In this document: piece by piece, positions 1 to 64,000 of the stretch
How positions within the stretch are numbered: the stretch's first letter is position 1
Layout of the letters: each line of letters begins with the position of its first letter
Assembly: GCF_011397635.1 (NCBI RefSeq)
Contig: NC_064772.1
Coordinates: 16,879,035 to 16,943,034 of the forward strand
Origin: Epinephelus fuscoguttatus
Taxonomy: Eukaryota > Chordata > Actinopteri > Perciformes > Serranidae
Direction of reading: 5' to 3'
DNA: 64,000 bases
Notes under the pieces: generated by a model
Seen by the model: the letters and a program-made list of their open reading frames with translations, nothing else
Databases searched by the model: none
Told to the model about the DNA's origin: nothing
Program-made: the position numbers and the translations under genes

Positions 1-885
1 TCTTATTCCAATCATTATTCTGTCTAAGTGAAAACTTTTGTCTAATGTACCATGATGTAAAAGACCTTTTATATCATTTTATGGCTTCTAAATTTTCTTA
101 TTATTCTAACCATGGTTTTTGAGTTTGCCTAATTATAATGATACACAGTGGTGTCATGGTAGTTGATAAGGTGGGTGCACTACTAGGTCAGGGTTAGGCA
201 GCCTGCAACTCTGGAGCCACATACAGCTCTGAAGCTGCTCTCCAGTGGCTCCCTGTGGCTTTGACAGAAAATGGTAGGTAAATAAATAATAGTTATTTCA
301 GTCAGGACCACTTAAGTCCAAGAAAATGTTATTTCCATTTGCAATATTATGTTTGGCAGTATGGCTCTGTTCTGGGGTCTCTCTGCCTTTTCTCGGGTCT
401 ACACACAAAGCTTCTTCCACGGACCTATGTGGTAAGCCTTAAAGCACAGAGAGCACACCTCTCTGCCCTTCCATGCGCCTACATGGAAAGCCTAAGGCAG
501 AGGAAAGTAGAGAATTTAATAGTGTGTGGACAGATTGTCTTGCTTTCAGCACCAACACTGCAAAGTTAAAGTACCAAATAATCATAAATAGCCCACGGCA
601 GAGTCGCTACTTCGTGGTAAAACAGTAATAAATGCTCATTTAGACCTATTAGTAATGTTGATAGGCTAATTTAATTACTGTTCCTACAGACAATCGGGCG
701 GGATCTAGACCCTGATCAGACAACTTTTTCTCCAACACGGTTCAACACTGAACCCAAACTACATTCACGCTATCGTATAATCGAACAGCAACCAAACACA
801 TATCGCATGGTTAGATTTCATGGGTTAGATTAAGTGTTGTTTTGCACTGTAAAATGTTAACATTGCAAACTCTTTTTATTTGCAG
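1..885 (+). other. myom1 intron; no exon seen
   Basis: AT-rich sequence ending in a good pyrimidine-tract acceptor at 885. A fragment at about 185-265 (ggagccacatacagctctgaag...gtggctccctg) resembles a common fish dispersed repeat. Short open frames here have no acceptor/donor pair that fits the downstream phase. Confidence 0.6.
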
Positions 886-3800
886 TGTTCGAGGAGCTGC
901 AGAAGGAATCACAGTTCCAGATGAAAGAATGGGTCAGAAAGCAAGGTATGAGACACTTATTACTGACGAGGATAGTGCCCTAAATACTCATGTAATTATT
1001 GTTGCATGCATACTCATCTTTTAGTCATGTACTTAACAACTAACAGTTATTTTCATTATTGATAAAACTGATGATTTTTGTCTTGAATAAACAGTTGGTC
1101 AGGTTGTCTATAAAGCCCAGTTCAGACCAAAGATTCACGACGAGATGAGTTGAAAACTACTTGCGATGTGCTGTTCTGCAACATTCTGAAAACCTGCCAG
1201 TTACACCAATGCAACTAGATGAGACGGTGTATCATCTCTGTGCAACAACTCTCTGTACTTCTGTTCTGATTTCCAGCTTTTCAGGCTTATTTTGTAACTG
1301 AATATAAATTGTAGCTTCTTAAAGTATGAATGAGGATAGTGATAGTGAGATACTGGCTATAGCTGCATTTGTAGTAGTGATGAAAGGGTGAAATACAGGA
1401 ACAAAACGAGCATCAGATGGACTGTATTCATGATAAATACGCCACAATAATATAAATAATCAGCTCCAATTAATCAGTCAGTGAGAATGTGTGTGAGGGA
1501 GGGGGCATAAGCACATACAGCGAGCAGCAGCAGCAACCAACTGTCTGACTGTCTCAGACAGCCAGTTCACACCGCTGCAACTTTTCTCTGCAACGTTCCA
1601 AAACGGTTTCATCAATCTTTAGTCTGAGCTGGGCTTTACACGTCAGAAAATGACACAAAACACTTGTCACAGTTTCGCAGTGCCTGAGGTGACATCTTTA
1701 AATGTCTTGTTTCAGGAAAGAGAAAAGCAAAAAATACTCACACTGGAGAGTCTAGAAGCAGACATGTTTTGTATTTTAAAAATGGACTTAAATGATTAAA
1801 TAATTCTCCAGTTGATCAACTAATTGAATAAATCCCTCAAGATTTCACTGTTGGTCTACGTTTGCATTATATGATTTTCATATTTTAAACTACCATGTTT
1901 CAGGTCCTCACTTTATCGAGTATTTGGATTATGAGGTGACACCAGAGTGCTGCGTTATACTGAAATGCAAGGTGAGACAGAACTTTAAAGGGTTTTTTTT
2001 TTCATGCTGCACTCTTTTAGAAATACCATGAGTGTCTTCATGTGTTCTGTGTCGTGGTGCATTTCAGGTGGGCAACATAAAGAAGGACACCTCTGCCGTC
2101 TGGTACAAAGACGGACGCGAGATCAAAGCAGACGAGAGTCTCGGCTTCACTGAGGGAGTGTTGAAACTGGAAATTGCTCAGGTACGAAAATAAGAAAAGG
2201 AAAACTGTTTGAAGTGTGAATTTATGTATATATATGTATATTTCTGTGCTGTATAACTGTCTCTGAATTCATTTGCATATATGAATGTTAACGGTGGAAT
2301 CCTTGCACAGCTCTGTTCACGTGTTTACTCCAAAAAGAAATGTAAAAAAATGTATCCTTCATATTTTATGGGCATTTTTCACCTTTAATGGTGGTCCTCA
2401 AGAACCTGTGAGTAAGGTCTATGAGTAAGTTGGAATTAAAAAAGTTGTTAAAATATTTTTTTTATTTTTTACTAATTACACTAAGAAACTTATGACAGGG
2501 AATCAGGGCTGTTGTAGATTAAAACATGAAACTTACAAAGTTACAAGAAAAAAGTGAATATTCTCTGATATTATATAATGTCATAAAATTTATAAGAAAA
2601 AAATATGAAATTCTTTGAGGCAGAAGTCACAAATTTTCTAGAAAAATGTTTTCAGGGTGTCCTGCCTGAAAGTTAGGTGATGAGTATAAAGAGTGATAAG
2701 TCCACACAGGGAGGACGTCACGGCTGATAAATGGGTCAGACACAGGACTTTCACCCAGGAGACGAGGGTTTGTGTCCTGCGTGAGTCGTGAGTTTATTAT
2801 TTTTAGATGTAGGCTAGTTAACTTATGATTTTCAGTTTTTAGGATGTATGAAGTTCCTGAATACACACTGTGCACATAAACTGTAGCAGAATAGCTGAGT
2901 AGGCCAGTTCTTGTTAACATCATATTTCAACATTGCTAGGAAGCCCAGAAAGGATGTCGAGGATGCCATGTGACGTCCTTTGAAGTGACTTTAATCTACA
3001 AAAATATTTGGGTTTTTTTCCTCGCAAATTTTTGAGTATGTTTTTCTCATAAAGTTACCACTTAAATCTAAATAAATATTAAATATTCAAGTTTTTTTCG
3101 AGTAAATTTGTTTAATCTCTGAATTTCTGAGGGATTTTTTTTCAGCAAGTTTATGACTTTGTAATCTCAGAGAATATTTGAGTTTTTTCCTCGTAAATTG
3201 AAGACTTTAATTTTAAAGGATATTAAGGTTTTTTTCAGAAATGTTTGATTTATAATCTCAGAGAATATTTGAGTTTTTTCCTTTTAAATTTATGACTTAA
3301 ATTTTAGAGCATATCAAGGGTTTTTTTTCTCGTAAATTTGTGACTTTCTAATCTCAGAGAATATTTAAGTTTTTCTCATAAATTTACCACTTTAATATCA
3401 GATAATATGCAAGGGGTTTTTTTTTAAATTTTTTGTCAGAATATTAAACCCTTCCCCAACTAGATATTTTTTTACAACAGCCCTAATGCTTCATCATAGA
3501 CACCCCTAAATTTTTTTTTTTCAAAATTACTAGCAATACCTGTCTTTAAAATTAATTTAACTTATCATTTTTAATTCACTCACTTTTAATTTTTTTAACA
3601 ATTCCATTGAACTAATTCAGATTGACAATTTAGCCACCGTTTTCATTTTCTCTCTCTAACTGTTTTGTCCTCTTCCTCTCTGTTTTCATTCTCTCAAACT
3701 TCATTTAACCTTCTTTTCCATCTCACAACTCATCCCCATCCCACTGTATCGTCTCTAAACGTCTGTCCCAGTGCCGTCAGTGACATGCCATCCTTCCTGC

Positions 3801-6800
3801 TTGTCTAACATATAAACATGATGTCACATGTGTCCCATTTCAGTGCGACTCCCCTGCAGACAAAGCAGCTGCCGATGACGTAATCTGGAGGAAACTAAAA
3901 GTTGGGAACAGTTATCTGTTGTCGTCACAGGCCAATGGCCACTTCTGGTTTTGCCGTTCTGCCTGAGAATGCTTTATTTATTCATGTTTGTTTGTTTGAC
4001 GGCTTTTTTGCCTTTGTGTCATATATGTGTTTCTGCAGCAGATAAATATAAATCATATTGCTTGTTCTCATGTTGTTTCATGACTGAATTTGACTTTTCT
4101 GCTCTGTCAGATTTCCAAGAAGGACTCTGGTGTGTATGAGGTGGTTCTGAAGGATGACAGAGGGAAGGACACTTCCAAACTGAATTTGACAGATCAAGGT
4201 AACCTTTGACAGTCACACACTGAGACAACCAATCATGACTGTGGTGAATATATGTCACTGAGGATGATCACCTGCTGCTCTCTTTAAGGTTTCAAAGACT
4301 TGATGAATAAAGTTTTCAGTTATATCGGTAAGAATATAAACATTTAATTAATGCATTAAACATTTTGGTGTCTGATTTGCATTTTGATCCAAAATAAATA
4401 ATTGCATCATGTTTTAATTGCAGCCAATTCCTCCACTCCGCTGAAGATCACAAGCACAGATCAGGGCATCCGACTCTACACCTTCGTCAGCTACTACAAC
4501 GATTTACTCCAAGTGACATGGCACTACAAGTACGTCCTGTGTCTGCATCGCTATCCATACAAGCATGTGTACATTTGTTATTAAAATGTGTTAGTTATAG
4601 CCACTCAGAGTTTTTCCCTTTCGAAAATCTGTGCGCTTTGAAATACACCTTTTACTCGATGACATAATATTGTATGTGAGAGTAAACTGGTCAGTTCTAG
4701 TATTTGTGAGACAGATTTTATGGTACAGTAGTAACATACTTCAGTCACTTGTCCATCTGTAGTCTCCCCTGAGCTATGTCTGTATGTTTGAACATGTTTC
4801 CGAGTTTCCACGTCTGTATTGTCTCTGACAGGGATTCAGCCATCGCCTTCTCTGACCGTATAAAGAGCGGTGTGGTGGGAGAGCAGCTGTGGCTGCAGAT
4901 CTCAGAGCCCACAGAGAAAGACATGGGCAAATATGCCATTGAGTTCAACGATGGAAAAGGAGGCCTGAGGAGGACTGTTGAGCTGTCTGGTCAAGGTGAG
5001 ACCATCTGCATATCTGACACTTCTCTGTTTGACTCAATGATTGTGAACTGTATTTGTGCTGTAGTTTAATGTTGCTTGTTTTGCTGTTATAGAGAACAGT
5101 GTTTTATTAGTGCTTTTTAGACATATCACGACTTCTAATAGACTTCTCATACTTTTTAAAATTTTCTTTGCATTTACTGTATCCTACACAAGCATTAATG
5201 TTCCCACAAACTTTTTTTCTGTTTTGCAGCATTTGATGATGCTTTTGCAGAATTCCAGAGACTCAAGTAAGTTGCTTACTCTCCTCCTCGATAACTAACA
5301 TATCTTTAGGTTTATGTAGCCGCAGTCACAGCATGCATGAAAACACATTTTGTATATCTGAGGAAACACATGAAGAAGTATACATGCAGATTAAGCCTCA
5401 AACTTCACTTCTGATTTTCAGCACCTCTGATCTAATTTGTTCTGTCTTTCTTTTTAACCTCATCAGAGCTGCTGCGATTGCAGAGAGAAGTAAGTGGATT
5501 GTATTTAACGTAGCTTTGTGTTTGTCACCTTTTGTCTTTATGATCCATAGTGTTAACCTGATTTTAGCATTTGGTGTATTGTATTTTTTGGGGGAATTGC
5601 ACCTTCTAGTTATTGTTATCTTGGACTTTATATTTACACTATTCCCACTTTGTATTGCAACTACTGCACAGCAGTTTCCCTCATCAAGAAGACCTGTCCT
5701 TCAGATATTGTTTCGATGCTGAATAATGGAGTTTGCAATGCTGCAGCTTGGATTATGTAACTAAAATACAGATCCTATGACTCTTATCTTTTCCCTTAAT
5801 ACTTTAAGAGTCCTGTAAAATAAATGTTTAGATTCCACTGATTATGTTTAAAGCAATAAATGACCCAGACTGTATATTAATATAAATATTCACATATATT
5901 TAATGTAAAGCAGTAAAGTTGTTTACTTAAGATTATTATATGAATAAAACATATTTATTGTAATTATTGAAGTCAACATTGTTTCTTTCAGGTCGTGCTC
6001 GAGTGGCAGGAGGCCTGCCTGATGTGGTCACTATACAGGAGGGCAAGGTAAACTGCTGTAGCTGATATTATGAGGCCAGTAAGGGAGCCTGTTTTCACAA
6101 GTGTGACAAAAAGAAGTGCCATTATAATGAGAAACCTTCTCAAAATAATGACTTAGCATCTGGAAATTATGATTTAATATCTCAAAATAACTACTTAAGA
6201 TCTCCCCTTAATGTCTTAGAATCTTAAAATAATGATTAACTTTTGCAAAATAATGTAGCATCTCAAAAAAATGACTTGCTATCTCAAAATAGTGACTTTG
6301 TATCTCAACATAACAATATAATAACCCAAAATAGTGACTTAAGATCTCACCATAATGACTGAGTATCTCAAAATAATAAGAAACTTTATTAAAATAATGA
6401 CATAAGGGGTGCCCAGTAGCTCAGTAGTTGGGGCAAGCATCCCATTTAAAAAGGCACTGTCCTTGCTGCAGTGGCTGGAGATTTGATTTCAGTCTGCGGC
6501 CATTGCTGCATGAGAGTAAGTCATTAGTTTAAGATACTCACTCTTAGTTTTGAGAAAGTTTCTTGATGACTTACAGGTTTTTTTTTCCCATCACACTGGT
6601 GGAAATGTGCTTCCAGAGGCCAGTGTCTTGCAGCACAATGAGAGTGATAGAGAGAATGACTCTATGTTTCTGAACACAATTGTTATGACTGTATAATATT
6701 GTGTGTGTGTGTTGCGCGTTATCCTCTCACCAGACCCTCAATCTCACCTGCAACATTTCGGGCGACCCTGTGCCAGAGGTCACCTGGCTGAAGAATGACA

Positions 6801-6994
6801 GGGAGATCACATCTGATGACCACTGCATCCTCAAGTTTGCGTCAGGCAAGTTTGCCAGTTTCACCATCATCGGCGTGAACACGTCGGACTCTGGCAAGTA
6901 CAGCATCCTGGTGAAGAACAAGTACGGCACAGAGAGCGGGGACTTCACCGTAAGTGTCTTCATCCCTGATGAGGCGGGCAGCAAGCATAAATAA
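886..6994 (+). CDS. myom1: myomesin-1, 3' part (last three Ig domains)
   Basis: Partial gene whose 5' part lies before the window. Exons: 886-945, 1904-1971, 2068-2181, 4111-4198, 4289-4327, 4424-4529, 4832-4995, 5230-5266, 5467-5489, 5992-6047 and 6734-6994. All have AG/GT borders and codon phase is kept throughout, giving 337 residues plus stop. The order is helical linker (VFEELQKES...KEW), Ig (1904-4198), helical linker (KDLMNKVF), Ig (4424-4995), helical linker (AFDDAFAEFQRLK), final Ig (5992-6994). This is the My11-My13 plan of myomesins, in which My13 makes the antiparallel dimer that crosslinks thick filaments at the sarcomere M-band. The reading ends VSVFIPDEAG then SKHK, close to the C-terminus I recall for myomesin-1 and unlike myomesin-2; synteny with lpin2 agrees. 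The 23-bp exon 5467-5489 is a micro-exon. Whether this is the fish a or b paralogue cannot be told. Confidence 0.93.
946..1903 (+). other. myom1 intron with a repeat-like patch
   Basis: The stretch about 1110-1635 starts with tataaagcccagttcagacc and ends with agtctgagctgggcttta. These are inverted ends, so it looks like a roughly 520-bp inverted-repeat DNA element. Nothing coding was recognised. Confidence 0.45.
1112..1639. mobile_element. MITE-like element with short inverted ends
   Basis: The left end aaagcccagttcagaccaaag is mirrored on the right by ctttagtctgagctgggcttt, about 20 bp of imperfect terminal inverted repeat. The ends are flanked by TA-rich sequence. There is no coding capacity. 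Members ending in a tctgaactgggcttta-type sequence are familiar in fish genomes; family assignment was not checked. Confidence 0.6.
2640..2800 (+). repeat. dispersed repeat fragment
   Basis: Contains gactttcacccaggagacga, related to gactttcacctgggagcctg at about 31941-31960 in lpin2, with similar flanking words (ataaagagtga, gggtc). A diverged shared family; its class is not known to me. Confidence 0.45.
3000..3450 (+). repeat. degenerate tandem repeat in myom1 intron
   Basis: A unit of roughly 60-65 bases containing taatctcagagaatatttga followed by gttttttcctcgtaaatt-like sequence recurs about six times with much divergence. Homopolymer T runs separate the units. It looks like an old minisatellite. 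Confidence 0.6.
6110..6395 (+). repeat. minisatellite of about 23-bp units
   Basis: Degenerate tandem units of the form tctcaaaataatgacttagta run through the last intron of myom1, about ten copies. No coding potential. Confidence 0.75.
6406..6520 (+). mobile_element. tRNA-derived SINE fragment
   Basis: It begins gcccagtagctcagtagttg, which resembles a tRNA A box, and has a degenerate B-box-like gagatttgatttcagtc. It is closely related to the copy at 10790-10965 (shared gcccagtagctca...gtccttgc.gcagtggc). The 3' part is truncated. Confidence 0.65.
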
Positions 6995-6995
6995 A
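6990..6995 (+). promoter_or_regulatory. myom1: AATAAA overlapping the myom1 stop codon
   Basis: The canonical polyadenylation hexamer overlaps the TAA stop at 6992-6994. If used, the transcript would have an extremely short 3'UTR. No downstream GU-rich element was confirmed, so it may be incidental. Confidence 0.35.
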
Positions 6996-7846
6996 AGCGG
7001 TCCAAATCTTGTCGTAAATATGTACAAATGAAAAACACTGGAAACAGATGAAGGAAAGAAACAGGCTTGAGGATGTGTTCGATGTTTTTGTGTAGAATAT
7101 TAAAATTAACTCTAGAGGTGCTGAATCTGAAATGTCAACAACAAGTTCACAGAGAAATCCAGAGTGAAGAGTTGTGACTTCAAATCCTAAAAAACATGTA
7201 TTATTTGGTCCAATAACAACAAACCTAACATCATGTCCACTCAGAAAATGTCATTGGTGCAGTTTTAGTTTTTGTTTGTGTAAAGCTGTGGCATGCAGAG
7301 AGGCAGATGTGTTTGATTTAGAAGAGAAATGAAACATTACTTGAGAAAAGAAGGCTAAAGATAATACATAAGACATACTGTGTTGATAGGATGCAGAGAG
7401 TCATAGAAAGGAAATCAAGTTAGTGTGCAAAGTCTATTAAAAAGCCAAATGTTTTTACATGTTTTATCCCATTTGTTACAAATTATGCATGGAGCAATTT
7501 ATTTTTAGTTCATGTTAACATAATATAGAAAGCATTTTGCAAGGACATGAAACATGCTTAAAATACAGAGAGTCATGATTTAAAGTTTTTGCAAAGTCAT
7601 TGTTGCATAGAGGAAGTCTTCATGTTGGTGCATTCAAGTGCTAGTGGGAATCTAGAACATCACAGTTTTAGGATTTCAAGCTTTCTGTTTTCAGTAATGG
7701 TGGCAGATTTACTGGCGAAATTGTGAGTCACTTTTAAATACCGGATCCTATATGTCAGACACAGGTGGACAAAAGCAGGATCCTCATTTCTACATTTTAA
7801 TAGCTGTAGCAAGTTAGCTAACTGAGCTAGCATTAGCTTGAGGATG

Positions 7847-8262
7847 TACCCAGCTGGCCAGTGGCCACCAACGCTGTAAGACGCTGATATTTGGTTGGAT
7901 TTAGGATGTGATGCCAAAATTCAATGTCAGGACAACGAGTGATTCCAATGTTAATTTGATGTAGAGTATACTGACGACAGATGATGTGATATTTTGTTGG
8001 TTTTAAGTTATAAAAGTAAACAAAATCCAGCATCTTCCAGTCATCTCTTGCTGATGTCATCTTGACGTACAATAACGACATTTAGTTGTAAGGTATGGAG
8101 AACAAAACCCAACATCTGCTAAACATTCTAATGTTAATGTCCACACAACAGGAAATTGTAACGTTGACAGATATTTCAATTATGCTCAACACGATTTTGA
8201 TTCCAATCAAAATTTAACATCGTCTTCCTGATGTTGAATTGATGTCCGGTGCCAGCTGGGAT
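7847..8262. mobile_element. MITE with TACCCAGCTGGC-type inverted ends
   Basis: The left end tacccagctggccagtgg and right end gccagctgggata form terminal inverted repeats with TA at each border. The interior is made of repeated short words around atgttgatt/aacatc. No open frame. Confidence 0.6.
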
Positions 8263-9254
8263 ATTTACACTCTCTCTTCCCCAAATCCAACAATGAGTTG
8301 GACAGAGCTGCTGATGTTAATGAAATAGTTTATGAAATAGTACGTAGTGGATTTGCTAGGCATGAGCAGGAGACCCCAAAATCTGGTGATAATGCTCCTT
8401 CGGTTTGAGAGTAGAAATAAAAGTATGCTAAATTTGTTACAAATGGGTTGAAACATGCACTGTGTCATTTCATTAGATTTTACATTTAGTCTTGTTTTAT
8501 TATTATTCACAGTCATTTGAATGTTGTTACCGTGACATCACTTCCATTGTCTCCCTGTCTGTAGTGAACACACGTTTGCCCACTGTCAGTGTTAGTCATG
8601 TGATCCACTGTTGTTACGAGATCCCCGTCACTGTCCATCATTCATGATTATGGTGCCTCCTGTATTGCGATGTTACCAACGCCACTGTTATGAAAACTGT
8701 CAGATCACTGTTTACGTATAGTGGTTATTGCATCACTTCCCCTGTTTCTTGATGAGACTAATAAAAACAAGCATGTACTTCCCCACTTCCTCTTCCTCCT
8801 CTTCCTCTTTGAGTTGCCTCACGTTGGTTTGAACCCTGCACCCTTCACTCTTCACTCTCTGGTTTCAGTCGACTCTTCCCTTTTCCACTCCCAGCCACTG
8901 TAGACTCGGACTGCTCCGAAGATCCACCACAAGCATGGAGACCACCCCTCTCTCTCCTGTAAACATCGTGGGCTTGATTTATGATGATGCTCTAGGGAAA
9001 ATATACACAACAAAATAACCTTTAGATGAGCACAGACTGAGCACAGAAAATCAAGCTCACCCGAATGTTATCGAGAGAAAACTAATGTTTCCCCTTGTTG
9101 TCTGGTCACCATCCAATGGTGCTATCACACATAGCATTATATCCAAGGTTATAAATGGTCATCTACATCAGTTTTATCACATGAGTTTGAAAGTCACTTT
9201 GCACAACCAGCAAATAGTCCAGTTTTTGTACAGATTAAACAAACAAGATAATGT

Positions 9255-9450
9255 ATTGATTAGTGAGCTTTAGAGGTGCTGGTAAGAAGATTTCTATATC
9301 ATTAGACAGAGCCAGGTGAGCTGTTTCCCCCTGTTTACAGTCTTTATGCTAAGCTAAGCTTCTCCTGCCATCTCTTGACTGAAATTTCATATTGAAGATA
9401 CATGAAAGCTATCAATCTTCTTATCTAACGCTCAACAACAAAGCTTAAAA
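9255..9450 (+). repeat. fish dispersed repeat
   Basis: Recognisable words include gagccaggtgagctgtttcc, then ctttatgctaagctaagctt and gatcttcttatctaac-like sequence. I associate these with a high-copy repeat of percomorph fish. Class uncertain. Confidence 0.5.
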
Positions 9451-9604
9451 TATCTAATCATTTTTCGAACAGGGCAGAACAACTGCGTATCTGTCAAATC
9501 CTAATGGCTGTCTTTATGGCCAGAATAGAATGAACAGAATAGATGAAAAAATATTGACAAAGGTCATTGTTCCAAAGCAAGCTAAAGTCACCTAATGATA
9601 GCCT

Positions 9605-9606
<2 letters not shown>

Positions 9607-9658
<52 letters not shown>
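9607..9658. repeat. (TA)n microsatellite
   Basis: About 24 uninterrupted TA dinucleotides. Apparent open frames of alternating Ile-Tyr across it are artefacts. Confidence 0.95.
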
Positions 9659-9937
9659 GAACAGTATGCTCAGGTGTGCAGCCAGACATTGTAAACATTT
9701 GGAGCTCCCCTGGGAGAGATTTTTTTTCCCACTTATAGCAGCTATATGCACTATTTTTCAAGCCATTTGTCAATGCATAAAAATGTGAACATCATTTGAG
9801 AAAAAAAATGCTGTTGCCAAGGAAAAAAAATCATCCCGTAGAGCCTACATCCTATTTTGCAGATCTATCTTGTCCAACTGTCTGAAACCAGTCCAGTGTG
9901 TAGGATTTAGGGGACATATTGGCAGAAATGGATATAA

Positions 9938-10435
9938 TATCCTCCTGAGACCCTGTGTCCTCATATGAGGACATCACATTTTGGATTTACTTGACCATAT
10001 ACTTCATTCTACTTAACTTAGACCTGTTGTCCTCATTCGTGGACACTTTTTTGTGCCATCTAGTGGCAGCAAGAGCACAATACACTAATCCATGTAAAAA
10101 CAAGATGGCAGCCATCTCTGCCAAGTCAGTCTGCAGCTGATACGGACACAAAAGTGGACAAAGTACAAAACCTGATCACATTTTATGGTTGAAACCTGTT
10201 TATTTATGATTGATAATGTTTGTAGTTTGATATGGCAACAAATTTGACCATTTTTAGCAACAGTAACAAGCTGAGAAACTGTTAATTAGGAAGTGCTCGT
10301 TTGAGGACATCTGGACTTTATAATCGTTGACAAATCTTAGTTTTTTATACTTATCAAGTCCCGCCAATCACTGGGAGCTGGGAGAAATTAAAAATGTATA
10401 CCAAAAAAAAGTTGTGGTCTTAGGAGGATATATAA
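9938..10435 (+). mobile_element. MITE with TATCCTCCTGAGACC ends
   Basis: The terminal inverted repeat is tatcctcctgagacc at the left and ggtcttaggaggata at the right, with TA-rich borders. A second copy in the opposite orientation is at 16770-17195. They share long stretches such as ggaagtgctcgtttgaggac and gccatctctgccaagtcagt. Non-coding. Confidence 0.75.
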
Positions 10436-10789
10436 GTATGTTTTCTTTAGCGTATAATCGCCTGAAAATAATCATTGAGTTTTTGTAAACTTAGAATGAG
10501 CCATTTATGTCTACATAGGTAGCAGGTCCCCATCTACAGAAATCAACACGTTGCATCACCATGTCTCTACAGTAGCCCAGAACGGACAAATTCATGTTTT
10601 CACTGTCAGCCACTGTAGTTTGCAGCCCCTCTGTGATGAGACCGTCAGAAAAACACTGATTGTTTTTATAACATGAAACTGCTTTATGCAGTGTTTCTAC
10701 CCGTTTAGGGTGTGTGTTTGTTTTGGAGAGAAAAAGACCTCTACAGATAATTCGGCTCACGGTAAAAATCCCCTGAACAGCCGCCCAGT

Positions 10790-10965
10790 AGCTCACCAGG
10801 TAGAGCAGGCATACCATGTACAAAGGCTATGTCCTTGCCGCAGTGGCCACACATTTGATTTTGGCCTGTGCTGCATGCCGTCCCCTGTCTCTCTCTCCCC
10901 CTTCATGCTTAAACTGTCCTATCTAATGAAGGCAAAAGCATAAAATCTTAAATAAAATTTTAAAA
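10790..10965 (+). mobile_element. tRNA-derived SINE
   Basis: The 5' head cccagtagctcaccaggtag continues agagcaggcata, a clear A-box-like tRNA relic. A degenerate B box (catttgattttggcc) follows, then a C/T-rich body and an AAAT-rich tail. It is a SINE, not a functional tRNA. Confidence 0.75.
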
Positions 10966-11472
10966 AACTCCTGAATGTCTGCATCAGAAATGAGGTGAGC
11001 ACACATTACATTATCAGAGATAAAAATTAGCACACATTAGCAGGTGCTGGGCTAACGGCATGAACACTACTGAGAGAAGTTTCAGCAGGTTGCAGTCTCA
11101 AATCCTCACCACTAGATGCCACTAAATCCCCTTAAATATCACACACTGCTCCTTTAAAAGCCGTTGAATAATCTGATTAAAAGACATTTATACTTAATAT
11201 GGAGCAATATCCCTCAGTTTCAGATAGAAATCATTTGAAAAATATTGCATATGATGCAATGCAAAAAAAAGGGGTTTTAAAATGTGTAATATCAGGTGAA
11301 TACAGATTTGGATAGAGTGATTATATTATGAAAATCATCAGTGATATTTCTGACCTCACTGAACGTCCCAGGTAAGTAGAGGACACCATTCTTTGGCTGC
11401 TGATGGTTAATTCTGGTTAGAGTAGGTCTTTTTATACATGGCCATGTCTGACCTCAGTTTTTCTCCTCCCAG

Positions 11473-11924
11473 CTGGAGATCGTAGAGGGAACACCTGACC
11501 TGGGGGTGACTTCATACTGGACTGATGCAGAGGGAAACGTGGTGTTTGGCCCAAACACCCCAGAGGAAAAGATGAAAACCCCCGTCACTGGGACTGGGAA
11601 CAAATCACAGTGCCGAAAGAGTGAGAGGGCTGAAATCACATCTGTGATATCTGAAACATTACAGACTGTGTAATTGTGTGTACTAATGATCATTCTCTTA
11701 CAGAATCCGTATCTAAGACTCTTCCCATGGAGAAGGTTGAAGATGAGGAGAAGGCTGCAGTCAAACCCAAAGCTTCACATTCAGAACAAACAAAAGAAGC
11801 AAAAGAAGAAGTTGTTGACCAGACTTTGACTGCTGACCAATCAGATGCCCCCGAGTGGCCTGCGGACACAGTGGAGGAGCCTGGACCAGGAGCTGAAACA
11901 GCCACAAACACTGAGTTAATGTAG
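11473..11924 (+). CDS. putative alternative 3'-terminal exons of myom1 (acidic tail)
   Basis: Two coding exons, 11473-11620 and 11704-11924. The first follows a pyrimidine tract and cag, starts LEIVEGTPDLG, and ends at a gtgaga donor in phase 1. The second starts after ttacag, continues the same frame (KSVSKTLPMEKVEDEEKAA) and ends TNTELM-stop. The encoded tail is about 122 residues, lysine/glutamate-rich, without a recognised domain. No start codon or upstream exon of its own is visible. The only phase-0 donor nearby is a perfect gtaagt at 6950 inside the final myomesin exon, so splicing 6949 to 11473 would replace the usual C-terminus. An AATAAA at 12169 fits a terminal exon. That these are real exons is fairly likely; that they belong to myom1 is inference. 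A small separate gene is the alternative. Confidence 0.55.
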
Positions 11925-12168
11925 TGGAGATTCATATTGATTATACTCACATATACGTACATTAGCTACAAGTTTGATGTGGGCTTTTGAGCCTTATATG
12001 ATTGATGTGTTTCCAGATATTGTAACTTGGACGTTGCATTTGTTCCTACTAAATATTAATGATAATAATAGCTCATCTACTCATATATTTCAATTTAAAG
12101 ACCACAGTTTTCACAGTTTGCCTGCATTTGATTTGATATTTTGTTGTATTTTTCATCATATTTGCTTG

Positions 12169-12174
12169 AATAAA
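12169..12174 (+). promoter_or_regulatory. AATAAA polyadenylation signal after the alternative myom1 exon
   Basis: AATAAA about 245 bases after the stop at 11922-11924, followed by a T-rich and TG-containing stretch. It fits the 3' end of the 11704-11924 terminal exon. Confidence 0.55.
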
Positions 12175-12199
12175 AGATCTGTTGACATTTTGGTTTAAA

Positions 12200-15100
12200 T
12201 GGTTGCACTTCTTTGTTTATAGTGCCACGAGATTTCTGGATATTCAGAGTGACACAGACTCTCGAGGCTTACAGAGACACTCGATAGTTGGAGGGAAGAA
12301 CAAAGCAAACATGAGACATTCTTGGGGTGAAACAGGGCAGAATTAATTTAAATCAACATGTGTAAAGGTTGACGAGGTCCAGTGAAGACAATAATGCGGC
12401 GAGGGGAACTGGCCACAGCTCCTTACATAAAACATTTTAATATTTGTCCAACAGTTTCATCATTTTTGAAATTTATCTTAATCTCTCACTGACTGAGTTA
12501 TTGTTGAGTTTACAAAAAAGCTAAGAACAGTAATACTGCTAACTGGCACATTTTAGGGACACAGCAGGCAAAAGCATCCACAATAGCATACGGATTTAAA
12601 AGGCCTAACTTTACTGACAGATCAACTAAATGCAAAGCAGTTTTTTTTGCAGTATATTTCGAAAATATAAAAAAATATGCAGTAAACTCTTATGTAACAA
12701 TCTAGGAAATCCCTGTGTAAACATCCCGTCATAGTCTGACTCAGCAGGTGTTTAATGGGGAACTGAAACCTTCTGCTTCCTCTCCAGAATTAATGGCTGG
12801 TTCACTTCATTAGTTTCTCTTTACTTTCATTAATAAGACAGCTGGCGGCACACTGCCCTTCATCGGCTGAGGATTCAGGTCCAGTCTAACCTGTGTAGCC
12901 AAATATCTGCCCTGCTGACCCGTCCTGGAGCAAATCTCTGAAAATCCCAAACCACCTGCAGGGAAGCTGCTCTGAAGCTGATTGTGACCTTTGACCTCCA
13001 AATGGAGAGTGTGGAAATGTAATGTCCTTACTCTGCAGCCCAGACGCCAGAGGAAAATGTTGGCATTGCCGTCTCTGCAAACACATTTCATACATATCAC
13101 ATTGTTTCTAAAGTGACGTAGGTCTGACGGCATCTATATAAGATGAGTTTCTCACCAGAGGAAGAGGAGAAAGATGCTGGATGGTGTGACCACTAGGCAA
13201 AATGTGCCTTTTCTGCACCAGTTTGATGTAAATGTCTTGTCATGTTCATGTGCACTGCATCTCCCCCAACACCTCTGCAAATGTTACATCTCTGTGGTTT
13301 GCAGAAACGTACATTATGCCAACATTTATTCTGGGAACCAGACTGCACACTGTGATCAATAAAGTAAATCACACTGATTTGCTGTAACTCACTTCAGCAT
13401 AGAATCAATGGGTAAAATTGAACTGCACCACATTTAATCAGATCTTATCAGTTATGAAAGCTATTTAAAATGTTTATTGTCATGTGCTCAGCATTTACAG
13501 AGATTGCAGTCATTGGCAGTGACAATCTTAGATGTCAGGCCCGCTCCAACAATGCTCATTATAAATTATATCATTAAATATGTATAACAAGAATATTAAA
13601 AAAAAAGAGAATCTAAGACATAAAATAGTGCAGAATTGAGTACATAGGGATAAAATATGACATACATAATTCTAATATAAAAAAAATATTTAGGGTAGGA
13701 ATGTTACTGTAAATAAATAATTTTAGTACGACATATATTCTTGCATAATCATGGTAGAATAAAAACAAATGTTTTACACTGAACAATCTGGTTGTGCTTT
13801 TAAGGAGACTTTAAGGAGAGATGTTTTTGTTCTGGTGAACCAAGTCATTTTGTTGAGTCACCATTTAAATGCAGTGACTGTCCCCCAGTAGATGATCTGA
13901 TTAGATTTGGGAGCTTCTTAATCAGTGACGTAAGGTGGGTTACGACAGGCCCTAGTGCATGCTGTCATGCAAATACTGTCTCGTCACATGATCAGAGACC
14001 AACAATCATCATTGCATATCTATATTGGACAATGCCAAAGAAAATGAAAAATTATCAATTTAACAATTTTAATAGTTGATTTACAGTTGTAGAATAAGCA
14101 TATAATTTTGTTGTAGATGCTAATGACTAAAAATAAACATAACAGAGATGGATTTGCCCTCTTTAAAGGGCATATATAGCTAATGGTATTATTTTTAATT
14201 TAATAAGAGTTCTTCTTTGAACACAGGCATATTTTCAAATTAGCAGTCACATAAGGGCCCATTCTCTACCCAGCACATTGTTGGAGGGTCCACTCTCTCT
14301 CTGGGCCCCCCCACCTCATGGGCCCCAGTGCAACCGCACTGCCTGCACTGTCTATATTTACGCCCCAGGTCTTGAAACATAAATACTTATTAATTCAACA
14401 ATTTTTTCTTAAAAGTACTTTCACTAATAATCTGTTACAACATGGAGATCATGTTTTTACCCAGTGCTTTGTGGAGTCAGATGTGCCCATTAATTAAAAT
14501 AGTTTCATCAGTAGATTAATGGTGATAGCCTACATTTGTCAGAGTTAGATTTGGAGAGCAGATTTCATGTCACAGCTTCACAGCCATACAGCCAGGTCAG
14601 TGTGCTTCTAATAAAGGCTGAAGACCACAGCTGGCCTTTGAGGTTTTTACTGGAAGCAATTGTGAAACTTTGGACAATAAATTTGAAGTGAAAACAAATC
14701 AGGAATAAACACAGGATACCATAAACACAATTTAGATCAAAGGAATTGTAAGAATGAAACAGAAAGAAGGAAACTGACTGAAACTGACATGAGTACATTG
14801 CCTTACAAGTGGCACCCCCAGAAAATCTTCATAGATGTGGCCAGATGGGGTCATTGAAAATCTTGGGCTGGCGCACTAAAACTAAAAGCTACGTAACTGA
14901 ATTTCGGAAAAATGTATATAGGCAAGTTAAAAACTATGTCAACATGGAGACTTAGGGAATCACAAACTGATTTTTTGCAGTTAATATTACTAATTATCCG
15001 ATGTGCATGGACCAACACTGGTACAGTTAACATTCTGAGTTCCACAACAATCCTGTTTTAATGTGATGTGTATCTGATGGGCAATTTGTTGTTCTTCAAA

Positions 15101-15699
15101 TAGGCTGGTTGTTCTTCTCCTCAGAAATACAAATATACAGCTTTAATTTAAAGGACTACATTGATTTTAGGGAACAAACATTTACTGGGAACAAACCCTT
15201 TCAAGTTTAGGAGAGACGCATGGGTACCCATAGGACCCATTGACATGTACACTGACACAGTTGGTACCAATGGATGCCTTAGGTTGTCTAGTTTCACAGT
15301 ATACTACTACTTTTGTGCTAGCATAAAAAATGAGTGCACTATAGCCTCTCAAAAACAGTAATGTCAATCTCCAATAATTTTCGTTGGAGGGGCCAGCAAT
15401 TGTATTAGGGTGGCCATGGCCCCCCTTGGCCCCCTCTTGGTTGTGCCACTGTGCCTCACAGATACAGAGAGCTGCGACTACTGAAGCGATGTTAAAATAT
15501 GTTTTTTAATGATCGTTTTTAATGTTTTCAAGTTTGTTTTGAGAGACAATTTTTATTTTTAGAAATGTAAATTTCTCATTAAAAAAATGTTCTGAGGGAC
15601 TTCCACATTTCAAAGGTTGACAGTGCAGGAGAACAAACATACAACTTCCCTCACATACCCCTAATGAGCCCCAATAATGAACCTGATCCTACGTCCTCA
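12200..15699. other. myom1-lpin2 intergenic region
   Basis: No exon recognised on either strand. 12200-13900 is mostly unclassified AT-rich DNA. A repeat ending in tgcctgcactgtctatattt then acgcccc lies at about 13930-14370. A hAT-like non-autonomous element spans 14808-15452. Confidence 0.6.
14808..15452. mobile_element. hAT-like non-autonomous element
   Basis: The left end caagtggcacccccagaaaa and right end cttggttgtgccactgtg are short inverted ends. The left interior gtggccagatggggtcattg is typical of an abundant fish hAT-derived family. A nested fragment with tactgggaacaaacc and acagttggtaccaatgga lies inside. No transposase frame remains. Confidence 0.55.
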
Positions 15700-15848
15700 T
15701 GCTGTAATCACGTGCACACTGAGCGCTGCAGGGTCACGTGGTTGTGTCGGCTTCATCACAGCAGCAGCAGAAGCTCACACACACAGACCGGTGGAGGAAG
15801 AGCTGACTGAAGGTGTGACTGCCTGCGGCTGAGCCTCTACTCCAGCAG
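15700..15848 (+). promoter_or_regulatory. lpin2: probable lpin2 promoter and non-coding exon 1
   Basis: Two palindromic E-boxes, CACGTG at 15709-15714 and 15735-15740, lie just before a GC-richer stretch. That stretch ends in ctccagcag followed by a gtagg donor (exon end 15848). No in-frame ATG joins it to the lipin-2 coding start, so it would be 5'UTR, spliced to the acceptor at 24912 nine bases before the lpin2 ATG. CACGTG sites are bound by bHLH-ZIP factors (USF, MITF/TFE, and some SREBP sites). Control of lpin2 by them here is inference. The transcription start was not located. Confidence 0.5.
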
Positions 15849-16484
15849 GTAGGATGATATAATCAGCCCTCCTCCTCATTTAACAGCTCTGAATGAATAA
15901 AAACAGACAGGAAGTGTATTAATGCTGGTTAATGTGTCAGCGCAGTCTTTACAGGAGTCATTAGCGGCTGGTGTGTAACTCGTGAGTCCTGTTTAATACT
16001 GAGTGTCGCGTGTGAAGTGTTGTGACAGCGGATATCAGCGATAAAACACGGACTAGCAGACACTCTGTGTCTTCTCATGAAGACAAACCGGACATTTACT
16101 ACTGTACGACATATTATTGCTATTTATAAAATTCCGGTCTGTCTCAGAAATGTCTGTCTTGTCAAATTCAATCCTCCAGCTGAGTCCCTGAACGCCTCAT
16201 AGGTTTTATAATAGCCTACTTTGCTTCACCTGAAGATTTAACATCATCTACAGGTGTTGCATAACATAAATAGTAATGGTGCTATTATACAGACTTGACT
16301 ACATCTTTATTATCATAATGAGCATTATAGTTTTCACACTCAGTGGCTGATAGTATACAGGATTTATCATCTGATTGTGTTAAACAGCAAACTGTCAAAC
16401 AGAGATAAGGACCCTGATTTGTGATCAGTGTTCTGTATCATATCACAGCTGTGATACAATAGTCAGTATTTACAGTATTTACTT

Positions 16485-17330
16485 AAGGCTGTTGTAATAA
16501 CCGGATACCTAAGTCACCATACAATATTATTACAATTTTAAACGCTTTATGATATGCTATTGCGATAACATCTGTTGTGATATACTGTGATTTATAACTT
16601 TTTCCAATTGTATATTATGTCCCCAAACTTTGTTAACATATATTTTATCTAATTACATAAAAGTTTTCAGTCTGTTCATCTCACGTCAGTGATCTGCAAT
16701 GTACCTGGACTGTAAAAGCAACTGATTTTAAAATTCTAGTCGGCTACCAGAAGTCAAATTTGTATTTGCAATATCCTCCTGAGACCAGAACTTTTATTTG
16801 GTATATATTTTCATTTCTCTTAGCTATTTGTGATCAGTAGGACCCAATAAGTATAAAATACTAAACATTGTCAATGATAATAAAGTCCCAATGTCCTCAA
16901 ACGAGCACTTCCTAATTAACAGTGTCTCAGCTTGTTACTGTTGCTAAAATCGGTCAAATTTTTTTCCATATCAAACTATAAACATTATTAATCATAAATG
17001 AACAAGTTTCAACCATAAAATGTGATCAGGTTTTGGACCTTGTTCACTTTTGTGTCGGGATCGGCTGCAGACTGACTTGGCAGAGATGGCTGCCAACTTG
17101 TTTTTACATGGATTAGTGTATGGTGCTCTTACTGCCACTAGATGGCATAAAAAAGTGTCCATGAACGGGGACAACAGGTCTAAGTTAAGTAGCCGATAAG
17201 AATTTGGTGATATGATACAATAACAATAAAGGAGTTCAATATATTGCAAATTAGTGCGATACTGTGTGCAAGGTGATATTTTGCCTTTTTTTAAAGATCT
17301 AAATTTAGGAAAACTGTCATAGTAAAAGTA
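16485..17330 (-). mobile_element. AT-rich MITE with an inserted second MITE
   Basis: The outer sequence has the gatatgctattgcgataaca and atattgcaaattagtgcgat words of a fish repeat. At 16770-17195 an inverted copy of the 9938 family interrupts it. The tatcctcctgagacc end is at 16770, and the opposite end is lost or diverged near aagttaagt. Confidence 0.6.
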
Positions 17331-17512
17331 AAGAACACACACCTATATGCATAAAAAAGTTTACTTTTTATGTGTTCTTTTTGTCCAGTCGGACCAAAGG
17401 AACCAACAGTTGCCTTTAGTATTAAAAAATAAAATAAAAATGACAGCAGGGTGGATACAGCGTTTGAGAGATACTTAAGTGTGTCAATTCCTACAACCCT
17501 AATAAAGTAAAA

Positions 17513-18007
17513 AAGTCAATTTGTGGCGTCCATGTAAAGACACAATACTGCCACGCAAAATATCACAATACTCCCCAACCCCCTCAAACGCACCTCAAAT
17601 TATTTTATTTAAATTTTAGCAGTTTACTGTAAGCAGTGGAAAGGCAGAACTAAGCACACTTTAATATCTGTTTATTTATCGCAAGTAATAGCTTTATGGC
17701 AATGTTCAATGTCGTTATCATATATTTCCTTCATGTTGTGCAGCCCTAGTCAAAACTGAAATATCACAACATCTTTTGGGTGGATTGTCATTTTGCTCAT
17801 ATATTCATGATCCCCAGAGGATTTATCCTAACCTTGGTGATCCCCTGACTTTTCCTCTGTGCCGTTTGCAGTTTTAAGTTGTTGAGTGTTGTGGAATCTG
17901 GGTGACTTTTTGAGTATCAAGTCAATTTGTGGCGTCCGTGTAAAGACACAATACTGCCACGCAAAATATCACAATACTCCCCAACCCCCTCAAACGCACC
18001 TCAAATT
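17513..18007 (+). repeat. 320-bp repeat flanked by 88-bp direct repeats
   Basis: 17513-17600 and 17920-18007 are nearly identical (about one mismatch by eye; both hold gcgtc.gtgtaaagacacaa and caatactccccaaccccct). Between them, 17600-17919 is about 90-95% identical to 19768-20080. Confidence 0.8.
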
Positions 18008-18711
18008 GTAACTGCTGTCTTTTCCTTCTTACAGTCACCAATACAGCTGATAAACCAGTGAATGTGGAGATATCCAAATTAATATTTTTCTCAGAGACCA
18101 TATCACCCATACATAATAGGCTGCATTTAATGCTGAAATGATTAGTTTGCCATACATGCTCTGGTTGCTGCTCTTACATGTGATGATTTATTGCATTTCT
18201 CTGTTTTATAAAATTATATATTCAATATTGTGATGTTTGGGACTGTTAGGCTGACACTTTATGGACTAAATTATTAACTGAATAAAGTAAATACCTGCAA
18301 GGTGCAGCCCTAGGTTCATTATCAGCGTACTGTTAGCTGAATAAAAACCCTTGTGATGTTAGATTTGTCAGGTGGCTGAAGTAAAAAGCTGCAGTGACCC
18401 AACGTTGGTCAGAGCAACAGTGAGCGACGCAGAATCACGTTGGACACTGGACGTAAAGTAAGCAGGACGAACGTGCCGAGACAGGGAAAGCTAGATTTGT
18501 CCTAATCTTGTAAACAGGATTAACACCTCTTAAGGCCCCCTCAGAGTGTCGTGAGATCTTGTTGTGCTGGATGTGTAATCATTAAGTACTGGGCATTTAG
18601 TAATGTAGCACAGAGATGGACCTAAGAGACAAGCTACAGAGTTTAAAATTATGAAGTTATTACAGTTTGCTTCCTGTGAATGAGGAAATACAACACCTTC
18701 AGCTCCAAAGG

Positions 18712-18746
18712 TCTTTCTTTCTTTCTTTCTTTCTCTCTCTCTCTCT
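18712..18746. repeat. (CTTT)n(CT)n microsatellite
   Basis: Simple repeat of CTTT units followed by CT dinucleotides. Confidence 0.95.
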
Positions 18747-19373
18747 GCGTCTGTGTGCTGTAGCAGAGGGGTCTATATGAAGTGCTGTGGGAGTCGAGGC
18801 TTTTACTAAATTTGGCGTGTTGTGTAGATCAAATAGACAGAGTGCAGTCAGCTCACTGGAGAGCTGTGGTTGTGCAGCGTTGTTATCACGACTGATGACT
18901 CTCATCTAGACTCTTCTGCTTTGTCCATTACATGAACATCGCACTTTCACTCTACAATGTGCTGTGGTTCACTGGAGGGGAAAGTCACTGCACATTACAG
19001 GAACACAGTGTGAACCTATTATCAACCGGTGGCAGAACACAGTGAATGCCTGCAGTAGCTTTTGTTGTATTACTTATAACTGAGTTACAGTTGCGACTTT
19101 ATCATCACTAAACAGTCATTTTTAGACATGCTAGCAGCGTGGCTGTAGGGATGGAAATGTTGTTCAGTTGGTCTACTACTTTGGCTGCTAAGGCAATAAG
19201 CACATCTCGAAAGAGTGCACTCAAGGATTTTTTTAGTTAGTTTAAAGACAGTATTAACAGAAAACTGGACTTAAAAATGTAACTAGCCTTATTTTTCTAT
19301 TGGTGCCTTTTGTCTTAAGTTCAGTGTTCAGTTTGTTTGATAAAGGAATGTTAGAATAATGTCCTTCATTGTT

Positions 19374-19745
19374 TTAAAGGTCTAGTGTGTAGGATTTAGT
19401 GGCATCTAGTGGTGAGGCTGCAACATTGCAACCAACTGAAACTTCTTCAGTGTGCCAAGCATGTAAGAGAACTACGGCAGCTGACACAAAAAGGCAAAAT
19501 GTGAATGGTCCTATCCAGAGCCAGTGTTTGGTTTGTCCATTCTGAGCTACTGTAGAAACATGGCAGTACAACATAATGGACTCAAACTAGGACCTGCTCC
19601 CTATGTAGATATAAACGGCTCATTCGAAGGTAATGGAAACACAGCGATTCTTACTTTCCGGTGATTAAAGAAAACAAAGTTATGATTATTATGTTCTCTG
19701 GCTGCCAAAAGATGCCCCTAAATTATATACGCTGGACCTTTAACT
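19374..19745 (+). mobile_element. MITE with GGTCTAGTGTGTAGGATTTA end
   Basis: Starts aaaggtctagtgtgtaggat and ends atacgctggacctttaa, imperfect inverted ends beside TTAA-like sequence. The interior has ggtttgtccattctgagcta and tactgtagaaacatgg. Related copies lie at 9892-11160, 51018-51363 and a fragment at 44930-45045. Confidence 0.75.
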
Positions 19746-19767
19746 CAACAAGCACTTTTTGGATTTG

Positions 19768-20080
19768 TATTTTATTTAAATTTTAGCAATTTACTGAAAG
19801 CAAAGGAAAGGCAGAATTAAGCACACTTTAATATCTGTTTATTTATCGCAAGTAATATCTTTATGGCAATATTCAATGTCGTTATCATATATTTCCTTCA
19901 TGTCGTGCAGCCCTAGTCAAGACTGAAATATCACAACATCTTTTGGGTGGATTGTCATTTTGCTCATATATTCATGATCCCAGATGTTTTATCCTAACCT
20001 TGGTGATCCCCTGACTTTTCCTCTGTGCCATTTGCAGTTTTAAGTGAAGTGTTGTGGAATCTGGGTGACTTTTTGAGTAT
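19768..20080 (+). repeat. second copy of the 17600-17919 repeat
   Basis: Same orientation as 17600-17919, with shared stretches such as tctgtttatttatcgcaagt and gaaatatcacaacatctttt. The part around gatcccctgacttttcctct also belongs to a common fish repeat family. Confidence 0.8.
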
Positions 20081-21022
20081 TAACTGGTCAAATTTAGTTC
20101 ATGACCTCTAACAGCTGCATCTCTATCAGCTTTAGCTTCACTTCAGCTGAGAAACTAATGCAAAACAACTATAGCATGCTTAAATACGCTCAGTATGGTC
20201 GGCTTTACATCACACGCTAAATGCAGCTTTCAATGGGCCTTTGTCATTGTTTTTGCAGTATAGAGTAAATGACTTATGAATTATTTAAAGAAGCAGATTA
20301 AAATGTTCCTTCAGGCTGTTTCTAGGACTCTGTAGAGACTTTTCAGACTCAAGTTGGCGGTGACAGGGCCGTTACAAAGAGGTTATGTAAGTGTTTTAGG
20401 GCTAAAGGCTGGGGGAAATTTCCCTTTAGAGTTTGTGCTCAGTCACAGGGGTACAATAGGTCCTAGGATTTGTGCTGCATGGCACAGAGCAGGAGCAGGT
20501 TGGCTGAGGTGGACAGGGGAGGAGAGGAGGCTCCTGTTGGGGTGACATGGAGCTCTCAGAGAGGTCACCTGTAGAGCAGCAGGACCGATGGCTGCACCTG
20601 AAGTCCCCTTGGACTCTGGTGAGTTGGGGTGCTGGTGAGGTCTCCATTTGAATATGCAGAGTGAGTTATGCTTAACTGAGGCCTGTTGTAGCCAAGACAG
20701 CATTTAATTGACCTGATTTCGAATCCAAATCAAACACCTGTTGATGACCTTTCTATTGGAGGTGACCAATAATGTATAAATGGATGGATAAATCACAGTA
20801 AAAATAATTTTATTTTGTGACATTATCTAACACTTTAAATTTTCTCAAAAATTGATAAAATGACCAGATGGGAAATCTGTTTTCTATTGTAATCCAGTGT
20901 ATCACATGCCTTACAAATCAAGATACTTTGATTACACTGATGCAACAATCCCGTTAATCAAATATTAACATAAAGCTATCCTGCTCATTGATTTGTAACA
21001 TTCACCAACCAGACATATTAAA

Positions 21023-21340
21023 CCTTAAAGGGTTACTCTGTAATTTCAAACCTGGATCCTACATTCCCATGTGTTTGTGTCTAAGTAACTAATGGGAACA
21101 ACATTTTTTGAAAGTGGTCCAGTATTGAATAAGAGGGCTGCAGCCGACAGGTGTGATACAAGCTGCAATTTAAGCACGAAAAGTGTTTTTGCCTCTGACA
21201 GGCTCAGAGTGTTATTCTTACTGTCCGGCAAATTATAGAAAGGATCCCTACAGAGATAGACCTTTTTGTAAAAGAGTAAGATCCTTTTTGGTAACTAGAA
21301 ACAGCCCTGAAAAAAGCAGCAACCTCCAGCACTGAAAAAA
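21023..21340 (+). mobile_element. fragment of a TTAAAGGGTTACTC-type element
   Basis: Begins taaagggttactctgtaatt. It contains ttcccatgtgtttgtgtcta and gtgtttttgcctctgacagg, distantly reminiscent of the terminal arm of the 43678-44925 element (ccatgtgtatgtgtgcg; gtgcttttcttcgcc). The other end is not found. Confidence 0.4.
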
Positions 21341-21343
21341 TGA

Positions 21344-22016
21344 AGCAGCAATTACCAGTTGCTGTAGCAGTGACTGTGTTTACATGGAGAAATTATTTAG
21401 TTTTTGCCCATATCTGAAAAGGACAATGTTCCTACTGAGCTGTTTGCATGTCTTGATCAACTGTGCGAACACAGCATCCCTCTTTTATTTCTTCGACCGA
21501 GCGTCAACCTCCAGGACAGAAAAATGAATTCAGTGCGGAAGTGCAAAAAACTGCATTTCCTCTAATGGCCACTTGAGGCTGGCTCCACAAGTGAGTCCAT
21601 TCCCACAGACCTCCATGTTAAAACAGCCAACTTTACAGCAGAAATTAACATGTTTACAGCCTGGAACAAAAAATGGTTTTCGTCTCCAAAGCTAATTTCA
21701 ACATTCATGACAACTGTACAGGGGGTGAAGTCTCATGTAACTCACCTGTTTACATTTTATTAAGACTTGCAATTATGCATAATTAAGAACTTGGTCGCCT
21801 TGAGTGACAAGCTGCCTATGGACAGTGTCCTTGGGCTTGCAGTCCGATCCACCCCTCACTACTTCATAGCTCCACCCTCTCATCCTTATGTGGTCATTTC
21901 TGGCTCCAATAAACAAGATGACAGCCAAAATGCCAAACTTGAGGTTTTAAAACAGAAGTCCACGAAACAATGGGTGATGTCACAGAGGTTATGGCCATTA
22001 TTTTATACAGTCTGTG
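21344..22016 (+). repeat. 670-bp dispersed repeat, copy 1
   Basis: Aligns collinearly with 29992-30598. Shared stretches include cagcaattacca, gccacttgaggctggct, taatttcaacattcatgaca and gtgggtgacgtca-type ends. No coding frame is conserved between the copies. Confidence 0.8.
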
Positions 22017-23689
22017 CCCTGAAATCACTATCGCCAAACTCATCCATTTTAACCTCATAAAACACACTTTATTCAAAGTCCACAGAAACAAAATAAAACT
22101 CACAAAAACCATCTTGGTTTGTCTTTCCACTGCTCCAACGACATACACATAAGTGTACACATAAGTGTTTAAACTTTAGTGTATCTGCAGACAAATCTCC
22201 ATCATCTCCCAGTATTTATCTCCATTTATCTTCTTTATATTATGATATTGTTATCACATGAAAGTCAGCAGCATTTAGGTGACACACTGTCGTCACCTGA
22301 TGGTGAGTTAATTATCATGGCTATACTAGACTGAGCCTGAATGGTTTCAAAGTCCATCCAGCTGGTATGCAGCTCTGATTTAGTCAGTGTGAACCATTGT
22401 CCTAAATACTGAAACACACTGCTGTGGTGTCATTGTTCAGGCTGCATATACACACACACACGGACGCACACATGAAAAGTCCTTGTCTATAGGTCAGTTA
22501 TTCAAACATTTATCTGAAAAATATTTGAGCTCACATTGAAAATGGTGTTTTGCCCTCCACAGTAATTACAGATGCTGAGCCCAGCTGAGAGCACATAATG
22601 ACACTCATGACAAACACTGACGTACAGGGAGGATCAAGAGAATCCAGGTGCATTAAAAAACTGGTGGAACACTCAGCAGTGAAGTGATGTGCTAAAATAG
22701 TGAAAATAGTGACATGTGAGTTTAAAAAGAGTTAAAGTGGCTGATTATATTGGCCCAAATTGTGATTTTTGGGGTGGGTTTATGTGTAGACAGAAACACA
22801 CAGTGTCCGCTCTGCGCTGGTCTGCAGCAGCCTTGTAGGTGCAGTCGAGGGCCAGATTAAGTCTTCGTCAGCTCAAGACTCTTTTGAGGAAAATGGGACA
22901 GAGCCGCTGTGTTTAGGGACCGGCATGCATTTCCTTTGCAGACTATTCTGATCAACAGGAGCCTTACTGCCGGGACACTGACCTAGTAAGACGCAGAAAG
23001 AAAGTAGTGTGTGGTTTCACTCTGCTAGAGATTCAGGTGTGTTTTAACTTGTTATAGGAGCTAATAAATGCAGAATACTGTCTTTAAATACAGGCTCACT
23101 GGGTCATTTATGTTATGCAGCTTAATTCTGGCCTCATAACTTCATGATAAAAAAGATGTAGGCTATTTCTCAAGTTTTTTTTTTATTATAAAAAACATAG
23201 TGATACGTTTAACTGTTAGGAAAACATAGTGGCTAATCTCAGCCACTCAGAGTATAGTACCTAAGGGTAGGCTGGTTTGTATTGGTCCATAAACCTAACA
23301 GAGAACACAATTCAGAATTTAACCTGACAGGGTGAAACTTTAAGAGTGTGACAATCATGAAACATGAGAAAAAAGATGAGTGAAGGTTTATGCTCACCCA
23401 ACTTGACCCCTTTAAGTTCCCCCAGAAACTGATGTCACTTCCTGAAAACAGTCTCCGTAGGATTGTAGTCTTTTTTTCTTTTCGGTAGGCGAGAAACTAC
23501 AAACTAACTGGGTGGAATGGGATTTCAGGTACACACAGTAAATGATGAAAATATTAAAGAAAAAACAACTGTTATTCCTCCTAACAAACACTCATATTAT
23601 TTTTAGTATTTTATAATTTTATGGCTTGAAATTCTTGCGGATGTTGATTACGTCCCACTTTTTATAAAGAAGACCTTAATTTATATTTA

Positions 23690-24240
23690 AAGGGACAGTT
23701 AGGATTTTTTTTTGTTGCGGGCTTGTATAAGGTGCTTTGTAAGTTAGTGTATTATCTACAGGAAATGGTGGTAGGCGTGCCAACAGTTTGGAGAAGCAGA
23801 CAGAAGTACCGCCATGGAAGCTTAGCAATGCACTGCTGTGGACAGGGGTAACAACAAAACATATTTTAGCAACTTAAAAAAAGGCCCACCTTATAAAGAT
23901 CAGTATTGGTTGAAGTGTATGCTATATTGAGAACACTATCACCGTTGTACCTTTCTGTCAGACAGCACAAAAGCCGCCAGACTCCATTGAGAAAAACATT
24001 AATTTAAACTCGCTGAACACGGGAGCTGCTGGTCTACAGCTTCCTCGATCAGTTAAATAGTTTGTGTTACGATTGACTTTGGTGAATCAGAACTAACTCT
24101 TTAAAACACTAAAGCCAAACAATAACACAAACAAAACAATGAATCCAGGCAGCAGAAGACGAGCAGCTCCAGTGTTCAGCGAGTTTACATTACTGTTTTT
24201 CTCAACAGTCTGGCTTTCAAGAGAGTGATATAAAAAGTTT
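23690..24240. mobile_element. degraded inverted-repeat element
   Basis: The left end taaagggacagttaggattt, then two opposing arms containing gaacacgggagctgctggtc and gagctccagtgttcagcga. The interior resembles the middle of the 33797-34707 element (acacaggagctgctggtcta). The right end is eroded. Confidence 0.45.
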
Positions 24241-24304
24241 CATTTCCCGTCAGAAATTGCTGTCTGACATTGAGGTAAAGCAGTGAAAATATTTTGAATA
24301 AATA

Positions 24305-24790
24305 ATACTAGTGTTGTCACGATACAAAAATCTTTGTTTCGGTACCAATACCAATATGAATTTCGATACTTTTCGTTACTCTTCGGTACTTTTCCTAAGG
24401 AAAAGTCCTTTTGGATACAAACCTTTAGAACAATAAATAGTAGGGGCGTAACGGTACCAAAAAATCATGGTTCAGTAAGTATCTCGGTACAGACGTCACG
24501 GTTTGGCAACTCAAATGTCCCACCAAGTTTGTGTTGTCTCGTGTTGTCTCCCTTTGCAAGGCAGACTTTCTCGTCTTTTTTCATGTGCGCCAGCTGCGAG
24601 TGTTGATACAGGTGTTGTCATACACACCACTTGTGCAATCTGTGCTCCAATAGGAACAAGAAAGGTGTTTGTGTGCATAAATGAGTAAAATAAATTAACT
24701 AAATTAATGAACTGAATCAATTTCAAAGTACCGGTATTTTCCAAATGCAGTATAATACCGTTTGGGTATATAATACACTGACTATGGATA
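24305..24790 (+). mobile_element. two fused fish DNA-element fragments
   Basis: tagtgttgtcacgatacaaa at 24309 and aggggcgtaacggtaccaaa at 24443 are the starts of two abundant fish repeat families marked by repeated cggtac words. Non-coding. Confidence 0.5.
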
Positions 24791-24920
24791 AGTGCCTCAT
24801 ACAACCCCACTTCAAGAAATCCAAACTATCCCTTTATGCCATTTGTCATAAATGTTTGATGTATTTTAAAATTTGAATGCCCCATTTAATAAAGTGTGTT
24901 TTTATTGACAGGTGGACACC

Positions 24921-36802
<11,882 letters not shown>

Positions 36803-38105
36803 CTTAAACTGATGTGAATGTTTCAGTAAAATACTTGAAATCAGGTTAACTGAACAGTTACGTCTGTACGCACTGGCTTATATTATTGATAGTTTTGTAA
36901 TTGTCAGTTTTTAGGCTACTGGAATAGTTCGATATTGTCTTAGACACATTCCACTTTAGGGAAAAAAGTTTGGGATATTTATGTATTCCTTATCTTTTAA
37001 TGCACATCATCTTCTCACTCTGAGCTTACTCCCTTCATGGTCTTGTGCTCTTGTGCTCGAGCTACAGTCAGGAGGTGTATTTGAAGACTCTGTCAGCTTC
37101 TGGCACGCACCACAGCCAAAGTATGACTTATCAGTTATTGTTCTTACCATTTGCATAGTTTTCCTGTTACAAAGCTTTATGAGAATATATTCCCTCAGCA
37201 CTTACTCAGGCGGCGGAGGTGCTTAAACTGGCCACTGTTCGCTGTGAAACAAAAATACTGACTGTACTGCTCTCGCTCTCTGACTCGTGAGCTGTCATAA
37301 AAGTACAAGGTAATATATATAGCAGCTGTTTTCATCCATTTAAGGCCTTATTCACTCTTTAATAGTCTTCGTAGCTTAGTGATTTTGCACTATTGTGCTA
37401 TAAAGAAAAGAATGTGAAATATTTGGCTCATAGGTAATAATTGCATCACTGCAATTATAAAAAAAAGTCCTTTATGTACTTTAGACACTGCTGCTGTTTG
37501 GTATTAAGTATTTTTCCAGATGAAGATTTAGTTAAGTTAGACTGATAGTAGACAACTATTTTTGATGAACTGATCTTTGCGGGATGTTTTTGTCAGACTT
37601 TGCCATTGTACAGTATATTAATGTTATGCCTCGTTTTTTGTTATGATCATTTTCACACCCAGCAGCTGCTGTAAGTAAAGAAAATTGTGAATTCTTTCTA
37701 TGAAAGTGATTAACTTTTGTTATTTCCTGGTTTTGTGGAGTCATATTTCACTTTTCAGTGAAGATACTTTGCTGCTGCTTCATGAGTTTTCAGTAGATTG
37801 TTGTGATTACCTCCTTATAATCCAGGTTACATGATGATGTAACAATATAAGCACAAAGTATGTTTTGGATGACTGTTTTATGAATGCATTCAACTGTTTG
37901 ATCTGCTTTCTATTTGTTAGATAGTGTGGGGTGAGAAAACGTGAATTATTTAAAGTCATTTTATAGTTTAAGTATAAACTCTGTACATATTATATTTACT
38001 GTGTTATTGTATTAATGAACTGTTAAATCAAATGTTGGATGATGCTTTTGTAAAAGCACAAACTGTATTTGAAAGAACAATTAAAGCTTATTTTGCACAT
38101 TATTG
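36803..38105 (+). other. lpin2: probable lpin2 3' untranslated region
   Basis: Repeat-poor AT-rich sequence directly after the lipin-2 stop, with ATTTA-like and TTGTA-type motifs. No coding exon or dispersed repeat was recognised. Confidence 0.45.
38080..38085 (+). promoter_or_regulatory. lpin2: ATTAAA polyadenylation signal, likely lpin2
   Basis: ATTAAA about 1.28 kb after the lpin2 stop, followed by a TG repeat at 38130. The stretch 36803-38085 is AT-rich, lacks recognisable dispersed repeats and reads like a 3'UTR. No AATAAA was seen nearer the stop. Confidence 0.45.
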
Positions 38106-38127
38106 AGGATTTTTTCATCGATAAGAA

Positions 38128-38129
<2 letters not shown>

Positions 38130-38160
<31 letters not shown>
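38130..38160. repeat. (GT)n microsatellite
   Basis: About 15 GT dinucleotides just after the putative lpin2 polyadenylation site. Confidence 0.95.
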
Positions 38161-38164
<4 letters not shown>

Positions 38165-38280
38165 ATTACATCACCATCAACGATAACACTGATGTCAGAT
38201 ATCTGCAATAATGACAACTAGAATGAACTGTAGGATGCTGTTTCTAAGAGAAAACAAAACAAACACTGTAACTGATATCC

Positions 38281-39752
38281 TAAAGGGACAGTTCATCCCT
38301 AAATCAAAAAGACATGTTTTTGCTCTTACCTTAGTGCGGTTTATCAGTCTAGACTGTTTTGGTGTGAGTTGCCAAGTGTTGGAGATATCAGCTGTAGAGA
38401 TGTCTGCTTTCTCTTGAATCTAATGGAACTAGGTGGCCCTCAGCTTGTGGTGCTCAAAGCGCCAAGAAATACATCTGAAAAACTCAACTGCAATGTCTTT
38501 CCAGAAATCATGACCTGGTTACTCAAGATAATCCACAGACCTTGTTGTGAGCAGTTTCATGTAGGAACTATTTTTTCTCTACCGACTACACCTGCCACAC
38601 AGAAGGAAGCGTGCATCTACTGCTTGATCTACTGAAGGCATGACCGACCCTACTCTCCCTCTGACTGGCTAGTACTTGTTGCCTTTGTTGGTTTGGTTTA
38701 TGCACCAGACATGCCAAACCAACATCAAAGAACTAGCAGCGACAAAGGCCGACTGTTGTGTTGCCTCGCATCACCTGTGTCTTGGCCAAAAAGTCGCACC
38801 TTAACAGTCGCCAATCAGCACGTACATTCTGTGCCTCTGTGAGAGGAACTAACTCCATAACCACAGGCGGCAGTAGTCTGCATTTGTTATTCAAAAAGGG
38901 AAACTGAAAGACTGACAGGACGGATTGAAGATGCTTGTTAGCCAGTTAGCACATTAACAACACAACCTGATGCTGATAGAACTAAGGATATTTACCGTGA
39001 GAGAAGAAAAACACAGTTATGAATTGTTTCTTCTACACAGCTCAATGGCTAAAACAAATAATATTACCTCATATAGAATGCTTTCGATCTCGAACCCTCT
39101 TGAATTTGGTCATTTGTTTACTTTCCTCACTTCTCATGGGCTGCCAGAGTGATTTCATTCACCAAGTGAGTGATCTGATGCTGTTTCAACATGCTCAATT
39201 GGCCCAGAAACAGGCAACAAGACCACTAATGCCAGCTGTGTGGACACAGTGGAAAAAACTAGGGAGACATATGCTCACTGACTGCCCAGCATTGACTGAC
39301 GACCGACTGTTGGCTTGGTGTGTCAGGGCCCTGAGGCAAGAGGAGTAAGACTGGTCAGGGTCAGGCTAAAAATGTTAGGATAAGTCAATCAGAGGCAGAA
39401 CAGAGCAGGTCATGCCTTCACTATCCTGGGAAATGCAAATTTACAAAGAGGATGCCATTAATGTTTACATCTCATGCTGTCGTGAGCACGAGCCTCTGAA
39501 ACATGAGTAGATGCACGCTTCCTTCTGTGCAGGGACACAGTTGGCGAATGTAGTTCAGTAGAAAGAAAATAGTTCCTAGATGAAACTACTCACAGCAAGG
39601 TCTGTGTAATCAGGTCATGATTTCTTGAAAGAGACTTTGATATCTCCAACACTTGGCAACTCACACCAGAACAATCTAGATGGATAACTAACAATACAGG
39701 CAAGAGGAAAAATATGTATTTTCTTAATTTTAGGGTGAACTGTCCCTTTAAG
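38281..39752. mobile_element. 1.47-kb inverted-repeat element between lpin2 and emilin2
   Basis: Ends taaagggacagttcatccct and agggtgaactgtcccttta are inverted. The arms match for about 350 bases each way (tgagttgccaagtgttggag against ctccaacacttggcaactca). The centre, 38640-39480, differs and holds its own short palindromes. No transposase recognised. A shorter relative is at 55659-56150. Confidence 0.75.
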
Positions 39753-40177
39753 TAAGTAATAAGCAAATTGGATCAACTGGAATCTAAATTTTCTTACTAA
39801 CAATTCCTGAACATGAGTCTACTGGGTGGTGTCAGTACAAGATGCAGTGTTTTTAAATATTAAGGAAGAAACTACTGCAGTGGACGGCGGTTATCTGTTG
39901 AAGCAAAACATGTATTTGTAAGATTTAGATCAAACTTTACAATAAACATAAACATAAAATAATTGCAATGTAACCACATCATATATTAGTACTAATGATA
40001 GAAATACTCTCAATTAATATCTGGAGAACATTTTTCCTCTTTTTGTCTGCTGGTTTAGAGATTGTCTGTCCCTCCTCTGATAATGTGATATCACCATTAG
40101 CTTTAATGTGTCCTCAGTAATGTCCGCATCATACTCCACTCATGGCTTATATAAAGGTGTCTTTAAAAAGGGCAGGG
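39753..40177. other. lpin2-emilin2 intergenic end
   Basis: AT-rich. It may include the emilin2 3'UTR (minus strand) from 40177 downward. No repeat recognised. Confidence 0.35.
40102..40107 (-). promoter_or_regulatory. emilin2: ATTAAA polyadenylation signal, possible emilin2
   Basis: The plus strand shows TTTAAT, which is ATTAAA on the minus strand, about 70 bases after the emilin2 stop. Weak evidence; other signals further on could be used. Confidence 0.3.
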
Positions 40178-40515
40178 CTACCGTTTTGATGGGCTGGGGT
40201 AAAGAAGCATGGCGCTGAAAGATGACAGGATCTCAGAGGAGGCTGAGGTGGCGAGCTTTCCAGCACTCATGACCAGTCCCACTCGGTCTCCTCTCTTCAG
40301 CGACAGAACCAGGCTCAGTGAGGTTGAACTGCTGCAGTAACGCTGATTATGTGACAACGGTGCCGCTGCCGCCGCTCCTGATAAGAAGCCCGTGGAGTCC
40401 AACTTCTGGATGCTGCGATTGGACACAGACAGGACGGCCTCGACCCTCTCACCTCGCTGGGCTGTGAGCACAGCAGTCACAAGGTAGCGTCCGTCTGTGG
40501 GAGCTGTGAAGATGC
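40178..40515 (-). other. emilin2: EMILIN-2 terminal C1q exon
   Basis: Encodes the C-terminal two thirds of the C1q domain, from [17 protein letters not shown] to the stop, ending in [13 protein letters not shown]. The aromatic and glycine positions typical of the C1q jelly-roll are visible. An alanine-rich insert (SGAAAAAPL) sits in a surface-loop position. Confidence 0.9.
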
Positions 40516-43500
40516 CTGAGAACACAGCGAGAGTCTCTCAATACAAACGTTCTTACCAAAGTCTGACATAAAATGATTTCTATGTCCGCATTAAAATATT
40601 TTAACACCTGTGATGGATTCTCATGAAATTTTGTATGAACATTCATGTTCCCCAGAGGGAAAATCCTGCTGATTGTAGTGATCCTCTGACTTCTCTGATA
40701 GTGCGACCATGAGGTTGACATCTTTGTGTTTTCAGTAAGATGTCTACCAACTATTCTACAGAGTCCCATGAAATCTGGAACACAAATATGTCCTCAAGTT
40801 CGACTGAAATCACTTAAAAATGTAATTTGTCCCACACTTTGTGACTAATAAATACTTCCTAAACTGATCACAAATTGCTTGTTGAATATAAAAAAGAATT
40901 TTAGAAGTGATTATTTTCAGCATTCTTTCATTGAACACTGAATTAGACATAAAAAGCACCAATAAAAAAATACTACTAGAATACTAGTTACATTTTAAAG
41001 TGCAGGTTTTACTGATACTATCTTTCGACTAACTCAAAAAATCCCTGACTGCAATATTGCAGTCTTTCATGATGTATTTCGTGTGATGACATTGTGACAA
41101 TGATGAAAAAAACTAAATTTATCATGCAGTCTTTTAACCTGCACAATATCTGCATGTTAGGATGATGCAGTTAGCATTTTAGCTCAAAGCACTGCTGGCC
41201 TACGTACAGCCTCATAGAGCTGCTAGCATCAATAAGCTGACCTGTCTCATGAGCATTTAGCCCTGTGGCTTCTACCCATTTTCAAGTTAAGGCCCCTGAA
41301 CTGATACACATTAGATCACACACCCACATTTGATAAGATTTCACTTAAGGGGACTCCATCTGAAAAGATTTTGGTCATTAGATATGATTAAGGTGGTGAA
41401 ACCTACGATCAGAATAGTCCCTCTTGTGACTTTAACGCACATTGCGCTCACTTCTGTTGTGAATTTAATACTGAATATAAACTATTGGCCATTTTCTGGG
41501 GACCCCTTGGAACTCCCTCAACACCCCCTGGGGGTTGAGAACCACTGATGTAGCCTATAGAATGAGAAAATAGTCCGCAGCAAATGGTGTAGTGACTTTT
41601 TAAAAATTAACTGCATGCTGCAGCAATAATTTATTAATGAGTAATTCAACTGACAAAAAATGAACTGACAACGCTTCGGACAATTTGATAGTCAATAAGC
41701 AGATATGCAAGTAAAATTCAGCCTACTTGTGTGCTGTGCATCTGCGTATTGACTATCAGTCTGATGTTTCCTGCCATCACCTGCACAGTGGAGTAAAATG
41801 AAGGTTTACGCTTCGCTGTTTGGCCCAGTAAGACTTTAGTAACAGTTACCTGTATGAGCGTCATAGTGTCCTCCATCATTGACCAGCACCTTGTTGAATC
41901 GAATGACTCCAGTCTCTCCCTGGAACGGCTGAAGAGTCAGACCAGCTGAGAACGACACCTCACCTGAACACAGGAGAGGAAACATCAGACACTAATCATA
42001 TTAAGAGAGACAGGAACTTGTGTAATGAATAAATTCTGACCTGATGGTGAGACGGGTTGCTGTGGTGATAGTCTGGGGGGCATGTTCACATCTGGTGATC
42101 AGAGGAAAAATACTTGAATCCACTCTTGAGGGGCTCAGTTGTAATGCAAATAAAAGTGAAATGGTGATTTACCTGAAACTACCGGCATGCTAATCTTCAG
42201 CGAATCAGTGGATTTGGCTGGGGAGGCTATAAAATAAAACCAAAAAATAAGAAACATGAAGTAATTCTGGGAAACGTGCAGAGCAGAATGCATATACATG
42301 TATACATGTGGACGTGTCTCACCTGGAGCTCCAGCAAAACCCTGAACGGGCATCATGCTGCCGTCTGTCCCCCTGGGTAACTTGGACGGGATCATCTTGC
42401 CCGGGGGTCCCGCCTCTCCAGTCTCCATCACAGGTGGTTGCAAGAGGAGGACGTCCAGGGGACCAACCGGCCCTGTGAGGGTCGTACTTGGACCCTGGGG
42501 ACGCCCTGGATTTTCTACAACAACCTGAACACCTGAAAAAGACAGATTCAGAGTGAGCAATGGGGCCGAGGCTGCAGGTCAGAGAGAGACATTTCAGAAA
42601 CCTTTCAGTTTTCCTTTTAAGTCTGGAGGCGTAGCAAAGATATGGCTTGACCTTTGGGCCAACTGCAGTTACATAAATATAGTAAATACAGCTGTAGGGT
42701 GATTTTTTTTCCAGTAATAATTAATGTTCATTCTGACTCACTGGAATAACCTACTGTACACATGTGCTTTTCTTGCTATGACAAGTTAAAGGATCTGCTG
42801 CGAAAAAGTCAATTGAAGATGATGTCCATATAATAAAAATAAATAATACGTACACCTTATACTTGTGACATAAAGAGGCAAATGCAACCATAAACATAAC
42901 TGCGATGTCACAGATAGAAATCATCTGTCATGGTTAATGTAATTTTGCAGTATATTGCAAGATTGTGGAACACTGACATCATGGCAGCAGTATATTTCTT
43001 CGACTTGAACTGAGAATGTTTTTATGGGTAAAGCAGAAATTATGATTGATGACATTGTCCACAATGGTCAAGTGTAATAAGTTCTCTAACTGAGGGCGGG
43101 GTCATTGGAGGAGGTCGCACATGTCCAGGGGGAAAAATGCAGAGAACAGCTCAAGCTCATATCATATTCATGAAGGAAGATTCAGGTTTGCAAGACTGAA
43201 TTCAAACCAACTGACAGGATGAACGGATTTCTGACAAGTGTTACCGGCTCACATTTTTCCCCTTTAAGGGCGGTGGCCTTGTGGGTAACCTGTGAGGATG
43301 TGACGTGTGCTTCATTGTGTGTGTATGGAGGGCAGCAGCTCTCTCGGAGTGTCATGGTGGCAAAAAGTAATGATAGTCAGCAGAATTAAGTGCCTAGATA
43401 AGCTCAGGGCTACTGTTAATAAGCCAGCGTGTTCCCAACTATGGTTCAGAGCTGGTAGGCTGTCAAGCAGAGAGAGGTAACACAAGGAAGAGAATATCCA

Positions 43501-46500
43501 AAATATGGCAGAGTGCATTTTGCTCTTGACTTAATATTAATCTAATGGCAGAGATTTGTGTTTTGCTTCTAAAAACTCGCAATTATCTTGTATTATTAAG
43601 TTGCACATTCACATAGTGTATTATCACTTGAAAATTAGTGTGTTTTTGTTACCTTTAATAGAGCTGTTTCTGTCTACTTAAAGGATAACTTCGGTATTTT
43701 TCAACCTTGGCCCTATTTCCCCATGTGTATGTGTGCGTATGATTCATGGGTACAACTCGTTTTAAAACTGGTTCAGTATTGAGGGAGGCGGATGCAGCCG
43801 GCAGCCGCGAAACAAGCTTAAACGGTAACGGGGGCAAATGCGTCCTGTATAAGTTTGCGCATTAAAAGTGCTTTTCTTCGCCACTGACCGGTTCAGATCG
43901 CCAGTGCTATCTCTGTAAATAGCATACTAAACATTTCCCTTACCCTTCACTTCCTCTGGGCTGTGTGTGACGTCATCTCGCGAGAGCTTTGCTTGTTGCC
44001 GGAAGAAAACAGAGGAGCCATGCTGAGTGCCGCACAGAGTGGCGCTGGTTGTCCCGGAGTACAGTTGAGAGTTTTACTGCATCGGTACCATGGCTGCATA
44101 TTTACCCAATTTCGAGAATCGGATGAGCTCTTTATTACGATGGCCGCCCATACTTATTTGAGCTAGAGTATACGGACGAGGAGCTCCTACAAATTGAAAA
44201 GCCGACGAGGATAGAGAGATAGAGGGCCAACGAGCAGACGAGGGTGAAGCAGCGGCTGCACGAACATGGACTGGTGGTGCTCCTGTGGTTGCTGTGACTC
44301 CATGCCCACAGAGGAAGAATGTCTGTGTTGCAACGAGTGGGACCTGTTGCCCAATATTCATGGTCTCGATGTGTCCTGGGATGATACAGAAACTACCAAA
44401 TGCTGTGTAACTACATTAGAGGATTCCCCCCCTTCTGATCAACAGGGCAGTGCTGGATACCTTTTTTCATGTGCCCAAAATAAATTGGAGGAGGCGGCCA
44501 AAACCACAGGGACCAAATGGTCAACTATCCATCAAGTAAGTATAACTAATATGTCTTTATGCATGTAATACTGATACCTAGAATTGTCTCCGAGACGCAC
44601 ATTTACTGCAAGCAAAGCTCTTGCGAGATGATGCCAGAGACCCAGAGGAAGTGAAGGGTAAGGGAAACGTTTAGTATGCTATTTACAGAGATAGCACTGG
44701 CGATCTGAACCGGTCAGTGGCGAAAAAAGCACTTTTAATGTGCAAACTTATACGGGACGCATTTGCCCCCATATCTACCGTTTTAGCTCGTTTCGCACCT
44801 GCCAGCTGCATCCGCCTCCCTCAATACTGAACCAGTTTTAAAACGAGTTGTACCTATGAATCATACTCACACATACACATGGGGAAATAGGGCCCAGGTT
44901 GAAAAATACTGAAGTTATCCTTTAAGGAGTGGGTCTTCATCCTCATGCTGCACTGCCATGTTTCTACAGTAGCACAGAATGGACAAACCAAACATTAGCT
45001 CTGCTTTCAGGTCAGCCACCGTTGTGAGCAGCCTCTCTGCAACGAGCCATACATCCATCCATTTTCAACCACTTATTCAAAGCCGGGTCACGGGGGCAGC
45101 AGGCTGAGCAAAATATTCCAGATGTCCCTCTCCCCAGCAACGCTTTCCAGCTCCTCCTGGGGGACCCCGTGGTGTTCCCAGGCCAGATGAGATATGTAAT
45201 CTCTCCAGTGTGTTCTGGGTCTGCCCTGGGGCCTCCTACTGGTTTGCCTGGAACACCTCTAATGGGAGGCCCCGAGGAGGCATCCTAATCAGATGCCCAG
45301 ACCACCTCAACTGACCCTTTTCGACGTGAAGGAGCAGTGGCTCTACTCTGAGCTCCCTCCGGTATCCGAGCTCCTTACACTATCTCTAAAAGTCTGAGCC
45401 CAGTCACCCTACGGAGGAAACTCATTTCGGCTGCTTGTATCTGCAATCTCATTTTTTCAGTCGCTACCCAGAGCTCATGACCATAGGTGAGGGTTGGGAT
45501 GCAGAAGAACTAGTAAATTGAAAAGCTTTGCCTTCCAGCTCAGCTCCTTCTTCACCATGACGTTCTGGCACAGTGCCCGCATCACTGCAGAAGCCGCACC
45601 AAACTGTCGATCCATCTTACGCTCCATTTTACCCTCACAACAAGACGAGGTTTCATCATAGTAGTATTTACTGAGGCTTCTCTTACTTCATTTTGAGAGA
45701 CACTGTCAGGTACTCCCTGCATCTTCACATGAAGCAGCTCCAAAGTTTTTTTTGATGACATCTTAAACTGGAGTCTTCACTCAATATGTTTCAAACATCT
45801 GAAACGACTTGGTTCCCCAACAAATATTGACAAACCTCAAGGGAATAAAATGTAATTATATTCCATGTTGTATTTCCACTTTTACATTTTAATTCTCACT
45901 TTTTAAAAAACATGCCGTTGCGTTTATGTTTATGGTGGGGCTACTGTCGACTCTCATTAAACAGTCATTACCTGAGCCTGTTATTATGGACATAAACAGA
46001 GAAAATGACAGACCACTGCCTCATCTCCCATCATATGGTGATCAGCGCTGAACTGAATGTAATGCACCGCTGCATTCCCGAAAACCACAGCTGGGACGGA
46101 CCCTGGAGTTTATCAACAAATCAACCCTGCTTGCTGAGGGGCACAACAAGGAGACAACAGGCCCCAACTCTCCTGCTCCAAGAGGAAAAAGCTGCACATA
46201 AAAGGCATACCAGCAGCATACCACGGTACGGCCACATGTTCAATCACCAGCTTGTCCCCTCACCCCGGGGAGGAGGGTCGTTTAGTATAAAAGTCTGCCT
46301 GTTAAACACGACATGTGGAGAGGGACCGGTGTGTGACTATAAAACAGCACGGGGGTGAGTCTGCGTCTATGCACGTGTGCATGTGTCGCTGCTTATATAA
46401 AGCGAGGTATGTAAGTAGTCTTTGATGGGACGGATTCAAAACTGATTTCAGACCAAGTGCCACAAGGGTAAAAGAGGCAACACGGGATGTATGAACATAT

Positions 46501-49500
46501 GTGAGAGTGTTTGTCACGATGAAAGAGGTGAGCTGTAAACAAATGCATCTGGGTCTGCTGTCGGCCACAGATCTGCAGTGCAGCATGGGAAACCCTCGCT
46601 TTGTTGTTAGTCACTTAACCTCCCACCCCGTTACAGGATACAAAACAGCCCCTTGTGTCACAAGAATGGAAACCTTCCCTCATTACAAACCACATGATAA
46701 TGACTGCACAGTAATCTGGTGCGTGTTGACTTTATGAGTCACTGTTAGCCAAAAACAAGCTGTCTGCACTCTGAAGACTTTGATTTAAGAATTAATTAAT
46801 CCAGCCTCAGAACTTGGAGGATCAAAGGGAGACTGCTACATTTCTTATGTCATATACTGTATAACGTACTCTGTCAGTATAAAACGAGCAGCCACCAACC
46901 GCTGCAGGCTGTATTGTTCTTGAGGGCTTTCAGTCAGGTCCCATCTTGTTTTTGTTTCATGGGGTTATCATGTGTGACCGCTGACCAAAACGTGTCACCC
47001 TACAAGCTGCCTTATCTCTCCAGTGAGTGCTGTGGGAAGCAGGAAAGCATGCTTTCTTATCTCAGAGCGTCCCGTAATAGAGCGCCAGGATGCTGTTTAA
47101 GTTGAGTTGAGGCCACCTTGTCAAACACAATGAGAAGGATGTGCTTTAACGCAAGTAAAGGGTTAGGAAATGTATACATCTTACATGCACACTGGCAAAC
47201 TGAGGAGGTGGCGCCCTGTAGTGTAGTGCTCCACATATTTTTTTGGTACATCTTCCTAATAAGTCACTCTTTATAAAGGGTATAAACATATCTAACTTAT
47301 GCTCTATTCACAGTTACTAATTCATTTACTAATATTGCTTTATACGTCAGTTATAAGCCATTAAAAAAAAGTTTTGGTTGCCAGGTTGTGAAAAATCTCT
47401 TATCCATATGGTGTTTATCCTCCAGCAAGAAACTTGATTTTATTTTTAGATAGTTACTTAGCTCATCAGGATGACACTCTAATGGACCACTTACCTTTTG
47501 GAAAAAAAAATTCAGAGTATCTAGACCAAAATCTATTTATTAACAACTTCTTATGAGCTATAACTCTAGACTTGATGGCTTATTGAAAAAAATGTGAAAA
47601 ACATAAGCATTTATGATTGGTTACCTACACTTACAACAACATTTTTGAACAAAAAGAATAAACACTAGCAACCCAAAAGTTGCCCTTATTGAGGATTATA
47701 ACTGATTTGTAAAACATGATTAAATGGTTGATTACAGGGATACTTTGCAAATTTTTAACCAGCTTTTTATCCTGACTATGTGGGTGGTAGCCCACATGTA
47801 AATTAAATTTAGGTAAGCTTTCCTCCATACTACCAGCACCAAGATCTCACCGCTCTTCTCCTAGCTCTAGGGTTGTTCAAACTACAGATTGTACCTCTAC
47901 ATTTTCATAGGCCCGACACCACGGCTCTCTCAAACTCAGATCAAACAGTAAAACTCAGCAGTGTTTATCGAACATAAACCAACATTCTGGTACTCTATTG
48001 CCTATTTCTCACTTAAAATGTCTTCAGAAACGTATTTCAGTGCACTGTTTGGCTGTAATACATCAATTTGTGAACAGGAAGTGGGCACCATACTGTTTCC
48101 TGTATTGTAAAAATGGAGGCTAATAACATTAGCATCTTATATTTGTTTGCAAAGCGTGTTTAGTATAAGACAGTTGTTTTGTTGGTGAACCCTGTGAGTT
48201 GTAACAGAGCAAAATTATGTACTGTTACCTTTGTTAAATGTTGCTGTTGTTCCTGGCTTCATATGAGTAGAGGGAAGTCTGCTAGCCGCTGGGCTACTTT
48301 AAACAATATAAAATGCCATAGGCTTGTGCTAATTACATTAGCATGTTGTATTTGTGGGGAAAATGTGTTCAGATAAAGACAAGTGTTTGTCTGTGAATGC
48401 TGCAAGTTATGGTGAAGCTGATTTGTGTACTTGTGTTTGAAATTGTCTCTATCAAGCCATGTTTAATGTGTGTTTTGGGTGTGTTTTGAATCAACTAAAC
48501 TTTACAGCACTTCACAGAAACCTCTGCCGCCGACTAGTGTTTTGGAGGTGTAACTGCAGAGTGACACAGACACACCACGTATAAATGCTCACAACGGCGT
48601 AGGCCACGTGTGTAGGCTACGTGTGTAGGCGTCTGCCGCACAAATATAAATTAAGTTAAGTTAAAATATTTACCAAGATTCTGTTATTGTGTTGCCTGTT
48701 TCTGACCTCAAACGTTTTCAAAAATATATTTTAACTTACTGTTTAACTGTAATTCAAGATTGTTTGTCACCAGCCAGCCACCATATTGTTTCCTGTGTCA
48801 CACTGAACATACCCACATTACGCCACCCACTAGCCATAGCATTTATTGGTCCGGTGCAACCATAGACTGGGTGCAGCATAGTACTTTCTGGTGGTTAAAG
48901 GTTATCTACCACTTCAGCAAAAGTAAATGCCACGGCCCTTTCTCTGGTTATGTAGCACCAAGTTTAAAAGTAGTTAAAAGTTTCATAATAACTTAGTACT
49001 TCTTTAACCACTGATAAAGCTATTTGTAACAACTTTTAAACCTTTTAAAGATGGTGCCTTGTTAGACAGTTGTACCAGTTTCTACTTCAAACTATTTCCA
49101 AGGCAAAGAATTGACTTATATGCTCATTTCAGTTACTTCATTCATTTAAAATTCAGTTTTTGTTAACTCTGAGCAGCTGTAGCTGTAACGCACATTCCCT
49201 GGAGGCCCATTGTTTACAGAAGAAATGGGGTTTCAAGGAAAACCTCAGTGGCTTTATGTTCCTGTCGTGACGTCTCAACAAGCTATCATAAATTAAAGCC
49301 TGAATGTCATGATTAGCTCTGAAAGCAACAAAATAATTTTTACAAATGACATATTGCATCTGTCTTCATCCCTCTCAAGCCCCTCTCATTTTGGGTTAAC
49401 AACCGGTATGACATCATGTGAAAACATTGACGAATGGCCCTTGGGACCCCTGGTGCAGTTTTGAGTGTGCACACTGTTTATTTCAACAGAAAAGGAACTC

Positions 49501-52500
49501 AGCCATGCAAGTTTTAAAAAATGTGAGAAAACTGCAGATGGAAGAGACAGGAGTATAAAACAAAGCACTGAAGAAGCTGTGAAGAAAAGAAGTGATATAA
49601 ATATCGATCCAGTAGCACTGAACACACTGATGCTCTTGGCTCTGATATAGACACTCATGAGTGCTCCTTGTGATAAGCTGTGTGGAGATCTCTCTGTGAT
49701 GGACTCCTCCAGGCAGCATTTTCCACTCCCTTCCACTCCCTTCTGATAAGCAGGGAGGGGGACAATAGGATAAAGCAGCTGACGGGACAAAAACAAACAA
49801 GGAGCCAATGTTTCTTACAGATCCAGTGGTCAAAATGCTCCCTGTTATATTGCTGAGCATGAGTGGAAATCATTGTGCAAAACTTCCCAATGACAGAATG
49901 ATAAATTAAATGCCATATTATGACAACAACCGCGGGGTGGAGTGGCAACATGTCACACTCATCACAGACTGGCAAACATGAGAAACTGGCATCTCAGCGC
50001 TACAGAGATGCAAAACATGCCTCGATGCTAATCCTCTGGTCTGATTTGGACTGGAACCAGAACAAGACTATTTAATTCCAGCACACCTCCCAAGAGACTC
50101 TGGACTGGATCATATGCAGCATCACCTGCCCCATAAACCAGCGACTGAAAACTGGCTGCTCCCACAGGAAGACACTTGGCTTGTAAACATTATGGGTGTG
50201 CTTCTACTTCACATTTACAACTGCAAAAGTCCAAAACGTCCAGCTTGGTCTCATAGGCCCCATTAATGAGCAGACTCATACGACAAATATGCAACATATG
50301 CACTGAAATCTGTATTCCCAAATATACTTACAGCTACAAGTCTTACAGTAACATCCAGCATTAATGATTAACACATAGCTAAAGATCCATTCAATATTAA
50401 ACAATGTGAACGAGATCACCCTGATGATCTCATATTTTACACCCCTAAAAAAAAAGATACATACATGTACACAGTTTATGGTCACGCATAAACGCACACT
50501 TGGATGAACAAAAAAGCCACGCAAGCAATATTTCTTTATGCCAAGGCATTGCTCAACACAAGTGGGGTCTATTAAATCTAGCATGTGTCTCCAATCAGCC
50601 CAGCCTCCTTTCACTGAGAACATGGTTAAATGAAAATCCAACTTCCTTTCACTCACACACTAGAACACAATCCAATATCGCAGCCTCTCCAAAAAATGGA
50701 CGACACAAATGGACTCCGATCCAAGCAGTGATATAAAAGGCTGGGGACTATTACAGCTATCTGACTCATCTCAAGATCTGTGGGTGATAAATCAGACTTA
50801 GCCTGAAATAAACCTGGAAAAAAAGGTTTAAAGGTATGCTATGCAGGAATTGTGTGCTACTGTAAACAGTATGGCCGTGTTTCGATTTGGTGTTTTTTAA
50901 TCTTTTCAGTACTGTGTCCTCCATTTCTGTACCTTCCTCTTGGATGCATGCTGCTTGGTGTCTGGCACCTGTTGGCTTGTTTTTAAAAAGTCCGACCCCA
51001 CCCGTCCGACCCTTTAAGGGTCTAGCTTGAAGGATTTAGTTGCATCTAGAGGTGAGGTTGCAGATTGCAACCAACTGAAACCTCTCCCATGTGCCAAGGA
51101 TGTAGGAGAACTACGGCGGCCGACGCGAAAACTCAAATGGTCCTATCTAGAGCTGATGTTCAGTTTGTCCATTTTGGACTACTGTAGAAACAACATGACA
51201 GACTCCTGGATGGGGACCTGTATGTTATGTAGGCTCATACTAAGGGAATGAGAACACACCGGTTCTTACTTTCAGGTGATTATAAACTAAAGAAAACATA
51301 GTTGTGATTATCATATTCCATTTGTGCCAGTATATCTCCCTAAATCCAAACACTGGACCCTTAAAGTGAGACTATGTAACTGAATATCAGTGAAGATATT
51401 CAGTCATCCAGGTCATGGTAATCATAAGTGCTATATCGTAGGCAACTGGACTTGCTTGCATTTCTTGAAGACGTTTCGCCTCTCATCCAAGAAGCTTCTT
51501 CAGTTCTGAACTGAATCATGTTGGGGATATGTTAAAACTTTTTATTACACGGCTCTATTAAATGCTGTATTCTGATTGGTCAGTAGCAGCATTCTGCGGT
51601 CTGATATTACTGTGTAATGACCGCTGCTAGTAGCAACGGTCATTACACACAGTTGCTATGTAGCCCAGCGTTGCTAGGGATGCTGCCCTGCAACACTGCA
51701 GCTGTCAAACAACTTCCGAGGGAAAAAACAAACAGAAGTGGCTGATTTTAACGGATGCCGCTGAAGAAAAAGAGTACCTACGGACTTTCTCTGCCAAAAA
51801 CAAAAGAAGATGGATTTGAATACATACTCGGCAGTCATGCTTAATGACATTTTACGCGAGTTTTATGCCTCGGTTCAGTCCACTAAGCCTGGGTGAGTAC
51901 AAAACTTTCACCAAAAGTTGTCGAATCCGGTCGGTTTTAATGCACTTCGCAGAGGCAGACAACATTATTTCTTTAACTGATAATTAGCCGTGTAATAAGC
52001 GGGATAATGTATAATGAGCCGGTGAATACTGGGAAAATAACTCCCTTCAGGGGAATGAAACCCTGTCGGGAGTTATTTTCCCAGTATTCAACTGCTCATT
52101 ATACATTATCCCTTACATGTTCAACAATACTATGAGTAGTCTCTATAAACAGACTCTACATTCAGTGAATGTAGAGTCTGTAGGCAAACCCCGGAGATCT
52201 TGCCTCCGGAGGAAGAGCGGAAGAGCCCTGGTTTCCAGTTGTAGGCTGTTTGTAGTCCGCGTGCTATTGACCAATCACGTTTGAGCCGGCTGCAGTTGTT
52301 GCCAGGTTAAAAGGTCCGTGCGGTGAACTAACGAGGCGGAACATAATTGGCGTCACTGCAAACTCTGAATCCATCGCAATGTTTCAGCATATTTACTTAT
52401 ATATAAACGGAAATCGGAAATGGAAATTCGCCTCCTCCACCCAAATCAAACCGGAATGCCAAAAAATTGGGGGTCTGCCCCCAGAGGCTGTATCGCCGTC

Positions 52501-55500
52501 TGCCAGAAGTCAGACGCCAAATATAGCCAATGGGTTCCGAGAATGTATTATGAGTAACTTGTGTGTAGATTTAGGCACAAAAAACATTTGCTATGGTCAT
52601 GGAACTATTTCTGAACGGGCCTACAAAAAGATGCAAAGGAACCGCAAAGAGACGGAAATAACCACAATAAGGGGCATAACACCCACAAAGAGACAAAATG
52701 ACCAAAAAAGACACTAAATTACCTCAAAAAGAAGCAGAACGACTATGACGAGATGCAAATCCACAAAATAATGCACAGTGATTACAAAAAGATACAAAAC
52801 GATGACACAAAAAGAGATTAAACAATTGTAAAGTCTGCGTGTCTGGCTCTTATGTAGGAGAGGTTGGGAGGGGCATTGTCTTATAATCCAATCCTGGTTG
52901 TGGTTCATGTTTTGTCTTAAAATACCCAGTTCTGGGGCACAATCTCAACTGAAAAAAAAAAGAAAAAGCAATGTCTCTGTAAAAAACATTCGCTTTTTGT
53001 GCCACTATCCCTGCTGGAAAAATAGCCACAAGTCACAAAAAACAGGTTTGGTACCTAAAAAGCCGCTGAAAACACAGCACAGGTTTGGTTGTTTGTTGGT
53101 CTCAGACAGTGGTCAGCAGCTTTGCAGGTGTCTAAGAATGTATTCGAAGAATGTTAAGTGTTGCTTTAAATTGCTGCTTCACAGGGGCAAAGTAAGTATT
53201 CACACCTCAAGGCCATAAAATGTGTCAGTTTATGTGTGCACAGCAGCTCACCTGTCTTCCCAAGATTGCCGTTCGTCAGCACCTGGAGGTCTCTGGCCAC
53301 ATTAGAGACGCGGTTCTGGAGGCTCTGACAAGTTCCCTTCAGTTCTCCAATATCTCTGGAATGAGCTCCAACAGTGCCGTTCAGCTGGTTGACAAAAGTC
53401 CACAACCCAGTGACATGTTTATTCAGACCGTCTTGGATCCTCTGGAGGCTATCGGAGACAGGATCCAGCTTGCTGCATAAACTCTCCACACTAACGACGC
53501 GGCTGTCCATGTGTGCAATCTCCTTCCCGACATCTTCTGTTTGTTCCCTGCAGCGGTCGACCTCAGCTTTTACCTCCCTGCCCAGCTCATCCAGACGGTT
53601 CCTCAGCTCTTGATCCTGAGTCCTGTGGAGCCCCTGAGGGTCCTTGGCCTCCTGCTCAGCCCCTGTTTTAACATGACCCCAGGTGTCATTGAGAATCGGA
53701 TACACCTGAGACTGCTGGTGGACTACATCTGATAGCGAGTCCTCCAACCTGCCCACACGCCCTTTCAGGAAGCTCAACTCACCATGTACATTCTCAATAG
53801 TGGAGCTGTAGTTGAGGAGCTGCTCCTTTATGTTTCCTAAGTCATTTATCTGGGCGTTTACACGAGTCTCTACATCATCTACAGCAGCTCTGCAACACTG
53901 GTCTTTTTGAATGTTTTCTGCAGCACCACTACCAGATGAGGAGTTTGTGCTTGTATCTACCAACAGGTTGGAAAGTCTGTTTTCAATGGAGGCCAGCTTG
54001 TCCTCCAGAGTCTCCCTCAGGTCTTTGATGGACTCTGCCTGTTCTTTCTTTAGCTTCTCCTCCACAAAGAGGCACTGGGCCGCTACACTGTTCCCAGATG
54101 AGTTCAGACAGGTTTCAAAGTTCTCCACAAGGCGGGTGTGTTCCTTTCCTTGGTCAACCAGCTTGGTCTTCAGGTCCTGGATTTCATTGCGGAGGTCAGT
54201 TTCCTTTGAGTCCATAAGCTCGGCCAGGCTGAGGTAGTTGTCTTGTTGTCCCTCACACTGCTCCAGAATTGACGTGATTTTATAATCGCACGAGTTCTTC
54301 ATGTCTGCTATTTTGATGTCCATGCCCTGCATTAACTCCTCTCTCAGAGCGCGGATCTTCTCGTCCAGGTAGGCACGCAGGTCTGTATGACTGGCTTTGG
54401 GGGCGGGAGGGGGTGTGGACAGCTGGTTCTGGACAGCCTCCATTAACAGATTAATTTGTCCGTCATGATGGCTGACACGGCCGAGCAGGTCCTCCAGGGT
54501 GTTGCTCTTGGACTCCAGTTCGTCTGTGACCTGGTTGATCTTGTTCATGACATCGTCCATCTGCGCTGTCTCATGCCCAAAAGAGAAGTCCTGCACCTGA
54601 ATGGTGTGGGCCTCCGCGCCTCTCGCACTGGCGGGCTGTGCGTAGTTATTCAGCAGCGTGACCAGCATTTTACTGGCGTCCTCTTGGAAATCCAGCCTCA
54701 GATTGGAGGACATGTCCGTCATTCTTGCCTGCATGTCGAAGACCATCTGGGATAGCCGCTGCACCTCCTCCTCCAGGTGTTGTGAACTTTGAGATCCTCC
54801 ATGACCCCCCAGTGGCCTGTGGCCTGTCTGACCTCCAAACTGCCCCTCCCCTCCCCAGGGATGGCTCCTCTGGTTCTCTGTTCGCTGCTCTGGAGCTACA
54901 GCGAGAAATAACAGAGGGAGAGTTGGGAATATGAATGCTGTTTTTCTGACATTTTTCAAGCTGTTTGTTTGATTTTATTTCACATATTTTCATGCTCGAT
55001 TTCCTTATTATAATCATGTCTTTCACCTTGTGGGACTGGAATATGTCCAGAGGCGGAGGGAGCATGAGGCATACGCTCTACTTGCAGCAGCTTTAGGTCT
55101 TTCACCTCCAGACAGTCGTGGCCCTGATACCCCGGGCAGCACCTCCACTCCAGCTCTGTGACAGTCTTGTATGCAATCTTATACATGGGCCTAAAGTGTG
55201 TCCGATATCTGGAAGCATTTCATACACAATGACATGAACACATATTAAAAAACCACAGATGCTGTACAATGGTATGTATTATAGTATAAGTAATTATACT
55301 GCTTACTGGAAGCAAAGTATAAGGCTTTGCGCAACTCTCCCTCTCAGGAATACAATGTAAACGTCACAGGACAATAAAATGTGTTTGTTGACGATGAAAA
55401 CAAGATAAACAATGGTCACATTTGCATTTAATTAATCACACAGTTGGCAGGGAGCCACTAAGACTTTGCACCACTTCCACTCATGAGGATACTGCTGATC

Positions 55501-58128
55501 CACATGGCCCTGCCAGCTGATGATTGACTGCATCTCACAAGTGTGTTTGTTGCTCAATGAACACTGAAGCAAAACAAACCCAGAGGAATGTCTGTATTTG
55601 CCATTCATGAAGATTCAACACAGATGCCTGGATGATGTTTTTGCTTTTAAGTTGGGTTTTTAAAGGAACATTTAATCCCAACATCAAAAATACATATATT
55701 TTAACTCAACTGTGGTGGTGTTAGTCAATCTAAATTGTTTTTGTGGGAGTTGCAGAGTGTTGGATATCTGCCGTAGAGATGTCTGCTTTCTCTCCAATTT
55801 AACAGAACTATATGTCACTCGGCTTGTCGTGCTCAAAGCATCAAAAGTTGAAACAACGCAGCAATGTCTCTTTCTGGAAATCATGACCCAGTTACTCAAG
55901 AAAATCCAGACTTATTGTGAGCTGTTTCCCATAGTAACTATTTTCTTTCCACCAAACTACACTCACCAACTGTATCACTGCGCAAAAGGAAGCCTGCATC
56001 TACTGCTAGCTCACCTAGCACTACTGAGCTATCTTACGTTACAGGTTAGACGAGGACACTGTAACTCACACCTAAATAATCTAAACTGACAGCACATCAG
56101 GTAAGAGGGAAAATATGTGTTTTTGATTTTGAGGTGAACTGTCCCTTTAAAATTCATCTAAGCGTTAATATAAATTATATTAGAGAGACATTCATTTAAA
56201 GAAAGAAAAACCAAAGGCACAGCAAATATGTGCACTCTAATCCAGTAGTGCAATGTAACTAAGTACATTTAAATATTCATTTGTACCTCTGTCTGGAATG
56301 GCAGATAAAGCCAGGACTGGCAATAGATTATGACAATTTGCTGATTTGCATTTATGTAGAGGTATTTTTAGAGTATGATGTTATTTATTCATTCATTCAT
56401 CTTTTTGTGTTTCTTATTGCTATGTTGGGTATAATGTTGATTTGTCTCTGTGCTATGTTGCATGTTGTGTTTCTATGGCTGCAGTATGGGTGTAGAGCCA
56501 AAGACAAATTCCCCATTATGTGGGACAATAAAGTTAATCTTGATCTTGATCTTGGTTTTCTCAAATACTGTCCTTAAATACATTCATCAGGTGCTTAGAG
56601 ATTTCCATTTTATGTTACTTTATACTTCTATTTTACTACAATATAGAGGTATATATTGTCCTTTTTACTCAAAAACATTTGATACCTTTACTTACTTTGC
56701 AGATTTAGAATATTAATACTGAATATAAATCAACTAGTGAATCATGGTGTTTTTTTTGTTTTGTTTTTTTATAGAAAGTTAACAAAAGTTTGCAAGTAGC
56801 TGAAATTAGCTCAAACTTTAGCAGCTAATGCACACATAATTATAACCCAGTAATATAATGTATGTATATTTGAAATGAGCCATTGACTACTTTTATTTGT
56901 TGTACCTAAAGTTTGATGCCAATACTTGTACACTTTTTATTTATTTGGATCCCCATTAGTCATCACCAAAATAGCAACTACTCTTCCTGGGGTCCACACA
57001 AGCAAACATTACTTCATAGAGTAAAACAAATATATAATTAAAAGTCCATGGCAGAAAGAAACAAAATACAACAACAAAAAGAGGAGGAAAAAAACAGGAA
57101 AACTACAAAACAAAAATTAAAAAAACAAACAAATAAACAAACAAAACCAAAAGATTGATCACAAAATAGTCAGAAATTGTCAGAAAAAAATAAAATAATA
57201 ATAATATTCATTTATCTATTTAAAACACGTTTACTTAAGTAAGATTTCGGATGCAGGACTTTTTTTTGTAATGGCATTTTTACACTGTGGTATTACTACA
57301 TTTCCTCAAGTCAAACATCTGAGTACTTCTTTTACTGCTGCTGTAATTATGAAATAATGATGCAGATTCAATAACACAAACATGACAATGTTTTAGGGGT
57401 TTTAATACTGACAGCAAAATCTATAATACAAAATAATTATAAGTAAAGTATGAAATCACGGCTGTAAGTAACATGTATTAGAACAGAGGGTGAATGTTTG
57501 GGGAACTTACTCTAAAATTAAATGGACAACAGCTGCGTCCTAAACTCTCCACCTCAGATGCGCAACTAACCCAGCCCAGGTTAAACTCATTGACATCACA
57601 GCACTAGTTTTTTTTTTTTAAATGAATCTACATTGTATGATAATAGAAAAAAAGTACTGCCTCATATTGTTAAAAACACCTACAAAAGCAAAGAATATCC
57701 GCCCACCACCCAGTGTCTGGACTTCTGGAAACTTACATCACTTGTTGCGCACAGTTTGGCAGCTCCGGTGGACACGGCAAAACCTCCGGCTGCACGAAAC
57801 TCTCCGTGCCTCCAACGACGGCACAGCTCACGTTCTTGTGCACAACGTAGGCGCACCAGTTTCTACAGGACAATAAAAATCACGGGTCAAACCATTCCTG
57901 CAGTAGAAATTTACATGCATGGACTACTTTTCCCATAAGCGACTTAATAACTTTACGCACAGAAGAGAACACAGTAAGTTTAATCTATCAATAAGCATCA
58001 ACTACTCACTTGTTCCTCTGTCGTGTGTCAGCGCCAGAATATGCTTCGCCCTGAAACATGCTGTACTGGAAAGGTGATCCACTGATGAGAGGAAGAGTTA
58101 TTAGAAAGTGTACAAGTCCGCACTTCAT
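40178..58128 (-). CDS. emilin2: EMILIN-2, extracellular-matrix glycoprotein, complete
   Basis: Nine coding exons in transcript order: 58128-58010, 57862-57737, 55208-55027, 54895-53252, 42532-42323, 42226-42173, 42091-42041, 41963-41850 and 40515-40178. Phases agree at every junction and the product is 945 residues (human about 1050). The start [17 protein letters not shown] is a signal peptide. Exons 2-3 encode the cysteine-rich EMI domain ([28 protein letters not shown]). The 1644-bp fourth exon is a long coiled-coil region. Exons 5-7 form a short Gly-X-Y/proline-rich stretch ([11 protein letters not shown]-like). The last two exons encode a C1q domain ([35 protein letters not shown]). The secreted protein trimerises through C1q and associates with elastic fibres. 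Human EMILIN-2 can trigger apoptosis through death receptors; that is family knowledge. Fish can have emilin2a and emilin2b, and which one this is cannot be decided. Confidence 0.96.
40600..41240. repeat. fish dispersed repeat fragments in emilin2 intron
   Basis: Words tgaacattcatgttccccag, gtgatcctctgacttctctg and aggttgacatctttgtg, then ttagcattttagctcaaagc and cctacgtacagcctcataga, belong to one high-copy fish repeat. Parts also occur at 17820-17900, 20000-20030 and 26395-26560. Confidence 0.55.
42533..43677. other. emilin2 long intron, proximal part
   Basis: No exon or recognised repeat. Confidence 0.4.
43678..44925 (+). mobile_element. TTAA-flanked element with long inverted repeats and a P2X7C-like domain
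   Basis: TTAA at 43678-43681 and 44922-44925 flank ends aggataacttc and gaagttatcct. The terminal inverted repeats run about 315 bases (43682 to about 43996, and about 44608 to 44921), with matching words such as ccgaacc/ggttcagatcgccagtgct. The 600-bp centre is single-copy within the element and holds a damaged coding region. It reads a [16 protein letters not shown] peptide in one frame (about 44150-44205), then after in-frame stops and a frame change [18 protein letters not shown] and [10 protein letters not shown] (44266-44350). The spacing WCxCGxC..MPTEEE.CCxE resembles the zinc-binding cytoplasmic domain of P2X7, which in fish also occurs in many stand-alone proteins. TTAA duplication suggests piggyBac-like mobilisation; no transposase is present. 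Confidence 0.7.
44266..44568 (+). pseudogene. P2X7 C-terminal-domain-like fragment
   Basis: An open stretch of 100 codons inside the element, beginning [10 protein letters not shown]. The conserved cysteine cluster and MPTEEE motif sit in the first 30 codons, followed by a low-similarity tail [18 protein letters not shown]. Upstream homologous coding sequence is in another frame and broken by stops, so the unit looks decayed. A gtaagt at 44534 could be a remnant splice donor. It has no ion-channel part. Confidence 0.5.
44930..45045 (-). repeat. fragment of the GGTCTAGTGTGTAGG MITE family
   Basis: Contains gccatgtttctacagtagca then cagaatggacaaaccaaac, the inverse of the interior of 19374-19745. 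Confidence 0.55.
45046..45680 (+). repeat. high-copy fish repeat, CCATCCATTTTCAACC type
   Basis: Starts acatccatccattttcaacc. Words include gccgggtcacgggggcagca, tctccccagcaacgctttcc and tgttctgggtctgccctggg, a sequence abundant in ray-finned fish. I believe it derives from a retroelement, but the class was not verified. Confidence 0.65.
45985..46400. other. GC-rich, repeat-free patch in emilin2 intron
   Basis: Higher GC than its surroundings, no recognised repeat, and a TATA-like gtataaaagtctgcc at about 46285 after ccccggggaggag. It could be an enhancer or a cryptic promoter. No coding evidence: overlapping frames on both strands lack domain signatures. Confidence 0.3.
47950..48830 (+). 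repeat. internally duplicated dispersed repeat
   Basis: Two diverged tandem copies. The stretch gcctatttctcacttaaaatg to catactgtttcctgt (about 48000-48100) recurs as gcctgtttctgacctcaaac to catattgtttcctgt (about 48690-48800). Within it, acattagcatcttatatttg and acattagcatgttgtatttg mark another duplication. Confidence 0.55.
49000..51017. other. emilin2 intron, nothing recognised
   Basis: Unclassified sequence. Several moderately long open frames on either strand have no domain signature and no consistent splice context. Confidence 0.4.
51018..51363 (+). mobile_element. MITE copy, GGTCTAG family
   Basis: Same family and orientation as 19374-19745: aagggtctagcttgaaggat at the left, cactggacccttaaag at the right, interior gtttgtccattttggactac. 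Confidence 0.75.
51420..52540 (+). mobile_element. degraded fish transposon cluster with Crypton-like fragment
   Basis: 51460-51510 has the abundant gaagacgtttcgcctctcat motif. From 51545, a repeat with attctgattggtcagtagca carries an exon-like segment at 51810-51892 reading [18 protein letters not shown] followed by gtgagt. This resembles the fold before the catalytic part of Crypton-type tyrosine recombinases and the KIAA1958-like proteins. 52001-52112 is a near-perfect hairpin, and 52150-52180 a second short one. 52180-52540 includes ggcaaaccccggagatcttg, another common fish repeat. No intact recombinase. Confidence 0.45.
52640..52830 (+). repeat. degenerate minisatellite
   Basis: Loose units of about 20-23 bases built on accacaaagagacaaaatga. 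Confidence 0.65.
53252..54895 (-). other. emilin2: EMILIN-2 coiled-coil exon
   Basis: A single large exon of 547 codons plus split codons, rich in Leu, Glu, Gln, Lys and Asp with heptad-like spacing (for example [16 protein letters not shown] and [16 protein letters not shown]). It has the usual EMILIN architecture of one giant central exon. Several plus-strand open frames within 53220-54755 are only the opposite strand of this exon. Confidence 0.95.
55659..56150. mobile_element. short relative of the 38281-39752 element, in emilin2 intron
   Basis: Ends taaaggaacatttaatccca and gaggtgaactgtcccttta. Interior ccgtagagatgtctgctttc and aatcatgacccagttactca align with the left arm of the larger copy. 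Confidence 0.7.
56280..57240 (+). repeat. LINE 3'-tail-like and A-rich repeats in emilin2 intron
   Basis: 56497-56556 has ccaaagacaaattccccatt and gggacaataaagttaatctt followed by tandem cttgat units, typical of a fish non-LTR retrotransposon tail. 56938-57000 has atttggatccccattagtca and cttcctggggtccacacaag, another known fish repeat motif, followed by an A-rich stretch. Neither keeps a coding frame. Confidence 0.5.
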
Positions 58129-58365
58129 GGTTAAAAAGTTTTTTTTTTAAATCTTCCGGTGTGTTTGTAGTTTGTTGTAATCAGCTCTGTGGTCCAGTGA
58201 TCTGTGAAGGCCCCGCGGGTTGTTCCCTCTCTGTAGTGCGCAGCGCTCAGCAAGCTCCTTCCAGCTTCCTTGGATGTGACGTGTTGGGACCCCCTCCAAT
58301 ACTGACAGATGCCTTTTTCCTTCTCTCGGATCACACGCACACTCTCTCTCTCTCTCTCTCTCTCT

Positions 58366-58399
<34 letters not shown>

Positions 58400-58560
58400 C
58401 TAGAGCCCGCATCCAACTCTCTTTCCAAAAACAATGTCATAGTGCTGCATAATTTCCGGAGGCCTAAATTTGGATAATGATTGTCTTTGTTTCGAACAGG
58501 CACCATAATTACCCCGTGCGTAAAATGCGCGCGCCTGTCAGCCTGTGTTTGCCCAGATCT
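58129..58560 (-). promoter_or_regulatory. emilin2: probable emilin2 5'UTR and promoter
   Basis: Sequence directly upstream of the start codon at 58128 (minus strand), containing the CT/CA tract and a GC-richer stretch at 58200-58300. No clear TATA box. The transcription start is not determined. Confidence 0.35.
58338..58400. repeat. (CT)n(CA)n microsatellite upstream of emilin2
   Basis: About 14 CT units followed by about 15 CA units, 210 bases upstream of the emilin2 start codon on its template side. It may lie in the promoter or 5'UTR. Confidence 0.9.
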
Positions 58561-58566
58561 CTTAAG

Positions 58567-58790
58567 ATTTTACATCATTTTAAGGCGGTATGGTGGTACA
58601 GTGTTTAGCATTGTTGCCGCCCAGCAAGACGGTTCCTGGTTTGAATCCAGGGTGGGGGTCTGTAGGAAGCCACAGAGTTTATGTTCTCCCTGTATCTGTG
58701 TGGGTTTTCTCTGGGTGCTCTGGTTTCCTCCCACAGTCCAAATTCATGCAGGTTAGATTAACTAGTGACTCTAAGGACTCATTCACACAA
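58567..58790 (+). mobile_element. tRNA-like SINE
   Basis: Head aggcggtatggtggtacagt then gtttagcattgttgcc (A-box-like), B-box-like ggtttgaatccagggtg, and body gttctccctgtatctgtgtg and cctcccacagtccaaattca. This is a very common fish SINE layout, placed between emilin2 and smchd1. Confidence 0.65.
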
Positions 58791-59113
58791 GTGCTATTTG
58801 GTCCTCTTTAAACAAACCCTGGTCCACTTCCATGGATAGTTTGGTTTGTTTGGACAAGCGGTTATGGAAATGAATGAATAATGACACAGGCACAGAGGTA
58901 TCTTAGTATGTAACATATTTAGTAGATCTTTATACCATGCATCATTTTGCCATCAGTTTTGCTGATTACAAAACTGTTAAAAGATACAAAACAAATCTGT
59001 ACAAATACAAATCAATAACAGCTCAAATAACCCGTAATTAAAATAATAATAATAACAGTAATAAAATTGTCAGATGTGTTTGAGCTCAAACTATCATGCT
59101 GGACTCATGACGA

Positions 59114-62100
59114 TCACTGCTTTGCTCTCTTTGGGGTGATGCCGGACGGCTCACCAGCACCCACGAGACCCCGTTTCACTGGTCTTACTGGGGAGGACAC
59201 TAGAAGAAGAAGAATACAAGCTGATTAGAAAACAACACTATTACACTTGAAATGTATTTTCCACCCTTGCGACAACAAACATACCCAGTTGCCTTTCTAT
59301 CTCCTCCAGCTGCTTCTTCTTCTCCTCCATCTCCTGTTGCTTTCTCATCATCTCAGGAGACTTCATTTGGCTGTAGTGATCATCACGATCCTTTGTTGCC
59401 TTATCCTTCTTCTCCAGAGCTGCCCGATGCTGGTTGAGCAGGTCTGTCAAACAAAATAAGAACAATTAAATGTGACTGAAGACGATCACAAAATAGACCT
59501 TCAAAAGGTGAGTATAAGAGGCGTCACCTATATGTTCACGAACAGTGTAGTAATTTGGCGGGAGGGGGGCTCCAAACATGTCTGGTGTGTTCATCCGTGG
59601 GGCTCTGTTCTGTGTGCCTCCGAATTTTCCCTTGGAGCTGACCCTGTCCCCCTGCCTGGTCAGGATGGTGGGACAGTGCATCTTATTCTGCGCCACCTGC
59701 GATTAAGGGGACATTTAGAGGAAAAATATCCACTTCCCAGTAAATGCATGGCACGGCTCGAGCCAGCGAGCGTCACTCACCGCTTTTCTGTAGTTATTTG
59801 CAGAGCTGAGGTCATCAATCAGAATAGTGTCTGCGAGGATGATTTTAAAAGCTGCAAAGGAAGGAAACGGTCAGAGCTGTGAGAAAAATCTTAACATTTA
59901 GAACAGCTGAAACTAATGAAAATCATTCATAACCATAGAGATTAAATGAGAATGAAAGCTTATTCAAGATGGCTCCTGTCAATGTAAACAAGCTTTACAA
60001 GGCAGACATATCTAATTCTACTGCGTTAAACAATAAATATAAGATCTGAATAAAATTACAATCTCCAAAACTACAAAAAATACTTGAATTAAAAGTAATT
60101 TTAACATGGCAAAACAGGTCAAATTTATGCTCCAGTGACAGGGCCCCCTGTGAGGTCGAATCCCAGGTGGAACCATTTACCCAAAATTCAACAGGAGTGG
60201 TGGGGGCATGAAGGAAATACCCCAACAACAGCAAACACAAAGAGAGCTGGGAAGTCTCTAAAAAAAACCCAAACTCTTAATATAAATCTGCAATGAAAAA
60301 ACAACATGGAGCCGATGTTACACTGAGTGGGGGAAATCCATTTGAAGCAGCTCACCCATGCGACAGCTCTCCCGGTCCTCAGGGTAAATCAGGAGGTCTC
60401 TGGCGAGGACCGGGTTCCCAGGGGGATGAAAGAGCATGCCGCCATCTCTAATGTGCGGCAGTGGTCTGTAAGCAATTCAGATGTTAGCAGAGGGACTGCA
60501 GAGATGGACTGTGAAGTGTTTTAAAGGACAATACCAGTGTTTTTTGTGTGACAGATTTAGCTCCACAAAATTATGTACAGTATGATTTCTCTGGTTCCAG
60601 CTTCTCACTCCTGATGCTGCTCTTCTCTCTTGTGATCATTTGTTGAATATTTTGGGGTGTGGGAATCTTGGTGAGGAAAACCGAGACATACTGAGTCACC
60701 ACATTGGTCTTTTGGAAAGTGTGACACTGTTAGGCAAAACGTAATGGATTAACCCTTTGAAACCTGAGCAAACTGGCTTGCTTTCTTTCAAAAACATGAG
60801 AGGAAGGCAATGAGCAATGGAAGAAACAATGCCCCAAACTCTCATGCAACTTGTACAGTGTAATCCAAGTCTCATTTATCCAGTCATATGCTCACTACTT
60901 CCCAAACAGCACTTTCCGACAAGGGCTTGAACGGAAAGTGAAACTTACCTGGAGCCAGACTCCACTGACAAAAACGGCAATTTAACCTTGCTTAACAGGA
61001 GCTAATGATCTACCACCGCCAAATTCAACATCTCACGGGGTGAGTAAATGATATGCAAATGATCATTTGAGGGGTGAAGTATTCCTTTAAACTGCATTAC
61101 CTCTCAACTACTGTATCATAACTGACGGTAAGAACTGTGTTAACAGCAGGAAAAACACTTTGTAAAATCTCAATCTGCAGCGTGGTGTGCTCAATACTTA
61201 GCTGTGATGTAAAGTATGTCATTTGTCACACTGGTATGGCCCTTTAAGTAACTGTCATCAACACACAACCACAACCAAAGACCAGCAGGAAGGAAGCTCT
61301 CCTTCTTATATATGAGAATAATTTCAGTCACCATCATCCGTGCTTCAAACCAAAATGCAGAACATTAGGAGGTCTTAGAACATAAATTCTTATATTTACA
61401 TTTAAAGAGTTGAGATCCTCATAGAGGAGGATGTACATCCTGCTTTTTACTGCCCTTGTTTCAAAGCATGCATTAATTTGCATGATAATTTCCTTTAAAT
61501 TGAGATGTATCTAATCTGATGATTAAAAACAGGACTTTGTCATCCTGATTGTCCGTTTTGTAATTTTACATGTACTATTCTGTACACACCATATTTATTG
61601 CATGCCTGTCCATCCTTGAAGAGGGATCGCTCCCCTCTAAGGACAGAGAGTGTTGCATGCTGCACAGACTGATATTGGGCTATATAAATATTATTAACTT
61701 GACTTCACTGAACACATCCCCGTTGCTTTGTTGTTAGACAGTCTGTGAAAAAAGGAGGTGCCACAAGATCTTTAAATTATTGTTGTTGGAAGGCTGAAGG
61801 TAGGAGTAGGCTTAAAAATGAAAGACTATAATCAAAGACACAGCATTCTCATCAGGAAAGCATCTCAGGCACCAACAGCAACACTGAAATGAACATCAGT
61901 GTTTGGAGGTACAGTAAGCACCTTAAAAGTGCAAGAATACAACTGAACTTTTTAGTGTCATAAAATACTTTGAAAGAGGTTTATTCTAAAGGAATCTACC
62001 ACTGACACAGATGGTGTACCTTTCGCCTGGTGGCACATAAACAGTGTCGAGGGGCATGACCTGCTGCCTGCCTCCGGTGTCCTTAAAGATCCTCTCTGCT

Positions 62101-63819
62101 GCTGCACTCGTTCTGGTGATGACGCAGTCCATGTCACCCCTGATATGCCAGGAGATAACCCTCGCAGCATCGTCGTCCTGCACAAAGGCCAGCTGGCCAA
62201 CCTGCATTCAAAATGTAACGGGTGAAACACAGACACAGCTCTGGAAAACAAACCTTGCGACAAGTGCAATCTGTGAAAATACTTTCCTCAGTCTGGCAAA
62301 GCTACATAGGGTTCCTACAGTTAAGACAAGTTAGATTTAGGACTTTTTAAATACTTCTTAATGTCACTCTGAATTAAATTCAAGACCAACTTTACAAGTT
62401 GAAAGGACAGAGACAGGAAGTGGCCACACTCAGCAGTCAGACGGGAGTCACGTTACAAACCAACCACAGCCAACAGATATCTTTCCCTTCTTCTGTAAAT
62501 ATTCAGTCTGATAAATACGGAAAAGTTGATCATGTTAGTGCAGGGCTACCCAGAGCTTTACATCTGTCCCATGGACAATACACACTTAAAAACAGCGCCT
62601 GGAAGACAATCAGCTCTGCACTCAGGATTTCAGGCAAATAGGTTATAAGATGCTTGTTAAGGTTGCTTAGCAACCTCAGACGCAACCTACTGCTGCGCTC
62701 TTCAAAGTTGGCACAAGAGTACCCAGCACCCGACCTTTTCTAGGCGGTTAAATATGCAGCACTTGTACGGCCCCTAATTTCCAGGGTTGGTACCTGCGGT
62801 TATTCCACAGGCTAGTTAATAACATGGTGGGCAGGAAATCCAAAGTGTGGGATCATTTTGAGAAGGTGAAGGACGAACCCAAGGTGATATGTAAACTCAT
62901 CTTCATTGGTCGACTACAAACATGACATATCATCTGAAACATGTCAGTAGCTACATGCCCATTAGCCACTTAGCACAATCATTACTGCTTTGCCGACAGC
63001 GTCATTAACAGGCGGCTCGCTCAGTGTGTGACGTGCACTTGTAGATAAAATATAGGCCTATATTAATGAAGGTTCATTAGTACGGTTTGTATTTCTCTGT
63101 AATGTAGCACAGTGTTAACAATGTTACTGATACTATTCTTTCTCACACCTTCAACTCAAACCATTGTGTTGCCCCGCCCAAAATATATAATTCAATAATT
63201 AAATTAATATTGTGAACATGTGGGCGACTAGTTGACTAATGGCCCTAAATGATGACTATCGGTCAACTGGGAAAATTCTTAGTTGGGGGCAGCCCTACTT
63301 AATACCAATTAATGTCATTATTAGATTAATGAGCTTAATGCGTTTCAAGATTTTTTTAAGGATCTGCCAGTACCCTGCACACATTACCACAAACAGTGAC
63401 TGGACATAGCTGCATGGAGGTCATCGTTTTCCTGAAATTACACAGTGGGTTTTTTGGGCATCTATCCAACAGAAAAATCCTTCTTTCCTATGACATCACC
63501 TTTCCCAAAACATCCTGCTGCCCCTTGAAGGGATCACTGATGGAGCAAACTCTTCTGGGCATTCTCAGAATCCTGTCGATTTCAGTTTTCTTCTCATTTA
63601 AAAGTTTGTCAATACCCGCAATCTACAAAGAAATAAAAAAATATGTGTTTGTCATCTTCCGATAAATATATATAGACAAGATCAGAATTTATACACACAC
63701 AGAAGTAAAGTGTGTAAAGAATTAACATCTTATACTCACAGTTTGGGCAGTTGGCATATTCCTCTTGGACAGCTCTTGTCTAAGCTCAGCCTCTTTTCTA
63801 TTTGCACCCAGCTGATGCT
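59114..63819 (-). CDS. smchd1: SMCHD1 C-terminal part (SMC hinge and tail), partial
   Basis: Last eight exons, in transcript order: 63819-63740, 63622-63500, 62201-62020, 60465-60356, 59851-59781, 59696-59528, 59443-59285 and 59199-59114. They give 325 residues plus stop with consistent phases; earlier exons lie beyond position 64000. The sequence shows a charged helix (EHQLGANRKEAELRQ), then the SMC-hinge region typical of SMCHD1 (DPFKGQQDVLGK; ARVISWHIRGDMDCVITRT; GRQQVMPLDTVYVPPGE; PLPHIRDGGMLFHPPGNPVL), GDRVSSKGKFGGTQN, and a C-terminal coiled coil (EMMRKQQEMEEKKKQLEEIE). SMCHD1 is a chromosomal silencer; in mammals its hinge binds nucleic acid and dimerises. The tail after the coiled coil is short (about 28 residues, ending TPKRAKQ), while the human tail is longer in my recollection. 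For exon 62020-62201 the donor AG|gtacac was chosen because it alone keeps phase with the next exon. Confidence 0.93.
60830..61092. mobile_element. truncated relative of the 33797-34707 element in smchd1 intron
   Basis: Shares aatccaagtctcatttatcc, agtcatatgctcactacttc and the end ggggtgaagtattcctttaa with 33797-34707. The left half is missing. Confidence 0.7.
61093..62019 (-). other. smchd1 intron with one repeat
   Basis: 61600-61690 has gcctgtccatccttgaagag and gatattgggctatataaata, a common fish repeat tail. The rest is not recognised. The start 60466-60830 is likewise unclassified. Confidence 0.45.
62640..63300 (+). mobile_element. hAT-like remnant with BED-finger start, in smchd1 intron
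   Basis: At 62824 an ATG frame reads MVGRKSKVWDHFEKVKDEPK then VICKL, a typical start of the BED zinc finger found at the N-terminus of hAT transposases, and then stops. The right end ttagttgggggcagccctac at 63279-63298, with the ttgactaatggcc/ggtcaactgg words, is typical of abundant fish hAT elements. The catalytic part is absent. Confidence 0.55.
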
Positions 63820-64000
63820 CTGTGATGAAGGAAGAGAACATTTTAAACACATACAGGCAGACGTGGAAAATACATCACAGACAAAAGTGGGGCTGGATTC
63901 TTGGTACAAGTCAAAGTGCGTCTGTAGCCCTTTTTACACAAAGATTGCACTATAGGGTCGCACAAAGTCCCTTCTTTATGCCACCTTTGCATTTTTACAT

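Follow-up and report, generated by a model that had tools for sequence, protein, structure and literature searches.

Why should a short element bounded by TTAA and by long inverted repeats carry what resembles the cysteine-rich tail of the P2X7 receptor, and what kind of element is it? The question is raised by positions 43678-44925 of the window, that is, the whole 64,000-nucleotide stretch of Epinephelus fuscoguttatus DNA analysed here (G000:C21:16879035-16943034), where a decayed reading frame with a WCxCGxC...CCxE pattern occupies the centre of such an element. The initial annotation of this locus had proposed a mobile element packaging the P2X7 C-terminal domain, captured or spread by a piggyBac-type transposase. 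Based on the element's termini, its recurrence in the genome and the identity of its coding remnant, we conclude that it is very probably a decayed copy of a repeated non-autonomous Kolobok transposon of the KolX-bearing Kol0 lineage, and that it probably arose by internal deletion of a larger, two-gene Kolobok.

Architecture and genomic copies of the element

The arms of the window copy are 92% identical as inverted repeats over approximately 318 nt, are separated by 613 bp and end in TTAA on both sides (Table 1), in agreement with the initial description. The centre encodes the WCxCGxC...CCxE block and the 13-residue peptide reported earlier, spread over three frames as stretches of 10, 13 and 24 residues, and the decay described before is seen here as frame-shifting indels and stops. 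Where the frame is open, it stops at the TAA inside the GTAAGT donor unless spliced. A single-strand fold of the element merely restates the inverted arms.

Table 1. Features of the TTAA-bounded element, in window coordinates
Feature	Position	Strand	Basis or remark
Left TTAA target-site copy	43678..43681		Read directly from the window sequence
Left arm, terminal inverted repeat, about 318 nt including TTAA	43678..43995	+	Outer 42 bp similar to second-family arms
Leader from arm to start codon, 94 nt	43996..44089	+	First 89 nt common to THAP-carrying sisters
Decayed KolX exon 1, ballast-type cysteine domain	about 44090..44539	+	ATG at 44090, ends at splice donor; window copy with frame shifts and stops
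GTAAGT splice donor, 3' end of exon 1	44536..44541	+	Homologous donor, intron and in-frame exon 2 in L060
Putative intron 1 remnant, about 67 nt, donor to right arm	44542..44608	+	Window sequence and comparison with L060
Right arm, inverted copy of left arm	44609..44925	-	Homology length 318 in the window copy
Right TTAA target-site copy	44922..44925		Window sequence; alignment of copies

A search of one genome (1.05 Gb in 26 contigs), in which all match counts are lower bounds, gave at least 40 scored matches out of 2117 first-look candidates for the left arm (91-100% identity) and at least 40 out of 418 for the centre (90-100% identity). Thirty-one copies were aligned over the centre (L005 and L009-L038, L009 being the window copy); they were selected on similarity in this region, so that intact frames are favoured and the centre seems less diverged than the arms. 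The KolX frame is open in 13 of these 31 KolX-type copies, and nine open copies that were aligned are 87-92% identical to the first of them. Open copies mostly read through a 35-residue stretch and a 24-residue stretch to NGQLSIK. TTAA is present at both ends in 22 of the 22 copies aligning to both extreme ends, a count biased by the query itself ending in TTAA, and the other nine copies have one end lost or altered. Because arm and centre matches recur and open frames are retained, the element is not a chance arrangement.

Elsewhere in the window, a 602-aa open frame on the minus strand (53169-54974) had weak coiled-coil-like Pfam matches below the cut-offs and is perhaps a host exon.

The coding remnant and its relation to P2RX7_C

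KolX of the Kol0 lineage has been described as similar to residues 476-595 of P2X7, and P2X7 is considered to have originated by fusion with a KolX, the homology between KolX and the P2X7 ballast domain having been published in 2022 (PMC9587614). Judging from its match to the ballast domain and from this published account, we identify the window peptide as the product of exon 1 of KolX, which Kol0 Kolobok transposons encode as an accessory protein. In an alignment of six exon-1 sequences, cysteines C67, C69, C72, C81, C83, C84 and C109 are invariant, in line with the seven or eight conserved cysteines of a ballast or Zn-cysteine domain; the PSC cysteine, which belongs to exon 2, is absent from the element.

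The initial annotation had made the association of arms and domain depend on, among other things, a match to the P2RX7_C family. The 106-aa frame of the window copy gave no match in Pfam at E values up to 10. Exon 1 of three open relatives scored 16, 17.4 and 17.4 bits against P2RX7_C (PF20478), and exon 1 of a second family described below scored 22.2 bits, all over the first cysteine block only and below the gathering cut-off of 23.5 bits. A match above the cut-off was obtained with a relative, L060 (C2:1700190-1700840), which is 68% identical over query residues 68-158 and has the same donor followed by an intron of approximately 180 bp and an in-frame exon 2 containing ...RLVAYR...LPSC...YTRFK. 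Exon 2 of L060 scored 33.8 bits (E 4e-8) over positions 145-192 of P2RX7_C, and its exon 1 scored 14.4 bits, under the cut-off. The expected link to the P2RX7_C family is thus found in exon 2 of a relative and not in the window copy itself, and the weak scores of exon 1 are partly explained by the missing exon-2 part. In the PDB, L060 matched four P2X7 sequences alone, at weak E values of 0.26-0.75, and searches with exon-1 sequences or their profile gave nothing relevant, the one profile match being to an unrelated chain (E 3.4). An AlphaFold model of exon 1 had a mean pLDDT of 47.8 and was not used.

The genomic positions of exon 1 and exon 2 were compared for 124 of the 150 KolX exon-1 matches listed (155 found). 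The 26 matches left aside, the window copy among them, are fragments of up to 89 aa at 70-93% identity. Exon 2 was represented by 72 of 148 PF20478 matches, picked by eye as reaching the exon-2 part and including the P2RX7 gene. By position, exon 2 lies within 6 kb of none of the 61 exon-1 matches of at least 70% identity and of 8 of the 63 matches below 70%. On account of the former count, we consider the element to carry KolX exon 1 without exon 2.

At least 148 matches to PF20478 are present in the genome (150 of 228 candidates scored). The match at C6:43142617-43143069 probably represents the host P2RX7 gene, with 216 bits as compared to 110 bits for the next PF20478 match. We also observed matches that extend over both exon parts without interruption, several of them without stops, at C1:50717888-50718388, C9:44312748-44313131, C1:48624001-48624540 and other positions of G000; these could represent other Kolobok families, retrocopies or nanor-like host genes.

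A second family is represented by a TTAA-bounded unit of 1.3 kb on contig C13 (L059:1209-2515), with 270-nt arms that are 96% complementary and an intact KolX exon 1 of 143 codons ending at GTAAGT. Its centre had at least 43 matches at 87-100% identity, with 40 of 95 candidates scored. The outer 42 bp or so are the only part of the arms clearly common to both families (76-81% likeness). No further frame of at least 75 aa was found on the coding strand of this unit, which is too short to house a transposase.

Sister elements carrying a THAP exon

The arms of the window element are shared with a second type of element. Among 40 scored arm loci, 28 were fetched (L001-L008 and L039-L058), of which 24 contain a whole or partial THAP exon, three contain KolX exon 1 (the window copy, L005 and L041) and one, L047, contains neither in the 2 kb beside its single arm. 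The 12 unfetched loci comprise, by position, three KolX matches, three THAP matches and six unclassified loci; the arm locus C8:42441763, which adjoins a known KolX match, was passed over. The THAP domain was identified by Pfam in two copies (E 2.8e-12 and 1.5e-13), and was called in the other arm loci by tblastn with one Pfam-confirmed copy. The THAP-type elements are approximately 1.0 kb long (L002, L003, L039, L043, L046, L052, L053, L055, L056, L058 and 14 others), and their frame is open in 12 of 24 copies. Arms lacking the P2X7-like domain, which the initial annotation regarded as a sign of accidental association, do therefore exist and form the majority of the fetched loci. We nevertheless do not regard this as a sign of chance association, since a Kol0 Kolobok has two genes and these would be expected to yield THAP and KolX.

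Genome-wide, at least 150 THAP matches were scored of 1074 candidates. Among these is a rather uniform subgroup that matches residues 9-99 (at 95-96% identity) or 7-99 only, often with frames of 100 aa. In one copy of this subgroup, L061 (G000:C12:42634082-42634201), which was read over 120 bases, the upstream part differs and the first THAP cysteines are absent.

A comparison of ten THAP-type copies with the window copy indicated a leader common to both types over its first 89 nt, with divergence just before the start codon. Homology of the right arm to the left end was compared in 24 of 31 KolX-type and 16 of 24 THAP-type copies. In the KolX type it extends over 333-335 nt in 21 of 24 copies, 318 nt in the window copy and one other, and 321 nt in one; in the THAP type it extends over 316 nt in 11 of 16 copies and is shorter in five. 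Based on these different endpoints, we propose that the two types arose through independent internal deletions. Their parent would have been a two-gene Kolobok with a terminal repeat of at least 407 nt that included the leader. The THAP transposase gene would have started directly behind one copy of this repeat and the KolX gene behind the opposite copy, and the repeat probably also held the promoter of both genes. Separate internal deletions would have split this parent into KolX-type and THAP-type derivatives, the former by joining one end, the 5' leader and KolX exon 1 to the opposite, inverted end. Alternatively, two distinct elements that had the left end in common could have exchanged sequence, which would account for the shared leader without a single two-gene parent. 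A positional search of the one genome with the 150 THAP matches, most KolX matches and most exon-2 matches recovered no autonomous parent, and none of the 150 scored THAP matches lies within 25 kb of the KolX matches compared.

It is conceivable, if unlikely, that one promoter and leader within long terminal repeats served two converging genes, and that this Kolobok broke into complementary families carrying KolX exon 1 and the THAP exon, both of which may still make short proteins. If true, the genome would contain a transposon system that is split and regulates itself, and would keep ballast and THAP exons available for further fusions of the kind proposed for the birth of P2X7. In a literature search short of a full survey or Repbase, we found no description of two element families that have the same long ends but differ in their first exon.

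Superfamily, selection and alternative readings

Use of TTAA is common to Kolobok and piggyBac transposons and hence not diagnostic. The superfamilies differ in their ends. A piggyBac transposon carries a CC-type terminal motif, which is not seen here, as AGG directly follows TTAA. Kolobok transposons generate TTAA duplications as piggyBac elements do, but have 5'-RR and YY-3' ends (PMC9587614), and the termini TTAA|AGG...CCT|TTAA conform to this pattern. The T2-MITE family combines TTAA with a terminal AGGRR motif, and THAP is a usual part of Kolobok transposases (PMC6004289); the terminus of our element, AGGAT, agrees with this motif in AGG and the first R. Of the KolX accessory protein that distinguishes Kol0, exon 1 alone is present. 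Kolobok transposases are of the DDD/E type with THAP and a C/DxxH signature; no DDE catalytic region was found, the element itself being non-autonomous with THAP located in sister elements. Mobilisation of the element would depend on a Kolobok transposase encoded by other elements, which would bind at the termini, cut the element out and reinsert it at a TTAA site.

That a piggyBac-type element captured the C-terminal domain of P2X7, as first proposed, is very improbable. The TTAA target sites suit this reading, and the AG/CT termini and the presence in sister elements of THAP, a usual domain of Kolobok transposases, argue against it. The part retained is an N-terminal exon rather than a C-terminal one, and the piggyBac proteins discussed in PMC9587614 lack most of the conserved cysteines, as opposed to the seven invariant ones here. 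There is no need to invoke capture, given that the domain corresponds to the transposon's own, published KolX gene, of which exon 1 alone was kept; packaging of a P2X7 tail domain in a mobile element, the broader claim of the initial annotation, stands and had already been explained in print (PMC9587614). We also considered a nanor-like ballast gene or pseudogene lying between repeats by chance, since stand-alone ballast genes exist in fish (PMC7016195). We ruled this out as next to impossible because many contigs contain the whole unit with its arms, and copies in which both ends survive have TTAA there.

A further alternative is that selection maintains KolX exon 1 and the THAP exon as cargo, encoding short proteins that, by analogy with the KP derivative of the P element, would be expressed from the terminal promoter and regulate transposition in trans. 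The common leader and start codon before both cargoes and the proportion of open frames in both types are in favour of it, and small derivatives of P elements often encode repressors (PMC7776569). Counts of nonsynonymous (N) and synonymous (S) changes, made with CpG sites excluded, bear on this reading. In the THAP type, shared changes lean synonymous (N 6, S 8 versus 9.4 and 4.2 expected; one-sided p 0.037, uncorrected for several tests), a signal that amounts to 14 changes in one of several tests. Private THAP changes are neutral (N 43, S 16 versus 43.6 and 16.5 expected; ratio 1.01), and the non-CpG divergence of the THAP exon, at 1.7%, is just slightly under the 2.3% of arm plus leader. 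In the KolX type, neither shared changes (N 24, S 11 versus 23.9 and 10.7 expected; ratio 0.97) nor private changes (N 97, S 20 versus 87.3 and 28.3 expected; ratio 1.57, two-sided p 0.067) indicate constraint, and codon periodicity is absent within the family. We therefore dismissed selected KolX cargo within the family, and regard the joint KolX and THAP version of this reading as quite unlikely. Between families, comparison of four first-family copies with L059 by two methods gave dN of 0.27-0.31 and dS of 1.0-1.9, and thus dN/dS of 0.16-0.31 at a dS near saturation. Taken together, constraint between families and neutral drift within a family suggest that constraint was exerted chiefly along the branches that led to the two families. 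In the non-autonomous Kolobok elements proposed here, the KolX exon looks like a passenger, probably carried passively in short elements.

Relation to known systems

As a non-autonomous Kolobok in which a KolX exon is left over, the element is ordinary in kind but informative in form. One genome here displays the proposed raw material of the P2X7 tail, namely ballast exons that each bring a start codon and a splice donor and are dispersed over TTAA sites, with at least 418 first-look candidates for the first family alone. Exon capture by neighbouring genes thereby becomes a concrete and countable process. Our results also suggest that transposon-borne KolX exons may account for some of the gene models that carry a P2X7 name in fish.

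With the Kol0 Kolobok transposons described in PMC9587614, the element shares TTAA, RR/YY termini, the ballast cysteine set of KolX and, in its sisters, THAP; it differs in the lack of a transposase and in retaining only exon 1 of KolX. The T2-MITE elements of Xenopus (PMC6004289) are similarly non-autonomous, with TTAA, an AGG terminus and presumed mobilisation by Kolobok, whereas a coding exon is present in the element described here. The WCxCGxC...CCxE cysteine block is common to the P2X7 C-terminal ballast and nanor proteins (PMC7016195); unlike these, our element is mobile and decayed and has neither a receptor part nor the PSC-motif exon 2. Deletion derivatives of the Drosophila P element such as KP are also short and non-autonomous and encode a small protein, and a truncated THAP-bearing P-element product represses transposition (PMC7776569). 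They belong to another superfamily, however, and a repressor role for the exons described here would be by analogy only.
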